Below, piece after piece: positions 1 through 64,000 of a DNA stretch of 64,000 bases. The DNA comes from Acidimicrobiaceae bacterium (GTDB lineage: Bacteria > Actinomycetota > Acidimicrobiia > Acidimicrobiales > Ilumatobacteraceae), in NCBI GenBank assembly GCA_012269985.1, contig JAAXJF010000098.1:1-64000 (forward strand). The letters run 5' to 3'. Under the pieces are notes generated by a model. It saw only the letters and a list, made by a program, of their open reading frames with translations, searched no databases and had not been told where the DNA came from. The position numbers were made by a program, and so were the translations under genes. Position 1 is the stretch's first letter. Each line of letters begins with the position of its first letter.

Positions 1-263
1 CCGCCAAGGATGCGAATGAGTTCATCGTGCACTGCCTTGATGACATGCTGGCCAGGGTCAAGCGCTTTCGACTTTGTTGCCCCGATCGCATGTTCACGAA
101 TGCGATTCGTTACCGCTCGAACCACCTGAACATTGACGTCAGCGTCGAGCAGAGCCGTACGAATTTCACGCATGACCTCATCGACGTCGGCTTCAGTAAG
201 GCGACCCTTACCCCTAAGTCGTTTGGCAATTCCGTCTAAACGGCTGGACAGCGAATCAAACAT
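1..263 (-). CDS. ffh: Signal recognition particle protein Ffh, N-terminal part (cut by window edge)
   Basis: The first 87 codons of the SRP GTPase, which binds signal sequences and 4.5S RNA and docks ribosomes at FtsY on the membrane. The translation starts MFDSLSSRLDGIAKRLRG and continues with IRTALLDADVNVQVV, the conserved N-domain helices of Ffh. The GTPase and methionine-rich domains lie beyond the window. The ATG is at 261-263. A TAGTCT -10-like box ends 8 nt before it, so a very short leader is likely. FtsY, its receptor, is encoded about 8 kb away on the same strand. Identification from the N domain alone is good because FtsY begins differently. Confidence 0.9.
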   Translation of the reverse strand, partial: MFDSLSSRLDGIAKRLRGKGRLTEADVDEVMREIRTALLDADVNVQVVRAVTNRIREHAIGATKSKALDPGQHVIKAVHDELIRILG

Positions 264-314
264 CGCCCATGAGACTACCTGCCGTGCATTTGAGCCGTCT
301 GGCTGATCTCGACC

Positions 315-1163
315 TCAGGGTTGGTCGACACTTGAAGCGAGATCATCAATCGATGCCCTCAGAATCATGGTGTAGGTGTCAGAAATTGCGGCCTCGCGGA
401 ATTCCTTCTGATGCGCAAGCCGATCGGGGTCTTGCACGACGTCAAGGAACGCTCGGCGACTGGGGAAGGTGTGGAACCGAATCTGATGCCAAGGTCGCCC
501 GTCACCAACGATGGTCCCCTCAGCCGAAAACCATCCCGAAACTCGCAGCCCGTGCCGAAGAGCAACCTGTGCGGCGGCAGATTGGTACACCTGCATCTCC
601 GACGGGGTATTCGCCGAGTCATCAACATCGCCGAACTGCAAGACGTGAACGACTACCACAGGTCCGTCATCGTCAGTCGGTGGATGCGGAACCTCAGACC
701 AGTGAACAGCTGCAGGTGCATCTGTGCTCGTCGGGATCGACAACGGGACACCACCGATGACGATGGTTTGTTGCATACCCGCATCTTTGTGAACATGCTG
801 CCGTCGAAAATCAGGCCGGGATTGCATCTCGATGAACGATCGTCTCGTCGGATACTTCACGACAGCGACGCGGTCCCACATCACTCCGTCACCCAGGAGC
901 ACATCTTCGACATCGGCGAGGAACACAATTTTTGCGCCGACTGCGTCAAGTGATTCGACCGGCATGTAGCGGTCATCTGCCTGGCGTCCGGAAATGCCTG
1001 CCGAGCCGTCGCCATACTCAGCAACCTCCCGATACTTCATGAGATTGATCATCCAGACAGGGCCGTCATCACCCGGCTCGGTGGTTGCAAGCTTGAGCCC
1101 GTATTCATGGTCGATCGTGCCGTAGCGAACCCGGTCGGTGCGACGAGGATCATGCTCAGACAT
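315..1163 (-). CDS. Tandem DUF1330-like (dimeric alpha/beta-barrel fold) protein
   Basis: A 282-residue protein with two similar halves. The first (about residues 30-130) runs from WMINLMKYREVAEYGDG to a segment with YPTRRSFIEMQSRPDF. The second (about 165-270) has VVVVHVLQFGD, then FPSRRAFLDVVQDPD. The strand, F-x-SRRAF helix and D-P-D pattern resembles the DUF1330/ferredoxin-like barrel family, whose members are small oxidoreductase-like or unknown proteins. The start at 1163 is preferred over the adjacent ATG at 1166 because AGGAGG then has a 6-nt spacer. It overlaps the end of the upstream gene and is the last gene of the sulfatase operon. Its substrate is unknown. Confidence 0.7.
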   Translation of the reverse strand: MSEHDPRRTDRVRYGTIDHEYGLKLATTEPGDDGPVWMINLMKYREVAEYGDGSAGISGRQADDRYMPVESLDAVGAKIVFLADVEDVLLGDGVMWDRVAVVKYPTRRSFIEMQSRPDFRRQHVHKDAGMQQTIVIGGVPLSIPTSTDAPAAVHWSEVPHPPTDDDGPVVVVHVLQFGDVDDSANTPSEMQVYQSAAAQVALRHGLRVSGWFSAEGTIVGDGRPWHQIRFHTFPSRRAFLDVVQDPDRLAHQKEFREAAISDTYTMILRASIDDLASSVDQP

Positions 1164-1779
1164 CATCAGCCTCCTTAAGCAATTCAGGCTGCACACCCTC
1201 GGTCGGTGCCTCGAGTCGACGCAATCGATTTCGGTACGGCCCGTACCGCCACACCATCTCATCACCATCGAGATATCGCGTGACCACCGCACGACGCATG
1301 TTGTTCGGAAAAAGGTCGAGTCTGCTGTCGTTGAAGCGCGCAGCCACCGATACGGCGCCCCCGGTCGGATCGACATCGTTCACGCCTCGTTCAAGCGTGC
1401 CATCGGCCACCATGTCATGAATGACTCCGGTGGTAGTGATCACCACACGCCGACCCGCCTGTTCAATCCGTTCGATATGACCGACAAACGGACCCTCGAC
1501 AACTTTCCACACTCCCCGTAAATCGGGGGCCTCGTCGAAAACCGGATCAAAACAACCAGCGAGCACCTGTGCTGCCAATGTCTCACACCACCCTCCCTCG
1601 GGTGTTGTTGCGACCGGGATCGAATCTGCCGAAGTCTGCATGCTTGCACTGTCGACAGCAAAGGCTGTCGGAACGTAGTGCTCTTGACCCTGCGGTGCCA
1701 CATCAGGACGTCGTTGTCGATGCCGACGCGGTGCCAGCACAACCGATACCAGAGCTCTCAGCACCCTCCGAAGCGTCAT
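1156..1779 (-). CDS. Conserved protein of unknown function in sulfatase operon
   Basis: A 207-residue protein that I do not recognise. The middle and C-terminal part (residues about 60-195) is strand-rich, with GVWKVVEGPFVGHIERIEQ, VVITTTGVIHDM and AARFNDSRLDLFPNN, and looks like a small beta-barrel or lipocalin-type fold; that is a guess. The N-terminal 45 residues are very arginine-rich and might not be translated. An alternative ATG exists at 1641 but has no ribosome binding site, whereas 1779 gives an ATGA overlap with the upstream dehalogenase gene, the junction style used in this operon. The stop overlaps the start of the DUF1330-like gene. Confidence 0.55.
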   Translation of the reverse strand: MTLRRVLRALVSVVLAPRRHRQRRPDVAPQGQEHYVPTAFAVDSASMQTSADSIPVATTPEGGWCETLAAQVLAGCFDPVFDEAPDLRGVWKVVEGPFVGHIERIEQAGRRVVITTTGVIHDMVADGTLERGVNDVDPTGGAVSVAARFNDSRLDLFPNNMRRAVVTRYLDGDEMVWRYGPYRNRLRRLEAPTEGVQPELLKEADDV

Positions 1780-2690
1780 CGGGAGTCCTGCGCAATCGCC
1801 TGAAGGATGATGCGCGCAACATCGTTGGGTGAGTCTTCTTGAACAAAGTGGTGGGCGTTCTCGATGGTCTCATGCGGTTGACCTGCAGTTCCAGGTACCC
1901 GAGAGAGAAATGCGCCATCGCCACCTCGCGTCACGGGATCCCGGTCACTGAAACAGCACAAGAACGGCTTCTCCCACCGATCAAAAATCTCCCACGCAGC
2001 GCGGTTGGCTGACGCCGTCGGATCATCGGGTGCGGTCGGCACGAGAGAGGGAAAGATTCGTGCGCCAGCTTTGTAGCTGTCGTCGGGAAATGGGGCGTCG
2101 TAAGCCGCAACTTCATCTGCCAACAACTCACGAACGGTTGCCGCATTGATGAGCCACCCAATCTCGAACTCTGGAGAGGTCTTGCTGTAGTGCTGCCACG
2201 CCATGAATGCCTCAGTGAGTGGGTGATCACCAGTTGGCAACCCAGTGTTTGAAATCACCACTCGCGCAAACCGTGACGCGTTTTCGGCGACGAGTCGCAG
2301 GCCGATCAATCCACCCCAGTCCTGACCGAAGAACGTTGCATCAGAAATATCGAGGTGATCAATGATGGCTGCTTGCATCCAATTGACGTGACGGTTGTAG
2401 GTGTAGTCGGACTTCTCGGTGGGCTTATCGCTCTTTCCGAAGCCAACAAGATCTGGAGCGATCACTCGGCATCCTCCATCGACAAGTTGCGGGATGATGT
2501 GGCGATAAAGGAAGCACCACGATGGTTCTCCGTGAAGGAGCAACACCGTATGCCCATCTCGTGGCCCCTCGTCAACGTAATGGACCCGAAGGCGACCTCC
2601 CTCACCGTCGTCAATCTCGACATAGTGAGGTGCAAATGAAAAATCGGGGAGCGCTTCGAAACGCTCATCTGGGGTTCGCGCTACCTGCAT
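1776..2690 (-). CDS. Haloalkane dehalogenase-type alpha/beta hydrolase (HLD-I-like)
   Basis: A 304-residue alpha/beta hydrolase of the haloalkane dehalogenase group, enzymes that cleave carbon-halogen bonds hydrolytically to give alcohol and halide. The oxyanion motif HGEPSW is at residues 53-58 and the nucleophile is Asp124 in GQDWGG, followed by Trp125, a halide-stabilising residue in the DhlA type. Trp165 in FMAWQHY could be the second halide tryptophan. The acid is probably Asp249 in SDRDPVT and the base His281 in HHFVQED. AAGGAGA stands 7 nt before the ATG. It lies 3 nt after the MBL-fold gene and overlaps the next gene by ATGA. True substrate is unknown; other hydrolases share this fold, but the paired Asp-Trp supports dehalogenase. 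Confidence 0.82.
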   Translation of the reverse strand: MQVARTPDERFEALPDFSFAPHYVEIDDGEGGRLRVHYVDEGPRDGHTVLLLHGEPSWCFLYRHIIPQLVDGGCRVIAPDLVGFGKSDKPTEKSDYTYNRHVNWMQAAIIDHLDISDATFFGQDWGGLIGLRLVAENASRFARVVISNTGLPTGDHPLTEAFMAWQHYSKTSPEFEIGWLINAATVRELLADEVAAYDAPFPDDSYKAGARIFPSLVPTAPDDPTASANRAAWEIFDRWEKPFLCCFSDRDPVTRGGDGAFLSRVPGTAGQPHETIENAHHFVQEDSPNDVARIILQAIAQDSR

Positions 2691-2693
2691 TGG

Positions 2694-3542
2694 TCATTCT
2701 CCTTTTTCTTTGTCACCGATGGTCACAGTGTGAAGGTCATCTCCGACTTCGATCTGGCCGTCGAACTCGTTTGCGGCGAGATCAACCCATTCCTGTTCTC
2801 CGCCAGGTGCAATCGCCGGCACATAATGGGTGAGCACCAACACTGTCATTCCTGCACGTTGAGCGGTTGCCGCTGCTTCTTCGGGAGATGAGTGATAGTC
2901 GAGAGTGTCGAGTAGCCGCTGCATCGGAACCGTGGCGATGATGTCTTTGCGTATCGCCGTATGAACGAGAGCGTCCGCCCCGGCACATAACGCATCCAAC
3001 GAGTCACACGGCACCGTGTCGCCTGCCACCACAACTGAGTGTCCTCCGGAGTCAAAGCGATATCCCACGCTCGGCTCGACTGGTTTGTGATCGGTTTGTC
3101 CTGCAGTAATTGCGGTCGCCCCCCCTAATGGAACCTCGCCCGTCTCGATCTCGATGACGTGCACCGGCGGCTCGTGGTCGAGGTCATCGTGGTGAGTAAG
3201 CCGGTAGGCAATGTCGGGACCAAGGCTTGCGAGAAGATGGTCGACGACGTGTTTTGTACCAACCGGGCCGACGATCGTTAACGGTGTCGGCTCAAACGTC
3301 ATCACCCAGCGGGTGGTGATGACGTCGTTGAGGTCGGTGATGTGATCGCTATGTAGGTGCGTGAGCAACACTGCTGACAACTGAGGAGCGCCGACTCCTG
3401 CGGCCGCCATTCTCATAAGCACTCCTCGGCCAGCATCGACGAGGTAATGCTCCCCCTTGGCCGAGATCAGCGTGGAGGGCCCGGCACGATCGGGGGCCGG
3501 CATCGGACTACCCGTGCCTAGAAGCGTGATGTCAATCGTCAT
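2694..3542 (-). CDS. MBL-fold metallo-hydrolase (RNase Z / AtsA-like)
   Basis: A 282-residue metallo-beta-lactamase-fold enzyme. It begins [19 protein letters not shown], as RNase Z-like and MBL-type arylsulfatase (AtsA) proteins do. The metal motif HLHSDH is at about residues 62-67, further ligands are probably in AGDTVPCDS and the late LTHYVP segment. In this family it may act on phosphodiesters, sulfate esters or lactones. Context with an FGly sulfatase and a dehalogenase suggests a small-molecule ester rather than tRNA, which is an inference. Its start overlaps the sulfatase stop by ATGA (3539-3542). Confidence 0.8.
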
Positions 3543-5821
3543 TGACGACTCATTTCTGACTCGGCAGCTGCCTTCTTTTCTGCATCAGAGCGCCGCTCTG
3601 GAACGCGGATGACAACTTCGTGCAGGTCACCAGTGAATGCGTAAGGGGCGTCGTAACGCTCGGAGACAGGGGATCCGTGGTCGTAGCCAACACTTGATCC
3701 CACAGACGACACCATTCTCATATAAGGCGAAATGTCGTTCCGCCCGCACGCCTCCCCATTGATGGAGACCTCGCACCACCCTGTTGTTCGGTCGGTTCGT
3801 TCGAGGCGCACTTGCAAGACAACGTCACCTGGCGGGATCTCGCTCTCCGATTCGACCAATGTGTGCTCATTGAATGCGTTGTAATCAACGATCAGACGTC
3901 CGCGCTGAACGAACACAGACACCCCAGAATTCTCTGTGCCGGTCGACCACAGAACACCCTCGTCACCTTCAGCAAACGTCACTGAAGCAGAGAGATCAAA
4001 CCACCGGCCCCCGGTTGTCGCCGAGGCGCCTGCCGGTATCGGGGCCATCGGAGGGCGATATGCATAGAGACCGTCTGGACGGTGAGCCGATCGATCGTGG
4101 CGCACCGCAGCAAAGAGTTCAAGCATCCGGTCGTCGAGCGGTAGCACACCATGGCGCTCTGCTTCTGACCACCACAGATCGATGAGCTCTTGTGCGATCT
4201 CTACGTCGGTATCGGCGAGGTTGTCACATTCTGAAGGGTCATTGGTGAGGTTGTAGAGCTCCCAAGGTTCGGTATCGAAGTCGTCACCTTGATTGTGTTT
4301 GGTGACCGCCTTCCACCACTCACCATTACGTTCAGTAATGAGCGCACGGCTTCCATTGTTTTCGAAATACTGAAGAGTGTTTGCGGCCGGCGCATCGGCA
4401 TCGCGCAAAATATCGGCAAATGAATGCCCGGTCACCGGAAGTTGTTCGACACCTTCGAAGACCGATGGCGCTTCAATTCCCAACAGGTCGAGAATTGTTG
4501 GCGTGATATCAGAAACGCTCACGAACTGGTCACGCTGCGTTCCCGACTGTGCGGCGAACTCCGCCGGCCATCGAACAATCAGCGGAACGTGCACTCCCCC
4601 TTCGTGGGTGTTCTGTTTGTACCAACGAAATGGCGAGTTACCGCACTGTGCCCAGCCCCACGGATAGTTGGTGTGCGAATGAGGCCCACCGATGTCATCG
4701 ATGCGGTCGATCGCCTCATCAGGGGTTTCCAAGATGCCATTAAAGAATTTCATTTCATGCATGACCCCGAACGGACCTCCCTCTTGGGAGGCACCGTTAT
4801 CGGCCAGCAACACAAAGATGGTGTTATCGAGTTCACCGAGATCTCGAAGTCCGTCGATGAACCGCCCAATTTGGTCATCGGTGTGATCAAGAAACGCAGC
4901 AAAGGCTTCCTGCAGGCGACAGGCAAGCCGCCGTTGATTATCGGGGAGTTCTTCCCATGCCTGGACACCCCAGTTACGGGGGGCTAACTGGGTGTGGGGC
5001 GGGATGACTCCAAGTTCGAGCTGACGTTCAAACCAGCGTTGGCGAGTCACATCCCAACCCTCGTCGTACCGCCCTCGATACTTCTGCATGTAGTCGGGCG
5101 GTGCTTGATGAGGAGCATGGGTGGCACCGAATGGAAGATATGCAAAAAACGGCCGGTCAGGCCGAACACCCTTGAGGTTGTTGACCATCTCAAGCAGGTT
5201 GTCAACAAGGTCCTCCGAGAGGTGGTACCCCTCCTCAGGGCTACGTGGTGGGGACACCTGCGAGTTGTCTCGAACGAGTTCTGGGTGAAACTGGTCGGTT
5301 TCTCCCTCGAGAAAGCCATAGAAGCGATCGAAGCCTCGACCGAGTGGCCATTGATCAAAGGGGCCTGCAGCCGAGATGTCACTCGTCGGTGCGAGGTGCC
5401 ATTTACCTGCACAGAATGTTGCGTACCCGTCTAAGCGGAGCACTTCTTGAATCGTTGCTGCACGTTGAGAGATGTGGCCAAGCTGGTGTGGGAAGCCTGT
5501 CTTCCAGTTCGATACGCCCCGCATCCCAACCGCATGTTGAGATCGTCCGGTGAGGAGCGCAGCCCGAGTGGGCGAGCACAACGGGGTGACATGAAAGTTG
5601 GTGAATGTGATGCCGTCGCGTGCCAACGCGTCGATGTTCGATGTATCGATATCTGACCCAAAACACCCGAGCTGAGAAAAGCCGGTGTCATCGAGCAATA
5701 CGATGACAACGTTCGGAGCCGCTGGCCCTGGGTCAACCCCTCGATCGACCGATGGCGCAGAATCAGCCACGGTGCGGCCGATTGTCGCCCCGGTCGATTC
5801 CCAAGAACCTTCGGTAACCAT
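3539..5821 (-). CDS. Type I (formylglycine) arylsulfatase, large cytoplasmic form
   Basis: A 760-residue alkaline-phosphatase-fold sulfatase that hydrolyses organic sulfate esters. The metal-binding pair is Asp44-Asp45 ([12 protein letters not shown]). The formylglycine site is Cys82 in [13 protein letters not shown], a perfect CxPxR plus TGR signature; the generating enzyme is not in this window. The last 200 residues form a beta-rich extension typical of the long actinobacterial sulfatases. No signal peptide follows the chosen start, so it is probably cytoplasmic. The open frame extends upstream to 5992, but the ATG at 5821 lies 6 nt after a CACAAT box with a good TTGACA -35, implying a leaderless transcript. 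It leads a five-gene operon divergent from a TetR gene. Confidence 0.88.
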
Positions 5822-5827
5822 GGGAAA

Positions 5828-5856
5828 ATTGTGCTGTAGCCGAATGCGCTTGTCAA
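5828..5856 (-). promoter_or_regulatory. Promoter of sulfatase operon
   Basis: On the minus strand TTGACA (5851-5856) and CACAAT (5828-5833) are separated by 17 bp. The -10 ends 6 nt before the sulfatase ATG, so the transcript should start at or next to the start codon. The TetR palindrome lies directly upstream of the -35. Confidence 0.65.
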
Positions 5857-5860
5857 GAAC

Positions 5861-5883
5861 TTTTGAGAGTATTACTCTCAAAA
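5861..5883. promoter_or_regulatory. Perfect 23-bp palindrome, candidate TetR operator
   Basis: Two 11-nt arms, TTTTGAGAGTA and TACTCTCAAAA, flank a single central T with no mismatch. The site lies between the divergent TetR gene and the sulfatase operon, 4 bp beyond the sulfatase -35 and inside the expected TetR promoter region. Size, symmetry and placement are typical for a TetR-family operator that controls its own gene and the neighbouring operon. Binding by this particular regulator is inferred from location. Confidence 0.75.
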
Positions 5884-5909
5884 AATGACGGGCACACTTA
5901 TAGATGACT

Positions 5910-6512
5910 ATGACCAACAGCACGACAGCGCGAAATGATGGACGTCGGCAACGTCGAGAAGATGGCCGAAACAAGGTGATCGATGCCGCCATTGCGCTCG
6001 TCCTCGATGGGCATGGCGTGCCATCTACCGAAGCGGTCGTTGAACGCGCTGGCGTCTCTTCAGCAAGCCTGTTTCGATATTTCGAAAATCTTGACGACCT
6101 TCGGAGTTCGTTTATCTCCCGCTACTTCGAGCGTATTGAGTCAGCTCTCGCAGTCGACCAGCTCGGAACAGGTGGCCTCTCGCGCCGAGTGTCTGCCTTG
6201 TGCACAGCACGTCTTGAGTTTTTTGCCATGCACGAACCAATGGCCACCCTCGGACGAATGAGAAGCGAAGAAGTCCCAGAGGCTCGCGACGCGATCTATC
6301 GACTTAGGCAGGGCCTCAACGAACAAGTGCTACGTCAATTTGAACCCGAGTTCTCCACAATGCGCCAACCACATCGTCGGTATTGCGAGACGACAATCTG
6401 TTCGCTCACATCGTTTGACTCGTGGTCGTTGATGCGAGCAGACGGCCTTGACCGAGATGAAATTCTCCGCACATGGCGCTTTGCGATCACGCGCCTGCTC
6501 GGGAACTCGTAG
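5910..6512 (+). CDS. TetR-family transcriptional regulator
   Basis: A 200-residue one-component repressor. Residues about 10-60 form the TetR helix-turn-helix, with DAAIALVLDGHGVPSTEAVVERAGVSSASLFRYFENLDDL. The C-terminal ligand domain is divergent and gives no hint of the effector. An ATG at 5904 is possible, but a TATA-containing -10 at 5898-5904 points to a leaderless start at 5910. It diverges from the sulfatase operon over a perfect palindrome, so it very likely represses that operon and itself. Its stop TAG abuts the stop of the convergent lipoprotein gene with no spacer. Confidence 0.85.
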   Translation: MTNSTTARNDGRRQRREDGRNKVIDAAIALVLDGHGVPSTEAVVERAGVSSASLFRYFENLDDLRSSFISRYFERIESALAVDQLGTGGLSRRVSALCTARLEFFAMHEPMATLGRMRSEEVPEARDAIYRLRQGLNEQVLRQFEPEFSTMRQPHRRYCETTICSLTSFDSWSLMRADGLDRDEILRTWRFAITRLLGNS

Positions 6513-8087
6513 CTAGCCGATCGAGTCGACCGCCGTCACCACTCCAGATTCGACGACGACGTTCACTCGAGTGAGTGAATAATCCTCGGTCACCATGAGA
6601 AATTCATCGTCACGCTGCACCGCTCGAACCGTAAGCCCGAACGCCGCAGCAAGATCTGCGAACTCGTCTTCGGTGTAGAGAGCATCGGTTACCTCTTCCA
6701 GGAACTGAATCGTCATGTCGTCGAGTTCTTCGACCTGGTTTTCGAGCACCACGATGACGCTCTCCATCATTTGGTCGAGGTCATCTGATGCAAAGCCGCC
6801 ATCGTCTGGCTCTGACACAGCAGGTAATGGCGCTGGAGCAGGCTCAGGTTGAGGTTCCTCGTCTTGGATGTAGACCGGCGTTTCAATGAGGTAGTCGTCG
6901 GTTACCGCCGGCACGGTGTACCAACCGCCATCGTCGCCAATAAATCGGTATGCCGGCAGGAGCCAACTGTTGTCATCAACGTCGGTTGCCCACCACAGGT
7001 CAGCTGCCACGTCGACGAGGGTCACCGTGATCTCCTCAGGTTCTTCCCACTCTTCACCAATCATCGTCCCTGAGACAGGGTCGTCTGCCTCCACCGCAAG
7101 AGCGGAATCTGCAGCAGCTTCCTCAACCTCCTCAGCGACCGCAATTGAAACCCCTTCGCCAACCGAGCCCCCTGATCCGAGATAATTCTCCCGCAGTCGC
7201 TCTACTGCCTCATCGATACCGATGAGCGGATACGGGCCCACTTGCTCAGGTGCCACGAAAGAACCGCCTGCCCATTGCAGAGCGCCTTCCGCTCCGAATC
7301 CAAAACTCCAGATCTCGCCGGTGGCCGAAACGCCATCAACAAGATGACGACTCGCGTACACAGACGCGTACCCCTCATCTGCATTGACTTCGTAGGTCAG
7401 GCCGTCGACATCAAAACCCGCAGCCGAAATCAGTTTGCGCGCTGCCGCTTCAGCCTCTTCGGCCGATGGCACTCCGACCGGTGGTTCCGGCTCTGGACAA
7501 TCAACAGTGACATTTCCCTCAGCATCGACGGTTTCCGTGCACGAATACAGTTCGTCCATCGCCTCGCGCTCGGACCAATCAGGCGAGTACCACCAGTAAT
7601 GCTGGCTAGACGCATCAATGGTGAGCGAGGGAGCGGTGCCATCATCTGGACCAAATGCCCATTCAACCTCATACCCCTCGGGACGCGTCTGCGGAGTTGG
7701 GTCCACGCCAAGCGCCGTGGCCAACCGAACCGCAACATCTTCTGACACGGTTGAATCAGATCGATACACGTAACCCGTTGAGCCCGTCGGCAGCGCCGGA
7801 AGATCACCGACCACAAAGTCGGTGACAATCGTCCACGGCGCCATGTAGTCGGATGCCATGTCACGATTGATGGCGGAGTGTTCAGATATCGACAGTCCAG
7901 ATTCCGAAGTGTCGGCGACAGCGGACTCTTCACTTCCGGTGGCAGCCCCGACACTCCTCCCCTCGACGCGAATCACCTCAGGTGGAGTGAGGTCACCAGA
8001 GTCAGTGTCATCGGCAACACATGACACCGCAATGAGGGATAATCCGGCGATAACCAGGGGCAAGGTCAGAACACGCTTCATTCTCAT
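6513..8087 (-). CDS. Large secreted lipoprotein of unknown function
   Basis: A 524-residue exported lipoprotein. The signal peptide MKRVLTLPLVIAGLSLIAVSC ends in a lipobox with Cys23. The mature protein is acidic and rich in Glu, Asp, Trp and Tyr, with no cysteine or glycine pattern that I recognise as an enzyme. A low-complexity stretch EPQPEPAPAPLPA (about residue 410) separates a large N-terminal region from a C-terminal domain of roughly 90 residues. Two starts are possible, 8087 and 8081. It lies between the TetR gene and ftsY, and a membrane-anchored extracytoplasmic role is all the sequence supports. Confidence 0.75.
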   Translation of the reverse strand: MRMKRVLTLPLVIAGLSLIAVSCVADDTDSGDLTPPEVIRVEGRSVGAATGSEESAVADTSESGLSISEHSAINRDMASDYMAPWTIVTDFVVGDLPALPTGSTGYVYRSDSTVSEDVAVRLATALGVDPTPQTRPEGYEVEWAFGPDDGTAPSLTIDASSQHYWWYSPDWSEREAMDELYSCTETVDAEGNVTVDCPEPEPPVGVPSAEEAEAAARKLISAAGFDVDGLTYEVNADEGYASVYASRHLVDGVSATGEIWSFGFGAEGALQWAGGSFVAPEQVGPYPLIGIDEAVERLRENYLGSGGSVGEGVSIAVAEEVEEAAADSALAVEADDPVSGTMIGEEWEEPEEITVTLVDVAADLWWATDVDDNSWLLPAYRFIGDDGGWYTVPAVTDDYLIETPVYIQDEEPQPEPAPAPLPAVSEPDDGGFASDDLDQMMESVIVVLENQVEELDDMTIQFLEEVTDALYTEDEFADLAAAFGLTVRAVQRDDEFLMVTEDYSLTRVNVVVESGVVTAVDSIG

Positions 8088-8125
8088 ACCAATTTGACGT
8101 CACCACTCACGAAAGAGTTCCCGAA

Positions 8126-9292
8126 CTAGTTGCTCACCAGAGCGTCAACAAATTCGGTTGGGTCAAATGGCACAAGATCGTCAACCTGTTCACCTACACC
8201 CACAAATTTCACCGGGATACCAAGTTCTGTTTCGACTGCGAACACAATTCCGCCTTTTGCGGATCCGTCGAGTTTTGTCACAACTACCCCGGTCACGCCC
8301 GTTGCGGCAGCGAACTCTCTCGCTTGAGCAAGACCGTTCTGGCCAGTTGTGGCGTCGATGACCAACAATGTCTCGGTCACCACGCCACTTCCCTTCTCGG
8401 CTACTCGTCGAACCTTCGAGAGTTCGTCCATCAGGTTCTGTTTGTTATGTAGGCGGCCTGCAGTATCGGCGAGCACTAGATCAATGCGTTTGGCGCTCGC
8501 CCGTTCAACCGCATCGAACACCACACTTGACGGGTCAGCGCCGTCGGCACCTCGGACGATCTCTGCTCCCGAACGTTCGGCCCAGGTTTGGAGTTGGTTG
8601 GCAGCTGCTGCTCGGAACGTGTCGCCCGCGGACATCAAGACCGTCGAACCATATGCGATCTGGCGCGATGCGAGTTTCCCAATCGTTGTCGTCTTGCCCA
8701 CTCCATTGACGCCGACGAACAACCAAATCGATGTTCCTTCATCTGGTCGCATCGCAAGTTCACGATTCGCCCCTGCGAGTTGCGTAATCATCGACTCTCG
8801 TAGTGCTGCGATCAACGCATCGGGGCTATCGATATCGCCCTTATCAACGCGTTCACGTAACGGGTCAAGCAACGACGTTGCGACGCTGATTCCGACGTCG
8901 GCGATCAGCAGTGCATCTTCGAGCTCTTCCCACACCGAGTCGTCAATGGCTGAACGACCGAGCACCGAACCAATCGCATCAGAAAATGCTCCGCGCGCCC
9001 GCGCCAAGCGGTCACGCATCGACTTCGGCGCCTCTGGCTCAACCGGCTCAGCCTCGGCACTATCGTCACCAATCTCGTCGGCAGCGACATCAGCAGCATC
9101 GTCGACCTCAGCTGATGGTTCCACCGCAGCCGCTGGTGCTGCTTGCTGTTGTTGAGGTGTAGCGACAGCTTGTTGGCGAGCGCTCGCTGGATCGGTCGAC
9201 CCTCCCCGACGTCGGCCGGCAACTACTACTCCTACGCCAAACCCGAGTACTAGCAGGATGAGGACGAGATATATCCAGTTGTTTTGGTCCAT
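8126..9292 (-). CDS. ftsY: Signal recognition particle receptor FtsY
   Basis: The 388-residue SRP receptor GTPase, which receives Ffh-ribosome complexes and hands them to SecYEG. An N-terminal membrane helix (residues 6-26) is followed by RRRGG and a Gln/Ala/Glu-rich acidic A region (about 30-90). The NG domain follows, with P-loop GVNGVGKTTTIGKLA, DTAGR and TKLDGSAKGG. Length and motif order fit actinobacterial FtsY. It lies 41 nt after smc on the same strand, the usual actinobacterial neighbour. A TAACGT -10-like box ends 9 nt before the ATG, so a short or absent leader is possible. Confidence 0.97.
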   Translation of the reverse strand: MDQNNWIYLVLILLVLGFGVGVVVAGRRRGGSTDPASARQQAVATPQQQQAAPAAAVEPSAEVDDAADVAADEIGDDSAEAEPVEPEAPKSMRDRLARARGAFSDAIGSVLGRSAIDDSVWEELEDALLIADVGISVATSLLDPLRERVDKGDIDSPDALIAALRESMITQLAGANRELAMRPDEGTSIWLFVGVNGVGKTTTIGKLASRQIAYGSTVLMSAGDTFRAAAANQLQTWAERSGAEIVRGADGADPSSVVFDAVERASAKRIDLVLADTAGRLHNKQNLMDELSKVRRVAEKGSGVVTETLLVIDATTGQNGLAQAREFAAATGVTGVVVTKLDGSAKGGIVFAVETELGIPVKFVGVGEQVDDLVPFDPTEFVDALVSN

Positions 9293-9333
9293 CGGCAGTT
9301 GACGTTATCTGTGACGGGGAATCAGACGACGGC

Positions 9334-12300
9334 TCAATTACTCGACCCTGCCGAGACCCGTTCGGTCACCACCTTCGACGAACCGCCCGGCTGCATCGAC
9401 ACACCAAGCAATGCGTCTCCTGCTTCCATGGTCCGCTTTTGGTGCGACACGATGAGAAGTTGGGCTTCTTTACGGAACTCCTGAATGAGGTTCAAGAACC
9501 GGTGGAGGTTGACATCATCGAGCGCTGCCTCAACCTCGTCCATCACATAGAACGGAGACGGGCGAGACCGGAAGACAGCGAAGAGGAACGCAAGAGCGGT
9601 CAATGAACGCTCACCGCCCGACAGCAGTGACAACTTCTTCACATTCTTTCCGCTGGGCTTTGCCTCAACCTCAATGCCGGTGTTCAGCAAATCATCTGGT
9701 GCCGTCAACTTGAGCGCACCGTTACCACCGGGGAAGAGAGCCCCAAACAGTTGAGCAAAGTTCGAACTCACGTCAGCGAACGCTGACGCAAACACATGCT
9801 GAATCTCAACGTCGACTGCTGCAATCACTCGATTGAGTTCACGGCGCGTCGAGCGAACGTCTTCTAGTTGCCCCTCAAGGAATTCGTGCCGCTGGCTGAG
9901 TTCGTTGAACTCTTCTAATGCCAAGGGGTTAATCGGTCCAAGCAGTCGCAGTTCTCGCTCAAGTTCACGCACGCGACCCGCAGGTGTCGCCCCTTCCGGA
10001 ACCTCTGGAGGTTCGGCAGCCTCAGCAACCTCTGGCTCGATATCGAGATCGCGACGCAGCGACTCGATCGTTGTCTCGAGTCGCAACTTCACCTCTGCTT
10101 CTGAAATTTCTGCTTTGGTGAGACGCTCGCGCGACTCTTCCAGCGCAGTCTCCAATGCTGAACGCTCCTGCCTCAGTTGGTCAAGACGCTCAGTAAGTTC
10201 GGTTACTTCCGCAGATTGGCGCTGGCGCTCTTCTACGAGTGAGTCACGGGCAGCGGTTACCTGAACACGTCGCTCTTCGACGAACACTCGCAACGCAGCA
10301 ACTGCCCCAAGGGCGCGCTCAACTTGTTCGCGACGGCCGGCTGCACCCGCTTGAGCTTCGCTGTCGGCTTCAAGACGGCCATCGATGTCGGCGATCCGAC
10401 GGCGCAGAAATTCCTGCTGTTCATTGAGCCCAGCGGAGCGGACTTCGACGTCACGACGCTTTGATACCAACAGCGCCGACCACGCATCGATTGCCGCACG
10501 AGATTCATCTCGCTGACGCACTGCATCTGCTTCGGCCTGTTCGGCCGCAACAAGGGTTGGCAGGGCTGCCTCGAGTTCAGATAGGCGCTGTTCATTGACC
10601 TCAATCGCCGAGCCAAACTCCGCAATTGAACGCTCGGCGCCCTCGCGCTCAGCATCAACCTCACGCCGACGCGCTTGGGCTTGAGCCAATGCCTCTGATG
10701 CAGCGAGGAAGCGACCATCATTTCGATCGAGCGCTGCGGTGAACTCCCGCTCTGCTGACTGCGCCTGGTCGAGAGTGGCGCGCGCGTCCGCACGGGCACC
10801 TTCGGCGGCCTCAAGCGTCTTCCTTGCATCGTCGACCCGGGCACCAACCTCTTCAAGGGCCGCAGCGGTAGCACCGCCTGATGATGATCCGATTCTCCAT
10901 CCCGTTGCCGACAAACGATCGCCTTCAGGGGTCACGATGACGAGGTCATGATGAGACAGAGCGGCATTTATTGCTGCATCAAGTGACGGAGCGTTCACCG
11001 CGTGCGACAAGAGCCGCTCAAGAAGTGACTGAACCCCGGGGTTCGTCGCTCGAACGTGACCGAGAACCGAAACACACCCTGATGGAACTTCAGCTTTCAC
11101 CGATGGGCCCGAGACCGCTGCGAGCACAGCTCCCGATGTGGCCGAGGTGCGGAGCGCCTCAAGTGCCGTGCGAGCATTCGGTGCTGATTCGACAACGACC
11201 GCAGAGAGGGCCTCGCCGAGTGCAGCCTCAATCGCCGATTCCCATCCAGAATCGATTGCGATGACATCGAGCAGTGTTCCGAGAACACCTTCAAGACCAG
11301 CAAGGCGTTCGGCCCCTGCACGAGCCCTCGCGGAGTCGAGGGCAAGTTGGAGGGCCTCTTGACGAGCCTTCAGCCGCTCAACCTCAGAGGATGCGTCACG
11401 TTCAACTCGCTCGGCCTCCGCGAACGCGTTCTCAGCTGCGACACGCGCCGCCTCAGCGTCTGCGTGTTGGCGAACGAGTGGCTCCTCAGCGTTAGTGGCC
11501 GACTCGCATTCATTTCGGTACCGATCGATTTCATCAACAAGTTCGACAAGTTGGCCACGCGAGAGTTCGACTCGCTCAACGGCCCGATCGCGTTCTGAGC
11601 GACTGCGCTCTAACGACGACCGAACCGATCGAAGCTCACCTCGCACCTCAGCGGCTGCAGTTGCGGCTTTCGAACCCAGGTCGACGCCACCGTGCTCGGC
11701 GGCCTCGCGTTCTGCTTCGAGTTGCCGTTCTTCTTCTTCAAGTGCGGCAACCTCGGGCTGCAACTCGGCGAGGCCTGCCTCAACTTCTGTGAGTTCAGAG
11801 CGGAACCCGGCAACATCGGCTTCAAGGGTTGCAATGACATCAGCGTCGAGACCTTGGGAGCGATCACGCTCCAACGACCGGCGCCGCTCATCAATGATGC
11901 CGAGGAGACCGTCAGCGCGTTCGATGAGGCGCTCAACGTTGCCGAGGCGATCGCGCACATCGCTCGCTCCCCTGGCGGAGAGTTGCGCCTCGATACCCAT
12001 GATCGAGGTGTCGAGTTCCGCAAGTCGGGTTTTCGATGTGTTCTGAACTTCACTTGCCTGTATCCGGTCGTTTTCGATCGTGACGAGCTTCGCTCGCTGC
12101 GTGGCAATCTCACGGCCAGCAACGAACACGCGGAGTGTGTCGAGTTCGGCCTGCAGTTCAACATGTCGTTGTGCCGCATGGGCTTGGCGCTCGAGGGGTT
12201 TGAGTTGTCGACGCACCTCGCGCAACAAGTCTTGGAGTCGGACAAGGTTGGCTTCGGTGGCATCGAGTCGCCGTTGGGCTTTCTCGCGGCGCTTTCGATA

Positions 12301-12807
12301 CTTGAGCACCCCGGCCGCCTCTTCAATAATCGACCGACGATCTTCAGGTCGCGCGTTTAAGACCGCATCGATCTGACCCTGCGACACGATCACGTGTTGC
12401 TGGCGACCAACACCTGCATCGGAGAGCAACTCTTGAACGTCGAGAAGTCGGCATGGCACACCGTTGATCGAGTACTCGCTGTCTCCGTTCCTGAACAACA
12501 CGCGAGTCACCGTGACCTCGGTGAACTCCAGAGGAAGGAGTCCTGCAGAGTTATCGAGCGTCAAGCTCACTTCCGCGCGACCGAGCGCGGAGCGCTTCGC
12601 TGTGCCGGCAAAGATGACGTCGTCCATCTTCTGACTTCGCACCGCTTTTGGTGCCTGCGCGCCGAGCACCCACGCCACTGCGTCAACGACATTTGACTTT
12701 CCGGAACCGTTCGGGCCGACAACGACCGTCACCCCGGGTTCAAGATCCATCGTCGTTGAATCGGCAAACGACTTGAAGCCTTTGAGAGTCAAACTTTTGA
12801 GAAACAC
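9334..12807 (-). CDS. smc: Chromosome segregation ATPase SMC
   Basis: The 1157-residue SMC protein that with ScpAB loops and condenses the chromosome. The N-terminal ATPase half has the P-loop GPNGSGKSN at 31-39 and the Q-loop region. Long heptad coiled coils flank a hinge at about 480-640 (AGLEGVLGTLLDVIAID onward). The C-terminal half carries the ABC signature LSGGERSLTALAFLFAVF and the Walker B motif YVMDEVEAALDD. Start is GTG; TAGATT ends 9 nt upstream. It is followed on the same strand by ftsY. Several open frames on the other strand here are only antisense shadows of the coiled coil. Confidence 0.97.
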   Translation of the reverse strand: MFLKSLTLKGFKSFADSTTMDLEPGVTVVVGPNGSGKSNVVDAVAWVLGAQAPKAVRSQKMDDVIFAGTAKRSALGRAEVSLTLDNSAGLLPLEFTEVTVTRVLFRNGDSEYSINGVPCRLLDVQELLSDAGVGRQQHVIVSQGQIDAVLNARPEDRRSIIEEAAGVLKYRKRREKAQRRLDATEANLVRLQDLLREVRRQLKPLERQAHAAQRHVELQAELDTLRVFVAGREIATQRAKLVTIENDRIQASEVQNTSKTRLAELDTSIMGIEAQLSARGASDVRDRLGNVERLIERADGLLGIIDERRRSLERDRSQGLDADVIATLEADVAGFRSELTEVEAGLAELQPEVAALEEEERQLEAEREAAEHGGVDLGSKAATAAAEVRGELRSVRSSLERSRSERDRAVERVELSRGQLVELVDEIDRYRNECESATNAEEPLVRQHADAEAARVAAENAFAEAERVERDASSEVERLKARQEALQLALDSARARAGAERLAGLEGVLGTLLDVIAIDSGWESAIEAALGEALSAVVVESAPNARTALEALRTSATSGAVLAAVSGPSVKAEVPSGCVSVLGHVRATNPGVQSLLERLLSHAVNAPSLDAAINAALSHHDLVIVTPEGDRLSATGWRIGSSSGGATAAALEEVGARVDDARKTLEAAEGARADARATLDQAQSAEREFTAALDRNDGRFLAASEALAQAQARRREVDAEREGAERSIAEFGSAIEVNEQRLSELEAALPTLVAAEQAEADAVRQRDESRAAIDAWSALLVSKRRDVEVRSAGLNEQQEFLRRRIADIDGRLEADSEAQAGAAGRREQVERALGAVAALRVFVEERRVQVTAARDSLVEERQRQSAEVTELTERLDQLRQERSALETALEESRERLTKAEISEAEVKLRLETTIESLRRDLDIEPEVAEAAEPPEVPEGATPAGRVRELERELRLLGPINPLALEEFNELSQRHEFLEGQLEDVRSTRRELNRVIAAVDVEIQHVFASAFADVSSNFAQLFGALFPGGNGALKLTAPDDLLNTGIEVEAKPSGKNVKKLSLLSGGERSLTALAFLFAVFRSRPSPFYVMDEVEAALDDVNLHRFLNLIQEFRKEAQLLIVSHQKRTMEAGDALLGVSMQPGGSSKVVTERVSAGSSN

Positions 12808-12851
12808 GCCAAGATGAATCTACTCGGCCGAGCACACCAAAAGGTGGTGAT

Positions 12852-13688
12852 TCAACGCTGACAAACCGGGCAGAAATGGCTGCCGCGCTGGTCGATCATC
12901 ATTCGGCGGATAATGCCTCGGCCACACGTCATGCATCGTTGACCGGTTCGGGCGTAGACCCTGTGACGATCTTGATATGACCCGGGTTCTCCATCGACAC
13001 CCACGTACTGTGCATCGGCAAGGGTCGATCCCCCAAGGTCGACTGCTTCTTCGATGACATCGACAATCGAATCAGCAAGTCGACGGCAGGATCGTCTCGA
13101 CAGGGTGTGCGCCTGGCGGTCAGGGCGAATACCTGAGCGGTGGCAAATTTCGTCGGCGTAAATGTTGCCGATTCCTGCGATCTCTGACTGATCGAGGAGC
13201 AGTGATTTCACCCGTCGCCGCCGGTTGCGACACATCGACACGACGTCATCGATGGTTACGCCGTCAACCAAAGGATCGACACCAAGTCGTCCCAGTTCAG
13301 GAATGAGGATCTCCACCTCACCGCGCGATGCAACGACGACCTCCCCAAACGTTCGCGGGTCGATGAACAACATTCGCTTCCCATCGTCGAGTTCTGCAAC
13401 GACATGGCTATGCGGCGGTGGCGCCGTACGGCCCTCATCGACCACGACCTGACCGCTCATACGAAGGTGCACCATTGCAATCGAGTCTGCATCGAGTTCG
13501 AGCAACAGGTACTTTCCTCGCCGATCAACCCGAACCACTCGTGCTCCGGTGAGACCGTCTCGAAGTTCCTTTCGAGAGGTTCGACGAGCGACCCTTTCAC
13601 GACCAACCGTCACCTCATCGAAACGACGGCCGACAAGGGTGCGCTCAAGGCCACGGCGGACTGTTTCGACTTCAGGTAGTTCAGGCAT
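12852..13688 (-). CDS. mutM: Formamidopyrimidine-DNA glycosylase (Fpg/MutM)
   Basis: A 278-residue bifunctional glycosylase/AP lyase that removes oxidised guanines. The mature N-terminus PELPEVETVRRGLE supplies the catalytic proline and Glu3, RRGKYLLLEL carries the conserved beta-loop lysine, and a C-terminal zinc finger has CMTCG and CPVC. The start at 13688 gives the required Met-Pro-Glu-Leu N-terminus; the longer frame to 13709 does not. The gene overlaps the end of rnc by 8 nt, so the two are translationally coupled. Confidence 0.96.
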   Translation of the reverse strand: MPELPEVETVRRGLERTLVGRRFDEVTVGRERVARRTSRKELRDGLTGARVVRVDRRGKYLLLELDADSIAMVHLRMSGQVVVDEGRTAPPPHSHVVAELDDGKRMLFIDPRTFGEVVVASRGEVEILIPELGRLGVDPLVDGVTIDDVVSMCRNRRRRVKSLLLDQSEIAGIGNIYADEICHRSGIRPDRQAHTLSRRSCRRLADSIVDVIEEAVDLGGSTLADAQYVGVDGEPGSYQDRHRVYARTGQRCMTCGRGIIRRMMIDQRGSHFCPVCQR

Positions 13689-14376
13689 GATCCGAGGCGT
13701 GAAGCGCATCGATTGCTTCGCCCGCTGCCTGCTGTTCTGCCAACTTCTTCGATCGCCCTATGCCACTCCCAAGGACCTCGCCATCGATCACCACCGTTGC
13801 TGTGAATTCTTTGTCGTGGTCGGGCCCTTGAGAGGTAATCGTGTACGACGGCGACGGTCGCCCGAGCGACGCAAGCAGTTCCTGCAGGGTCGACTTCTGG
13901 TCGAGCCGGTCAAGGCGTGATGGTGCGGCTGCAAGCCGAGGAGCGATAAGACGTCGCACCACATCGAAGGCCTGTAGTGAACCAGCGTCGATGTAGACCG
14001 CTCCGAAGACGGCCTCAAGAGCGTCGGAAAGAATCGACTCCTTGTTGCGTCCGCCAGCTGCATCTTCGCCATTACCGAGAAGAAGGTAGGCGCCGAGATC
14101 GATGTCTCTCGCGACCTCAGCCAGTGCCGATGCATTGACGACACTTTTGCGTAGGTCGGTGAGCACGCCCTCATCCCAATCCTCAAACTCGGAATAGACG
14201 AGGTCTGCAACCACCCAGCCAAGAACCGCATCACCGAGAAATTCGAGGCGCTCATTCGAAACTTCGTCGTCGCTCTCCGCAATCCATGAGCGATGACTCA
14301 ATGCTCTGCGGAGCAGTACTACATCAGAAAATTCGTATCCGATGGACCGCTGAAGTTGCTCGAAGTGCCGGCTCAT
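13681..14376 (-). CDS. rnc: Ribonuclease III
   Basis: A 231-residue double-stranded RNA endonuclease that processes rRNA and structured mRNAs. The RNase III signature NERLEFLGDAVLGW (about residues 41-54) holds the metal-binding acidic residues, and a second acidic site DALEAVFGAVYIDAG follows. The C-terminal dsRNA-binding domain (from about 155) ends with the basic SKKLAEQQAAGEAI helix. AGGAG precedes the ATG by about 7 nt. It overlaps mutM and follows the acyl carrier protein gene. Confidence 0.96.
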   Translation of the reverse strand: MSRHFEQLQRSIGYEFSDVVLLRRALSHRSWIAESDDEVSNERLEFLGDAVLGWVVADLVYSEFEDWDEGVLTDLRKSVVNASALAEVARDIDLGAYLLLGNGEDAAGGRNKESILSDALEAVFGAVYIDAGSLQAFDVVRRLIAPRLAAAPSRLDRLDQKSTLQELLASLGRPSPSYTITSQGPDHDKEFTATVVIDGEVLGSGIGRSKKLAEQQAAGEAIDALHASDHA

Positions 14377-14391
14377 CGCCGACTCCTGATG

Positions 14392-14667
14392 TCAGAGCCC
14401 AGCCCGGGACGCCACGTAATCGACGGCGTCACGAACCGTCTTCAGGTCTTCGAGGTCTTCATCCTCGACACGGAAATCAGCGATCCGCGTGCTGAATGCC
14501 TCCTCAAGTGCCTCGACAAGTTCGATGAGAGCAAGTGAGTCGGCTTCAAGGTCGTCAACAAACGAATTGCCTTCGGCAATTCCAGATGGATCGGTCTCGA
14601 GAATGTCAGCGAGTCGATCGCGGACGGTGTCGAGAATTTCATCGCGGGTCAATTGTCCTTCAGCCAC
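14392..14667 (-). CDS. acpP: Acyl carrier protein
   Basis: A 91-residue acyl carrier protein of fatty-acid synthesis. The phosphopantetheine site is Ser44 in EADSLALIELVEALEEAF. The open frame runs on to a TTG at 14706, giving a 13-residue extension unlike the family. The GTG at 14667 is preferred because a TACACT box ends exactly 6 nt before it, the leaderless pattern seen at many genes here, and because it gives a normal length. It is slightly longer at the C-terminus than E. coli AcpP. Its place between plsX and rnc fits a fatty acid/phospholipid cluster. Confidence 0.88.
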   Translation of the reverse strand: MAEGQLTRDEILDTVRDRLADILETDPSGIAEGNSFVDDLEADSLALIELVEALEEAFSTRIADFRVEDEDLEDLKTVRDAVDYVASRAGL

Positions 14668-14673
14668 GACAGA

Positions 14674-14679
14674 AGTGTA
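14674..14679 (-). promoter_or_regulatory. TAnnnT -10 box of the ACP gene (leaderless)
   Basis: TACACT on the minus strand ends 6 nt before the GTG at 14667. It lies inside the 3' end region just downstream of plsX and decides the start codon of the carrier protein gene. Confidence 0.55.
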
Positions 14680-14702
14680 CTCCTGCTCGACGTTGCGGGA
14701 GA

Positions 14703-15683
14703 TCAATCATGCGGTTGGATCGCTGCCGCAATCGAGCCAACGACGTCTGTGTCGACCATGTCACGAGCGACGCCGATCGCATTATTGATCGCCGTCGGCG
14801 ACGACGAACCATGCGAGATGATGCAGACACCATTGGTTCCGAGCAACATTGCGCCGCCGTAGGTCTCTGCCTCCAGCGATGTTTGCAGGGGAAGAATTTC
14901 AGGCAGCAGTGCAGCTGCGTGCTCGGCGAGTTCGGCATTTGCAGTCACCGCTTCGGTGAGCGCTGACATCACCTGGCGCATTGCTCCCTCAAGAGTCTTC
15001 AACACGACATTTCCGGTGAACCCGTCGGTCACCACAACGTCACACTCGTCAGACATGACATCTCGGCCTTCCACGTTGCCGATGAAATTGAACCCCGATG
15101 ATTCCTCTAACAGTCCAAATGCCTCTTTACGAAGTGAGTCACCCTTGCCGGCCTCTTCCCCGATTGACAACAACCCGACCTGCGGATTCGCAATTCCGAG
15201 TCGGTGTTCGGCGAAGATGCTGCCCATCTGAGCAAACTGCACGAGCCAGTCGGCTTGAACTTCGGAGTTCGCGCCAGCATCGAGGAGCACCGTCGGAGTG
15301 CCGCCGGGTACAGGAATCATCGCTGCGATCGCCGGTCGACCAACTCCCCGAATACGACCCATGCGAAGAAGCCCTGAGGCCATCGTGGCACCTGTATTCC
15401 CTGCGGACACCATTGCTGATGCAACACCGTCGCGCACTGCCTCAGCGGCGCGCACCAGGGTGGAATCTTTTTTGCGTCGGACCCCATGCGCCGGGTCTTC
15501 ATCCATTTCGATGACCTCGGAGGCCTCGATGAGCGGCAATGAGCCCGTATCTACCCTGGATGGAAGGTCGGCGGGGCCGACGAGTGCGACTGGGATACCT
15601 GATTCGGCGGCGAGGAGAGCCCCCGCGACAATCGCGTCGGGAGCGTGGTCGCCGCCCATTGCATCGACGGCAACCGGGAGCAT
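14703..15683 (-). CDS. plsX: Phosphate acyltransferase PlsX
   Basis: A 326-residue enzyme that converts acyl-ACP and phosphate to acyl-phosphate for phospholipid synthesis. It begins LPVAVDAMGGDHAPDAIVAGA, the PlsX hallmark, and contains the conserved VSAGNTGATMASGL segment and DVVVTDGFTGNVVLKTLEG. The gene follows rpmF by 13 nt in the classic rpmF-plsX order. TAGTCT ends 6 nt before the ATG, so plsX probably also has its own leaderless transcript besides read-through from rpmF. Confidence 0.96.
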   Translation of the reverse strand: MLPVAVDAMGGDHAPDAIVAGALLAAESGIPVALVGPADLPSRVDTGSLPLIEASEVIEMDEDPAHGVRRKKDSTLVRAAEAVRDGVASAMVSAGNTGATMASGLLRMGRIRGVGRPAIAAMIPVPGGTPTVLLDAGANSEVQADWLVQFAQMGSIFAEHRLGIANPQVGLLSIGEEAGKGDSLRKEAFGLLEESSGFNFIGNVEGRDVMSDECDVVVTDGFTGNVVLKTLEGAMRQVMSALTEAVTANAELAEHAAALLPEILPLQTSLEAETYGGAMLLGTNGVCIISHGSSSPTAINNAIGVARDMVDTDVVGSIAAAIQPHD

Positions 15684-15689
15684 GTTGCG

Positions 15690-15695
15690 AGACTA
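15690..15695 (-). promoter_or_regulatory. TAnnnT -10 box of plsX (leaderless)
   Basis: TAGTCT on the minus strand ends 6 nt before the plsX ATG and starts directly after the rpmF stop codon. Spacing matches the other leaderless starts in the window. Confidence 0.5.
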
Positions 15696-15696
15696 C

Positions 15697-15876
15697 TCAG
15701 GAGACGTCGACAACAACGCGATTCTTGTACCAGCCACACGACGGGCAAACCGTATGAGGTGTCTTTGCGCTGCCGCAGCGCGGGCATGTGCTGCGAGCTG
15801 GAGCTGACAGCTTCCAGTTGCTCGCACGACGGCTGCGGGTCTTCGACTTTGAGGTTTTCTTCTTCGGAACGGCCAC
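15697..15876 (-). CDS. rpmF: 50S ribosomal protein L32 (zinc-binding form)
   Basis: A 59-residue ribosomal protein starting with [22 protein letters not shown], then [10 protein letters not shown]. The C-terminal half has CPRC and CPSC, so this is the zinc-ribbon (C+) form of L32 rather than the cysteine-less zinc-independent paralog. GGAG lies 8 nt upstream of the GTG. Position directly before plsX is the standard bacterial arrangement. An overlapping frame at 15693-15896 is a shadow. Confidence 0.96.
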
Positions 15877-15972
15877 TTGACTTCTCCGTTACTCAATTGG
15901 AGGAACAGACTCTTCTATTCCTCGAGGGCGAGATGAGGCTATCGGGGAACCACCAGATAGCGGTCGAGAGAT

Positions 15973-16521
15973 TTAGTCGTCGAGTTGCAGGTCGTCGAGT
16001 GCAGCCCATCGTTCATCTCGAACCGCGACCACGCATTCGCACGAGGCTTCGTTGCGATCAACGCCACATACGTCGCAGATCCCCTTGCAATCATCACTGC
16101 ACAGCACGCTCGTGGGCGTCTCGATCATCACCGTTTCTCGAATCGGTTCGACAAGGTCGATCTGGTCACCTTCAACAAGTGAAAGGTCACCATCGACAGA
16201 CGACAGCCGGTCTCGATCTCGGGCCGGCGCAAAACGTTCATCAAAATCGACGTTGCGGACTCCTGAAATCGCCTACAACCATCGCCGCCTCTCACCCCTC
16301 CACGGAATCGCTCCAAGGCCCGAGACTGCAACATCATCGGTGGCGGCAACGGCGGTGACCTCAACAACGACATTTCCTGCAATTTCAGATTGTCCGGGCG
16401 CCAACTGGCAGCCGAGATCTTCTGCCGAGATTTCGTGTTCGATGCTGCGCTCGCTGCCTGGGTGGCGCAGCAATTCCACCATGTTGATTCGAAGCGCCCG
16501 TGTCTGTGGCGATGACGTCAT
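15973..16521 (-). pseudogene. DUF177 (YceD-family) gene interrupted by an in-frame TAG
   Basis: The frame from the ATG at 16521 to the TAA at 15973 encodes a 182-residue DUF177 protein if one stop is ignored. DUF177 proteins are small conserved proteins, often encoded beside rpmF and linked to 23S rRNA accumulation. The TAG is codon 83 (16273-16275), in PWRGERRRWL-stop-AISG. Relatives have a C-x-x-C-L motif exactly there, so both cysteines have changed (to Arg and Trp) and the next residue is a stop. The downstream part is intact, with DERFAPARDRDR, CSDDC, ICDVCG and CEC. A sequencing error, a true nonsense mutation or a short 82-residue product are all possible. Confidence 0.75.
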
Positions 16522-16532
16522 CGCTCTCCTCG

Positions 16533-17174
16533 TTAACGGTCTTGGTCGAAGAATCCCGACTCGTCAGTCTCTAGTGCTGACTCGTCTGCAACTGCTGTCT
16601 CCACACCGGTGATCGACAGCTTTTGGCGTCCGGTTGCAACAGCTCGGGTAAGGCGTTCAAGAAGAATCTCAAAACTTGCGAGCCGCTGATCGAGAAAATC
16701 TTCGGTCTCGTTCTTCAATCGACGAGATTCTGATGATGCCGTCTCCATGATGTGACGAGCTCGAGCTTCGGCGGCGCGAACAACTTCGGTTCGCTGCACC
16801 ATGCGTTCTGACTGCACGCGGGCTGCTTCGACAACTTCCGCTGCCTCCCGTCGAGTTCGAGCAATGAATTCATCGCGTTCTCGAAGGAGATGTCTCGCCT
16901 GGCGAAGCTCTTCAGGAAGTCTCGATAATGCCTCTGACAACAACTCGACCATTTCGTCTCGGTCGACCCGAGGAGACGAACTTAATGGCATCGTCGGAGC
17001 GGTCACGATGATGTCGACCGCCCGCTTCAGCAACGTCTCTGCATCACCCAGATGCGGATCACGAGACACGTTGGCTTCGTACGGTTGTTCGAATTCGGCG
17101 TCGTCAACTCCTACGTCAATGCCCGGATCAACCTGATGAGGCATCCGATCATTCACCCATTCGTCTTGGCTCAT
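16533..17174 (-). CDS. sepIVA: SepIVA-like DivIVA-type coiled-coil protein
   Basis: A 213-residue cytoplasmic coiled-coil protein. Residues 1-50 are acidic and loose, residues about 55-190 form a long amphipathic coil with EELRQARHLLRERDEFIARTRREAAEVVEAARVQSE-type heptads (shown only in part), and the tail is acidic. In mycobacteria a DivIVA-domain septation factor, SepIVA, is encoded beside the DUF177 and rnc genes, which is the position here. A role in septum or cell-wall placement is inferred from that synteny. The start at 17174 overlaps the coaD stop by ATGA; the longer frame to 17306 is inside coaD. Confidence 0.72.
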   Translation of the reverse strand: MSQDEWVNDRMPHQVDPGIDVGVDDAEFEQPYEANVSRDPHLGDAETLLKRAVDIIVTAPTMPLSSSPRVDRDEMVELLSEALSRLPEELRQARHLLRERDEFIARTRREAAEVVEAARVQSERMVQRTEVVRAAEARARHIMETASSESRRLKNETEDFLDQRLASFEILLERLTRAVATGRQKLSITGVETAVADESALETDESGFFDQDR

Positions 17175-17659
17175 GAGTTGACCTCTCCGTGTTTGGTTGA
17201 GAGAGCAGCAGACACCGCCGGCACCACCATGTGATCGATCGATACTCCTTGAGAGGAAATTTCGCGGATGAATCGGCTGCTGATGTAGGCGAGATCTGGC
17301 CGACACGGAACGAAGATGGTTCGGATGCCGGTAAGGGCAACATTGTTGTTGGCCATCTGCTGTTCGATGTCGAAATCGTTTGTCGTGCGAAGACCTTTCA
17401 CGATGATGTCAGCACCGGCAGCCGCGGCAGCCTGAACTGCGAGCCCGCTAAACGCACCGACGGTCACATTTTGACGGTCACCGACCGTCTGCTCGGCGAG
17501 TGCAACGCGCTCATCGGGGGTGAACAATCCCGAGGGCTTCGAGGGGTTATGCAACACACCCACGACGACTGCTCCAAACACCTCAAGGGCCTGATCGACA
17601 ACGTCAAGGTGCCCGAGGTGCATCGGGTCAAAGCTTCCGGGGACGAACGCAATACTCAT
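17171..17659 (-). CDS. coaD: Phosphopantetheine adenylyltransferase
   Basis: A 162-residue enzyme for the penultimate step of coenzyme A synthesis, joining ATP and 4'-phosphopantetheine to dephospho-CoA. It starts MSIAFVPGSFDPMHLGHLD, with the nucleotidyltransferase T/SFDP and HxGH motifs, and later has YISSRFIREIS, the conserved ISSTxVR-type motif. The Met at 17659 gives the family start; the frame to 17689 adds ten unlikely residues. It lies between rsmD and the SepIVA-like gene, a common actinobacterial order. Confidence 0.95.
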   Translation of the reverse strand: MSIAFVPGSFDPMHLGHLDVVDQALEVFGAVVVGVLHNPSKPSGLFTPDERVALAEQTVGDRQNVTVGAFSGLAVQAAAAAGADIIVKGLRTTNDFDIEQQMANNNVALTGIRTIFVPCRPDLAYISSRFIREISSQGVSIDHMVVPAVSAALSTKHGEVNS

Positions 17660-17704
17660 GGGTGAGACCAACCTAGTTGAGCGAAACAAGAGAACTGTGG
17701 CGCG

Positions 17705-18229
17705 TTAGCCAGAGGCTCCGTCTTGACTGAGAATCGTTACCCACGTGCGCCCGTATCGCCGTGCTTTCAGCGTTGTCCAGCTGCCGATCGGCTCGACCTC
17801 GCGTGAACCCTCGGCTACGAGCAATGGGGCTGAAAGTTCGAGCAGCATCGAATTCCAGTCAACGGCGTCATATGGCGGATCTGCGAGAACGATGTCAGCG
17901 TCGAGGCGTTGCAGGTGTGATTCGACTGAACCCTGAACAATGGTGGTGACGGTTTTAAGCCCAAGGTTGGCGACGTTGTCGTTGAGCACTTGGAGGGCTG
18001 CCCGGTCATTTTCGATAAACGTGCAATGGGCCGCTCCCCGTGATAGCGCCTCGATACCCATCGCTCCGCTGCCGGCGTAGAGGTCGGCGACGAGTGCCCC
18101 TTCAATTACTCCCATCGATCCAAGGGAGTTGAATACCGCTTCTCGAACGCGATCGGTGGTCGGACGGGTGTGATTCCCCGCTGGGGCTTCAATCTTTCTG
18201 CCACCGAGGTGTCCCGAAACGACGCGCAC
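17705..18229 (-). CDS. rsmD: 16S rRNA (guanine966-N2)-methyltransferase RsmD
   Basis: A 174-residue SAM-dependent methyltransferase acting on 16S rRNA in the 30S subunit. It begins MRVVSGHLGGRKIEAPAG, has the SAM motif DLYAGSGAMGIEALSRGA and the N-methyltransferase catalytic motif DPPY. Start is GTG at 18229, with TAGCCT ending exactly 6 nt upstream, so translation from a leaderless mRNA is likely. coaD follows on the same strand. Confidence 0.93.
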   Translation of the reverse strand: MRVVSGHLGGRKIEAPAGNHTRPTTDRVREAVFNSLGSMGVIEGALVADLYAGSGAMGIEALSRGAAHCTFIENDRAALQVLNDNVANLGLKTVTTIVQGSVESHLQRLDADIVLADPPYDAVDWNSMLLELSAPLLVAEGSREVEPIGSWTTLKARRYGRTWVTILSQDGASG

Positions 18230-18235
18230 AATCTC

Positions 18236-18241
18236 AGGCTA
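18236..18241 (-). promoter_or_regulatory. TAnnnT -10 box of rsmD (leaderless)
   Basis: TAGCCT on the minus strand ends 6 nt before the rsmD GTG. The same hexamer and spacing occur at 30240 and 37847. Confidence 0.6.
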
Positions 18242-18255
18242 CGTTTCGAATCCGC

Positions 18256-18261
18256 AATACT
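18256..18261 (+). promoter_or_regulatory. Probable -10 box of the zinc-ribbon gene
   Basis: AATACT ends 7 nt before the ATG at 18269. It departs from TAnnnT at the first base only. The divergent start of rsmD is just 39 bp away, so the two promoters lie back to back. Confidence 0.4.
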
Positions 18262-18268
18262 CGCGGTT

Positions 18269-18469
18269 ATGAGTTCGGCCGAAGAACCCTTTGAGCCTTA
18301 TCCGCAGATCGACTGCATCGACTGTGGGGGTCGTGCATTTCTCCTCACACACCCAAGAGAAGAGGGCCCACGTTGGCTTCCGGGTGACATCGTTGCCTAC
18401 CGATGCGAAGACTGTCTCGACCGCTGGGATCTCGTGCTTCCAGAGGATGAGGAATTCCCCGACTTCTGA
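18269..18469 (+). CDS. Small zinc-ribbon protein of unknown function
   Basis: A 66-residue acidic protein with two CxxC knuckles, CIDC at residues 16-19 and CEDC at about 46-49, the second followed by LDRWDLVLP. The pattern is a treble-clef or zinc-ribbon fold, perhaps a transcription or translation accessory. I do not recognise the family. The open frame extends upstream to 18170 through rsmD, but the ATG at 18269 has the leaderless -10 spacing and begins MSSAEEP. It faces recG tail to tail. Confidence 0.65.
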   Translation: MSSAEEPFEPYPQIDCIDCGGRAFLLTHPREEGPRWLPGDIVAYRCEDCLDRWDLVLPEDEEFPDF

Positions 18470-18482
18470 GTGACGCGCATCG

Positions 18483-20624
18483 TCAGGATTTCGTGAGATA
18501 GTCGCCTTCGCGCTCAGAGAGCAAGAGAGTGACCTCAGATCGCAGCACATCTGATTGAGCGAGCTCCGGATCATCGTCGATAATCCGAAATGCAACCTCT
18601 CGAGCCTGCTCGATGAGTTCTCGATCACGACGCAGAGACGCAAGCCGGAGATCACTACGACCCTTCTGCGCCGACGACATCAACGTGCCTTCGCCCCGCA
18701 ACTCAAGATCAATTTCCGCAAGTTCGAACCCATCGGTTGATGCCACCAATGCCTCGATGCGCGGGTTGGCGTCTTCGCTGGTCGTCATCAGCCAACAGGT
18801 CGACGCATGTTCACCGCGGCCAACACGCCCGCGCAACTGATGCAACTGCGCAATTCCGAAACGGTCAGCATCGAGGACCACCATCACCGTCGCGTTGGGA
18901 ACATCGACCCCAACTTCAATCACGGTGGTTGCGACGAGCACGTCGAGTTCGCGTGCGCGGAAGGCCTCCATCGTTACTTCCTTCTCCGCAGATGACATTC
19001 GGCCGTGGAGAAGACCGACCCGAACACTCGAAAGTTCGCCGGCGGCGAGTTGTTCGAAGGTTTCTTCTGCTGAGGCAACTTCTAGATTCTCGCTCTCTTC
19101 GATGAGGGGACAAACGACGTAGGCCTGCCGACCTGTCTCGACTTCGTCCCGAACCGATGCCCATACATTTGCTTCTGAAAGTGGCCCGGCCGCCCAATGT
19201 GTCGCAATTGGAGTTCTTCCAGGCGGCAACTCGTCAAGTGCGCTCACTTCAAGATCTCCGTAGACCGTCATTGCGGCCGTTCGCGGAATCGGTGTTGCGG
19301 TCATCACGAGAAGATCGGGGACAACACCGTCTGACTTCGCTCTCAACGCTGCTCGTTGTTCGACACCGAATCGGTGTTGCTCATCGACGACGACTGCTCC
19401 GAGGCTTCCGAATTCGACTCCTTCTTGTATCAGTGCATGGGTACCGATCACGATGTCAACCGATCCGTCGGCGAGCCCGGCGAGAACCTCGCGCCGATCT
19501 TGGCCGGTCACCCGATTCGTTAAGAGTTCGACTCGCAGGGGCCGCTCACCAAACAGGTTGTCGCCATCGACGACGACAAGTCCATCGAGCAACGCTTTCA
19601 CACCACTGCCGTGCTGCTCCGCAAGAACTTCGGTCGGCGCCATGAGAGCGCCTTGGTGGCCACCAGATACCGCATTGAGCAGTGCAGCAACTGCCACAAT
19701 CGTTTTTCCTGCCCCAACATCACCTTGTAAGAGCCGGTGCATCGGCTGAGGTGACGCCATGTCGGTGGCAATTTCATCGATGGCGCGGCGTTGCGCTGCT
19801 GTCAACGGAAACGGGAGCGCGCCCACAAAGCGTTCGACAAGTTCACCACCCACAACGTGCTCAATACCCTGTGAGGTTCGCTCAAGTTCACGCTTTCGTC
19901 GAACAAGTTCGACCTGCACTCGAAGCAACTCGTCGAAGGCGAGTCGGCGTCGAGCAGCGGTCGCATCAGCCATTGAGTCGGGGCCATGTATCGACTTCAG
20001 TGCTTCGAAACGTCCAATAAGCCCGAGCCGTTCCTGATCGGCGATTGATAGCGGGTCGGCGAGTCCTCTTGATTCGCATCGCCTCAGCGCTTGGTCGACG
20101 AGTGCTGCAAGCTCCCACGTCGTGATGCGCACCTTCTCGCTCTGGGGGTAGATCGGCACGATGCGGCCCGTTCGGTCACCGATGAGGTCGACAACCGGAT
20201 TCGTCATCTGAAGGCTTCCTCGATAGTCCTCCACCTTGCCGTGAATTGCGACCACCAGTCCGATGGTAAGTTGCCGTGCTCTCCATGGCTGGTTGAAGAA
20301 GGTAATTCGGAGTGTCCCCGTTCCGTCGCCCACCCGGACGTTCACCATCTTTCGGCGATTTCGCATCTGCCGTTCTTCGACCCCTCGAACCTCGACCACG
20401 AGCAGAACTTCTTCTCCCAAGGCTGCGTCTGCGACCCGCTGCTGATTCGTGCGATCAACCCATCGTCGTGGGTATGTCATTAAGAGTTCGAGAACATCGC
20501 TGATGCCGTACTCGTGAAGGGCGCGTTGTTTTGCCTCACCGACTCCCTTGAGACGCGCAATATCGATCTGAGCAAGTTCATCAAAGGTGAGTGGAGGTTC
20601 AGATATCTCGGCGTTCGTGTTCAT
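18483..20624 (-). CDS. recG: ATP-dependent DNA helicase RecG
   Basis: A 713-residue branch-migrating helicase that remodels stalled forks and Holliday junctions. The wedge/OB domain (about residues 60-190, VRVGDGTGTLRITFFNQPW) precedes two RecA-like domains. Motifs seen are the Walker A GDVGAGKTIVAVAAL, MAPTEVLAEQH, the DExH box VDEQHRFGVEQR, VMTATPIPRT and QLRGRVGRGEHAS. The order recG, rsmD, coaD is typical of actinobacteria. No ribosome binding site or clear -10 box was found before the ATG. Confidence 0.97.
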   Translation of the reverse strand: MNTNAEISEPPLTFDELAQIDIARLKGVGEAKQRALHEYGISDVLELLMTYPRRWVDRTNQQRVADAALGEEVLLVVEVRGVEERQMRNRRKMVNVRVGDGTGTLRITFFNQPWRARQLTIGLVVAIHGKVEDYRGSLQMTNPVVDLIGDRTGRIVPIYPQSEKVRITTWELAALVDQALRRCESRGLADPLSIADQERLGLIGRFEALKSIHGPDSMADATAARRRLAFDELLRVQVELVRRKRELERTSQGIEHVVGGELVERFVGALPFPLTAAQRRAIDEIATDMASPQPMHRLLQGDVGAGKTIVAVAALLNAVSGGHQGALMAPTEVLAEQHGSGVKALLDGLVVVDGDNLFGERPLRVELLTNRVTGQDRREVLAGLADGSVDIVIGTHALIQEGVEFGSLGAVVVDEQHRFGVEQRAALRAKSDGVVPDLLVMTATPIPRTAAMTVYGDLEVSALDELPPGRTPIATHWAAGPLSEANVWASVRDEVETGRQAYVVCPLIEESENLEVASAEETFEQLAAGELSSVRVGLLHGRMSSAEKEVTMEAFRARELDVLVATTVIEVGVDVPNATVMVVLDADRFGIAQLHQLRGRVGRGEHASTCWLMTTSEDANPRIEALVASTDGFELAEIDLELRGEGTLMSSAQKGRSDLRLASLRRDRELIEQAREVAFRIIDDDPELAQSDVLRSEVTLLLSEREGDYLTKS

Positions 20625-20709
20625 TAATTGCGATCTCGCAGGAAAGGGAGCTCACTCAAGAAACTAGTAGCGAAGTATTTATGCGTAGTCGATTGACCGC
20701 ACGGTGTTA

Positions 20710-20803
20710 GATAGCGAAGTTCGCCGATAGCGTGCGGTGGTCGCAAGGGAATTCGAGAACGAATTCCTGCCCAGAGGCGGAACAGGTCCGCTATCGCAAG
20801 GAG
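20710..20803 (+). promoter_or_regulatory. rpmB leader with repeated anti-SD-flanking arms and a hairpin
   Basis: GATAGCG occurs twice (20710-20716 and 20726-20732). Its complement CGCTATC (20789-20795) stands right before the Shine-Dalgarno-like GCAAGGAG of rpmB. Between them is a perfect 8-bp hairpin GGAATTCG-agaa-CGAATTCC (20748-20767). Two alternative long-range pairings next to the ribosome binding site suggest translational control, possibly autogenous; this is inferred from sequence only. The rest of the 191-bp gap to recG shows nothing else I can name. Confidence 0.35.
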
Positions 20804-20815
20804 TAATTGGTCGAG

Positions 20816-21007
20816 ATGGCATCGGTATGTGAGTTGTGTGGTAAGGGCCCGTCATGGGGCATGAACGTGTCGCACTCGCATCGTCGCACTAAGCGTCGAT
20901 GGAACCCGAACATCCAGCGTGTGCGGGCAAGCGTTAATGGGGCGACAAAGCGGATGAACGTCTGCACTGGCTGCATCAAGTCAGGCAAGGTTGTAAAAGC
21001 CGGCTGA
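20816..21007 (+). CDS. rpmB: 50S ribosomal protein L28
   Basis: A 63-residue ribosomal protein starting MASVCELCGKGPSWGMNVSHS, with a second CxxC (CTGC) near the C-terminus, so the zinc-binding form. RRTKRRWNPNIQRV is the conserved basic core. The ATG at 20816 gives the family N-terminus; a TTG at 20807 would add three residues but sits too close to AAGGAG. Divergent from recG, as in many actinobacteria, although the DhaL-domain gene often found between them is absent here. Confidence 0.96.
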   Translation: MASVCELCGKGPSWGMNVSHSHRRTKRRWNPNIQRVRASVNGATKRMNVCTGCIKSGKVVKAG

Positions 21008-21043
21008 TCAGGTCTCAACCTGAACTCCGACCCTAACAACCGC

Positions 21044-21049
21044 TACAGT
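21044..21049 (+). promoter_or_regulatory. TAnnnT -10 box of the cold-shock-like gene (leaderless)
   Basis: TACAGT ends 7 nt before the ATG at 21057; CTGAAC stands 18 bp upstream as a weak -35. Spacing matches the other leaderless starts. Confidence 0.55.
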
Positions 21050-21056
21050 TCTCAAC

Positions 21057-21278
21057 ATGCAGGGAGTCATCAAGTCTTTCGACCCGTCATCGGGCATCGG
21101 CATCATCATGTGCGACTCCGACCTTGCCGATTACGACCTGGCATCTGACGCCCTCGAGGGTTCTGTCTTCCGAATGCTCCGCCAAGGTCAACGCGTCGTG
21201 TTCGATCTCGATGACGCTGGTTGTGCAACATCGCTCCGCCTTGGTAGCGAAGTTGACATGGGAACACCGGGCCACTGA
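21057..21278 (+). CDS. Cold-shock-domain-like small protein
   Basis: A 73-residue protein beginning MQGVIKSFDPSSGIGIIMCD, which follows the cold-shock pattern G-x-V-K-x-F-x(4)-G-x-G-x-I. GQRVVFDLDD near residue 50 matches the later GQxVxFD strand. The RNP aromatic residues of true Csp proteins are largely missing, so nucleic-acid binding may be weak or different. A stand-alone gene behind rpmB with its own probable promoter; function unknown. Confidence 0.68.
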   Translation: MQGVIKSFDPSSGIGIIMCDSDLADYDLASDALEGSVFRMLRQGQRVVFDLDDAGCATSLRLGSEVDMGTPGH

Positions 21279-21360
21279 GCCCTCGGTGACTCCTTCCCCT
21301 CCGGCGTAGCTCAGATTCCTCGCCGGCACGCCATCTCTAAAGATGATCGGTTCGCCATTC

Positions 21361-21450
21361 GACCTATCACTGTATGAGATAGGTCATCTTCACAAACTCA
21401 CGAACGGCAGCACCCGCGCCTCTTGACTTTGCGCTCACCTGAGCAAGACT
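21361..21450 (+). promoter_or_regulatory. Upstream region of pckG: inverted repeat and weak promoter
   Basis: The 243-bp gap before pckG contains an 8-bp inverted repeat GACCTATC (21361-21368) and GATAGGTC (21378-21385) with 9 nt between, possibly an operator since no T-run follows. TTGACT (21423-21428) and AAGACT (21445-21450) are spaced 16 bp and could be the promoter, giving a leader of about 65 nt. Nothing else was recognised in the gap. Confidence 0.35.
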
Positions 21451-21521
21451 GTCCAACAGACGTCTCTAATTAGACCCCGTCAACGGCCGTCTAGCCGACA
21501 CCACTTCGAGGAGCAGATGAC

Positions 21522-23312
21522 ATGAGCGGACACAGCACCAACGAACGCCTTCAGCACTGGGTTGCGAAATGGGCCGAAGTGATGCAACCCGACGACATTT
21601 ACTGGTGCGACGGAAGTGCAGAAGAATATGACCGCCTGTGCAACGAACTCGTTGCAGCCGGGACGTTCACGAAACTTGACGAGGCAAAACGTCCTAACTC
21701 GTATTGGGCGCACTCCGACCCCGGCGATGTTGCCCGAGTCGAAGACCGCACCTACATCTGCTCCCCCACCGAAGATGAGGCCGGACCAAATAATAACTGG
21801 CGTGACCCAGCCGAAATGCGAGACGAACTCACGAGCCTGTACACCGACTGCATGAAGGGCCGCACGATGTACGTCGTGCCGTTCTCGATGGGCCCACTCG
21901 GATCACCAATCGCGCACATCGGCGTGCAACTCACCGACTCTGCCTACGTCGCTGTGTCGATGCGCATCATGACTCGTATGGGGCAGGCCGCTCTCGATGT
22001 CCTCGGCAACAACGATTGGGTGCCCTGCTTGCACTCCGTCGGTGCTCCTCTTGCCGAGGGCGAAGCCGACGTCGCATGGCCCTGCGATGCCGAAAACAAA
22101 TACATTGTCCACTTCCCGGAGACCCGTGAGATCTGGTCGTACGGTTCGGGGTACGGAGGCAATGCTCTACTCGGAAAGAAATGTTTCGCCCTTCGCATCG
22201 CCTCGGTGATGGCACGTGATGCCGGATGGCTCGCCGAGCACATGCTCATCTTGAAACTCACCAACCCAGAAGGCTCCTCGAAGTACATTGCGGCTGCGTT
22301 CCCATCGGCCTGTGGCAAGACGAATCTTGCGATGCTCGTGCCAACGATCCCGGGCTGGAAGGCCGAAACCATTGGTGACGACATCTGCTGGATGAAGTTT
22401 GGTGATGACGGTCGCCTGTACGCAATCAACCCGGAGGCTGGATTCTTCGGAGTTGCACCAGGCACCGGTTACGACACCAACCCCAACGCCATGGAAACCC
22501 TCTGGGGTAACTGCATCTACACCAACACCGCACTCACCGCCGATGGCGATGTGTGGTGGGAAGGAATGAGCGACGAGCAACCCGCACGCGCAACCGACTG
22601 GAGGGGCGATGTGTGGACGCCCGAGTCCGAAGGGCCGGCTGCACACCCGAACGCTCGGTTCACCGCACCTGCTTCGCAATGCCCATCGGCTGCCCCTGAA
22701 TGGGAAGACCCGGCAGGAGTGCCGATCTCGGCAATTCTCTTCGGCGGTCGCCGACGCTCAACCGTCCCATTGGTCACCGAAGCGTTCGACTGGGAGCACG
22801 GTGTCTTCCTCGGAGCAATCATGGCTTCAGAGACAACAGCCGCCCAGCAAGGAGCGGTCGGCAAACTGCGCTTTGACCCGATGGCGATGCTGCCATTCTG
22901 CGGCTACAACTACGGCGACTACTTCGCCCACTGGCTCAGCATGGGAACCAAAGCAGACCCAAGCAACTTGCCAAAGATCTTCTTTGTCAACTGGTTCCGC
23001 CGAGATGAAGATGGAAGGTTCCTCTGGCCAGGATTCGGTGAGAACTCTCGCGTCTTGAAGTGGGTGTTCGACCGAGTCGATGGCAACAGCGATGTGGTTG
23101 AAACGCCTATCGGTCTACTACCGGCCGACGGTGCCCTCGATACCACAGGACTTGATATCGACTCCGCTGACCTCGAAGCGATCCTCAGCGTCGATGTTGA
23201 CGGCTGGAAGAGTGCGATCCCAGAAATTCGCGAACACCTCAGCAGGTTCGAACCGCGACTTCCTGATGCCCTACCGGCGGCTGTCGATCGGCTCGAATCA
23301 GCGCTTGCGTAA
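21522..23312 (+). CDS. pckG: Phosphoenolpyruvate carboxykinase (GTP)
   Basis: A 596-residue gluconeogenic enzyme converting oxaloacetate and GTP to PEP, GDP and CO2. It has the substrate site [19 protein letters not shown] (about 122-140), the GTP P-loop [12 protein letters not shown] at 260-271 with the reactive cysteine, and [15 protein letters not shown] for metal binding. Length is normal for the GTP class. GAGGAG lies 8 nt before the ATG. A monocistronic gene with its own regulatory region upstream. Confidence 0.97.
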
Positions 23313-23349
23313 ACGAACCTTGCGCCAGCTCGAGCTCCACCCGACCCGA

Positions 23350-23355
23350 TAGCGT
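23350..23355 (+). promoter_or_regulatory. TAnnnT -10 box of the parvulin lipoprotein gene (leaderless)
   Basis: TAGCGT ends 7 nt before the GTG at 23363. No Shine-Dalgarno sequence is present. Confidence 0.5.
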
Positions 23356-23362
23356 CATTGCG

Positions 23363-24295
23363 GTGGCAACGCGTATTCGTCTCGTTATTTCCATCGGTCT
23401 CGTCGCTCTCAGCACTGCGGGGTGTTCCACGTTGACCGGCGCCGACCATACGGTCGATGTCGACGGCCAGGGCTACACCTCCACTGAGGCAGATGCGCTG
23501 TTCGATGAGTACTTCGCCAAGTCGGAGATCTTTGGCACAACACCACTCGACTCAGGGGGCTTTGGTGACGCAGATCGAGCCCGCCTTCTCTTGAACGCGA
23601 TGGTGCGTTCAAGTTCAGTTCGATCGATTCTTGATCGGTCGGGTGATGACATCACCGACGGCGATCTTGACCTCTATTTCGCAACGCTCCCCTCTGAGAA
23701 TCCGATCAACGAACTCAGCGAGCAGATGCGTGAGTTGATCGCCATGACAAGCGTTGACGTCATTACCTCCGCGCTGGGGCGTGCTGAGCTTCCCGATGCA
23801 GACGTACTTGAAGAGCTGTATCTCAGTGCTCCGGTGAGCACCGGCCTGCTATGCCTTCGACACATCCTTGTCGAAACCGAACAAGAGGCCAATGTCATCG
23901 TCGACGAATTACGCGACGGAGCCGACTTCGCCGAACTTGCCGCCGAACGATCACTCGAAGGTTCGGCAAGCATCACCGGCGGAGCGCTGACCGGCACCGA
24001 ATCACAATGCCTGCCAACGGCACAATACATTTCTGGCTTCGACGCAGATTTCGTCGCAGCTGCGTTTGCGGCTCCGGCAACCACCTGGTCACAACCTGTT
24101 GAAACACAGTTCGGGTGGCATGTCATCCTCAATCGACCATGGTCAGAGGTCGGAAGCGATGTCATCGCCTCTTACGCGAGCCCCGACGGACCACTGTTCT
24201 ACGTTGATGCAGTGCTGAACTCCGCTGATGTCACCGTCGACTCCCGCTACGGCCGTTGGGACCCAGCTAGCGGGCGCATCGTCCCGCTCGGATGA
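23363..24295 (+). CDS. Parvulin-type peptidyl-prolyl isomerase lipoprotein
   Basis: A 310-residue exported lipoprotein, probably a folding factor for secreted proteins (PrsA/SurA-like). The signal peptide ends in the lipobox LSTAGC (Cys21). A helical N-terminal chaperone-like part (40-165) is followed by a rotamase domain (about 170-265) with LCLRHILVETEQEANVIVDELRDGADFAELA and FGWHVILNRP, the standard parvulin strands. GTG start with leaderless -10 spacing. The stop overlaps the start of the next gene by ATGA, so the two are cotranscribed. Confidence 0.85.
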   Translation: MATRIRLVISIGLVALSTAGCSTLTGADHTVDVDGQGYTSTEADALFDEYFAKSEIFGTTPLDSGGFGDADRARLLLNAMVRSSSVRSILDRSGDDITDGDLDLYFATLPSENPINELSEQMRELIAMTSVDVITSALGRAELPDADVLEELYLSAPVSTGLLCLRHILVETEQEANVIVDELRDGADFAELAAERSLEGSASITGGALTGTESQCLPTAQYISGFDADFVAAAFAAPATTWSQPVETQFGWHVILNRPWSEVGSDVIASYASPDGPLFYVDAVLNSADVTVDSRYGRWDPASGRIVPLG

Positions 24296-25806
24296 CACCT
24301 CTAGAAACGTCGCCGACATCGGGTGCCGCACCGACGATCACTGTCGTCGGGCTCGGGCCCGGCAGCCCACTGCTCATCACTGAACACACGAAAACGGCCA
24401 TCGCCAAGTCGTCGTCTCGTTTTCTACGAACGGCGCAACACCCGAGTGCGTTTCTTGTACCGAATGCGACAACCTTCGACGACATCTATGACACAGCAGA
24501 TCGGTTCAGTGATGTCTACGAACACATTGCCAACACTCTGATCGAGGCTGCTCAGGTCAACGGTGATGTGCTGTACGCAGTGCCCGGCTCACCACTTGTC
24601 CTCGAGCGCACCGTCGAACTTCTCCGGGCACATACAGAAGTCAAGTGCATCGTTCTTCCTGCGATTTCGTTTCTCGACGAAGTCTGGGCACGCCTCGAAA
24701 TTGACCCTGTTAATGCCGGCGTCCGCCTCATCGATGGTCACCGTTTTGCGACAGAGGCTGCGGGAGAACGAGGGCCGATGCTCGTCGCTCATGTTCACGC
24801 CGACTGGGTGTTGTCTGAGATCCGGCACTCGATCGACGCCGGCCCAGATGATGACGCCCAAACCGCTCTCGATGGCTCGGTCGTCATCGGGCTCACTGCA
24901 GTGGGCACAGACGAGGAACAGATCGTGTCGACGACATGGGCCGAAATGGAGCATGACATCACGCCCAACCACCTCACCTCGCTGTATATCCCCAATCTTG
25001 CGGTGCCGGTGGGACATGGCTACGTGAGATTTCATGCTCTTGCCCGCACCCTCCGAGAACAATGTCCGTGGGACATCGAACAAACCCACACCTCACTTCT
25101 CCCCTATCTCATCGAAGAGACCTACGAAGTCGTCGATGCCATCAACGGTTTGAGCGACGATCCGACATCTGATGAACATCTCATCGAAGAACTTGGAGAC
25201 CTTCTCTACCAGATCGAGTTCCATGCAACGATCGCTGAGCAACAGGGTCGTTTCACGATTGCCGATGTCACTTCAGCGATTCACGACAAACTCGTCCGTC
25301 GCCACCCGCACGTCTTCGGTGACGTTGACGCAACCGACTCGGCGACCGTCATCAGCAATTGGGAGAACATCAAACGCAACGAGCGCAGCACCAACTCTGA
25401 GCAGCGAGCATCAGTGCTCGATGGTGTGCCAACGTCGCTCCCGGCTCTCTCCCACGCAGCGACCGTGCAACGCAAAGCCGCAAAAGTGGGCTTCGACTGG
25501 CCCGACACCTCTGGCCCGCTCGACAAAATCGCTGAGGAAACCGCCGAAACGATCGACGCACATCAGTCTGGTGCCGAGCACGAAATTCGGTCAGAGGTCG
25601 GTGATCTTCTGTTCGCAGTGGTGAATCTCGCCCGCCATCTCGACGTCGAGCCAGAGGCGGCGCTTCGGAGCGCCACCGATCGCTTCAATGCACGCTTTCG
25701 CGAGGTTGAGCGTCTCGCCAATGCTGCTGACCTGTCTCTTCGAGACCTCGACATCGACGGCCTTGACCAACTGTGGAACGACGCAAAACGCAATCTCAAG
25801 AACTGA
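24292..25806 (+). CDS. mazG: YabN-type protein: tetrapyrrole-methylase domain fused to two MazG domains
   Basis: A 504-residue fusion. Residues about 15-235 match the SAM-dependent tetrapyrrole methylase fold (ITVVGLGPGSPLLITEHT, VLYAVPGSPLVLERTVELL). Residues 255-370 form a first MazG domain (LREQCPWDIEQTHTSLLPYLIEETYEVVDAI with EELGDLLYQIEFH), and residues 390-490 a second (EETAETIDAHQ, SEVGDLLFAVVNLARH). MazG domains hydrolyse NTPs to NMPs and pyrophosphate and clear damaged nucleotides. The methylase domain's substrate in such fusions is unknown. ATGA overlap with the lipoprotein gene. Confidence 0.9.
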   Translation: MTPLETSPTSGAAPTITVVGLGPGSPLLITEHTKTAIAKSSSRFLRTAQHPSAFLVPNATTFDDIYDTADRFSDVYEHIANTLIEAAQVNGDVLYAVPGSPLVLERTVELLRAHTEVKCIVLPAISFLDEVWARLEIDPVNAGVRLIDGHRFATEAAGERGPMLVAHVHADWVLSEIRHSIDAGPDDDAQTALDGSVVIGLTAVGTDEEQIVSTTWAEMEHDITPNHLTSLYIPNLAVPVGHGYVRFHALARTLREQCPWDIEQTHTSLLPYLIEETYEVVDAINGLSDDPTSDEHLIEELGDLLYQIEFHATIAEQQGRFTIADVTSAIHDKLVRRHPHVFGDVDATDSATVISNWENIKRNERSTNSEQRASVLDGVPTSLPALSHAATVQRKAAKVGFDWPDTSGPLDKIAEETAETIDAHQSGAEHEIRSEVGDLLFAVVNLARHLDVEPEAALRSATDRFNARFREVERLANAADLSLRDLDIDGLDQLWNDAKRNLKN

Positions 25807-25855
25807 CGAGGCGGCATCGTCAACACCATCGAATACGGCATGCCCGTGATCGATA

Positions 25856-27188
<1,333 letters not shown>

Positions 27189-27231
27189 GGGCGGCTCACA
27201 TCGATGACACCGCCATCGCGAGCACGCGTGC

Positions 27232-27237
27232 GAACAT
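27232..27237 (+). promoter_or_regulatory. Probable -10 box of the FtsB-like gene
   Basis: GAACAT ends 6 nt before the GTG at 27244. It matches TAnnnT except at the first base; no ribosome binding site is present. Confidence 0.4.
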
Positions 27238-27243
27238 AGGGGT

Positions 27244-27735
27244 GTGAAGAAGCGCTCTGGCCCCTCTGGTTCTGGGCGCACCAAACGTTCACGCATACCC
27301 CGATTACATCGCCCGGCCGCGGAGCGCGGGACGAGTCGAAATTCGACACGGAGAAAGATCGAAGGGGCTGCTGCATCGACCTCTCGCACCACTCTCCTCA
27401 TCGGCGCCGTCAGCCTCGTGGTCGTTGGTGCTGCGATCACATCGGTGATCGTGTTGCCATTGCAGACATATCTCGGTCAAGGCGATGAAATCGACCGGCT
27501 AGAAACCGAGCTCGAGCGAATGACCGCAATTAACGACGATCTTCAGGCCGAAGTAGACCGTCTTCGCACCGATACCGGCGTCGAGGAAGCAGCCCGCGAT
27601 CAACTCGGATACGTATCTGATGGAGACGAGAGGGAGACCATCTTGCCATTCCCTGACCTGCCGACTGACCTCCCGAACGGCTGGCCCTACGGCGTCATCG
27701 ATGAGGTCATGAACTTTCGAATGTCAAACCCATAA
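27244..27735 (+). CDS. FtsB/DivIC-family septum formation protein
   Basis: A 163-residue single-pass membrane protein of the division apparatus. A basic cytoplasmic tail (1-45), rich in Arg and Ser, leads into one membrane helix (about 50-72), then a coiled coil (DEIDRLETELERMTAINDDLQAEVDRLRTD), then the typical EEAARDQLGYVSDGDE motif. FtsB-type proteins bridge FtsL and FtsQ in the divisome. GTG start. Position after eno is the standard actinobacterial location. The DUF501 gene that often follows is instead at 43.1 kb. Confidence 0.88.
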   Translation: MKKRSGPSGSGRTKRSRIPRLHRPAAERGTSRNSTRRKIEGAAASTSRTTLLIGAVSLVVVGAAITSVIVLPLQTYLGQGDEIDRLETELERMTAINDDLQAEVDRLRTDTGVEEAARDQLGYVSDGDERETILPFPDLPTDLPNGWPYGVIDEVMNFRMSNP

Positions 27736-27832
27736 CCCTCTCGCTCGCCGCTCGCATTCACAGGCACTGCTCGACACGACTACAGTTTGAAGTGTCTAAC
27801 TACAACAGGGCATCCACACCAAGGGAGTGACG

Positions 27833-30112
27833 ATGGCAGGCAGCATTCTTGGCGAACAGGTTCTCCGCAAAGAGGACCCAAAGTTCTTAACCACCGGCGG
27901 CGAATATCTCGCCGATATCTCTGAGCCGTTGCTCGAGGGGGCGGCCCACGTGGTCTTCGCTCGATCGCCAATGGCACATGGCATGATCGAATCGATCGAT
28001 ATCTCTGAGGCCGAATCAATGCCGGGAGTCATCGGTATTTACACCGCAGACTCACTCGGGCTCGAACCCACAAAATCGAACTTCAACCCAGGTGTTGCAC
28101 GGACGCTTCTTGCAAGCGACAAAGTGCGCTGGGTGGGTGAACCAATTGTTGCAGTCGTTGCCGAAACCTACGCACAGGCAACCGATGCCGCACAGATGGT
28201 CTTCGTCGACATCGATCCGCTTCCCGCAGTGATCGACATGAGGGAAGCCCTCACCTCGTCGACCCACATCTATGACGGTGCTGGCTCAAACGCGGTGTTT
28301 GACTCTGCTGCGTTCGGCGGACAGCCCACCACTGGCGATGCCTTCTTCGAAGGCTGCGAGGTCGTGGTCTCAACTGAAGCTCTCAACCAGCGGGTTGCCC
28401 CATGCCCGCTCGAACCACGCGCCGCTGCCGCAACATGGCATGAGGGTCGCCTCTACGAGTGGCTTTCAACCCAGCATGCTCAAGGTGCCGTCGGGCCCAT
28501 CGCGGGCACCAATGGTATTGAGGCCTCTCAAGTCCGGGTCATTACCCCAGACGTTGGTGGCGGTTTCGGTGCAAAGATTGGTTGCTTCTCAGAAGAACTT
28601 CTGCTCGGACTTCTCTCGAAGGAAAGCGGGCGGCCAATCAAGTTTGCGGAGACCCGCAGCGAGTCGATGATGAACCTCGGTCACGGCCGAGCACAGCATC
28701 AGGTGATCAAAGTCGGTGGATCTCGTGACGGCAAGATCACCCATTTCCAGCTTGAAATGATTCAAGACTCTGGCGCATTCTGCGAAGTGGGAACCATCCT
28801 CGGTGCACTCTTCACCCGACGCATGGCTGCTGGCGTGTACGCCTTCGACAATGTTGAAGCGCACTGCGCATCGGTTGTTACCAACACGACGCCTGTCGTT
28901 GCATACCGCGGAGCCGGCCGGCCTGAGGCCACCGCAGCAACCGAGCGAGCGATGGACCTCTTCGCCGCCGAAATCGGAATGGACCCCGCAGAGGTTCGCC
29001 GCAAGAACCTCATCGCACCGTTCAATGAGCCGCACACCACCGCAATTGGTGAGGCCTACGACGTGGGCGACTTCGTCGGCAGTCTCGACCGTGCCCTGGA
29101 GCACGCTGGTTACGAGGATCTTCGGGCCGAGCAGGCACAACGTCGTGCCGACGGTTCATCGAAGCTGCTTGGCATTGGTGTCTGCACCTATGTCGAAATC
29201 ACCGGTGGCGCTGGCGCTCCAGAAGAAGACGCGAAGATCATCATCCACCCAGACGGCACCGGCACGATTTACACCGGTACCTCACCTCACGGCCAAGGTC
29301 ATGACACCGCGTGGTCGATGATTGCAAGTGCCCAGACCGGTATCGACATCGACAAGTTCACACTTGTCTGGGGCGACACCGATCTCACCCCTGTTGGTGG
29401 TGGAACGATGGGTTCACGCTCGCTGCAACAAGGTGGCCTCGCTGTCAACCAGGCGGCTGAGGGAATCGTCGAGCAGGGTCGTGAGATTGCGGCTCGCCTT
29501 CTTGAGGCCGATGCTGCCGACGTGGTGCTCAACACCGAGACGGGCGAATTCCATGTCGCCGGTACGCCTGCAGTCACGAGTTCGTGGGCTGACATTGCAG
29601 CCTCGGCTGGTGAGGCGGGACTCATCGAGCAAACGACCTTCCAAGCGCCGGGCGCCACCTACCCATTTGGTGCACACGTTGCGGTTGTCGAAGTTGATCG
29701 TGACACTGGCCTGGTAAAGCATCTTCGCCACATCGCCTGCGATGACGCCGGCACCATGGTGAACCCGATGCTGCTCGCTGGCCAGGTCCATGGTGGAGTT
29801 GCCCAGGGCACCGCTCAAGCACTGTACGAAGAAGTTCGTTACGACGCAGACGGCAACCCGGTCACCTCCAACCTTGCTGATTACACGATGATCTCGGCTG
29901 ATCTCATGCCAACGATTGAGCGCATCCCGATGGAAACACCAACCTTCGTGAATCCGCTCGGCGCGAAGGGCATCGGCGAGTCAGGCACCATCGGTTCAAC
30001 ACCTGCAGTTCACTCGGCAGTGATCGATGCTCTGTCACACCTCGGCGTGCGGCACATCGACATGCCGTGCACGCCAGAAAAGGTGTGGCAGGCAATGAAC
30101 GCTGCTTCCTGA
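27833..30112 (+). CDS. coxL: Molybdenum hydroxylase large subunit, form II CoxL type
   Basis: A 759-residue catalytic subunit of the xanthine oxidase / aerobic CO dehydrogenase family, holding the molybdopterin cytosine dinucleotide cofactor. Cofactor-binding segments include VGGGFGAKIG (241-250) and GTMGSRSLQQGG, and the catalytic glutamate is in KGIGESGTIG near the C-terminus. The active-site loop is AYRGAGR (357-363), the form II signature. Authentic form I CO dehydrogenases have AYxCSFR, so CO oxidation cannot be assumed and the substrate is unknown. AAGGGAG precedes the ATG at 27833; a GTG at 27827 would overlap it. The matching small and medium subunits lie 4.9 kb downstream. Confidence 0.9.
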   Translation: MAGSILGEQVLRKEDPKFLTTGGEYLADISEPLLEGAAHVVFARSPMAHGMIESIDISEAESMPGVIGIYTADSLGLEPTKSNFNPGVARTLLASDKVRWVGEPIVAVVAETYAQATDAAQMVFVDIDPLPAVIDMREALTSSTHIYDGAGSNAVFDSAAFGGQPTTGDAFFEGCEVVVSTEALNQRVAPCPLEPRAAAATWHEGRLYEWLSTQHAQGAVGPIAGTNGIEASQVRVITPDVGGGFGAKIGCFSEELLLGLLSKESGRPIKFAETRSESMMNLGHGRAQHQVIKVGGSRDGKITHFQLEMIQDSGAFCEVGTILGALFTRRMAAGVYAFDNVEAHCASVVTNTTPVVAYRGAGRPEATAATERAMDLFAAEIGMDPAEVRRKNLIAPFNEPHTTAIGEAYDVGDFVGSLDRALEHAGYEDLRAEQAQRRADGSSKLLGIGVCTYVEITGGAGAPEEDAKIIIHPDGTGTIYTGTSPHGQGHDTAWSMIASAQTGIDIDKFTLVWGDTDLTPVGGGTMGSRSLQQGGLAVNQAAEGIVEQGREIAARLLEADAADVVLNTETGEFHVAGTPAVTSSWADIAASAGEAGLIEQTTFQAPGATYPFGAHVAVVEVDRDTGLVKHLRHIACDDAGTMVNPMLLAGQVHGGVAQGTAQALYEEVRYDADGNPVTSNLADYTMISADLMPTIERIPMETPTFVNPLGAKGIGESGTIGSTPAVHSAVIDALSHLGVRHIDMPCTPEKVWQAMNAAS

Positions 30113-30137
30113 TCAGCGTCACAGATATCCGGGACTC

Positions 30138-30183
30138 GATGCCGGCCAAATTCTCATTCGCGAATGAGAGTTTGGCCGGCATC
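30138..30183. repeat. 46-nt near-perfect inverted repeat, hairpin after coxL
   Basis: Two 23-nt arms meet with no loop. The outer arms GATGCCGGCCAAA and TTTGGCCGGCATC pair perfectly over 13 bp and the inner CTCATTCG/CGAATGAG pairs perfectly, with one T-G wobble between. It lies 25 nt after the coxL stop and about 57 nt before the next -10 box. No T-run follows on either strand. It may end transcription or stabilise the coxL mRNA 3' end, or be a regulator site. Confidence 0.7.
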
Positions 30184-30239
30184 AGTCGTCGTGCACCTCG
30201 TTCCTCAAACTGCAGCCAACACACCGCTCAATGACGACG

Positions 30240-30245
30240 TAGCCT
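30240..30245 (+). promoter_or_regulatory. TAnnnT -10 box of the ABC exporter operon (leaderless)
   Basis: TAGCCT ends 7 nt before the GTG of the ATPase gene at 30253. The identical hexamer serves rsmD and the MoxR gene. Confidence 0.55.
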
Positions 30246-30252
30246 GACCCCC

Positions 30253-31212
30253 GTGACCTCCACGCAGTCCCCCATCATCGCCTCCGACCTCGTGCGTACC
30301 TTCGGAAGTGGTGAAGACGAAGTCCGTGCCGTTGACGGTGTCAACCTTGAAGTCACCGCTGGTGAAGTATTCGGTTTTCTTGGCCCAAACGGCGCCGGCA
30401 AAAGCACTACCGTCCGCATCCTCACCACCTTGCTCAAGCCAAGCGCAGGCTTGGCTTCGGTTGCGGGCTATGACATCGAGACCGAGGCCGATGCAGTTCG
30501 CCGCAGCATCGGCGTTGCCCTGCAGGACGCTGCCATCGACCCGTTGATGACGGGTACCGAACTTCTTCGTCTTCAAGCGGTGCTCTATGGCATTCCGCGA
30601 AACGCACAGCATGAGCGTGCCGGCGAACTCCTCGAGCGCGTCGGGTTATCAGCCGCTGGTGACCGCCGTGTGGGGACGTATTCAGGTGGCATGCGACGCC
30701 GCCTTGATCTCGCGCTCGCACTTATCCATGAACCCAGCGTGCTCTTTCTTGACGAACCGACGACCGGTCTTGACCCGATGAGCCGTATGTCGCTGTGGGA
30801 AGAAATCCGTCGCCTCAACAACGACGGCACCACTGTGCTGCTCACGACACAATATTTGGAGGAAGCTGACCAGCTCGCTGATCGCGTTGCCATTATCGAT
30901 AACGGAAAGATTGTTCGGGAAGGTCGACCTGAGGCTCTCAAGACCGATGTTGGTGCACCAACTTTGCTCATCTCGGTGGCCAACGACCATGTTGAACCTG
31001 CACGGGAAGTGCTCGCTCAATTCGGCGAAGCTCGACCAACCGCAGAAGGCACACTCGGCGTTGGCCTCACCCAGGGTGCGGGCGATGTCTCCAATGTTGT
31101 GAGAGCGCTCGATGCCAAAGGCATCGTTGTCGAGCACCTCGAACTTCGGGCACCGAGCCTCGACGACGTATTCGCTGAGGCAACCGGCCATCGCCTTGAA
31201 GGCGCGTCATGA
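30253..31212 (+). CDS. ABC exporter ATPase, DrrA-like
   Basis: A 319-residue ABC-2 type ATPase. Walker A is GPNGAGKST at 44-52, the signature YSGGMRRRLDLALAL, Walker B LFLDEPTTGLD, then the H-loop-bearing LLTTQYLEEADQLADRV. A C-terminal extension of about 95 residues ends in LELRAPSLDDVFAEATG, as in DrrA-type drug and lipid exporters. GTG start. Overlaps the permease gene by ATGA. Substrate is not predictable from sequence. Confidence 0.93.
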   Translation: MTSTQSPIIASDLVRTFGSGEDEVRAVDGVNLEVTAGEVFGFLGPNGAGKSTTVRILTTLLKPSAGLASVAGYDIETEADAVRRSIGVALQDAAIDPLMTGTELLRLQAVLYGIPRNAQHERAGELLERVGLSAAGDRRVGTYSGGMRRRLDLALALIHEPSVLFLDEPTTGLDPMSRMSLWEEIRRLNNDGTTVLLTTQYLEEADQLADRVAIIDNGKIVREGRPEALKTDVGAPTLLISVANDHVEPAREVLAQFGEARPTAEGTLGVGLTQGAGDVSNVVRALDAKGIVVEHLELRAPSLDDVFAEATGHRLEGAS

Positions 31213-31997
31213 GCACGATGGCGCTTCGCCGCCGCGACCAAATTGGAGCACTCTCGTCCCGCTCAGTGCTGTCGCTCGTGCGCCAACCCAGCCTTGTCGT
31301 ACCGTCGCTCGTCTTCCCATTGTTCTTTGTGGCCCTTGGAACAGCATCGTTCGCCCGAGCGATCAACATTCCCGGTTTCCCAGAGGTTGACTCATTTCTC
31401 GACTTCGCACTCGCCGGGTCTGTCGTGCAAGGGGTGCTGTTTGGCTCGGTGACGAGTGCTGCCGCTCTGGCGACAGATATTGAGACCGGATTCTTTGACC
31501 GTCTTCTCGTCGCACCAAGTAGCCGCACTGCGATTCTCGTCGGTCGACTTGCAGGAGCGATGGTCTACGGCCTTGCCCAAACCTTGTTCTTCACGCTCGT
31601 GCTCTTCCCCTTCGGACTCAGCATCCAATCTGGAGTCATCGGGCTCATCGCGATGATGATCGGCGGTCTCTTCACCGCTCTTGCCGTCGGGGCGCTGATG
31701 TCGGCGATGGCAATCAAAACCGGCTCCAGCGAGGCCGTTCAAGGCTCGTTCCCGCTGATCTTCATTTTGCTGTTCTTCTCATCAGCGTTTTTCCCACGGC
31801 AAACGATGGACGGTGTCTACCGGCGCATCGCCGACCTCAATCCCCTGTCGTACCTCGTCGAGGGTTTCCGCTCACTCACCATCGACCAACTGACGTTGAC
31901 CGCTGTGCTGCAGACCATTCTCATTCCTGCGGCGATCTCGGTGGTCGGTATCGGTATCTCGCTTCGCACGCTCCACAACCGTTTGGTCACATCATGA
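31209..31997 (+). CDS. ABC-2 exporter permease
   Basis: A 262-residue integral membrane protein with six predicted helices of the ABC-2 (DrrB-like) fold. ATDIETGFFDRLLVAPSSRTAILVGRL is the conserved cytoplasmic coupling segment, and the late FFPRQTMDGVYRRIADLNPLSYLVEGFRSL is the typical ABC-2 pre-helix motif. It forms the membrane part with the next gene. ATGA overlaps at both ends show tight coupling. Confidence 0.9.
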   Translation: MSTMALRRRDQIGALSSRSVLSLVRQPSLVVPSLVFPLFFVALGTASFARAINIPGFPEVDSFLDFALAGSVVQGVLFGSVTSAAALATDIETGFFDRLLVAPSSRTAILVGRLAGAMVYGLAQTLFFTLVLFPFGLSIQSGVIGLIAMMIGGLFTALAVGALMSAMAIKTGSSEAVQGSFPLIFILLFFSSAFFPRQTMDGVYRRIADLNPLSYLVEGFRSLTIDQLTLTAVLQTILIPAAISVVGIGISLRTLHNRLVTS

Positions 31998-32749
31998 GTG
32001 CATCGCTCGGTATAGCAACACGAAGTCTCCGAAATGTTCGACGACTTCCATCAGCATTCATTCCGGCTCTTCTGATGCCCGTTTTCCAGGTCGTCGCATT
32101 CTCCGGCACCTACGCAGGCGTCACTCAGATACCTGGTTTCCCAACCGACCGATCAGTGAACTGGTACCTTCCGATGGCCGTCACAATGGGTGCTTCGTTC
32201 GCCGGGCTCGGCACGGGTTTCTCCATGATTCGTGACCTGCAGACCGGTTTCTACGATCGTCTTCGCATGGCGCCTACGAGCAGGCGACAGCTGTTGCTCG
32301 GGCCGTATATCGCGGCATGGGTACGAGCCTGTATCGCCGTCGTGCTCGTCACTGTTTTTGGTTTCGCTCTCGGCGCACGACCAGTTGGCAACGGTCTCGG
32401 GACCTTCAGCCTGTTCATTGCTGGCATTGGAATGGCAACGATCGGCACCGGGTGGGGGCTCGGTCTTGCCTACCGCTTCCGCGATATGCGCGCCGCCGCA
32501 ATCATGCAGCTCACACTTTTTCTCGGCCTCTTCCTTACCGACGCACAAACCCCAATCCCTCTCATGGATGGGTGGCTTGAATATGTGGCTCGATGGAATC
32601 CACTCACACAGGTGCTCGATGTCGCCCGTATTGGATTTATCGACGGCATAAGTGGTCGAGATCTCCTCGTCGGAATGCTCGTCATGGTCGCAATCAGTGC
32701 TGGGGCATGGCTGTTTGCCTTCACTGGTCTCGCTCGTCTCGACGACTAG
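31994..32749 (+). CDS. ABC-2 exporter permease, second subunit
   Basis: A 251-residue ABC-2 permease related to its neighbour, with IRDLQTGFYDRLRMAPTSRRQLLLGPY as coupling segment and WLEYVARWNPLTQVLDVARIGFIDG before the last helix. Two different permeases and one ATPase make a heterodimeric exporter. The gene ends the overlapping trio; the potassium-channel gene after it has its own probable promoter. Confidence 0.9.
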   Translation: MSASLGIATRSLRNVRRLPSAFIPALLMPVFQVVAFSGTYAGVTQIPGFPTDRSVNWYLPMAVTMGASFAGLGTGFSMIRDLQTGFYDRLRMAPTSRRQLLLGPYIAAWVRACIAVVLVTVFGFALGARPVGNGLGTFSLFIAGIGMATIGTGWGLGLAYRFRDMRAAAIMQLTLFLGLFLTDAQTPIPLMDGWLEYVARWNPLTQVLDVARIGFIDGISGRDLLVGMLVMVAISAGAWLFAFTGLARLDD

Positions 32750-32778
32750 ATGATGCTGTGAGCTCAAGGGCTCGCAGG

Positions 32779-32784
32779 TACCGT
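32779..32784 (+). promoter_or_regulatory. TAnnnT -10 box of the potassium-channel gene (leaderless)
   Basis: TACCGT ends 6 nt before the GTG at 32791; CTGTGA stands 17 bp upstream as a weak -35. Confidence 0.5.
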
Positions 32785-32790
32785 AATACC

Positions 32791-33780
32791 GTGACATCGA
32801 CTATCACGCGGCTCCGAATTGCCCTCGGGCTTGTTGGCTCAGTCGCAGTTGCCGGTGTCATCGGTTACCGGGTCACGGGGCTGGGCTGGATGGAGGCCAT
32901 CTATATGACGGTGATTACCGTCACGACCGTTGGCTATCGGGAAGTGGGCGGACAGCCATCGATTGGTGAACAAATTTTCACCATCGTCATTATCACCACC
33001 GGCGTCTCAACCGTGCTGTATACGTTCACATTGGGTGTTCAAACAGTGGTCGAGGGCCAGTTGCGCGAGTTTGTGGGAAGGCGAAGAATGAACAAAGTGA
33101 TTGAGGGATTCAGAGACCATACGATCGTCTGCGGGCTTGGTCGTGTCGGCCAGACCGTTGTCGATGACTTGGTGTCGCATGGAGAGACCGTTGTCATCGT
33201 CGACGAAAACCCCGAGCAGGTGAGAGACGTCCAGCACCCGGTAGTCGTCGGCGATGCGACTCTTGATTCAACGTTGCGTTCCGCAGGAGTTGAGCACGCA
33301 CGCGCCCTTATCGCTGCTCTTGAGGGCGACGCTGAAAATCTTTTCGTCACGCTCTCCGCTCGTACGATCAACCCCGAGTTGTTCATCGTGGCCCGTGCGC
33401 GCGCCGGCGAAAGTGTTGCAAAACTCTCCCACGCTGGTGCAGATCGTGTGGTCAACCCTCAAGATCTCGGTGCAAGCCGCATGGCATCGTTCGTCGTGCA
33501 GCCACATGTTGCCGAGTTCGTCGATGTGGTGATGCACGAACGCTCTCACGAATTTCGAATCCGTGAATACCAGTTAACTCCGAACTGCTGGCTCGTCGGT
33601 CAAGAGGTTGGTGATGCCCGTTTGCGTGACCGCACAGAGGCTCTCGTCTTGGCGGTGCGCACCAACGATGGAACATTCATAACCAACCCTGAACCCAGCA
33701 TCACGCTCGCGGCTGGCGATGTGCTGATCGTTGTTGGCACCGAAGAAGGACTTGCCGGTCTGCAAGAGGCGCTTGCATGA
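32791..33780 (+). CDS. Potassium channel protein with RCK (TrkA-N/TrkA-C) domains
   Basis: A 329-residue two-helix channel. Helix one (about 8-28) and helix two (62-85) flank a pore loop with the selectivity sequence TTVGY (45-49), here followed by Arg instead of the usual Gly. The cytoplasmic RCK domain begins HTIVCGLGRVGQTVVDDL, a Rossmann nucleotide site, and a TrkA-C domain occupies the last 80 residues. Such channels gate potassium flow with ligand binding. The open frame reaches back to 32593 inside the permease gene, but the GTG at 32791 has leaderless -10 spacing. It overlaps the HAD gene by ATGA. Confidence 0.88.
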   Translation: MTSTITRLRIALGLVGSVAVAGVIGYRVTGLGWMEAIYMTVITVTTVGYREVGGQPSIGEQIFTIVIITTGVSTVLYTFTLGVQTVVEGQLREFVGRRRMNKVIEGFRDHTIVCGLGRVGQTVVDDLVSHGETVVIVDENPEQVRDVQHPVVVGDATLDSTLRSAGVEHARALIAALEGDAENLFVTLSARTINPELFIVARARAGESVAKLSHAGADRVVNPQDLGASRMASFVVQPHVAEFVDVVMHERSHEFRIREYQLTPNCWLVGQEVGDARLRDRTEALVLAVRTNDGTFITNPEPSITLAAGDVLIVVGTEEGLAGLQEALA

Positions 33781-34463
33781 GAAGCGAACGAACCCATGTG
33801 CTTCTCGACCTTGACGGCACTCTGAGTGACTCCGAGCCTGGCATTCTTCGGTCGCTGCAGTGGGCCTTTGAGAAAGAGGGTTTCCCAATACCCACCGAAG
33901 AACAAGTTCGGTCAGTCATTGGGCCTCCGTTTGAAATCGGTCTTCCGCAGATCGGCATCCCCGATGATGACCTCGAACGCGTCATCGATCGCTACCGAGA
34001 GCGTTACGCAACGATCGGCGCCTTCGAAAACACCCTGTACCCAGGAATTGTCGAGATGCTCGACGCGCTCAGCAGCGATGGTCTCAGTCTCTCCGTCGCA
34101 ACGGCAAAGCCCGAGGTGACCGCGCACCCGATACTTGATTACTTCGATATTTCAGATCGGTTTGCAGTAAGAGCAGGGGCGACGCTCACCACAGACCGGC
34201 GTGCAAAAGCCGAGGTCATCGAGTTTGCGCTCGGCGAACTCGGTATCTCAGGTGACCCTGATCTCGGTGACCACGTCATCATGGTTGGAGACCGAGACCA
34301 TGACGTGCTCGGCGCAAAACGCCATGGAATTCCATGTATCGGAGTGACATGGGGGTATGGCAACCCTCCTGAACTCCTCGGCAGCGGAGCCGTTGCTCTT
34401 GCAGATTCTCCTGCTGAGGTTGTTGACCTCGTTCACGAGTCGTACCGTCTCAATCACTGGTGA
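33777..34463 (+). CDS. HAD-superfamily hydrolase, phosphoglycolate phosphatase-like
   Basis: A 228-residue HAD phosphatase. Motif I is LLDLDGTLSDSEPG with the nucleophilic aspartate, motif II is in VATAKPEVTAHPIL, the lysine in RRAKAEVI, and motif IV in MVGDRDHDVLGAKRHGIPCIGVTWGYG. The Gph/PpaX type cap domain lies between motifs I and II. Substrate is uncertain (phosphoglycolate or other small phosphates). Overlaps genes on both sides. Confidence 0.85.
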   Translation: MRSERTHVLLDLDGTLSDSEPGILRSLQWAFEKEGFPIPTEEQVRSVIGPPFEIGLPQIGIPDDDLERVIDRYRERYATIGAFENTLYPGIVEMLDALSSDGLSLSVATAKPEVTAHPILDYFDISDRFAVRAGATLTTDRRAKAEVIEFALGELGISGDPDLGDHVIMVGDRDHDVLGAKRHGIPCIGVTWGYGNPPELLGSGAVALADSPAEVVDLVHESYRLNHW

Positions 34464-34867
34464 TGAACTCGACACAGACGCCCCGAACTGCCTCGGATGC
34501 AGAGTCACGAAGCGCAGCAGATGCCGTGATGCGCAAAATCTTGCGCCTTGACCAAGATGCTCCTCGCGCAACGCCTGATGAGGCACGAAAAGCGTTTCAA
34601 ACATCCATTCTCGTCGCCACCGTGCGCTGTCTACTGATGTACATCGTGTTCCCGTTCGTGCTGCCCGCACTTGGCATCGCAACAGGAGTGGGCCCAGCAA
34701 TCGGGCTGGCCATTGGTATTGCTGCGATTGCTGCGATCATCATGAGCGTGCGTCGCTTCTGGCGTGCTGACCATTCGAAACGTTGGCACTACACCATCGT
34801 CGGCGCATTCGTTGTTGCGTTTCTCCTCGTGCTCGTCGTCGGCGACATCATCGATCTCGTCAACTAG
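34463..34867 (+). CDS. Small membrane protein of unknown function
   Basis: A 134-residue protein with a soluble N-terminal tail of about 50 residues (KILRLDQDAPRATPDEARKAFQ) and three predicted membrane helices, LMYIVFPFVLPALGIATG, a Gly/Ala/Ile-rich second one, and a C-terminal VVAFLLVLVVGDIIDLV. No known domain recognised. The ATG at 34463 overlaps the HAD stop as TGATG; a GTG at 34460 is an alternative. Probably cotranscribed with the channel and HAD genes. Confidence 0.7.
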   Translation: MNSTQTPRTASDAESRSAADAVMRKILRLDQDAPRATPDEARKAFQTSILVATVRCLLMYIVFPFVLPALGIATGVGPAIGLAIGIAAIAAIIMSVRRFWRADHSKRWHYTIVGAFVVAFLLVLVVGDIIDLVN

Positions 34868-34974
34868 AAGAGCACCCAGTCGCTCGCTGTCGACACAACC
34901 GACGCAGATGAGGCATGATGTAGGGAGACGTATCGACGTCGATCGATCGCAAGTTCATCACCAGAGGGGGATCC

Positions 34975-35433
34975 GTGGAGATCAGCATCACAATCAACGG
35001 TCAAGTCGTCAACGCCGACGTTGAACCACGCACATTGCTCGTTCAGTTCATTCGTGACAATGCCGGCCTCACCGGCACCAACATTGGTTGCGATACCTCA
35101 TCATGCGGCGCATGTTCGATTCACCTTGACGGTGAGGCAGCGAAGAGCTGCACCGTACTTGCCGTCCAAGCAGATGGCGGCTCGGTCACAACCATCGAAG
35201 GAATGGCATCCGCGGATGGAACCCTTCACCCGATGCAGCAGGCGTTCATGGATAACCATGGCCTGCAGTGCGGCTACTGCACACCTGGAATGGTGATGGC
35301 AGCGACCAGCCTGCTCGAAGAAAATCCGTCTGCAACAGAAGAGGAAATTCGTATCGGGCTCGAAGGAAACCTGTGCCGTTGCACGGGGTACCACAACATT
35401 GTGCAGGCAGTGATGTCATGCACGAAGTCGTGA
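34975..35433 (+). CDS. coxS: Molybdenum hydroxylase small (2x[2Fe-2S]) subunit
   Basis: A 152-residue electron-transfer subunit of the xanthine oxidase family. The plant-ferredoxin-type cluster is bound by Cys39, 44, 47 and 59 ([16 protein letters not shown]) and the second cluster by Cys99, 102, 134 and 136 ([21 protein letters not shown]). Electrons pass from molybdenum through these to FAD. GTG start after a GGGGG tract. The 107-bp region before it holds a 12-bp palindrome ATCGACGTCGAT (34932-34943) and no clear promoter. It precedes coxM by 88 nt. Confidence 0.95.
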
Positions 35434-35521
35434 CCCACCTCAATCACCGTTCACCCGTGACCGAGTAACGAATGTCCTCAAACCCAACGATCGCGATTAC
35501 GTCAGCCCAAGGAGATTTCCA

Positions 35522-36346
35522 GTGATTCCAGCAGCATTTGAATACGTCCGAGCAGGATCAGCAGAAGAGGCGATCAGTCTCATCGCTGAACACGGCGATG
35601 AAGCAAAGTTCTTGGCAGGTGGCCACAGCCTTGTTCCTCTTATGAAGCTCCGTCTTGCGCAGCCGAGCGTGCTCATCGACATCGGCCGAGTATCTGACCT
35701 TTCCTATGTGAAAGACGCAGGCGATCACATCGCCGTCGGCGCCCTCACCCGGCACTGCGATGTTGAGAACTCACCAATCGTGATGGAACATGCTCCGCTT
35801 CTTGCGCACGCCACCTCACATGTCGGTGACCCTCAAGTTCGCCATCGTGGAACGATCGGTGGATCGTTGGCACACGCTGACCCCGCCTCAGATCTTCCCG
35901 CAACCACCCTTGCCCTCGGCGCCACATACGTTGTGCAGGGCCCAAACGGAACTCGTGAGATCCCCGCTGGCTCGTTCTACGAGGGCTACCTCACATCGGT
36001 GCTCGCTGCTGATGAAATGCTCACCGAAATTCGTGTTCCCAAGATGAACGGTGCGGGCTGGAGCTTCCAGAAATTCAACCGCCGAGCCCAAGACTGGGCA
36101 ATTGTTGGCGTGGCAGCTTGGCGCAACGGCTCTGACGCAGGTGTCGCCCTTGTCAACATGGCATCAGTGCCGGTGCTCGCCACCAGCGTGGGTTCAGCAA
36201 TCGCCTCCGGCGCCTCGATTGAAGATGCTGCCGAGCAGGCTGCGGCCGAGGCTGACCCTCAAGCCGATCTCAACGCATCGGTTGAATATCGTCAGCATCT
36301 CGCTTGTGTTCTCACCCGGCGTGCCCTTGAAGAGGCCTCTGCGTAG
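35522..36346 (+). CDS. coxM: Molybdenum hydroxylase medium (FAD) subunit
   Basis: A 274-residue FAD-binding subunit of the CoxM/XdhB type. The two flavin motifs are AGGHS (32-36) in FLAGGHSLVPLMKLRLAQP and TIGGSLAHADPASDLPA (about 108-124). The C-terminal CO dehydrogenase flavoprotein domain includes RRAQDWAIVGVAAW. GTG start with AAGGAG 7 nt upstream. It should assemble with CoxS and the distant CoxL into a heterotrimer pair. Confidence 0.94.
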   Translation: MIPAAFEYVRAGSAEEAISLIAEHGDEAKFLAGGHSLVPLMKLRLAQPSVLIDIGRVSDLSYVKDAGDHIAVGALTRHCDVENSPIVMEHAPLLAHATSHVGDPQVRHRGTIGGSLAHADPASDLPATTLALGATYVVQGPNGTREIPAGSFYEGYLTSVLAADEMLTEIRVPKMNGAGWSFQKFNRRAQDWAIVGVAAWRNGSDAGVALVNMASVPVLATSVGSAIASGASIEDAAEQAAAEADPQADLNASVEYRQHLACVLTRRALEEASA

Positions 36347-36361
36347 CCGACCAACCTGTCA

Positions 36362-36382
36362 TACACTCTCTGTTGGAGAGTG
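36362..36382 (+). promoter_or_regulatory. Hairpin covering the ribosome binding site, overlapping a -10 box
   Basis: CACTCTC (36364-36370) and GAGAGTG (36376-36382) pair over 7 bp around a 5-nt loop. The right arm contains the GGAGAG ribosome binding site of the oxidoreductase gene. TACACT (36362-36367), a TAnnnT box, overlaps the left arm. Read-through mRNA from coxM could fold and hide the site; mRNA started from this box would lack the left arm. The model is inferred. Confidence 0.4.
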
Positions 36383-36386
36383 ACTC

Positions 36387-37814
36387 ATGTCGATCGACGA
36401 CAACACAATTGACCAGCGGCATCTTGATGCAATTGCGAATGCTGATCATGTTCCGTACTGGCTTGACGGCGCTCACGCCCCTGACACAAACGCCACTCTC
36501 GTTCGTACCGAGAGCTGTGACCTGTGTGTCATCGGTGGCGGTTACACCGGTTTGTGGACAGCGATCATTGCAAAAGAACGCGACGCATCTCGCGACATCG
36601 TTCTTATCGATTCCGGACCTGTAGGGGGTGCAGCGTCTGGCCGCAATGGCGGCTTCATGGACGCCAGCCTCACACATGGAATTTCAAACGGGTTCCGCCA
36701 TTTTCCTGATGACATCGAAGTTCTTGAAGAACTTGGAATGAAGAATCTTGATGACATCGAACTTGCACTCCAGCGATATGGAATTGAATGCGACTATCAG
36801 CGAAACGGCGTGATCGAGGTTGTTGCCGAGCATCATCCTTCGTCGTATGAGACCGATCTCCATGAAGAGTTCGACCTCTTGCGACGTCTCGGGCATGAGG
36901 TCGACTGGCTAGATCAAGAACAGATGCGCGCGGCGGTGAACTCACCGACCTTTAAGGGTGGACTGTGGGATAAGAACGGCTCCGCTCTTGTCGACCCTGC
37001 GCGACTCGTGTGGGGCCTCAAATCGGTTGCAGAGCGCCTCGGCGTTCGCATCTACGAAGACACCAAAGCAACCAACCTTGAACGGGATGGCGTCGGTGTG
37101 CTCGTCACCACTCAACTCGGCCAGATCCGCGCCGGTCGTGTGGCCCTCGCGACAAATGCGTTCAAGCCACTACTGCGGCGCATCTCGAATTACATCGCTC
37201 CGGTCTATGACTACTGCATGACCACCGAGCCCCTCACCGATGATCAACTGGCAAGCATCGGTTGGGCGGGCCGCCAAGGTCTGTCTGACAACGCAAACCA
37301 GTTTCACTACTACCGGCTCACCTCTGACAACCGAATCTTGTGGGGCGGTTACGACGCCATCTACTACTGGCGTGGACGGGTGTCGTCAGAACTCGAAAGC
37401 CGACCGGAGTCATGGGCGAAGCTCAGCACCCACTTCTTCGAAACGTTCCCGCAACTCGAGGACGTGCAGTTCAGCCACATGTGGGGCGGAGCCATCGACA
37501 CCTCAAGCCGTTTCACCGTCTTCTGGGGCCGCGCGATGGGCGGGCGTGTTGGCTACGCACTTGGCTATACCGGCCTCGGTGTCGCCGCAGCACGCTTCGG
37601 AGCCGCCACCATGCTCGATCTGCTGTATGGGCGTCGCTCACTTGCCGCACAAACATCCTTGGCAAAAGAAAAACCATGGCCGTTCCCACCCGAGCCATTT
37701 AGGTTCATGGGTATTCAAGCAACTCGTTGGTCGCTCGAACGAGAAGACAAAACCGGTCGGCGCAACCTGTGGCTGAAGGCACTCGACAAGGTTGGCCTCG
37801 GATTCGACTCATGA
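36387..37814 (+). CDS. FAD-dependent amine/amino-acid oxidoreductase (DadA family)
   Basis: A 475-residue flavoprotein of the glycine oxidase / D-amino-acid dehydrogenase family. The dinucleotide fold is CDLCVIGGGYTGLWTAIIAKE (about 46-66), followed by DSGPVGGAASGRNGGF, a pattern shared with gamma-glutamylputrescine oxidases. A later glycine-rich FAD loop is GRVGYALGYTGLGVAAARFGA. Substrate is unknown. It is placed between coxM and the MoxR gene of the Mo-hydroxylase cluster, 40 nt after coxM. Confidence 0.85.
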   Translation: MSIDDNTIDQRHLDAIANADHVPYWLDGAHAPDTNATLVRTESCDLCVIGGGYTGLWTAIIAKERDASRDIVLIDSGPVGGAASGRNGGFMDASLTHGISNGFRHFPDDIEVLEELGMKNLDDIELALQRYGIECDYQRNGVIEVVAEHHPSSYETDLHEEFDLLRRLGHEVDWLDQEQMRAAVNSPTFKGGLWDKNGSALVDPARLVWGLKSVAERLGVRIYEDTKATNLERDGVGVLVTTQLGQIRAGRVALATNAFKPLLRRISNYIAPVYDYCMTTEPLTDDQLASIGWAGRQGLSDNANQFHYYRLTSDNRILWGGYDAIYYWRGRVSSELESRPESWAKLSTHFFETFPQLEDVQFSHMWGGAIDTSSRFTVFWGRAMGGRVGYALGYTGLGVAAARFGAATMLDLLYGRRSLAAQTSLAKEKPWPFPPEPFRFMGIQATRWSLEREDKTGRRNLWLKALDKVGLGFDS

Positions 37815-37846
37815 CCCCACAAGATGCTGTCGAGCAATCACTCAAC

Positions 37847-37852
37847 TAGCCT
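37847..37852 (+). promoter_or_regulatory. TAnnnT -10 box of the MoxR gene (leaderless)
   Basis: TAGCCT ends 6 nt before the GTG at 37859. This starts the run of maturation genes as a separate transcript. Confidence 0.55.
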
Positions 37853-37858
37853 GACACC

Positions 37859-38752
37859 GTGTCTGCTGACGATGTTCGAAACGCACTCTCCTCGGTCGGT
37901 TACCTCGCCGATGACGGGCTCTCAACGGCTGTCTTTCTCTCGATGGAACTCCATCGACCCCTCATGCTTGAAGGTGATGCCGGAGTCGGCAAGACCGAGT
38001 TAGCGAAAGCCCTTGGCACATGGACGGGCGGTGAACTCATTCGCCTGCAGTGTTACGAAGGCATCGATGCCGCTCAGGCGGTGTACGACTGGGATTACGC
38101 TCGTCAATTGCTGCACCTGCGAGCCGCTGAGGCGACTGGGGAATCATCGCGCCAAACATCCGAAGCGCTAGAAGCTGAACTTTACGATGAGCGGTTTCTC
38201 ATACGGCGGCCGCTACTCCAAGCAATCGCAAGCACTACCGGGGTGCCACCCGTCCTCCTGATCGATGAGATCGACCGAGCAGATGATGAATTTGAGGCGT
38301 ACCTCCTCGAAATCCTCTCCGACTATCAGATCACTGTTCCTGAAATTGGAACATTTCGTGCAGAGCAACCCCCGCTCGTGATTCTCACCTCCAACCGCAC
38401 CCGAGACGTGCACGATGCCCTGAAACGCCGTTGTCTCTACCACTGGGTTGAGCATCCAGAAGTCGACCGTGAGGCTGAGATTGTGCGGCTACGAGTGCCA
38501 GACATTGCGCCGAGCCTCGCCACAGAAGTGGCGCAAGCGGTGGAGTTCATTCGGAGTCTTGACCTCTACAAGCCTCCTGGCATCGCTGAAACCATTGACT
38601 GGGCGACCGCCCTTCAACGCTTGGGGGCCATCAATCTCACCACCGAATCGATCTCGTCAACACTCGGCACTGTCGTGAAATATCGTGAGGACGCTGAGCG
38701 CATCAACTCGACGGGCCTCGATCAGGTGGTCGAACATGCAAGCCGCACGTAA
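37859..38752 (+). CDS. coxD: MoxR-type AAA ATPase (CoxD-like)
   Basis: A 297-residue AAA+ ATPase. Walker A is GDAGVGKT at 39-46, Walker B VLLIDEIDRADDEFEAYLLEIL, followed by the sensor segment ILTSNRTRDVHDALKRRCLYHW. In CO dehydrogenase clusters CoxD works with the VWA protein CoxE in maturing the molybdenum active site. Here the VWA gene follows 3 nt after the stop, supporting that role. GTG start. Confidence 0.88.
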   Translation: MSADDVRNALSSVGYLADDGLSTAVFLSMELHRPLMLEGDAGVGKTELAKALGTWTGGELIRLQCYEGIDAAQAVYDWDYARQLLHLRAAEATGESSRQTSEALEAELYDERFLIRRPLLQAIASTTGVPPVLLIDEIDRADDEFEAYLLEILSDYQITVPEIGTFRAEQPPLVILTSNRTRDVHDALKRRCLYHWVEHPEVDREAEIVRLRVPDIAPSLATEVAQAVEFIRSLDLYKPPGIAETIDWATALQRLGAINLTTESISSTLGTVVKYREDAERINSTGLDQVVEHASRT

Positions 38753-39949
38753 ATGACAACAACCCAACCAGTTCGCCTTTCCGCAGGGCTTGCAGTTGCA
38801 TTCGTCGACGCATTGCGAGCGGAGGGAATTGCGATTCCCACAAGCAGCACCATCGGTTATGTCGACGCCCTTACCGCTGTCGGTATCGAGAGTGAATCTG
38901 GTGTCTACTGGAGTGGCCGGGCGTGTCTCGTCACTCGACCTGAAGACATCGACACCTATGACGCTGTCTTTGAACGGTTCTGGTTCGCAACTGGAGCAGG
39001 TGAACTCACTTCGTCGCTCACCGAAGAATTCACCCTCGCAATGGATTCAGATGATGGTGACGACGGTGCAGACGGCGAGCACGACGACACCCAACTTGAT
39101 GCCCCGCCACCGATAGAACTTCGATTCTCCTCTGCGGAAATTCTTCGACAAAAAGACTTCGCCGAGTGGACTGACGCCGAACTTGCAGAGTCACAGCGAC
39201 TCATGCGCCAGTTGCGCTTTGTCGGCTCTCCACGACGATCACTTCGCCTCACCCCAACACCTCGCTCTGGCTCGCGACTCGACCTTCGCCGCACCGTGCG
39301 ATCAGCTCTTGCAGCCGATGGAGAACCGATCCGTCAGCATTTTCGCCGCAGGTCGTCGCGACCTCGTCGACTCGTCTTGCTGCTCGATGTGAGCGGATCG
39401 ATGGAGCCATATGCACGAGCGCTGATCAGGTTTGCTCATGCAGCGGTTGCGGGCCGACAACGTGTCGAAGTGTTCGCGGTCGGAACTCGGTTGACTCGAA
39501 TCACCCGGGAGCTCGCCCGAAGAGACGTCGATGAGGCCATCGATCGTGCGGCAGATGCGGTCACCGACTGGAGTGGTGGCACGCGGCTCGGTGAAGGGTT
39601 ACGACGTTTCAACCGAGATTGGGGCCAGCGCGGAATGGCGCGTGGGGCGATCGTCGTCATTCTGTCTGATGGTTGGGATCGCGGTGACCCCGAAGCGCTC
39701 GGTGAGCAAATGCAACGACTGCAGCGGCTCACCCACCGTTTGGTGTGGGTAAACCCGCTCAAAGTGACACCTGGCTATGCCCCGCTCGCGAGGGGCATGG
39801 CAGCGGCTCTCCCGTTTGTTGACGAATTCGTTGAAGGTCACAGTTTGAACGCCCTTGAAGAGCTCGCAAACATCATCGGTGGTGCACAAGATCGAAGAAT
39901 CGGTAACACTGTGGTGTCACAACGCCCTCAAGAGGAAAGGACGCCATGA
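38753..39949 (+). CDS. coxE: VWA-domain protein (CoxE-like)
   Basis: A 398-residue partner of the MoxR ATPase. The N-terminal half is helical with an Asp-rich stretch (about 98-117, DSDDGDDGADGEHDD). The VWA domain starts near residue 205 with the metal-binding MIDAS motif D212-x-S214-G-S216 in LLLDVSGSMEPYARAL, and later DWSGGTRLGEGL and LSDGWDRGD. MoxR-VWA pairs act as chaperones in metal cofactor insertion. The stop overlaps the next gene by ATGA. Confidence 0.88.
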   Translation: MTTTQPVRLSAGLAVAFVDALRAEGIAIPTSSTIGYVDALTAVGIESESGVYWSGRACLVTRPEDIDTYDAVFERFWFATGAGELTSSLTEEFTLAMDSDDGDDGADGEHDDTQLDAPPPIELRFSSAEILRQKDFAEWTDAELAESQRLMRQLRFVGSPRRSLRLTPTPRSGSRLDLRRTVRSALAADGEPIRQHFRRRSSRPRRLVLLLDVSGSMEPYARALIRFAHAAVAGRQRVEVFAVGTRLTRITRELARRDVDEAIDRAADAVTDWSGGTRLGEGLRRFNRDWGQRGMARGAIVVILSDGWDRGDPEALGEQMQRLQRLTHRLVWVNPLKVTPGYAPLARGMAAALPFVDEFVEGHSLNALEELANIIGGAQDRRIGNTVVSQRPQEERTP

Positions 39950-40263
39950 AAGAGTTGCTTGACGATCTTGACCGCTGGCGCACAGCCGGCAACCGTGTCG
40001 CTCTTGCCCGCGTCGTTGATGTGGAGGGCTCGGGGCCACGCGGCCCGGGAGCGGCAATGGCGGTGAGCCTAGAAGGTGAAGTCGTGGGCAGCGTGAGTGG
40101 TGGCTGCGTTGAAGGTGCAGTCGTGACTGAAGCGCTCTCACTACTTCACGGCGAGCGAGAGCCCGGCATTGTCACCTTTGGCTACAGCGATGATGAAGCG
40201 TTTGCTGTCGGCCTGACGTGCGGCGGCACGATTCGCTTGTTCATTGAGGAGTTCAACTGGTGA
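39946..40263 (+). CDS. XdhC/CoxI N-terminal domain protein
   Basis: A 105-residue protein made of the XdhC N-terminal domain only: LARVVDVEGSGPRGPGAAMAVSLEG, then VVGSVSGGCVEGAVV with the conserved cysteine. XdhC proteins bind molybdopterin cofactor, help sulfurate it and insert it into hydroxylases. The Rossmann part is supplied by the next gene, which overlaps as GTGA. A split XdhC of this kind is common in actinobacterial Mo-hydroxylase clusters. Confidence 0.88.
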   Translation: MKELLDDLDRWRTAGNRVALARVVDVEGSGPRGPGAAMAVSLEGEVVGSVSGGCVEGAVVTEALSLLHGEREPGIVTFGYSDDEAFAVGLTCGGTIRLFIEEFNW

Positions 40264-41063
40264 CGCTCTCCAACCGCCTCTCAGAACGCGTGCGATCTGG
40301 TGATCCGGTTGCTCTTGCAACGGTGATTGAAGGCGAAGGCGTAGGCAACCACCTCCTCATCATTCCTGGTGAAGAGTCCGACGGTTCCCTTGGTCATCCT
40401 GACCTTGATCGAGTCGTGCATCGAGATGGCCTTGCCGAACTCGAGGCAGGCCGATCTGGCATCCGCACATACGGTCCGGAAGGACAAACCACCCCCGAAG
40501 ATCTGGAGGGAACCCCCACCGTCAGGGTGTTCGTTGAGAGCTGGGCGCCACCACCACAAATGTGGATATTTGGGGCTGTTGATTTCACCGCCGCTTTGGC
40601 TCGGGTCGCAAAGATTCTTGGCTACCGAGTTCTTGTCTGTGATGCTCGGGAGATCTTTGCGACGGGCCGCCGATTTCCAATGGCTGACGAGGTTCGGGTT
40701 ACCTGGCCGAGTCCGGTATTCGATGAGCGTGGCGAGACCCTCGGGCCGAGAGATGCGGTCTGCATTCTTACCCACGATCCCAAATTTGATGTCCCGGCGG
40801 TGCAGGGTGCGCTTGCTACCCGTGTTGGCTACATCGGAGTCATGGGCAGTCGCACCACTCATGAACGTCGGCTTGAACGACTTGCTGAGGCCGGGATCAC
40901 ATCGAATCATGACCTTGAGCGGCTGATGTCGCCAATTGGGCTTGACCTAGGAGCTCGAACACCAGAAGAGACCGCTATTTCGATTTGTGCGGAAATTATT
41001 GCGAATCGCACCGGTCGAACTGCCTCTCGCCTGCGCACCGGCTCAGGTCCGATTCACCCCTGA
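40260..41063 (+). CDS. xdhC: XdhC-family maturation protein (Rossmann domain)
   Basis: A 267-residue protein. Residues 1-90 resemble a degenerate XdhC N-terminal domain without the GSxPR and GGCVE motifs. Residues 97-260 are the XdhC Rossmann domain: MWIFGAVDFTAALARVAKILGYRVLVCDAREIFATGRRFP, AVCILTHDPKFDVPA, GYIGVMGSRTTHERRLERL and DLGARTPEETAISI. Together with the preceding small protein it would form a complete insertion factor. The 3' end overlaps the convergent NlpC/P60 gene by 10 nt. Confidence 0.88.
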   Translation: MTLSNRLSERVRSGDPVALATVIEGEGVGNHLLIIPGEESDGSLGHPDLDRVVHRDGLAELEAGRSGIRTYGPEGQTTPEDLEGTPTVRVFVESWAPPPQMWIFGAVDFTAALARVAKILGYRVLVCDAREIFATGRRFPMADEVRVTWPSPVFDERGETLGPRDAVCILTHDPKFDVPAVQGALATRVGYIGVMGSRTTHERRLERLAEAGITSNHDLERLMSPIGLDLGARTPEETAISICAEIIANRTGRTASRLRTGSGPIHP

Positions 41064-41719
41064 GATATCTCTGATGTGAGTGGGTCAGCGAAGCGCACCC
41101 AACCTGCACGATCCTCAGACAACGTGCCGTACTCGACGGTTCGACCTCTCGCCGGGCTGTGAACAATGAGACTGTCCACCCCGAGGTACAACATGATGTG
41201 CCCTGGGTACCACGCAAGGTCGCCAACTCGTGCGTTCTCAGGGTCGACTCGATCGGCTGACCGGTACTGATATCGACTCGATCGCGGGAGGTCAACTCCC
41301 GCCCGATCCCACGCATAGCCGGTGAGCCCTGAGCAGTCGAATGACACCCCTTCTTCTTCGGTGTACCGCTTATATGGAACTCCGACTTGAGTAAGGGCGG
41401 CGAGCGCTGCACGTTGGCCACCGAGGTCACCCTCGGCCCATGAGTTCTGAACCTTTTCGGGCAACATTCCTACGCTGATGGCTACCTGAGCGGCGGTTTC
41501 GCTTCTCGCTTCGACGTACTCGAGGTAGGCAACGGTGTCGCCGTTGTGTTGCCATCGTTCGAAGGCACTAAGGGCGCGCTCTGCGTGAGCGGCAACCACC
41601 GGGTCGTTGCCGATGTACTCACCGGCCAAGACAGACGCAGGATGCCACTGCATCGTGGCCATAAATGTCAGGGCAGCCATCGCAAGACGAAGGGCAACGT
41701 TCGCTCGGGGGGATTTCAT
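41054..41719 (-). CDS. Secreted NlpC/P60 peptidoglycan endopeptidase
   Basis: A 221-residue exported hydrolase. A signal peptide (about 1-33, ending near VLAGEY) is followed by a helical region and a C-terminal NlpC/P60 domain with the catalytic Cys129 in SFDCSGLTGYAW, His174 in YPGHIMLYLG and a third polar residue at His187. Such enzymes cut peptide stems in peptidoglycan. It opposes the Mo-hydroxylase genes and is not expected to belong to them functionally. The 128-bp region upstream is AT-rich and divergent with the MocA gene. Confidence 0.88.
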   Translation of the reverse strand: MKSPRANVALRLAMAALTFMATMQWHPASVLAGEYIGNDPVVAAHAERALSAFERWQHNGDTVAYLEYVEARSETAAQVAISVGMLPEKVQNSWAEGDLGGQRAALAALTQVGVPYKRYTEEEGVSFDCSGLTGYAWDRAGVDLPRSSRYQYRSADRVDPENARVGDLAWYPGHIMLYLGVDSLIVHSPARGRTVEYGTLSEDRAGWVRFADPLTSEISQG

Positions 41720-41835
41720 TATGGTGTCCGCACAACAACGACTCTGTTTGATGTCGTTTCGTCATACTACCTTCATCATTTCGTAATATTTCCTCGCAGC
41801 AATGCCTCCCGGCGACAAACAATCTCAAAACCCGC

Positions 41836-41841
41836 AAGAAT
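41836..41841 (+). promoter_or_regulatory. Probable -10 box of mocA
   Basis: AAGAAT ends 6 nt before the GTG at 41848, the leaderless spacing, with the first base off consensus. Confidence 0.35.
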
Positions 41842-41847
41842 GGGAAC

Positions 41848-42438
41848 GTGACGTTCGAAGGTCCGACCGTTGGCATCCTGCTCGCTGCAGGAGCAGGCAC
41901 GCGATTCACCGCTAATGAACACAAACTCCATGCCACGATCGGAGGGGTAGCGGTCTGGCAACACTCTCTCCAACAGTTACTTGCCGCTCACATCGGGCCC
42001 ACCATCGTCGTTACCGGAGCCACCCCACTCGAACTCGACCCCTACGAGGTCCACGAAGTGCACAACCCTGACTGGGCGCACGGGCAAGCCACCTCACTGC
42101 TCGCAGGCATCACCTTCGCGCAGCACCATCAAGCTGCGGCGGCGGTCATCGGACTTGCTGATCAGCCCGGAATTTCCCCTGAAGCATGGCAACGAGTCGC
42201 AAGTACAGATGCCGTCATCGCCACCGCCTCATATGGCGGTGAGCCAGGTCACCCCGTGAGAATTGACGCGTCGCTGTGGCCGCAATTACCCAAAACTGGA
42301 GATTTTGGAGCAAGAGCCTTGCTCCGTAAGTATGAGCATCTCGTTGAGCGGATACCCTGCTCAGGGTCTCCTTTCGACATCGACACAACCAAGGACTTAG
42401 ACGAATGGCTGAAACAATCACCAACGAGTTCACCGTAA
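41848..42438 (+). CDS. mocA: Molybdenum cofactor cytidylyltransferase (MocA-like)
   Basis: A 196-residue nucleotidyltransferase that joins CTP to Mo-molybdopterin to make the MCD cofactor used by CoxL-type enzymes. It begins TVGILLAAGAGTRFTANEHKLHATIGG, the L-A-A-G-x-G-T-R-x-x-x-x-K signature, with AVIGLADQPGISPEAW and GGEPGHPVRIDASLW as later family motifs. GTG start. The 3' end overlaps coxG by 34 nt. Presence in this cluster supports MCD rather than MGD as the cofactor. Confidence 0.87.
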   Translation: MTFEGPTVGILLAAGAGTRFTANEHKLHATIGGVAVWQHSLQQLLAAHIGPTIVVTGATPLELDPYEVHEVHNPDWAHGQATSLLAGITFAQHHQAAAAVIGLADQPGISPEAWQRVASTDAVIATASYGGEPGHPVRIDASLWPQLPKTGDFGARALLRKYEHLVERIPCSGSPFDIDTTKDLDEWLKQSPTSSP

Positions 42439-43109
42439 ATCGCCCCATCGACGAGGCGTGGGCAGTGCTCTGCGACGTCGAGCGAATTGCGCCCTGCCTG
42501 CCAGGCGCCCAACTCCAAGAAATCGAAGACGAAACGTTCCGGGGAGTCGTGAAAATCAAACTCGGCGCCGTGAACGCAAACTTCAAAGGCGAAGCGAAGT
42601 TTGTCGAGCGCGACGACGCTAACTACAAAGCAGTTCTTGCAGCGTCAGGGCGAGACACCGGCGGACGTGGAAATGCAAGCGCAGACGTCACCGCCGAAGC
42701 CACGGCCCTCTCCCCCACCAGCACTCAGTGCACCGTTACCGCTGAACTCCACATCAGCGGCAAAGTTGCCCAGTTCGGGCGCGGCATCATGGGTGATGTC
42801 TCGAAAAAATTGATGGATCAATTCTCCGCCAACCTCAACACGATGCTTGATGAGCAACCAGCGATCGACACCGACTCTCCTGCCGAGTCTGAGTCGACCG
42901 ATACCGAAGAAGAAGCAGCCGAACCAGCAACCACACCTGACAGCGATAACACCGGTGAAGCCGACCGCCCTCGAGTTCGTAAAATCGAAGGCCCTGCCGC
43001 TGAGCCAATCGACGTCGCAGGTCTCGCCGGGCCCGCAGTGCTCAAGCGTTTCCTTCCGGTTGCCGTCGGCATCATCGTCGTCATCTTGCTCATTCGCGCC
43101 CGGCGGTGA
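42405..43109 (+). CDS. coxG: CoxG-type SRPBCC protein with membrane anchor
   Basis: A 234-residue protein. Residues 1-145 form the carbon monoxide dehydrogenase subunit G domain (START-like fold), with NEFTVNRPIDEAWAVLCDVERIAPCLPGAQL. An acidic linker rich in Glu, Asp and Thr (150-190) leads to a C-terminal membrane helix (about 215-231, FLPVAVGIIVVILLI). CoxG anchors the hydroxylase to the membrane or passes electrons to quinones. The start overlaps mocA by 34 nt and the stop overlaps the next gene as GTGA. Confidence 0.88.
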   Translation: MAETITNEFTVNRPIDEAWAVLCDVERIAPCLPGAQLQEIEDETFRGVVKIKLGAVNANFKGEAKFVERDDANYKAVLAASGRDTGGRGNASADVTAEATALSPTSTQCTVTAELHISGKVAQFGRGIMGDVSKKLMDQFSANLNTMLDEQPAIDTDSPAESESTDTEEEAAEPATTPDSDNTGEADRPRVRKIEGPAAEPIDVAGLAGPAVLKRFLPVAVGIIVVILLIRARR

Positions 43110-44029
43110 CCTACTCGCACCCAAATGATCGTGAGCGGGTCACCGAACTCCTCGGCCGCCCACCAATGGGACCGTTCTCGGTCGTGCATCGGAATGGTCA
43201 GGGTGATCCGGTCGTCATCGAAAATGCGCCCTTTCTCGATGACGGAACCCCAATGCCAACGCGTTACTGGCTCGTCGGTACTGACGAGACCTATGCAGTA
43301 GCTGTTCTTGAAGCAAATGGCGGCGTCCGCCAGGCCGAACGCGACATCGATGAAGATCTCATCACCGCCGCCCATGATCGACATCAGATTTCTCGAGAAG
43401 CAAGAATTCCCGAAGACCACGAAGGTCCGGTGCCATCTGGAGGCATCGGGGGCACACGTCGAGGAGTCAAATGTCTGCACGCCCACTACGCCTGTTTTCT
43501 CGCAGGTGAAGATGACCCGGTCGGCAAGTGGGTGCATCATCAACTTGGATTCGGGGTGTGCAGGCTTGAACTGAACGATCCCGAAACCACCGTTGTGATC
43601 GAGGGAACGACATTCACCATTCCTACCCAAATGAGCGCCATCAATGAGCGGCTCGCACATGGCTCATATGCCGACCCTGCTGAACTCACCAACATCATCG
43701 GCGAGATCACCGATGCATTCGATGATGCTCTACGAATTCATGATCTTGGCCGCCCACATGACATTGACCTTGCCATCACCGGGCCATACGGACAGGGGCT
43801 CGCACGTTTAGAGAGTGGATCTGAAACCTGCGAGCACGCGTCAATCGATCGAGATACAGCAGAAGAACTGTTCCGCCTGCTCGCAACCGACAACGCAACC
43901 GACCGCGTCGACCACCCCGGACTTCTCGAAACCGATGGCGATCTTCTTGGAGCGGTGTGTGTCATGGTCGCCCTCGGGCGGCTCCTTAACCCAGCACAAA
44001 TCGATCTTGGCTCGGCGCCCTCGTCATGA
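43106..44029 (+). CDS. DUF501-domain protein with C-terminal extension
   Basis: A 307-residue protein. Residues 1-170 match DUF501, with LLGRPPMGPFSVVHRNGQGDPVVIENAPFLDDGTPMPTRYWLVG and KCLHAHYACFLAGEDDPVGKW (shown in parts). The remaining 130 residues, with DAFDDALRIHDLGRPHDIDLAITGPYGQG, are not a domain I recognise. DUF501 genes usually follow eno-ftsB and precede an exopolyphosphatase; here the gene has moved behind coxG. Function unknown. GTG start overlapping coxG. Confidence 0.7.
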   Translation: MTYSHPNDRERVTELLGRPPMGPFSVVHRNGQGDPVVIENAPFLDDGTPMPTRYWLVGTDETYAVAVLEANGGVRQAERDIDEDLITAAHDRHQISREARIPEDHEGPVPSGGIGGTRRGVKCLHAHYACFLAGEDDPVGKWVHHQLGFGVCRLELNDPETTVVIEGTTFTIPTQMSAINERLAHGSYADPAELTNIIGEITDAFDDALRIHDLGRPHDIDLAITGPYGQGLARLESGSETCEHASIDRDTAEELFRLLATDNATDRVDHPGLLETDGDLLGAVCVMVALGRLLNPAQIDLGSAPSS

Positions 44030-44676
44030 TTCGATCCCGACACCATCGTTGGAATCCTCCGACCCTGTCGGGAAACCGCCTTCAACTGCGGCCACTCAAC
44101 GATGACGACTTCTCCTCTTGGAGCGAAGTTCGTCTACGCAATGCTGACTGGCTGCTGCGCTGGGAACCACTTCGCCCCGAATATGCGCCTGACCCGGCCG
44201 TCGAGCGGTCTGCCTTCGTCAATCGGTGTCGAGCTCGCGAGCGTGAAACAGCAGCCGACCAGGCCTACCCGTTTGGCATCTTTGTGAGCGGACAACTCGT
44301 CGGAGAGATCAACCTCAACAATGTTGTGCGTGGGGCACTCCAATCGGGGACGCTCGGATATTGGATCGACCAAGCGCACGCAGGAAACTCGTACATGTCA
44401 GAAGCAGTCGTGGTCATGCTGAGTTTCGCGTTCGATCGACTTGACCTCCATCGGGTCGAAATCTGCATCGTCCCTCGCAATTCGAACAGCAAGCGAGTTG
44501 TTGAGAAGATCGGACTCCGCTTCGAAGGAACAGCCGAGCGCTACCTCCAAATCGCCGGCGTCTGGGAAGACCACCTTCGGTATGCCATCACATCTGAAGA
44601 ATGGACAGAGCGCGCGGACGACCTACTCAATGAGTGGGCTCGCAACTCGACAAATGACGTTGCGCCACCTACCTGA
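44026..44676 (+). CDS. GNAT acetyltransferase, RimJ/RimL type
   Basis: A 216-residue N-acetyltransferase. It has LQLRPLNDDDFSSWSEVRLRNADWLLRWEP at the start, the central GEINLNNVVRGALQSGTLGYWID strand and the acetyl-CoA binding region HAGNSYMSEAVVVMLSFAFDRLDLHRVEICIVPRN with KRVVEKIGLRFEG. The likely target is a protein N-terminus such as a ribosomal protein, by family analogy. The start overlaps the DUF501 stop by ATGA. Confidence 0.9.
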   Translation: MIRSRHHRWNPPTLSGNRLQLRPLNDDDFSSWSEVRLRNADWLLRWEPLRPEYAPDPAVERSAFVNRCRARERETAADQAYPFGIFVSGQLVGEINLNNVVRGALQSGTLGYWIDQAHAGNSYMSEAVVVMLSFAFDRLDLHRVEICIVPRNSNSKRVVEKIGLRFEGTAERYLQIAGVWEDHLRYAITSEEWTERADDLLNEWARNSTNDVAPPT

Positions 44677-44690
44677 GCGCAGATAACTCG

Positions 44691-45005
44691 TTAGGCGAGT
44701 CGTTCGATTGCAGCGATGCGCTTCTGGCGCAAGACGGTGCGACGCTTCCACATCTTCGTCTTCCAGTGGCGCCTATTTCGCTTGGCCTTAGCGAGCTTCG
44801 TCTTCGCAAGCTCTGCATCTCGGTGCCGCATTGGCTTCCACGCCTCGCCAGGCTCGTGGACATCGACAGGATCAGTCCCCGAACTCAACTCATGAGCAAG
44901 TTGATCGAGTTGCACATGAATCCTGTGGCGCTCACCATGGGCGTGCGCACGCAATTCCTGTTTCGGCGGCAACTGGAATTCTGAATTCCTATGACGCTGA
45001 CTCAT
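44691..45005 (-). CDS. Small basic, His/Arg-rich protein of unknown function
   Basis: A 104-residue hydrophilic protein with an N-terminal HAHGERHRIHVQLDQLAHEL helix, then DPVDVHEPGEAW, and a strongly basic C-terminal helix KTKLAKAKRNRRHWKTKMWKRR. It could bind nucleic acid or the ribosome, but nothing proves this. The start at 45005 is well supported: AAAGGAGG ends 6 nt upstream. Convergent with the acetyltransferase gene, only 14 bp away. Confidence 0.7.
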   Translation of the reverse strand: MSQRHRNSEFQLPPKQELRAHAHGERHRIHVQLDQLAHELSSGTDPVDVHEPGEAWKPMRHRDAELAKTKLAKAKRNRRHWKTKMWKRRTVLRQKRIAAIERLA

Positions 45006-45105
45006 CGGATACCTCCTTTTGAAGTGGTGGTAATCCTCCCCCTGCGTGCGACTGTACCTCATTTCGCGAGACCGAAATTCACGTTTTCGGTCGTTGGGAA
45101 CTTCG

Positions 45106-45861
45106 TCAGGATTTCGAGGAAATTTTTGCCTTCAGCGCAGCGATGCGCTCCTCAAACCACGGCTGTTTCGCCGTCCACACCTGCGGGTCAAGTTCGCGGG
45201 CGACCGCGTCGCTATGAGCGTCAATGTCAGCCATATCGCGGATGGTCTGCTTGGTGATCATCACCAATTCGCGTGGTGCAGACGCGGCTCCCGCAGCAAG
45301 CGCACGAGCGGCATTCAACAACTCATCGTCTTCAACGCACCGATACACGAGGCCGATGCGCTCGGCCTCGGTTCCATCAACCACCTCAGAGAAAATCACC
45401 GATGCGAACGCTGCTTGAGCGCCAACGATCTGCCGCTGCATCCACGTGTGACCGCCGCCTGGATGCAATCCGATCTGCAAGAACCGTGTATCAAATCGTG
45501 CTCGGCGGGCAGCGATTCGGAGGTCACACCCAAGCGCGAGATTCATGCCAGCACCAACTGCCGCGCCATTCACGGCAGCAATTGTTGGTAGCGTCGATCG
45601 AGCAATCCGCAAGAAGCCCTCGTAAATGGTTCCGAGGCTCTCCGCCGTTGCAGTCTGAAGATTTCCGAGGTCGGCACCTGCGCAAAACGCTGAGCCAGCA
45701 CCGGTCACAATCACCGCTGAGCACCCCTCATCTGCTTCGAACTCATCCATTGCAGCGCAGATTTCTTCCACCATTGGCATCGTCATCGTGTTGCGAGCCT
45801 CCGGCGCATTTAGTGTCAGCGTGCCGATTCCATCTGAGATATCTGTCAAAAGATTGGACAT
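45106..45861 (-). CDS. Enoyl-CoA hydratase/isomerase family protein
   Basis: A 251-residue crotonase-fold enzyme. The oxyanion-hole segments are GAGSAFCAGADLGNL (about 55-69) and VNGAAVGAGMNLALGCDLRIAA (about 98-119), followed by RFLQIGLHPGGGHTWMQRQ. It probably hydrates or isomerises an acyl-CoA in beta-oxidation or a related route; substrate unknown. GAGACT ends 6 nt before the ATG as a possible -10 box, and no ribosome binding site is seen. Divergent from the nucleoside transporter operon. Confidence 0.88.
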   Translation of the reverse strand: MSNLLTDISDGIGTLTLNAPEARNTMTMPMVEEICAAMDEFEADEGCSAVIVTGAGSAFCAGADLGNLQTATAESLGTIYEGFLRIARSTLPTIAAVNGAAVGAGMNLALGCDLRIAARRARFDTRFLQIGLHPGGGHTWMQRQIVGAQAAFASVIFSEVVDGTEAERIGLVYRCVEDDELLNAARALAAGAASAPRELVMITKQTIRDMADIDAHSDAVARELDPQVWTAKQPWFEERIAALKAKISSKS

Positions 45862-45919
45862 GACGAAAGTCTCGCATGATTGTCATCGACTTCAGCAATG
45901 GAAGCCTCCAGAAACCGAG

Positions 45920-45944
45920 TAGTGTCTGGGTGTTCACGTGAACA
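45920..45944 (+). promoter_or_regulatory. Promoter and 14-bp palindromic operator of the nucleoside-uptake operon
   Basis: TAGTGT (45920-45925) is a TAnnnT -10 box. The perfect palindrome TGTTCAC-GTGAACA (45931-45944) begins about where transcription would start, a position suited to repression. The central CG and outer TGT/ACA resemble LacI-family operators. No such regulator is encoded in this window. The leader is about 75 nt and ends with GGGGGAGAA. Confidence 0.5.
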
Positions 45945-46006
45945 AGTCCTGAGAAGTTTTGCTTCACGGGGCATCAACCCACTACATCCCGACACAAGGG
46001 GGAGAA

Positions 46007-47107
46007 ATGATCAAGTCAAAGCGCATTGCGGTTGCTGCAATGGCGGCCGTGCTTGCTCTCGCCGGTGCTGCTTGCGGAAGTGACGATCCCGTCGCTGACG
46101 AGCCAGCCGCCGAAGAGGAAGCCGCTGAAGAGCCCGCCGCTGAAGAAGAAGCAGCCGAAGAGCCCGCCGAAGAGGCCGGCCCATTCCTCGGTCTCGCATT
46201 CGATACCGGTGGCCGTGGTGACGGTACCTTCAACGACATGGCAGGCCAAGGAGCAGACAACGCTGAGGCCAACCTCAGCATCGCGGTTCAAGAACTCGAA
46301 GCGACGAGCGATCAAGACCGCCAACCAAACCTCGAGGCTCTTGCAGCCGCAGGCAACAAGCTCGTTGTCGCAGTCGGCTTCGCATTTGGTGACGCACTCG
46401 GTCCGATCGCTGAGGCCAACCCCGATGTGTACTTTGGCTGGATCGATGGCTACTACGACGGCGCAAATATCATCACCACAGCGTTCTCAGAGCAAGAAGG
46501 TTCATTCCTCGTCGGTGCAGCCGCTGCGCTGAAGAGCCAGACGGGCAAGATCGGCTTTATCGGTGGCCAGGAAATCGATCTCATTAAGAGGTTCGAGGCC
46601 GGCTACATCGCAGGTGCGAAGGCCGTCAACCCTGACATCGTCGTCGAGTCGGCTTACCTTGGCGCCGCAGGCGACAACGCTGCATGGGGCTCACCAGACA
46701 AGGCTAAAGAAATTGCCGGAGCATGGTACGCGGACGGCGCAGACGTCGTGTACACCGCCGCTGGTGGCTCCGGTCGCGGAATGATCGAGGCCGCTGTTGA
46801 AGCTGGTGAAGGCAAGTGGGCAATCGGCGTTGATAACGACGAATGCAGCTTCGATACCGAAGAGCAGAAGGCACACCGCTTGACCTCAATGCTGAAGCGA
46901 GTTGATACGGCCGTTGAAGAAATGGCGAAGAATGTCCAAGACGGAACTGCCGAAGGCGGCTTCTACACCTTCAACCTGGCGAATGATGGTGTCGGCTACG
47001 CAACCACCTGTGGCAACATCGACGACATCGTCGACCAGCTCGAGGACTTCAAGGCTCAGATCATCGCCGGAGACATTGAGGTTCCGACCTCACCTGAGGG
47101 TCTCTGA
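46007..47107 (+). CDS. BMP-family lipoprotein, nucleoside ABC transporter binding protein
   Basis: A 366-residue membrane-anchored solute-binding protein. The signal peptide ends in the lipobox LAGAAC (Cys23). An acidic repeat linker follows (EEPAAEEEAAEEPAEE-like, about 30-60). The PBP domain of the BMP/Med family has LGLAFDTGGRGDGTFNDMA, KLVVAVGFAFGDALGPIA and GKIGFIGGQEIDLIKRFEAGYIAGAK. Family members bind purine nucleosides. The ATG at 46007 has a GGGGGAG site; the frame to 45959 is unlikely. It is followed by a strong terminator and the matching transporter genes. Confidence 0.93.
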   Translation: MIKSKRIAVAAMAAVLALAGAACGSDDPVADEPAAEEEAAEEPAAEEEAAEEPAEEAGPFLGLAFDTGGRGDGTFNDMAGQGADNAEANLSIAVQELEATSDQDRQPNLEALAAAGNKLVVAVGFAFGDALGPIAEANPDVYFGWIDGYYDGANIITTAFSEQEGSFLVGAAAALKSQTGKIGFIGGQEIDLIKRFEAGYIAGAKAVNPDIVVESAYLGAAGDNAAWGSPDKAKEIAGAWYADGADVVYTAAGGSGRGMIEAAVEAGEGKWAIGVDNDECSFDTEEQKAHRLTSMLKRVDTAVEEMAKNVQDGTAEGGFYTFNLANDGVGYATTCGNIDDIVDQLEDFKAQIIAGDIEVPTSPEGL

Positions 47108-47156
47108 CCGATAGGCGATTCCCGCTCTCGGGCGGGATAGCTACAAACAATTAGTG

Positions 47157-47193
47157 GAGAGCCCGGGTGATTCACCCGGGCTCTCTTCTTTGT
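47157..47193 (+). terminator. Intrinsic terminator between binding protein and transporter genes
   Basis: GAGAGCCCGGGTG and CACCCGGGCTCTC form a perfect 13-bp stem with a 3-nt loop (47157-47185), followed by TTCTTTGT. It lies 50 nt after the lipoprotein stop and should end most transcripts there, giving more binding protein than transporter. Confidence 0.88.
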
Positions 47194-47199
47194 CTCGCC

Positions 47200-47226
47200 G
47201 AAGCACTACTCTTTTATGAGTGCTTC
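47200..47226. repeat. 8-bp inverted repeat before the transporter ATPase gene
   Basis: GAAGCACT (47200-47207) and AGTGCTTC (47219-47226) flank an 11-nt T-rich centre that contains TACTCT/TTTTAT -10-like sequence. It directly follows the terminator. It may be an operator over a second promoter for the ATPase and permease genes, or a second hairpin. Confidence 0.4.
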
Positions 47227-47278
47227 AACACTTTGCGGAGTCGCAGACCCAAACCGACAATTCAACGAGGGAGGTGCG

Positions 47279-48802
47279 ATGAGCAGTACGCCTGCTGTTG
47301 AACTCCGTGGAATCGGAAAACGATTTCCCGGGGTGATCGCGAATTACGACGTTGACCTCAACGTTCGAGCCGGAACTATTCACGCCATCGTCGGTGAAAA
47401 TGGAGCTGGGAAATCAACCCTGATGAAGACGCTCTACGGAATGCAAGAGCCTGACTCTGGAACGATTTCTGTCGAAGGAACCGAGCGCCGTTTCAAGTCT
47501 CCGAGTGATGCAATCAATGCTGGCATCGGCATGGTGCACCAGCACTTCATGCTCGCCGACAACCTCACCGTTCTCGAGAACATCATTCTCGGAAGCGAAC
47601 CGGGTCGTCGAGGCATTATCGATGACACACAAGCTCGCACACGAATTGCGGACATCATGTCGGCCATCAGTACCGACCTTGATCTCGATATGCCAGTCAG
47701 CGAACTCGGCGTCGGCGAACGTCAACGCGTTGAGATCGTCAAAGTGCTGTTTCGGGGTGCCCGAATTCTCATTCTCGATGAACCGACCGCAGTTCTTGTC
47801 CCCGAAGAGGTCGACGAATTGTTCGTCACGCTCAGCAGTCTCGTCAACGACGGGGCAACCGTGATCTTCATTTCTCACAAACTTGATGAGGTCCTTCAGG
47901 TCTCGAATGACATCACCGTCATGCGTCAGGGCACCACCGTTGCGGAAACCACGCCCGAAAACATCGACCGATCGGGGCTCGCAGAACTCATGGTCGGGTC
48001 AGAACTTCCCTCACCGGCAGGAAGGACCTCTGACATTAAAGACGATGTTCGTCTCAACGTCGAAAACCTCACCGTCATGGGCGTCGAAGGGCGCCCTGCG
48101 GTTGACGGCGCATCGATCACCATACGGTCAGGCGAAATTGTTGGGATCGCTGGAGTTGAAGGGAATGGACAGTACGAACTGTGCGCAGCGCTCCTTGGCC
48201 TTATGCCATCATCTGGCACGGTCACTGTTGACGGCGCCGACCTCACGAAAGCAACCACCCGGCAGCGACATGATGCGGGCCTTGCCTACATCCCGTTTGA
48301 CCGTCACCGAGAGGGGCTCATGCTGAACGCTCCGCTCTGGGAAAACACATTGCTGGGTCGAGAAGACGAAGATCAGTTTGGAAAAGGACCGCTCGTTGAT
48401 GCAGCGTCGGTCAGGGCGTACACCGTCGACATCATCAAACGCTTTGGAGTGCTTACTCCAAATGAGACAACGCCGGCGTTCGCGCTTTCGGGCGGCAACC
48501 AACAAAAACTCATTGTCGGTCGCACATTGACAACGAACCCCGGGGTTCTCGTCGCCGCTCACCCGACTCGCGGCATTGACGTTGGTGCGCAAGCGGCGGT
48601 GTGGGACGAAATTCGGCGAGCCCGAGACAATGGCATGGCCGTTCTTCTCGTCTCTGCCGATCTTGAAGAACTGTTGGGGCTTTCCGACTCAATTGCAGTG
48701 ATGTTTGGCGGAAGTATCACCGCAACACTGAACCCAGATGACGTCACCGCAAGCGAGCTGGGTAGCTACATGACAGGCACATACGAAGAGGTCGCATCAT
48801 GA
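47279..48802 (+). CDS. Nucleoside ABC transporter ATPase (two-domain)
   Basis: A 507-residue protein with two fused ABC domains, as in BMP-type and sugar transporters. Domain one has GENGAGKS (39-46), LGVGERQRVEIVKVL and LILDEPTAVL. Domain two has a degenerate Walker A GVEGNGQYELCAALLG, the signature LSGGNQQKLIVGR and AHPTRGIDVGAQ. Only the first site is expected to hydrolyse ATP fully. The ATG at 47279 is preceded by GGGAGG; the frame to 47216 is open but less likely. ATGA overlap with the permease gene. Confidence 0.94.
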   Translation: MSSTPAVELRGIGKRFPGVIANYDVDLNVRAGTIHAIVGENGAGKSTLMKTLYGMQEPDSGTISVEGTERRFKSPSDAINAGIGMVHQHFMLADNLTVLENIILGSEPGRRGIIDDTQARTRIADIMSAISTDLDLDMPVSELGVGERQRVEIVKVLFRGARILILDEPTAVLVPEEVDELFVTLSSLVNDGATVIFISHKLDEVLQVSNDITVMRQGTTVAETTPENIDRSGLAELMVGSELPSPAGRTSDIKDDVRLNVENLTVMGVEGRPAVDGASITIRSGEIVGIAGVEGNGQYELCAALLGLMPSSGTVTVDGADLTKATTRQRHDAGLAYIPFDRHREGLMLNAPLWENTLLGREDEDQFGKGPLVDAASVRAYTVDIIKRFGVLTPNETTPAFALSGGNQQKLIVGRTLTTNPGVLVAAHPTRGIDVGAQAAVWDEIRRARDNGMAVLLVSADLEELLGLSDSIAVMFGGSITATLNPDDVTASELGSYMTGTYEEVAS

Positions 48803-49944
48803 CCGAGACAGCAACAGCCCCGTCAGGCCCATCAGGCCCGTTGGCCAAGATCTTGACCCCTTCTCGGGCGTCAGGGTTACGCACCTCTGGGACGACGCTC
48901 GCAAGTTCGCTCCTTGCCGTCATCATCGCTCTGGGGATTTCAGCGGTCATGCTGTTCATCACCGGGAAAGACCCGGTGACAGCGTTCACCACCATCACCG
49001 ACACCGCTCAGAACACCGACAAGTTGTTAGAGATGATGCGACGGGCAACACCTCTCATCTTCTCTGCAACCGCTGTGGCCATCGGTTTCAAAATGAACAT
49101 CTTCAATATTGGTGTCGAAGGGCAATATCTCTTTGCTGCGCTGATGGCAGCTGAGGCAGGAAGCCGAATCAGTCTTCCGGGGCCTCTGCACATCGCAGCA
49201 ATCCTCGCAGTTGCGTTGATCTCTGGCGCTGCATGGGCTGGTATCTCCGCATTCCTCAAAGTTCGCAAGAACATCCACGAAGTCATTTCGACGATCATGT
49301 TGAACTACATAGCGCTCTCATTTATTCAGTGGCTTTTCAACAGCTTCTTCCGTGATGACTCTGTCGAAGGACTCAACATCAAGACCACGATCATCGAAGA
49401 ATCTGGACGGCTTCCCGACCTCGTTGAGGGACGGCTCAACTCGATGTTCATTATCGCTCTCGTCGTCGTCGCCATTTTCTGGGTGGTGGTGTACCGGAGC
49501 ACATTCGGTTTCAAACTTCGTGCATCGGGCTATAACCCGACCGCCGCCTCAACCGCAGGAATCAGCGCAACGAAGATGACCGTCATCGCATTGCTGCTCT
49601 CAGGTGCCGTCGCCGGCCTTGTCGCAATGCAAAGCGTTCTCGGCGAAACCCACGCCTACGGCCCAAGTGCTACCCCCATCCAACTCGGGTTCGCAGGTAT
49701 CACCGTTGCGCTTCTCGGCAGAAATCATCCCGTCGGCATCGTGATCGCAGCATTGCTCTTTGGCTTCCTCGACTCAACGTCTGCCCAACTCCAGCTCGCG
49801 GACGTACCGAACTCAATCGTCAAGGTGATGCAGGCCATCATCGTGCTCACCGTCGTGATCGTGAACGAAGCCGCAGTGCGCAGAACGAACATCAAGACCG
49901 CTGAACGAGCGCGAGCCGAACTCGCAGCAGGGAGTGGAGCATGA
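48799..49944 (+). CDS. Nucleoside ABC transporter permease 1
   Basis: A 381-residue inner-membrane permease of the branched-chain amino acid/ribose/nucleoside type (BPD_transp_2). The conserved cytoplasmic segments FKMNIFNIGVEGQYLFAALMA and RKNIHEVISTIMLNYIAL match the YufP-type permease, and VYRSTFGFKLRASGYNPTAASTAGIS is the ATPase contact loop. About nine membrane helices. Overlaps both neighbours as ATGA. Confidence 0.92.
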   Translation: MTETATAPSGPSGPLAKILTPSRASGLRTSGTTLASSLLAVIIALGISAVMLFITGKDPVTAFTTITDTAQNTDKLLEMMRRATPLIFSATAVAIGFKMNIFNIGVEGQYLFAALMAAEAGSRISLPGPLHIAAILAVALISGAAWAGISAFLKVRKNIHEVISTIMLNYIALSFIQWLFNSFFRDDSVEGLNIKTTIIEESGRLPDLVEGRLNSMFIIALVVVAIFWVVVYRSTFGFKLRASGYNPTAASTAGISATKMTVIALLLSGAVAGLVAMQSVLGETHAYGPSATPIQLGFAGITVALLGRNHPVGIVIAALLFGFLDSTSAQLQLADVPNSIVKVMQAIIVLTVVIVNEAAVRRTNIKTAERARAELAAGSGA

Positions 49945-51218
49945 GCACCACATCAATCTCTACGCCACCCACCAGCATCTCTCTCTCGCCGCGGATGCGT
50001 CTTCTCTCCATCGGGCTGTCTCTCGTGGCGGTGATGTCGGTGACCCGACTATGGACTGGGTTCGACAACCTCACCTCGTCGGGGACCATCGGAGCTGCGC
50101 TACGTCTTACCGTGCCGATCATGCTTGCCGGACTCGCGGGGCTCTGGGCTGAGCGTGTGGGAATTCTCAATATTGGTATCGAAGGGATGATGATCCTCGG
50201 TACGTGGTTTGGCGCATTTGGTGCCTGGAAATACGGACCATGGATCGGCTTTCTCTTTGCGATCTTTGGCGGTGCGCTCGGTGGCCTCATCCACGCTGTC
50301 GCCACAATTCGGTTCAACATCGACCAAGTGATCTCAGGTGTCGTCATGAACTTGCTTGCGTTCTTCGGCGTGAGGTACCTCAGCGAACTGGTCTTTGTTG
50401 GACAGCCTCAAGGCGGCATCAGCCAGTCACCTCCACAATCTTCAGCAATACCGAAAGTCGATGTTCCATTCCTTGCAGGTGGGCCTGTTGGTTCGTCGTC
50501 GACACCTGACGTTCTTGGGTGGCTTGAGGAACGAGGATGGTTCCTTATTGCCGACCTTGCAGGCATGACGCGCGGACTCATGTCGGGACTGTCACTCGCC
50601 TCACTCATCGCGTTGCTCCTCATCCCCCTTTCCGCGTGGGTCTTGTGGCGCACCAGTTTCGGGTTGCGACTGCGGTCATCGGGAGAGGCACCTGAGGCCG
50701 CAGAGTCTCTCGGAGTGAACGTCATTCGGGTTCGCTACATCGGACTCCTCATCAGCGGAGGATTTGCCGGACTCGGTGGAGGGTTCCTCTCGATCATCTC
50801 CTCGTCGTATTACCGACAAGGCCAGACCGCAGGCCGAGGCTTCATCGGACTCGCAACGATGATCTTTGGTAACTGGCGACCCAGCGGGATTCTCGGTGGA
50901 GCTGCCGTATTTGGCTACTCGGAGGGCATCAAGCTCGTCGCTGGCGGATCAATCACTGGGCTGTTCCTCTTCATCTTCTTTCTGAGTGCAATCGTCGGTC
51001 TCATCTCGCTGCTGCGACGACAAATGCGGCGAGGAACAACCGGCATCGGAGTATCGGTGATTGCGCTTATTGCGTATCTGACCGTTGACGAAGTTCCCGA
51101 GTCGCTCACTCAGTCTCTGCCCTACGTGATCACGCTTATCGTGCTGGCCACCGCCAGTCAACGTTTGCGACCGCCGGCGAAAGCGGGTGTGCCCTATCGA
51201 CCCGGCGGGGCTCACTAA
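49941..51218 (+). CDS. Nucleoside ABC transporter permease 2
   Basis: A 425-residue permease of the YufQ type, partner of the preceding one. LWAERVGILNIGIEGMMILGTWFGAF is the family signature and LWRTSFGLRLRSSGEAPEAAESLGV the ATPase contact loop. It has an unusually long C-terminal part with two or three extra predicted helices (about 330-410). The stop overlaps the adenosine deaminase start as TAATG, linking uptake to deamination. Confidence 0.92.
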   Translation: MSTTSISTPPTSISLSPRMRLLSIGLSLVAVMSVTRLWTGFDNLTSSGTIGAALRLTVPIMLAGLAGLWAERVGILNIGIEGMMILGTWFGAFGAWKYGPWIGFLFAIFGGALGGLIHAVATIRFNIDQVISGVVMNLLAFFGVRYLSELVFVGQPQGGISQSPPQSSAIPKVDVPFLAGGPVGSSSTPDVLGWLEERGWFLIADLAGMTRGLMSGLSLASLIALLLIPLSAWVLWRTSFGLRLRSSGEAPEAAESLGVNVIRVRYIGLLISGGFAGLGGGFLSIISSSYYRQGQTAGRGFIGLATMIFGNWRPSGILGGAAVFGYSEGIKLVAGGSITGLFLFIFFLSAIVGLISLLRRQMRRGTTGIGVSVIALIAYLTVDEVPESLTQSLPYVITLIVLATASQRLRPPAKAGVPYRPGGAH

Positions 51219-52303
51219 TGGCAGTTGACGTCACGTCAGATGCCATTTTCTCTGCGCCAAAAGCACTGCTCCACGACCATCTCGATGGCGGCTTACGAAT
51301 CGAAACCATCCTTGAACTGTCCGAGGCGATTGGCTGGACACCTCAACTACCGACAACCGACCCCACCGATCTTCAGGCGTGGTTCACCGCCGGAGCTGCC
51401 GCAAAAGATCTCCTGAAGTATCTCGCAACATTCGAACACACGTTGGCGGTCATGCAAGACCCTGCCCATATCGAACGAGTGGCATTTGAAGCCGTCGAAG
51501 ACCTCGCCAACGACGGGGTTGTCTACGCCGAAATACGTTTCGCTCCGGAATTGCACGACATGCCATTCGAAGCTTCGGCCGAGGCGATCTGCGCCGGCTT
51601 TCGACGAGCAGAAGCCTCAGCCCACGAGAAGGGTCTCTCAATCTCGGCAAATCTCATCGTCTGTGCGATGCGTACTGAACGTCGGTCTGTCGAGGTGGTC
51701 GAATTCGTTGACCGTTACCGCTCTACAGAGAGCAAGGTTGTTGCCTTCGACCTTGCCGGTGCCGAAACCGGTTGGCCTCCGTCGCTACACGCAGACGCTC
51801 TCGCCATCGCCCGCCAACGTCATATCAATGTGACGATTCATGCAAGTGAGACTCCTGACCTTGAGTTGCTTTCTGAAGAACTCGCCCATGGCGCTCAAAG
51901 CATTGGGCACGGAGTTCGACTCGTAAGAGATACCCAACTCGACAACGGTGAACTCGTCTTGGGCCCACTCGCATCATTTATCCGTGACCGGCAAATACAC
52001 CTCGAAATGGCACCAACCTGCAACACCCAAATTGGTGCCGTGAACTCTGTGGCTGAACATCCTGTCATTCCATTCATGCGCGCTGGCTTTAACGTCGGCG
52101 TGAATACCGACAACCGTTTGATGAGCGATGTAAGCCCATCAAGTGAACTCGTTGCACTGCATGACGCCCACCAACTGTCGTGGTCAGACATCGAGCGACT
52201 CGTGACCAATGCCATTTCGTCTGGGTTCGCCCCACTCACCGAGCGGCAACACATCATTGACAACATCGTCGCTCCTGCATATTCATCGCTTACCAACGGC
52301 TGA
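51218..52303 (+). CDS. Adenosine deaminase-family protein, divergent paralog
   Basis: A 361-residue zinc amidohydrolase. Metal and catalytic residues are His19 and His21 (LLHDHLDGG), His208 and Glu211 (IHASET), His231 (GHGVRL) and Asp298 (NTDNRLMS). The substrate loop reads MAPTCNTQIGAV, whereas classical enzymes have CPTSN-x-x-T-G, and the HAGE motif is HASE. These differences from its neighbour suggest another purine substrate, an inference. Cotranscribed with the transporter. Confidence 0.87.
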   Translation: MAVDVTSDAIFSAPKALLHDHLDGGLRIETILELSEAIGWTPQLPTTDPTDLQAWFTAGAAAKDLLKYLATFEHTLAVMQDPAHIERVAFEAVEDLANDGVVYAEIRFAPELHDMPFEASAEAICAGFRRAEASAHEKGLSISANLIVCAMRTERRSVEVVEFVDRYRSTESKVVAFDLAGAETGWPPSLHADALAIARQRHINVTIHASETPDLELLSEELAHGAQSIGHGVRLVRDTQLDNGELVLGPLASFIRDRQIHLEMAPTCNTQIGAVNSVAEHPVIPFMRAGFNVGVNTDNRLMSDVSPSSELVALHDAHQLSWSDIERLVTNAISSGFAPLTERQHIIDNIVAPAYSSLTNG

Positions 52304-52328
52304 TCTCGTCAAGCCCTCGTGACCGGCG

Positions 52329-52334
52329 TACGCT
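52329..52334 (+). promoter_or_regulatory. TAnnnT -10 box of the PhyH gene (leaderless)
   Basis: TACGCT ends 6 nt before the ATG at 52341, in the 37-nt gap after the first deaminase gene. It allows separate expression of the dioxygenase-deaminase-upp group. Confidence 0.55.
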
Positions 52335-52340
52335 CAAGGT

Positions 52341-53216
52341 ATGTCCGCTTTGCTCACCGATGAACAAATTGCATCGTTTGAACGCGATGGCTTCATTGCC
52401 GTGCCCGACTTCATGGATTCGCAGACCCGAGCGTCGATCCGTGAGCGGGCAATTGACCTCGTCGACAACTGGGAGCCATCTGGCGAAAACACGGTGTTCA
52501 CCACCGAAGAGCAAGAGCGAGTCTCCAACCATGAGTTCTTGTCGTCAGGTGGTCGTATTTGGTGTTTCTTCGAAGAAGAAGCATTCGATGAACGCGGTGA
52601 ACTACGGCAGGCAAAAGAACTCAGCATCAACAAGATCGGTCACGCACAGCACGATCTCGATGACGTATTCGAGCGAGCGACCTATACCTCAGATCTTGCC
52701 CAGATAGCAGCCGATATCGGAATGGCCGACGCTCTTGCATTACAGAGCATGTACATCTTTAAGCAGCCGGGCATCGGCGGTGAAGTGAGCTGCCACCAAG
52801 ACGGCACCTTCCTGTATACCGACCCGCTGACGGTCACCGGATTCTGGTTCGCGGTCGAAGATGCCACCATTGACAACGGTTGCCTCTGGGCCGCCCCCGG
52901 CGGCCACAAGCCTCCCCTGCGGAAAGTCTTCCGCCGCGTGGGATCTGACGATGAAGGCACCGTCTTTGAAGATCTCGATGAGACACCGCTTCCAGACCCG
53001 GCAAAAGACCTCGTACCGCTGGAGGTCCCCGCAGGAACAATGGTGATTCTCAATGGGAAACTCCCCCATTGGAGTGACGTCAACAGGTCACCGGTGAGCC
53101 GTCATGCATACACCCTGCATTGCATCTCTGCCTCCGCGACATATCCGGATTGGAACTGGTTGCAACGACCGGCAGACATGCCATTGCGCCGACTCGACCG
53201 CAGTGATCGTCAATGA
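52341..53216 (+). CDS. PhyH-type Fe(II)/2-oxoglutarate dioxygenase
   Basis: A 291-residue phytanoyl-CoA dioxygenase family protein. The iron facial triad is His152 and Asp154 in SCHQDGTF and His243 in LPHWSDVN; Arg254 in SRHAYTLH would bind 2-oxoglutarate. The N-terminus LTDEQIASFERDGFIAVPDF is typical of the family, which hydroxylates acyl-CoAs and many small molecules. It lies between two adenosine deaminase genes and overlaps the second by ATGA, so a nucleoside-related substrate is possible but unproven. Confidence 0.86.
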   Translation: MSALLTDEQIASFERDGFIAVPDFMDSQTRASIRERAIDLVDNWEPSGENTVFTTEEQERVSNHEFLSSGGRIWCFFEEEAFDERGELRQAKELSINKIGHAQHDLDDVFERATYTSDLAQIAADIGMADALALQSMYIFKQPGIGGEVSCHQDGTFLYTDPLTVTGFWFAVEDATIDNGCLWAAPGGHKPPLRKVFRRVGSDDEGTVFEDLDETPLPDPAKDLVPLEVPAGTMVILNGKLPHWSDVNRSPVSRHAYTLHCISASATYPDWNWLQRPADMPLRRLDRSDRQ

Positions 53217-54301
53217 GTTCCCTTTCACCTGACATTGCGATTCGCGCACCGAAGGTGCTGCTCCATGACCATCTCGACGGTGGGCTCCGCACCGAAACGG
53301 TCATTGAACTCGCCGAAGAGTTTGGCTACGAGGGACTACCAACCCACGATCCCTCTGATCTCGCAACGTGGTTCAACCGTGGTGCAAAGCGGAACGACCT
53401 GGTGCTGTATCTGGAGACCTTTGCGCACACCGTTGGCGTTATGCAACACCGTGACGCACTGGAGCGCGTCGCTTACGAATGCGGCATCGACCTCGCCAGC
53501 GACGGCGTTGTCTATGCCGAGGTTCGCTACGCCCCAGAGTTGAACGTAGAGGCAGGGCTCTCACTCGATGAGGTCGTTGCTGCGACGATCGACGGTTTCC
53601 AACGAGCAGAGCAAGAGACCGGCATCGTTATCAAGGTCATTCTCTGCGCAATGAGAACCGCAGCTCACAGCCTCGATATTGCCCATCTCGCGGTGAAATG
53701 GCGTGATGCTGGGGTAGTCGGCTTCGACATTGCCGGCGCCGAGGCAGGCCACCCACCATCACGCCACCTTGACGCATTCCAGTATGTGATGCGCGAGAAC
53801 TTCCACTCGACAATTCACGCCGGTGAAGCGTTTGGCCTACCAAGCATTTGGGAGGCACTTCAATACTGCGGTGCTGCTCGCCTTGGCCATGGGGTTCGCA
53901 TCGTCGATGACATTACGAAAACTGATGACGGCTGGGAGCTCGGTCGCCTCGCCGAGTTCGTTCGAGACCGCCGAATTCCCCTCGAACTTTGTCCCACGTC
54001 AAATGTCAACACGGGTGTCTGCGCTGACATTGCCTCGCACCCAATTGGCCTCTTGCGAGATCTGCGATTCAGAGTGACGGTGAACACCGACAATCGTCTC
54101 ATGTCGAACACCTCAATGAGTCATGAATTTGTCCAACTTTCACAGGCCTTTGGAACCGATCTTGCCGATATGCAGTGGCTCACGATCAACGCAATGAAGA
54201 GCGCGTTCACCGACTTCCCTGAGCGGCTGCGCATCATCAACAACATCATCAAGCCGGGCTACGCGAATCTCGTCGCTGAGCAGTCTGGAGGATCGACATG
54301 A
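53213..54301 (+). CDS. add: Adenosine deaminase
   Basis: A 362-residue deaminase converting adenosine to inosine. It keeps the classical motifs: His18 and His20 in LLHDHLDGG, STIHAGEAFG with the catalytic glutamate, LGHGVRIV, LCPTSNVNTGV and VNTDNRLMS. The Asn in the last motif, where mammalian enzymes have a second Asp, is usual in actinobacteria. Overlaps the dioxygenase upstream and upp downstream as ATGA, so it belongs to one translation unit. Confidence 0.93.
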   Translation: MSSLSPDIAIRAPKVLLHDHLDGGLRTETVIELAEEFGYEGLPTHDPSDLATWFNRGAKRNDLVLYLETFAHTVGVMQHRDALERVAYECGIDLASDGVVYAEVRYAPELNVEAGLSLDEVVAATIDGFQRAEQETGIVIKVILCAMRTAAHSLDIAHLAVKWRDAGVVGFDIAGAEAGHPPSRHLDAFQYVMRENFHSTIHAGEAFGLPSIWEALQYCGAARLGHGVRIVDDITKTDDGWELGRLAEFVRDRRIPLELCPTSNVNTGVCADIASHPIGLLRDLRFRVTVNTDNRLMSNTSMSHEFVQLSQAFGTDLADMQWLTINAMKSAFTDFPERLRIINNIIKPGYANLVAEQSGGST

Positions 54302-54945
54302 CCGTCACCGTCACCGAGGTTGACCACCCGATCGTCAATGATGCACTTGCTCGTATGCGTTCGGTTGAGACGTCGAACGCGAACTTCAGAGCTCACCTCA
54401 ACCGACTTGGCGTCATCTTGCTGGCAGAGGCCACAAAAAACCTGCCAACACGTTCGCAGAAGATCACTACCCCACTCACCGAAACCCAACAGCAGGTCCT
54501 CGCTGAGGTACCGCTGGTCGTTCCAATTCTTCGTGCTGGACTCGGATTTGTCACATCGGTACATCATGTGCTCGATGATGCAGATCTCGGGTTCGTCGGA
54601 GTGACGAGAAACGAAACAACCTTCGAGCCAGAGCTCTATACCGACAAACTGCCCGCTGACATCGGCGATCGCCCCGTGATCATCGTCGACCCGATGCTTG
54701 CGACTGGTGGCTCACTCAATCACGTCATCGATCTCATCGCCAATCGCCAAGTGACGGGCACAATCACTGTCGTCTGCGCAATCGCCGCCCCGGAAGGTAT
54801 CGAGGCGGTGCGAGCCCACATCAACGACCGGTGGAACGTTCACATCGTGACGGGCGCTATCGATTCGCACCTCAACGAGCAGGCGTACATCGTTCCGGGG
54901 CTTGGTGATGCAGGCGATCGCCTGTTCGGCGAACCTCGCAACTAG
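54298..54945 (+). CDS. upp: Uracil phosphoribosyltransferase
   Basis: A 215-residue salvage enzyme joining uracil and PRPP to UMP. The PRPP loop DPMLATGGS lies at 131-139, VPILRAGLGF at 75-84 is the family core, and YIVPGLGDAGDRLFG at the C-terminus binds uracil. Normal length. It ends the plus-strand nucleoside operon; its TAG stop abuts the stop of the convergent phosphomutase gene. Confidence 0.95.
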   Translation: MTVTVTEVDHPIVNDALARMRSVETSNANFRAHLNRLGVILLAEATKNLPTRSQKITTPLTETQQQVLAEVPLVVPILRAGLGFVTSVHHVLDDADLGFVGVTRNETTFEPELYTDKLPADIGDRPVIIVDPMLATGGSLNHVIDLIANRQVTGTITVVCAIAAPEGIEAVRAHINDRWNVHIVTGAIDSHLNEQAYIVPGLGDAGDRLFGEPRN

Positions 54946-56556
54946 CTACGCAACGTACGAGGCTGCGATCTCAGCGAGCACTTCTGCGAGCTGGTCAAGA
55001 CCTTCAGCCGGATCACCATCGACCGCTTCACCGTAGAGCTTGATCTTCGGCTCGGTGCCGCTGGGTCGAACCTGAAGTCGCGTGCCATCGATGAGTTCGA
55101 GGCGAAGTAGCCCAGCCTCGGGAAATTCGGTCACTGTGTGCACGGCGACCCCACCGATATCGGCCGGTGGTTCGGCCTGCACACGTTGCACCACCTTGCT
55201 GCTGAGCGCAGGTTCCATCTTGATTGAGCGCTCACCAATGACGTATCGCCCGTACCGCTCCGCAAGAGATTCGAGGCGCCCTTCGATCGACGTTCCATCT
55301 GATGCTGCGCATGCAGCTACCTCAGCCATCACGACCGCAGCGGTGATTCCATCTTTATCAAGCGGACGTTGCGCAACGAGGTAGCCGAGAGCCTGCTCGT
55401 AGCCGAACACAAATCGTCGGTCTGGGTGCTCAAGAACGGTACGGCCGATCCATTTGAAACCGGTGAACGTCTCCTCGGCGTGCACGCCGTAATCGGCGGC
55501 CATCACCGATAACAGCGATGACGAGACGAGCGTGGTGACGACCATCCGCTCATCGCCCTCAGTGTTCGACAGAATATGGTCGGCGAGCAACCAGCCGATC
55601 TCGTCACCACTCAGCCGACGCCAACCTGACGCGGTGGGAATTGCAACCCCTAGTCGGTCAGCGTCAGGGTCGTGAGCAAGTGCGAGATCACAGTGGGCTC
55701 GTTGTGCAAGCGCGATCACCGCATCCATCGCTCCGAGTTCTTCGGGATTTGGAAACGGCACCGTCGGGAATGAGCCGTCAGGTTCGAACTGTTCTTCGAC
55801 AATCTCTGGATTGCCGAGCCCACAGCGCGCAAGGGCCTCAACCAGCGTTGCACCACCCACCCCATGCAACGGTGTATACGCGACTCGTATCGGCTCAATA
55901 TCTGCGGCATGACGAACGTTCCCGACTGCGCTGAGGTAGCGCTGCCGAAGTTCATCATCAAGCATCGTGACTAACGCTGAATCAGGTTCAGCAAGTTCAA
56001 CCGTCAGCGGATCAATATCTGCGATGCACGTCGCAATCTCTTCGTCGATCGGGTTGACGATCTGCGCGCCTGAGTCGAGATACACCTTGTACCCATTGTC
56101 GGCTGGAGGGTTATGGGACGCGGTCACCATCACACCTGATGCTGCACCCAGTTCGGTAATCGACCATGCAAGTACTGGAGTTGGCACGACAGAGCTGAAG
56201 ACCATTGAGCGAATTCCTCGAGCAGCAAGGACATATGCGGTGTCGAGAGCGAACAAGTCCGATTTGCGCCTTGCGTCGAAGCCAATGACGACCCCTCGCT
56301 GCGACGCGTCATCGACGCGGGCAAGGAGCCAATCAGCGAGCCCTGCCGCCGCTTGACGGACGACAAGCCGATTCATGCGCAGTGGCCCTGCCCCTACTTC
56401 GGCCCGAAGACCTGCAGTGCCGAACATCAGACGACCAGAAAATCGTGTTGCGAGCACCTCTGGATCACCATCGATGAGGGCTTGCAATTCGACACGAATG
56501 TCGTCATCTGGCTCGGCAGCGAGCCAGGCCGTGGCCAACTCTGCGATTGAGGTCAC
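54946..56556 (-). CDS. Alpha-D-phosphohexomutase (phosphoglucomutase/phosphomannomutase, possibly phosphopentomutase)
   Basis: A 536-residue four-domain mutase. The phosphoserine is Ser147 in VMVTASHNPPADNGYK, the metal loop DPDADRLGVA, the sugar loop FGYEQALGYLV, and the phosphate-binding RPSGTEPKIKLY near the C-terminus. The N-terminal FGTAGLRAEVG places it in the PgcA/Pgm2 group, some of which act on ribose 1-phosphate. Its coupling to adenosine kinase (ATGA overlap) suits a role in recycling ribose phosphate from nucleosides, an inference. Confidence 0.88.
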   Translation of the reverse strand: MTSIAELATAWLAAEPDDDIRVELQALIDGDPEVLATRFSGRLMFGTAGLRAEVGAGPLRMNRLVVRQAAAGLADWLLARVDDASQRGVVIGFDARRKSDLFALDTAYVLAARGIRSMVFSSVVPTPVLAWSITELGAASGVMVTASHNPPADNGYKVYLDSGAQIVNPIDEEIATCIADIDPLTVELAEPDSALVTMLDDELRQRYLSAVGNVRHAADIEPIRVAYTPLHGVGGATLVEALARCGLGNPEIVEEQFEPDGSFPTVPFPNPEELGAMDAVIALAQRAHCDLALAHDPDADRLGVAIPTASGWRRLSGDEIGWLLADHILSNTEGDERMVVTTLVSSSLLSVMAADYGVHAEETFTGFKWIGRTVLEHPDRRFVFGYEQALGYLVAQRPLDKDGITAAVVMAEVAACAASDGTSIEGRLESLAERYGRYVIGERSIKMEPALSSKVVQRVQAEPPADIGGVAVHTVTEFPEAGLLRLELIDGTRLQVRPSGTEPKIKLYGEAVDGDPAEGLDQLAEVLAEIAASYVA

Positions 56557-57581
56557 GTAAGTAGCGTACGTAACTCGACGAGCGGACGCGGACCGACATG
56601 GGCGATGACTTCAGCGGCTGCGATACCACCAATTCGGGCGCATTCTGCAAGACCGTCCCCGCGGGTATACGCGAAGAGGAACCCTGCTGCAAAAAGATCG
56701 CCAGCGCCGGTGGTATCAACGACGTGAGAAACCGGATGCGCAGACGACTCGATCACCTCCGATGGAGTGATAACCAGCGATCCACGCTCACCCATCGTCA
56801 CCACGGCAATCGGGCAGTCGGCTCGAACCGCGGTCACCGCCTCAGCAAATGTGTCGGCTTCGTAAAGCGATACGAGTTCCTCAGCATTTCCAAACAAGAT
56901 GTCGACCTCGTCAGTGAGGAGTCGTCGGAAGTCATCTCGATGTCGTTCGACACAAAATGAGTCTGACAGAGTGAGCGACACCATGCGCCCATAACGGTGA
57001 GCGTGAGCGGCAGCGGCGCGGAATGCGGCTTTTGCGTCACCCCGATCGAAGAGATAGCCCTCCATGTACAGCACCTCGGCATTGGCAATGAGGTCAAAAT
57101 CAACATCGTCGGGGGTGAGCAAACTCGATGCCCCGAGAAACGTATTCATCGTTCGTTCTGCATCTGGAGTCACAACGATCACGCAACGACCGGTCGGCAC
57201 CTCGTTATCTCGTCCACCTGGAGCGAACCGAACCCCCACTGCCCGAAGGTCGTGGCCAAAGGTGGTGCCAAGGTCATCATTTGAGACTTTCCCTACATAC
57301 GCAGCGTTCCCTCCAAGGCTCGCGACACCACACACCGTGTTTGCAGCAGATCCACCGCTCATTTCAACTTTCGTGCCAATCGCTTGATAAAGCTCGAGCG
57401 CACGGTCGGTTTCCACAAGGGTCATCGAACCCTTCACCAGTTCATACTCGGTGAGAAACTCCTCATCTGCATGAGTGATGACGTCGACGAGCGCATTGCC
57501 AATTCCAACGACATGAAACGTTGCCCCTTCGGAGGTCTCTCGCTCAGCCACTCGTTCGACGCTAGCGGCTCCGTCGGCCAT
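56553..57581 (-). CDS. Adenosine kinase (PfkB family)
   Basis: A 342-residue sugar/nucleoside kinase. SGGSAANTVCGVASLGGNAAYVGKV is the substrate-binding motif and DTTGAGDLFAAGFLFAYTRG the PfkB signature with the catalytic aspartate. It begins FHVVGIGNALVDVITHADEEFL after a 20-residue tail, like actinobacterial and eukaryotic-type adenosine kinases. Ribokinase or fructokinase activity cannot be excluded. The start at 57581 is more likely than the frame end at 57638. It is followed by the phosphomutase gene in a two-gene operon. Confidence 0.86.
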   Translation of the reverse strand: MADGAASVERVAERETSEGATFHVVGIGNALVDVITHADEEFLTEYELVKGSMTLVETDRALELYQAIGTKVEMSGGSAANTVCGVASLGGNAAYVGKVSNDDLGTTFGHDLRAVGVRFAPGGRDNEVPTGRCVIVVTPDAERTMNTFLGASSLLTPDDVDFDLIANAEVLYMEGYLFDRGDAKAAFRAAAAHAHRYGRMVSLTLSDSFCVERHRDDFRRLLTDEVDILFGNAEELVSLYEADTFAEAVTAVRADCPIAVVTMGERGSLVITPSEVIESSAHPVSHVVDTTGAGDLFAAGFLFAYTRGDGLAECARIGGIAAAEVIAHVGPRPLVELRTLLT

Positions 57582-57598
57582 GACGGAATACCACTCAC

Positions 57599-57604
57599 TA
57601 CCAT
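57599..57604 (+). promoter_or_regulatory. TAnnnT -10 box of the aminopeptidase gene (leaderless)
   Basis: TACCAT ends 7 nt before the GTG at 57612 and decides this start over the longer open frame. Confidence 0.5.
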
Positions 57605-57611
57605 CGGCGAC

Positions 57612-60134
57612 GTGACGACCGCCTGGACTGACCCACATCGACTGCCGCGCTTTGCTCTTCCGCAGCGCTACGACATCACCATCACCCCTGATCTGCCGTC
57701 GGCGTCATTCACTGGTGATGTCACGATCAATGTTGACGTCACCGAGCCCGGGCACCGGACGCTCATTCTCAATGCAATCGAGCTCGACATCGTCTCTGCT
57801 CATATCGATGGTGCACCGGTGTCATTCTCGCTCGATGCCTCAACAGAACGCCTCATGCTGTCGAGTGAGGCCGAGCTCAACGTGGGCGAACATCAGGTGG
57901 CCATTTCGTTCACCGGCACGATCAATGACAAGTTGCGGGGTTTCTACCGGTCGTCGTTCACCGATGATGAGGGAAACGAACAGGTCATCGGCACGACACA
58001 GATGCAGTCGACAGATTGCAGACGAGCATTTCCCTGCTGGGATGAGCCCGATTTCAAAGCAGTGTTCGGCATCACTCTCGTCGTTCGTGACTGTGACACC
58101 GCGGTTTCAAACTCTCCCGAAGTGGAACGCGAGCCCCGGGCAGACGGTCTCGTTACAATCACATTTGCCGACACGATGATAATGAGCACGTATCTCGTCG
58201 CCTTCGTTGTTGGACCCCTTGAAGCCACCGAATGGCGTGACGTCGATGGCATCCCGCTGCGGCTCGTGCACATACCGGGTAAAGGACATCTCACCGAGTT
58301 CGGACTCGACGTCGCAGAGTTCTGCTTGAAGTGGTTTCAGGACTACTACGGCATTCCGTATCCGGGCGACAAGGTTGAACTGCTCGCACTCCCCGATTTC
58401 GCCGCAGGAGCGATGGAGAATCTGGGGTGCATCACGTTCAGAGAGAATCTCCTTCTCGTTGACCCGGTCAATGCAACACAGCCTGAACGGCAACTCGTTG
58501 CCGACGTTGTCGCACACGAACTCGCCCATATGTGGTTCGGCGACCTTGTCACCATGCGCTGGTGGAACGGCATCTGGCTCAACGAAGCCTTTGCAACGTT
58601 CATGGAAATCGCCGCATGCGACGCGTTTAAGCCTGAATGGGGTCGTTGGCTGACCTTCGGCATAGAGAGAACCGTTGCCTTTGAAACCGACTCACTGGCG
58701 TCAACCCGCCCTGTTGAGTTCGAAGTGAATTCCCCCACCGACGCCGAAGGAATGTTTGATGTCCTCACGTACCAGAAAGGTGGGGCTCTGCTTCGCATGT
58801 TGGAGCAACACCTCGGCGAGGAGCAATTTCGAGATGGTGTGCGCCACTATCTGCAAGCACACGCCTACAGAAATACCGAAACCTCTGACCTTTGGGATGC
58901 GCTCGAGTCGACCTCGGGTCAGCCGGTTCGAGACACGATGGATTCGTGGATTTGGCAAGCCGGTTACCCAGTGATTTCTGTAACCCTTGATGGAGATGAG
59001 CTTGTCATGCGACAGCGGAAGTTCTCATTTGCCGACAGCTCAGACGACACCACCTGGATGGTTCCTCTGAGCTATCGCACTGCATCGGGCACATCATCGT
59101 TGTTGCTGAGCGAAGACGAACAGCGAGTGCAGGTCGATACCAACGGGCCGGTCATTGTCAACGCTGGCGGACACGCCTTTGTAAGGGTCGAATACGACAA
59201 CGAATTACGGTCGCGCATCACTCGCAAGGTCTTGCCAACACTCGATGTGCTCGAGCGCTACACGTTGGTTGATGATGCGATTGCTGCAGTCACAGCGCGC
59301 CGCCTTGACGCATCAGGTCTTCTCGACATGCTCACCGAGTTCCGAGAGGAAGATGCCCTTTCGGTATGGCAAAGCATCACCTCAGGCCTGCGCCTCATCT
59401 CTCGCATCATCGGTGACACCGACGAACGCTCAACATTCGAAGAAACTGTCCGTAATCTCTGCGAACCAACATTGCAGCGCCTCGGTGCTCCTGCAAAAGA
59501 TGAAGATGATCTTGTCGGCTCACTTCGGGGTCTCTTAATGAAGACCGTTGCCCTTCTCGGAAACGACTCGACGTCGATCGAAAAGTGTCGTCAGATCGTG
59601 AACGATTCAGCTACCTCAACAGTCGATCCTGAACTGCTCGCCGCTGCGACGACGGTCGTTGCCAGTTGCGGCGACAATACCGACTACCAACGTTTTCTCG
59701 ATGGCTTCAGGACCTCCCAAACCCCTCAAGAGCAACTCCGCAATCTCTATGCGCTCGCCGAGTTTCGTGACGCCGAGCTCATCGCCCAGACGTGTGAACT
59801 TGCCCTGTCATCTGAGGTCCGCACCCAAAACGCGCCGTTCTTGCTTCGTGCCTGCATCGCAAATGAGTCGAATGGTTCGGCGGCGTGGCGATTCGTCGCC
59901 GATCACTGGCAGGAAGCGAATGAACGATTCCCCACGAACACCATTGTTCGCATGGTCGACTCGGTAAAACTCCTCACCGAGGGCGGCGATGTCGATCATG
60001 TGCAGTCATTTTTTGCGGATCATCCGATCCCACAGGGTGCAGCAACACTTCAACAGATTCTTGAACGTCAACTCATCAACGCTCAGGCGACCGAGTTTCA
60101 CCGACCTCTACTTCTCGGAGCCCTTCGAACGTAA
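57612..60134 (+). CDS. M1-family aminopeptidase (PepN-like)
   Basis: An 840-residue zinc aminopeptidase that trims N-terminal residues from peptides. The substrate motif GAMEN is at 266-270 and the zinc motif HELAH at 302-306 with the later WLNEAFATFME glutamate. The N-terminal beta domain (10-190) and the helical C-terminal domain (from about 520) are of normal size. The frame is open back to 57384 inside the antisense kinase gene, but the GTG at 57612 gives VTTAWTDPHRLPRFALPQRYDI, a typical M1 start. No signal peptide, so cytoplasmic. Confidence 0.93.
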   Translation: MTTAWTDPHRLPRFALPQRYDITITPDLPSASFTGDVTINVDVTEPGHRTLILNAIELDIVSAHIDGAPVSFSLDASTERLMLSSEAELNVGEHQVAISFTGTINDKLRGFYRSSFTDDEGNEQVIGTTQMQSTDCRRAFPCWDEPDFKAVFGITLVVRDCDTAVSNSPEVEREPRADGLVTITFADTMIMSTYLVAFVVGPLEATEWRDVDGIPLRLVHIPGKGHLTEFGLDVAEFCLKWFQDYYGIPYPGDKVELLALPDFAAGAMENLGCITFRENLLLVDPVNATQPERQLVADVVAHELAHMWFGDLVTMRWWNGIWLNEAFATFMEIAACDAFKPEWGRWLTFGIERTVAFETDSLASTRPVEFEVNSPTDAEGMFDVLTYQKGGALLRMLEQHLGEEQFRDGVRHYLQAHAYRNTETSDLWDALESTSGQPVRDTMDSWIWQAGYPVISVTLDGDELVMRQRKFSFADSSDDTTWMVPLSYRTASGTSSLLLSEDEQRVQVDTNGPVIVNAGGHAFVRVEYDNELRSRITRKVLPTLDVLERYTLVDDAIAAVTARRLDASGLLDMLTEFREEDALSVWQSITSGLRLISRIIGDTDERSTFEETVRNLCEPTLQRLGAPAKDEDDLVGSLRGLLMKTVALLGNDSTSIEKCRQIVNDSATSTVDPELLAAATTVVASCGDNTDYQRFLDGFRTSQTPQEQLRNLYALAEFRDAELIAQTCELALSSEVRTQNAPFLLRACIANESNGSAAWRFVADHWQEANERFPTNTIVRMVDSVKLLTEGGDVDHVQSFFADHPIPQGAATLQQILERQLINAQATEFHRPLLLGALRT

Positions 60135-60179
60135 CTTCACGCGACATTCCTCGCTCGTCGACGATCGGTGGCGGGGTGG

Positions 60180-61412
60180 TCAGTGCTCCCAGGCGGTGAC
60201 CGCTCCTGATTCGATGAGGTCGGCAATGCGACCGTCGTCGTAACCGAGTTCTTTCAGGACTTCGACGGTGTGCTCACCAATATCTGGTGCAACTCGGCGA
60301 GGCTTCCACGGGGTTCCCCAAAAATCTGCCGGCGTCGCCAACATTTCGCGGCTGCTGGCGCCATCGCGCTCTGGGACGTCTACCACTGCCCCAGATGGCC
60401 GGAACTGCGGATCTTCCACGACGTCGTCAATGCTGTTCACCGGAGCCCAAAACACATCAGGTTCGTTAGCGAACGCAGCCTCGCACTGTTCGAGCGTGAA
60501 CGTTGCGAATACCTCATCAAGCAACCTGATGAGTTCCGCCCTGTGTTTAAACCGAGCCCTCTCGCTGTTAAACCTCTCATCGTCGATGAGATCGTCGATT
60601 CCGAGCGCTCGGGCTAGCGGAGGCCAATGTCGATCAGATGTCACCCCAACCAGCCACAGATAGCGATCATCTGCGGTGCGATAACTGTTCGCCATCGGGT
60701 TCGGATTCGTCTCTCGCTGAGCGATCGGTGCCACCCGTCCCCAGTCGAGTTTGAGATTGAGGTCGAACCCGAGGGTGTACAGACCTTGACGCATCAGCGA
60801 GGTCGTCACAAGTTGGCCTTCACCTGTGCGTTCACGGTGCACGAGAGCAGCACTGATCGCGCCGGCAAGGGCGACACCTGTTGCATGGTCGCCCATTCCG
60901 CCTCGCTGAATTGGCAACCCAGCGCCCGGGATCGCCAAGGAATGCGCAATACCAGTGCGCGACCAATACGCGGCGAGATCGTATGCCGCTCGTTCTGCAT
61001 CTGGCCCTTGATGCCCGTAGCCAGTGATGTGCCCATAAACGAGTTGGGGGAACTTCTCGAGCATCGTTTCAGCATCGAGGCCAGCTCGACGGAGAGCTCC
61101 TGGCCGAAGGTTGCTGATAAACACATCGGCCTCAGCGAGGAGGTCGAGCACGACCTGCCGACCATCATCGGTCGAAATATCGGCCGAGATTCCGCGCTTG
61201 CCGCGGTTATCGAGCTCAAACACTGGGTTCGTGTCAGGGTCACCGCCGAAGATGTACTTGAACGAACGGTTCGGATCACCGGCTTTGGGCTCAATTTTGA
61301 CGACGTCAGCACCCCAGTCACACAAGATAAGAGCAGCTGAAGGACCTGCAATCCATACGCCAAGTTCAACAACTTTGATGCCCTTGAGAGGGCCACCGCT
61401 ATCGACATCCAT
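60180..61412 (-). CDS. CaiB/BaiF-family (class III) CoA-transferase
   Basis: A 410-residue enzyme that moves CoA between carboxylic acids. It starts LKGIKVVELGVWIAGPSAALILCDWGADVVKIEP, the family N-terminus, with RGKRGISADI and FISNLRPGALRRAGLD after it. The catalytic aspartate is expected in AAYDLAAYWSRTG (about 145-157). Substrate unknown. The ATG at 61412 follows TACGGT by 6 nt; the frame to 61478 is not preferred. Divergent from the GGT-like gene. Confidence 0.9.
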   Translation of the reverse strand: MDVDSGGPLKGIKVVELGVWIAGPSAALILCDWGADVVKIEPKAGDPNRSFKYIFGGDPDTNPVFELDNRGKRGISADISTDDGRQVVLDLLAEADVFISNLRPGALRRAGLDAETMLEKFPQLVYGHITGYGHQGPDAERAAYDLAAYWSRTGIAHSLAIPGAGLPIQRGGMGDHATGVALAGAISAALVHRERTGEGQLVTTSLMRQGLYTLGFDLNLKLDWGRVAPIAQRETNPNPMANSYRTADDRYLWLVGVTSDRHWPPLARALGIDDLIDDERFNSERARFKHRAELIRLLDEVFATFTLEQCEAAFANEPDVFWAPVNSIDDVVEDPQFRPSGAVVDVPERDGASSREMLATPADFWGTPWKPRRVAPDIGEHTVEVLKELGYDDGRIADLIESGAVTAWEH

Positions 61413-61418
61413 AGCCGA

Positions 61419-61424
61419 ACCGTA
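61419..61424 (-). promoter_or_regulatory. TAnnnT -10 box of the CoA-transferase gene (leaderless)
   Basis: TACGGT on the minus strand ends 6 nt before the ATG at 61412. Confidence 0.55.
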
Positions 61425-61492
61425 GTGAGAGAGCTCAATACTTCTTGCAGTGGAGCTCGGGTCCCGGCTCTCGATCATTCTGGGTAGGTGGC

Positions 61493-61498
61493 TACGGT
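61493..61498 (+). promoter_or_regulatory. TAnnnT -10 box of the GGT-like gene (leaderless)
   Basis: TACGGT ends 6 nt before the ATG at 61505. The same hexamer and spacing serve the divergent CoA-transferase gene. Confidence 0.55.
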
Positions 61499-61504
61499 GC
61501 CGTC

Positions 61505-63070
61505 ATGAACCCGTTGCCGCAGAGTTCAACTCGAGGAACCCGCCACCTCGTGGCTTCAGCCGACCAACTCGCTGCCCGTGCCGGAGATGCGATCTTCAGC
61601 AAGGGAGGTAACGCAGTTGACGCCGCCATTGCAACAAATGCCGCCATTGCCGTCACCTGTCCGCACCTCTGCGGCCTTGGCGGAGACCTGTTCGCTCTCA
61701 TTCACGATGGACATTCGGTGCATGCACTCAACAGCAGTGGCCGAGCGGGTTCGGGGGCGAATGCAGATCAACTTCGTGCCGAGGGCCTCACAACATTGCC
61801 ATTTCGACATGACATTCGAGTGGTCACCATGCCCGGATGTATCGATGGCTGGGTCGCACTCAATGAGCGATTCGGATCGATGCCGTTGACCGAGGTCATT
61901 CAACCCGCAATCGATCTCGCCGAATACGGATTCCCTGCAAGCCCGCTGCTCGTTGGAGCGGTCCGCCAACTCGATAGCCGAGGTGCCGAGGCACTGCACG
62001 AACTGTCGTCGCAGGCGACGAGTGTCGGTGCAGTTGTGCGCCGCCCAGGTGTCGCCCGAGCACTCCGAGCAGTGGCATCGGGAGGGCGTGATGGTTTCTA
62101 TCTCGGCGAATTTGGGCAGGGCCTAAAAGAGCTTGGCAACGGTCTGTTTCATGATCGTGATCTTGAACAGTCGTCGGCCGAGTGGGTCACGCCCCTCACG
62201 AGTTCAGCCTTCGGAGTCGACCTCCACACCATTCCTCCAAACTCTCAGGGCTACCTCACGCTCGGGGCGGCATCATTACTCGACGGCATCGACCTTGGAG
62301 AGACCGATGATGATCGTTGGGCACATCTCACTATCGAAGCATCGAAGGTCGCCGGATTTGATCGCCCTCAAGTCTTGGGCGATCGCGCCGATGGCAATGA
62401 ACTTCTCGCTGCCATCGCAGCGCGGCGAGACCTGCTCAACGTCAATGCAGCAAGCAAGATTGGTATTCGCTCGACAGATGGAGATACGACATATCTCTGT
62501 ACCGCGGAGGCCGATGGGTACGCGGTCTCTCTTATCCAGTCGAATGCAGCCGGGTTTGGATGCTGGCTTGCAGAACCCAACACGCAGATCAATTTGCACA
62601 ATCGAGGACTCGGGTTTTCCCTTGAGCCCGGCCATCCAGCGGTATTCGGGCCAGGTCGGCGCCCCCCGCATACCTTGTCGCCAGCACTTGCAACCCGTGA
62701 CAGGGAGTTTGTGGCGGTATTCGGCACGCTGGGCGGTGCGGCTCAGCCCCAAATTCTTCTGCAGATCGCAGCCCGCCTGTTTCAACATCAACAGTCACCC
62801 GCAGAAGCAATTCACGCCGCCCGCTGGGCTCTCGCCGGACCGACGTCTGGATTCGATACGTGGGACGACATGTCACAGCAGCAGGTGCTACTCGAGGGTC
62901 ATTCGCCGTCTACCTGGCGGGAACGCCTTACCGCCCGCGGTCATCGCATACGCGTGCAACCAGAGTGGGATTCAACATTTGGACATGCCCACGCCATCGT
63001 TCGTGACGAGCATGGTCTTGCCGGAGCCGCCGATCCGCGAGCTCGGGTCAGCGCGTGCCTTGGACGCTAA
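61505..63070 (+). CDS. Gamma-glutamyltranspeptidase-family Ntn hydrolase
   Basis: A 521-residue self-processing hydrolase. The N-terminal subunit has SKGGNAVDAAIATNAAIAVTCPHLCGLGGDLFALIHDG and the MPGCIDGWVALNERFG motif (shown in parts). The catalytic threonine after autocleavage should be Thr328 in GDTTYLCTAEADGYAVSLIQSN. Unlike secreted GGT there is no signal peptide, so it may act in the cytoplasm as an acylase or amidohydrolase on other gamma-linked or acyl substrates. The start at 61505 follows a leaderless -10 box. Confidence 0.9.
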   Translation: MNPLPQSSTRGTRHLVASADQLAARAGDAIFSKGGNAVDAAIATNAAIAVTCPHLCGLGGDLFALIHDGHSVHALNSSGRAGSGANADQLRAEGLTTLPFRHDIRVVTMPGCIDGWVALNERFGSMPLTEVIQPAIDLAEYGFPASPLLVGAVRQLDSRGAEALHELSSQATSVGAVVRRPGVARALRAVASGGRDGFYLGEFGQGLKELGNGLFHDRDLEQSSAEWVTPLTSSAFGVDLHTIPPNSQGYLTLGAASLLDGIDLGETDDDRWAHLTIEASKVAGFDRPQVLGDRADGNELLAAIAARRDLLNVNAASKIGIRSTDGDTTYLCTAEADGYAVSLIQSNAAGFGCWLAEPNTQINLHNRGLGFSLEPGHPAVFGPGRRPPHTLSPALATRDREFVAVFGTLGGAAQPQILLQIAARLFQHQQSPAEAIHAARWALAGPTSGFDTWDDMSQQQVLLEGHSPSTWRERLTARGHRIRVQPEWDSTFGHAHAIVRDEHGLAGAADPRARVSACLGR

Positions 63071-63085
63071 CTCGTCATCTGCAAT

Positions 63086-64000
63086 TCACAGCACGAGCAC
63101 TCGGGTGCCCACGTCGGCGAACGACCAAAGAAACTCTGCGTCTTGAGGTGCTTGACGGGTACAGCCTCCTGAGAGCCGTTGACCCAGTTCGTCGATGGTC
63201 TGCAATTTTTCGTCGGAGTCGCGCCATGATGGAATTGCGTGGAATCCAATATGACCTCGCTCTGTTTGGGTATATCGAATCATGTATGGAAGATCAGCTT
63301 GTAAGTCCCACCCGAGGGCGCTTTCAGACCGGCTGTAGACCTTGTGCCAGCCGGGAACCTCGTTGCGGTAACGGCTACCTGATACGAGGTACGAGCGAAC
63401 AACCTGCTCATCATCATCGATTGCCCACACTCGCTGAGATGACCGTTGGTAGACGACTCGCTTGCCGGTGCCTTGCCCTGCATCTTCAGGAAGTTCAGGT
63501 GCGTCACTTCCTGCTGATGCCACTGGTGAAAGCGGCATACCAAGTAGGTCAACCGCACCCGGTGCAGGGGCTGGGGTTCGAACAATGAATGCCTCGAGGC
63601 CCGGCCAGACACCAAGCTCGGTGGCGGTCACTTTGCTGATAATGCCATCGACGTAGAGCTCTAAGTCTGTTTGGAATTCTCGGGTGGCCTCATCGGTTTC
63701 CTCATCGAACACTCCGGTGATCTCCACGTTGCTGTACCCCGCGGCAACAAGTGCAATTTGCGCGCATCTCACCGATTCACCAATGTCTCCGAGGGAGATT
63801 TCAAATTCACTAACGGTGCATGCGGTGTCGGTAATTGTCGCCTCAGCAACTGTGGTCGTCGTGGTCTCTTCCTCCACCTGACTTGTCGAGGTGGTATCGA
63901 CAACTGCCTCCGGGGAGGTGCCCCGAAATGACCATGCGACAAGGCCAACGACGAGTGTCACCACGACCATCACAACGACGATTAGTCGACGGCGACCCGC
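63086..64000 (-). CDS. L,D-transpeptidase with peptidoglycan-binding domain (5' end beyond window)
   Basis: At least 304 residues are visible and the frame is still open at the window edge, reading AGRRRLIVVV then MVVVTLVVGLVAW, so an N-terminal membrane anchor with its true start upstream. A Thr-rich linker (STSQVEEETTTTTVAE) leads to a PG_binding_1 domain (ISLGDIGESVRCAQIALVAAGY, DEATREFQ). The C-terminal YkuD domain has HIGFHAIPSW and the catalytic cysteine in LSGGCTRQ. It forms 3-3 or lipoprotein cross-links in the cell wall. Confidence 0.88.
   Translation of the reverse strand, partial: AGRRRLIVVVMVVVTLVVGLVAWSFRGTSPEAVVDTTSTSQVEEETTTTTVAEATITDTACTVSEFEISLGDIGESVRCAQIALVAAGYSNVEITGVFDEETDEATREFQTDLELYVDGIISKVTATELGVWPGLEAFIVRTPAPAPGAVDLLGMPLSPVASAGSDAPELPEDAGQGTGKRVVYQRSSQRVWAIDDDEQVVRSYLVSGSRYRNEVPGWHKVYSRSESALGWDLQADLPYMIRYTQTERGHIGFHAIPSWRDSDEKLQTIDELGQRLSGGCTRQAPQDAEFLWSFADVGTRVLVL

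Follow-up and report, generated by a model that had tools for sequence, protein, structure and literature searches.

Results

The DUF177/YceD locus and its neighbours

The stretch of DNA analysed here (the window) is the opening 64 kb of a contig 131 kb long in the draft genome (G000) of an Ilumatobacteraceae-like bacterium, with 2,149,434 bases, 103 contigs and an estimated completeness of 94%. Its named relatives are metagenome-assembled genomes of the Acidimicrobiaceae / Ilumatobacteraceae. The window contains a DUF177/YceD gene with the following features:

15973..16521, minus strand: DUF177/YceD gene, one frame with a single internal TAG (translation; Pfam PF02620; matches of relatives)
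16275-16273, minus strand: the in-frame TAG, codon 83, where the three closest congeners encode lysine (translation, alignment)
16275..16321, minus strand: block of ten substituted sites, 7 of them transversions (aligned by codon and by base with G015, G004 and G006)
16033..16101, minus strand: second cysteine cluster, intact (translation, alignment)
15697..15876, minus strand: rpmF, ribosomal protein L32, directly downstream of DUF177 (Pfam Ribosomal_L32p, 84.9 bits)
14703..15683, minus strand: plsX, a conserved neighbour, after rpmF (NCBIfam TIGR00182, 316.8 bits)

The DUF177 frame runs from 16521 to 15973, spans 183 codons and ends at a normal stop. With X placed at the internal stop codon, the translation matches Pfam YceD (PF02620) at 68.1 bits against a cut-off of 33.2, the match covering residues 90-178 only. 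At the first cysteine motif the assembled sequence reads R-R-R-W-L-stop, so that the C-x2-C pair is absent. PMC5049393 describes the two cysteine motifs of the family as a potential metal-binding structure. This description of the locus agrees with an earlier note on the same DNA, which had reported the RRRWL-stop reading beside an intact second cluster, and had described the gene as normally conserved next to rpmF. The earlier note had also proposed looking for a second DUF177/YceD gene elsewhere in the genome; a search of G000 found none.

Comparison with close relatives, also proposed in the earlier note, showed the motif to be intact in G015, G004 and G006. These three closest congeners share 90-93% DUF177 protein identity with the window and carry the motif GECRRCLK, and in all three DUF177, trpB and trpG are intact. 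More broadly, a YceD match was present in 57 of 60 relatives, none of which has a stop within the match, and in the 29 of these 57 loci that were aligned, C-R-R-C invariably stands where the window has R-R-R-W. Against G015, the window is collinear and ungapped over 25.4 kb at 96.1% DNA identity. Elsewhere among the relatives, the YceD gene of the one-contig genome G033 (L021:1501-2010) keeps the first CRRC, but little of its second cysteine cluster remains.

A cluster of private substitutions accounts for the damage

Relative to G015, G004 and G006, there is no indel anywhere in the DUF177 gene, which bears out the earlier description of the frame as free of indels. The TAG, the loss of both cysteines of the first cluster and two further amino-acid changes all arise from one block of 47 bases that contains substitutions only. 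The earlier note had rightly seen that the changes are clustered; its figure of six codons was too small, since the ten substituted sites extend over 16275-16321. Outside the block, the gene holds 7 further private sites, which are scattered, and matches its closest congener normally.

A second block of this type lies in the window:

1538-1591, in minus-strand ORF 1779-1156: 14 substitutions, 13 of them transversions, private to G000

This block alters several residues of the ORF and adds no stop; an NCBIfam profile search with the ORF gave no match. Private differences in the compared region number 324 in 21,344 sites, counted where G015, G004 and G006 agree. When these were placed uniformly at random in 2000 trials, no more than 7 fell within any 45 bases, whereas the best 45 bases hold 11 in block 1538-1591 and 8 in the DUF177 block; with the two blocks removed, the maximum is 4. 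The clustering of private substitutions in the two window blocks therefore exceeds chance. The blocks also differ in the kind of change. Differences from G015 and G004 outside them comprise 280 transitions and 126 transversions, compared with 3 and 6 in the DUF177 block (Fisher p 0.03) and 1 and 13 in block 1538-1591 (Fisher p 4e-6).

Several mutational sources for the blocks were considered and rejected. For short-range template switching, k-mers were taken from the block, each covering at least two substituted sites; the longest exact match within 1 kb was 9 bases, no better than at control positions. Copying of the block from elsewhere in the genome was discarded because only its own locus matched. 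Adenine-directed mutagenesis fails on the lack of a common target in the two window blocks, given that 7 of the 10 changed sites in the DUF177 block are A on the plus strand in G015, compared with 0 of 14 in block 1538-1591.

Similar blocks occur across the genome and break other genes

A wider scan drew on 604,744 of the 2,149,434 bases of G000, window included, and on 1.1 Mb of G015, of which 307,340 bases could be aligned between the two. By fixed criteria, which were set after the first patches had been seen, this 307 kb yielded 30 transversion-rich blocks; polarity was tested for a minority of the 30, and not all of them need be errors. For six of the 30, a contig end or N gap is no more than 150 bases away (binomial p 1.3e-6). 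Of all scan windows, 363 of 30,548 (1.2%) are equally near an end or gap, so only about 0.4 of the 30 blocks would be expected there. The strongest isolated blocks include those at the starts of contigs C8, C24 and C10 and at the end of C70, as well as one beside an N gap in C8. Among the 30 blocks, one touches a 10-N gap. The DUF177 block itself is inside the 131 kb contig, with neither an end nor a gap beside it.

In 12 blocks hand-picked by eye, A-C and G-T exchanges make up 80 of 119 transversions, compared with 2253 of 4330 elsewhere (p 0.001). The A/C and G/T pairs share detection channels. The excess of these exchanges is compatible with cross-talk in base calling. Cross-talk is reported in PMC4053729, with one run in which A and C were brighter.

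Two blocks outside the window also interrupt genes:

L060:6882-6954 (G000 contig C8): trpB block with an in-frame TAA, 11 private sites, 10 of them transversions
L147:441-479 (G000 contig C32): trpG/pabA block with an in-frame TAA, 8 private sites, all transversions

Both alter residues common to G015, G004 and G006. The gene identities were assigned by profile search, which found trpB in a sole copy in G000 and trpG/pabA in a sole copy over the cut-off. A general count of stops that break frames of at least 100 codons gave 206 in G000 and 205 in G015 (306 kb), of which 8 and 9, respectively, have six or more transversions nearby. Most of these stop-broken 100-codon frames look non-coding, so the count is weak and gives no help to a reading as sequence error. 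When ten frame-breaking cases were read by eye, the clear gene cores found broken in G000 were DUF177, trpB and trpG. In G015, no clear core was broken, the best case (L130:9343) lying in a C-terminal repeat-like tail. This sorting is a by-eye judgement, with profile confirmation for DUF177, trpB and trpG only.

Discussion

Our comparison suggests that the window very probably holds an ordinary DUF177 gene in which a 47-base patch of the assembly has the wrong bases, and that the living cell makes the usual protein. The damage is confined to a wrong-looking patch, and patches of this kind also interrupt other genes and are concentrated at contig ends and gaps, which argues that the gene is probably intact. 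In addition, because like blocks break DUF177, trpB and trpG, and because blocks occur at breaks in the assembly, error is the best explanation for all three. The earlier note had listed a local sequence error among its options, and this is the option that the evidence favours. We infer that the patches are errors, as well as the process behind them, from a patch that is private to G000 and absent from relatives, from similar patches elsewhere and from their excess at ends and gaps. The patch would most likely stem from a sequencing read whose low-quality end was built into the contig without correction. The organism itself would then most likely make a normal DUF177 protein that has its two cysteine clusters and acts with L32 in 23S rRNA accumulation.

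The main competing explanation is a genuine and very recent inactivation, in which a clustered burst of mutation (an error-prone polymerase could cause one) struck a lineage that tolerates the loss of DUF177. A block private to G000 in a gene whose remainder looks unrelaxed is the pattern expected of such an event. Moreover, according to PMC5049393, E. coli lacking yceD has less 23S rRNA and grows on rich medium like the wild type, and since yceD is dispensable there, a genuine loss of DUF177 could be tolerated here. However, like blocks also break trpB in its only copy and trpG/pabA in its only copy over the cut-off, and mutation within the cell would not explain why contig ends and gaps are enriched in blocks. 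We thus regard inactivation, which the earlier note had put forward, as unlikely and less probable than error, with some weight retained on account of the dispensable yceD. A lineage subject to real, transversion-rich mutation bursts of 40-75 bases, which had just inactivated DUF177, trpB and trpG together, appears more improbable still.

Two further readings carry virtually no weight. The earlier note had suggested a compensated pair of frameshifts, in which the reading frame would shift ahead of the motif and be restored after it, and had seen CRRF in the +1 frame. That CRRF is indeed present (ORF 16382-16128), but the alignment with G015, G004 and G006 is ungapped and their CRRC occupies codons 78-81 of the normal frame, whereas CRRF overlaps about codons 82-86, some four codons downstream of the true motif, and exists solely through the substituted bases. 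It is a by-product of the substitutions rather than a displaced motif, and the proposal is rejected as scarcely credible. Read-through or recoding of the TAG, to which the frame being open on both sides might point, is dismissed as having a negligible chance, given the lysine at this position in the three closest relatives, the loss of both motif cysteines as well, the use of TAA rather than TAG in the trpB and trpG blocks, and the termination of DUF177 itself by a stop at the usual place.

The case matters chiefly as a caution. In a draft of about 94% estimated completeness, a handful of patches with wrong bases can mimic the recent loss of conserved genes, and such patches could pass for auxotrophy (trpB, trpG) or for the loss of a ribosome-maturation factor.

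Compared with known DUF177/YceD genes, which encode the large ribosomal RNA subunit accumulation protein, the window's gene is alike in its C-terminal half and second cysteine cluster, as well as in lying immediately upstream of rpmF and plsX. It differs in that the first cysteine pair and a codon after it are disrupted, and this in the assembled sequence of G000 only. The failure of the first motif falls inside the suspected error block, and hence bears on the sequence and not on membership of the family. As for the uncorrected read-end and assembly errors of draft metagenome-type assemblies, the DUF177 block departs from them in lying inside a long contig, but the patches resemble them in being short, substitution-only, transversion-rich and enriched at contig ends and N gaps.
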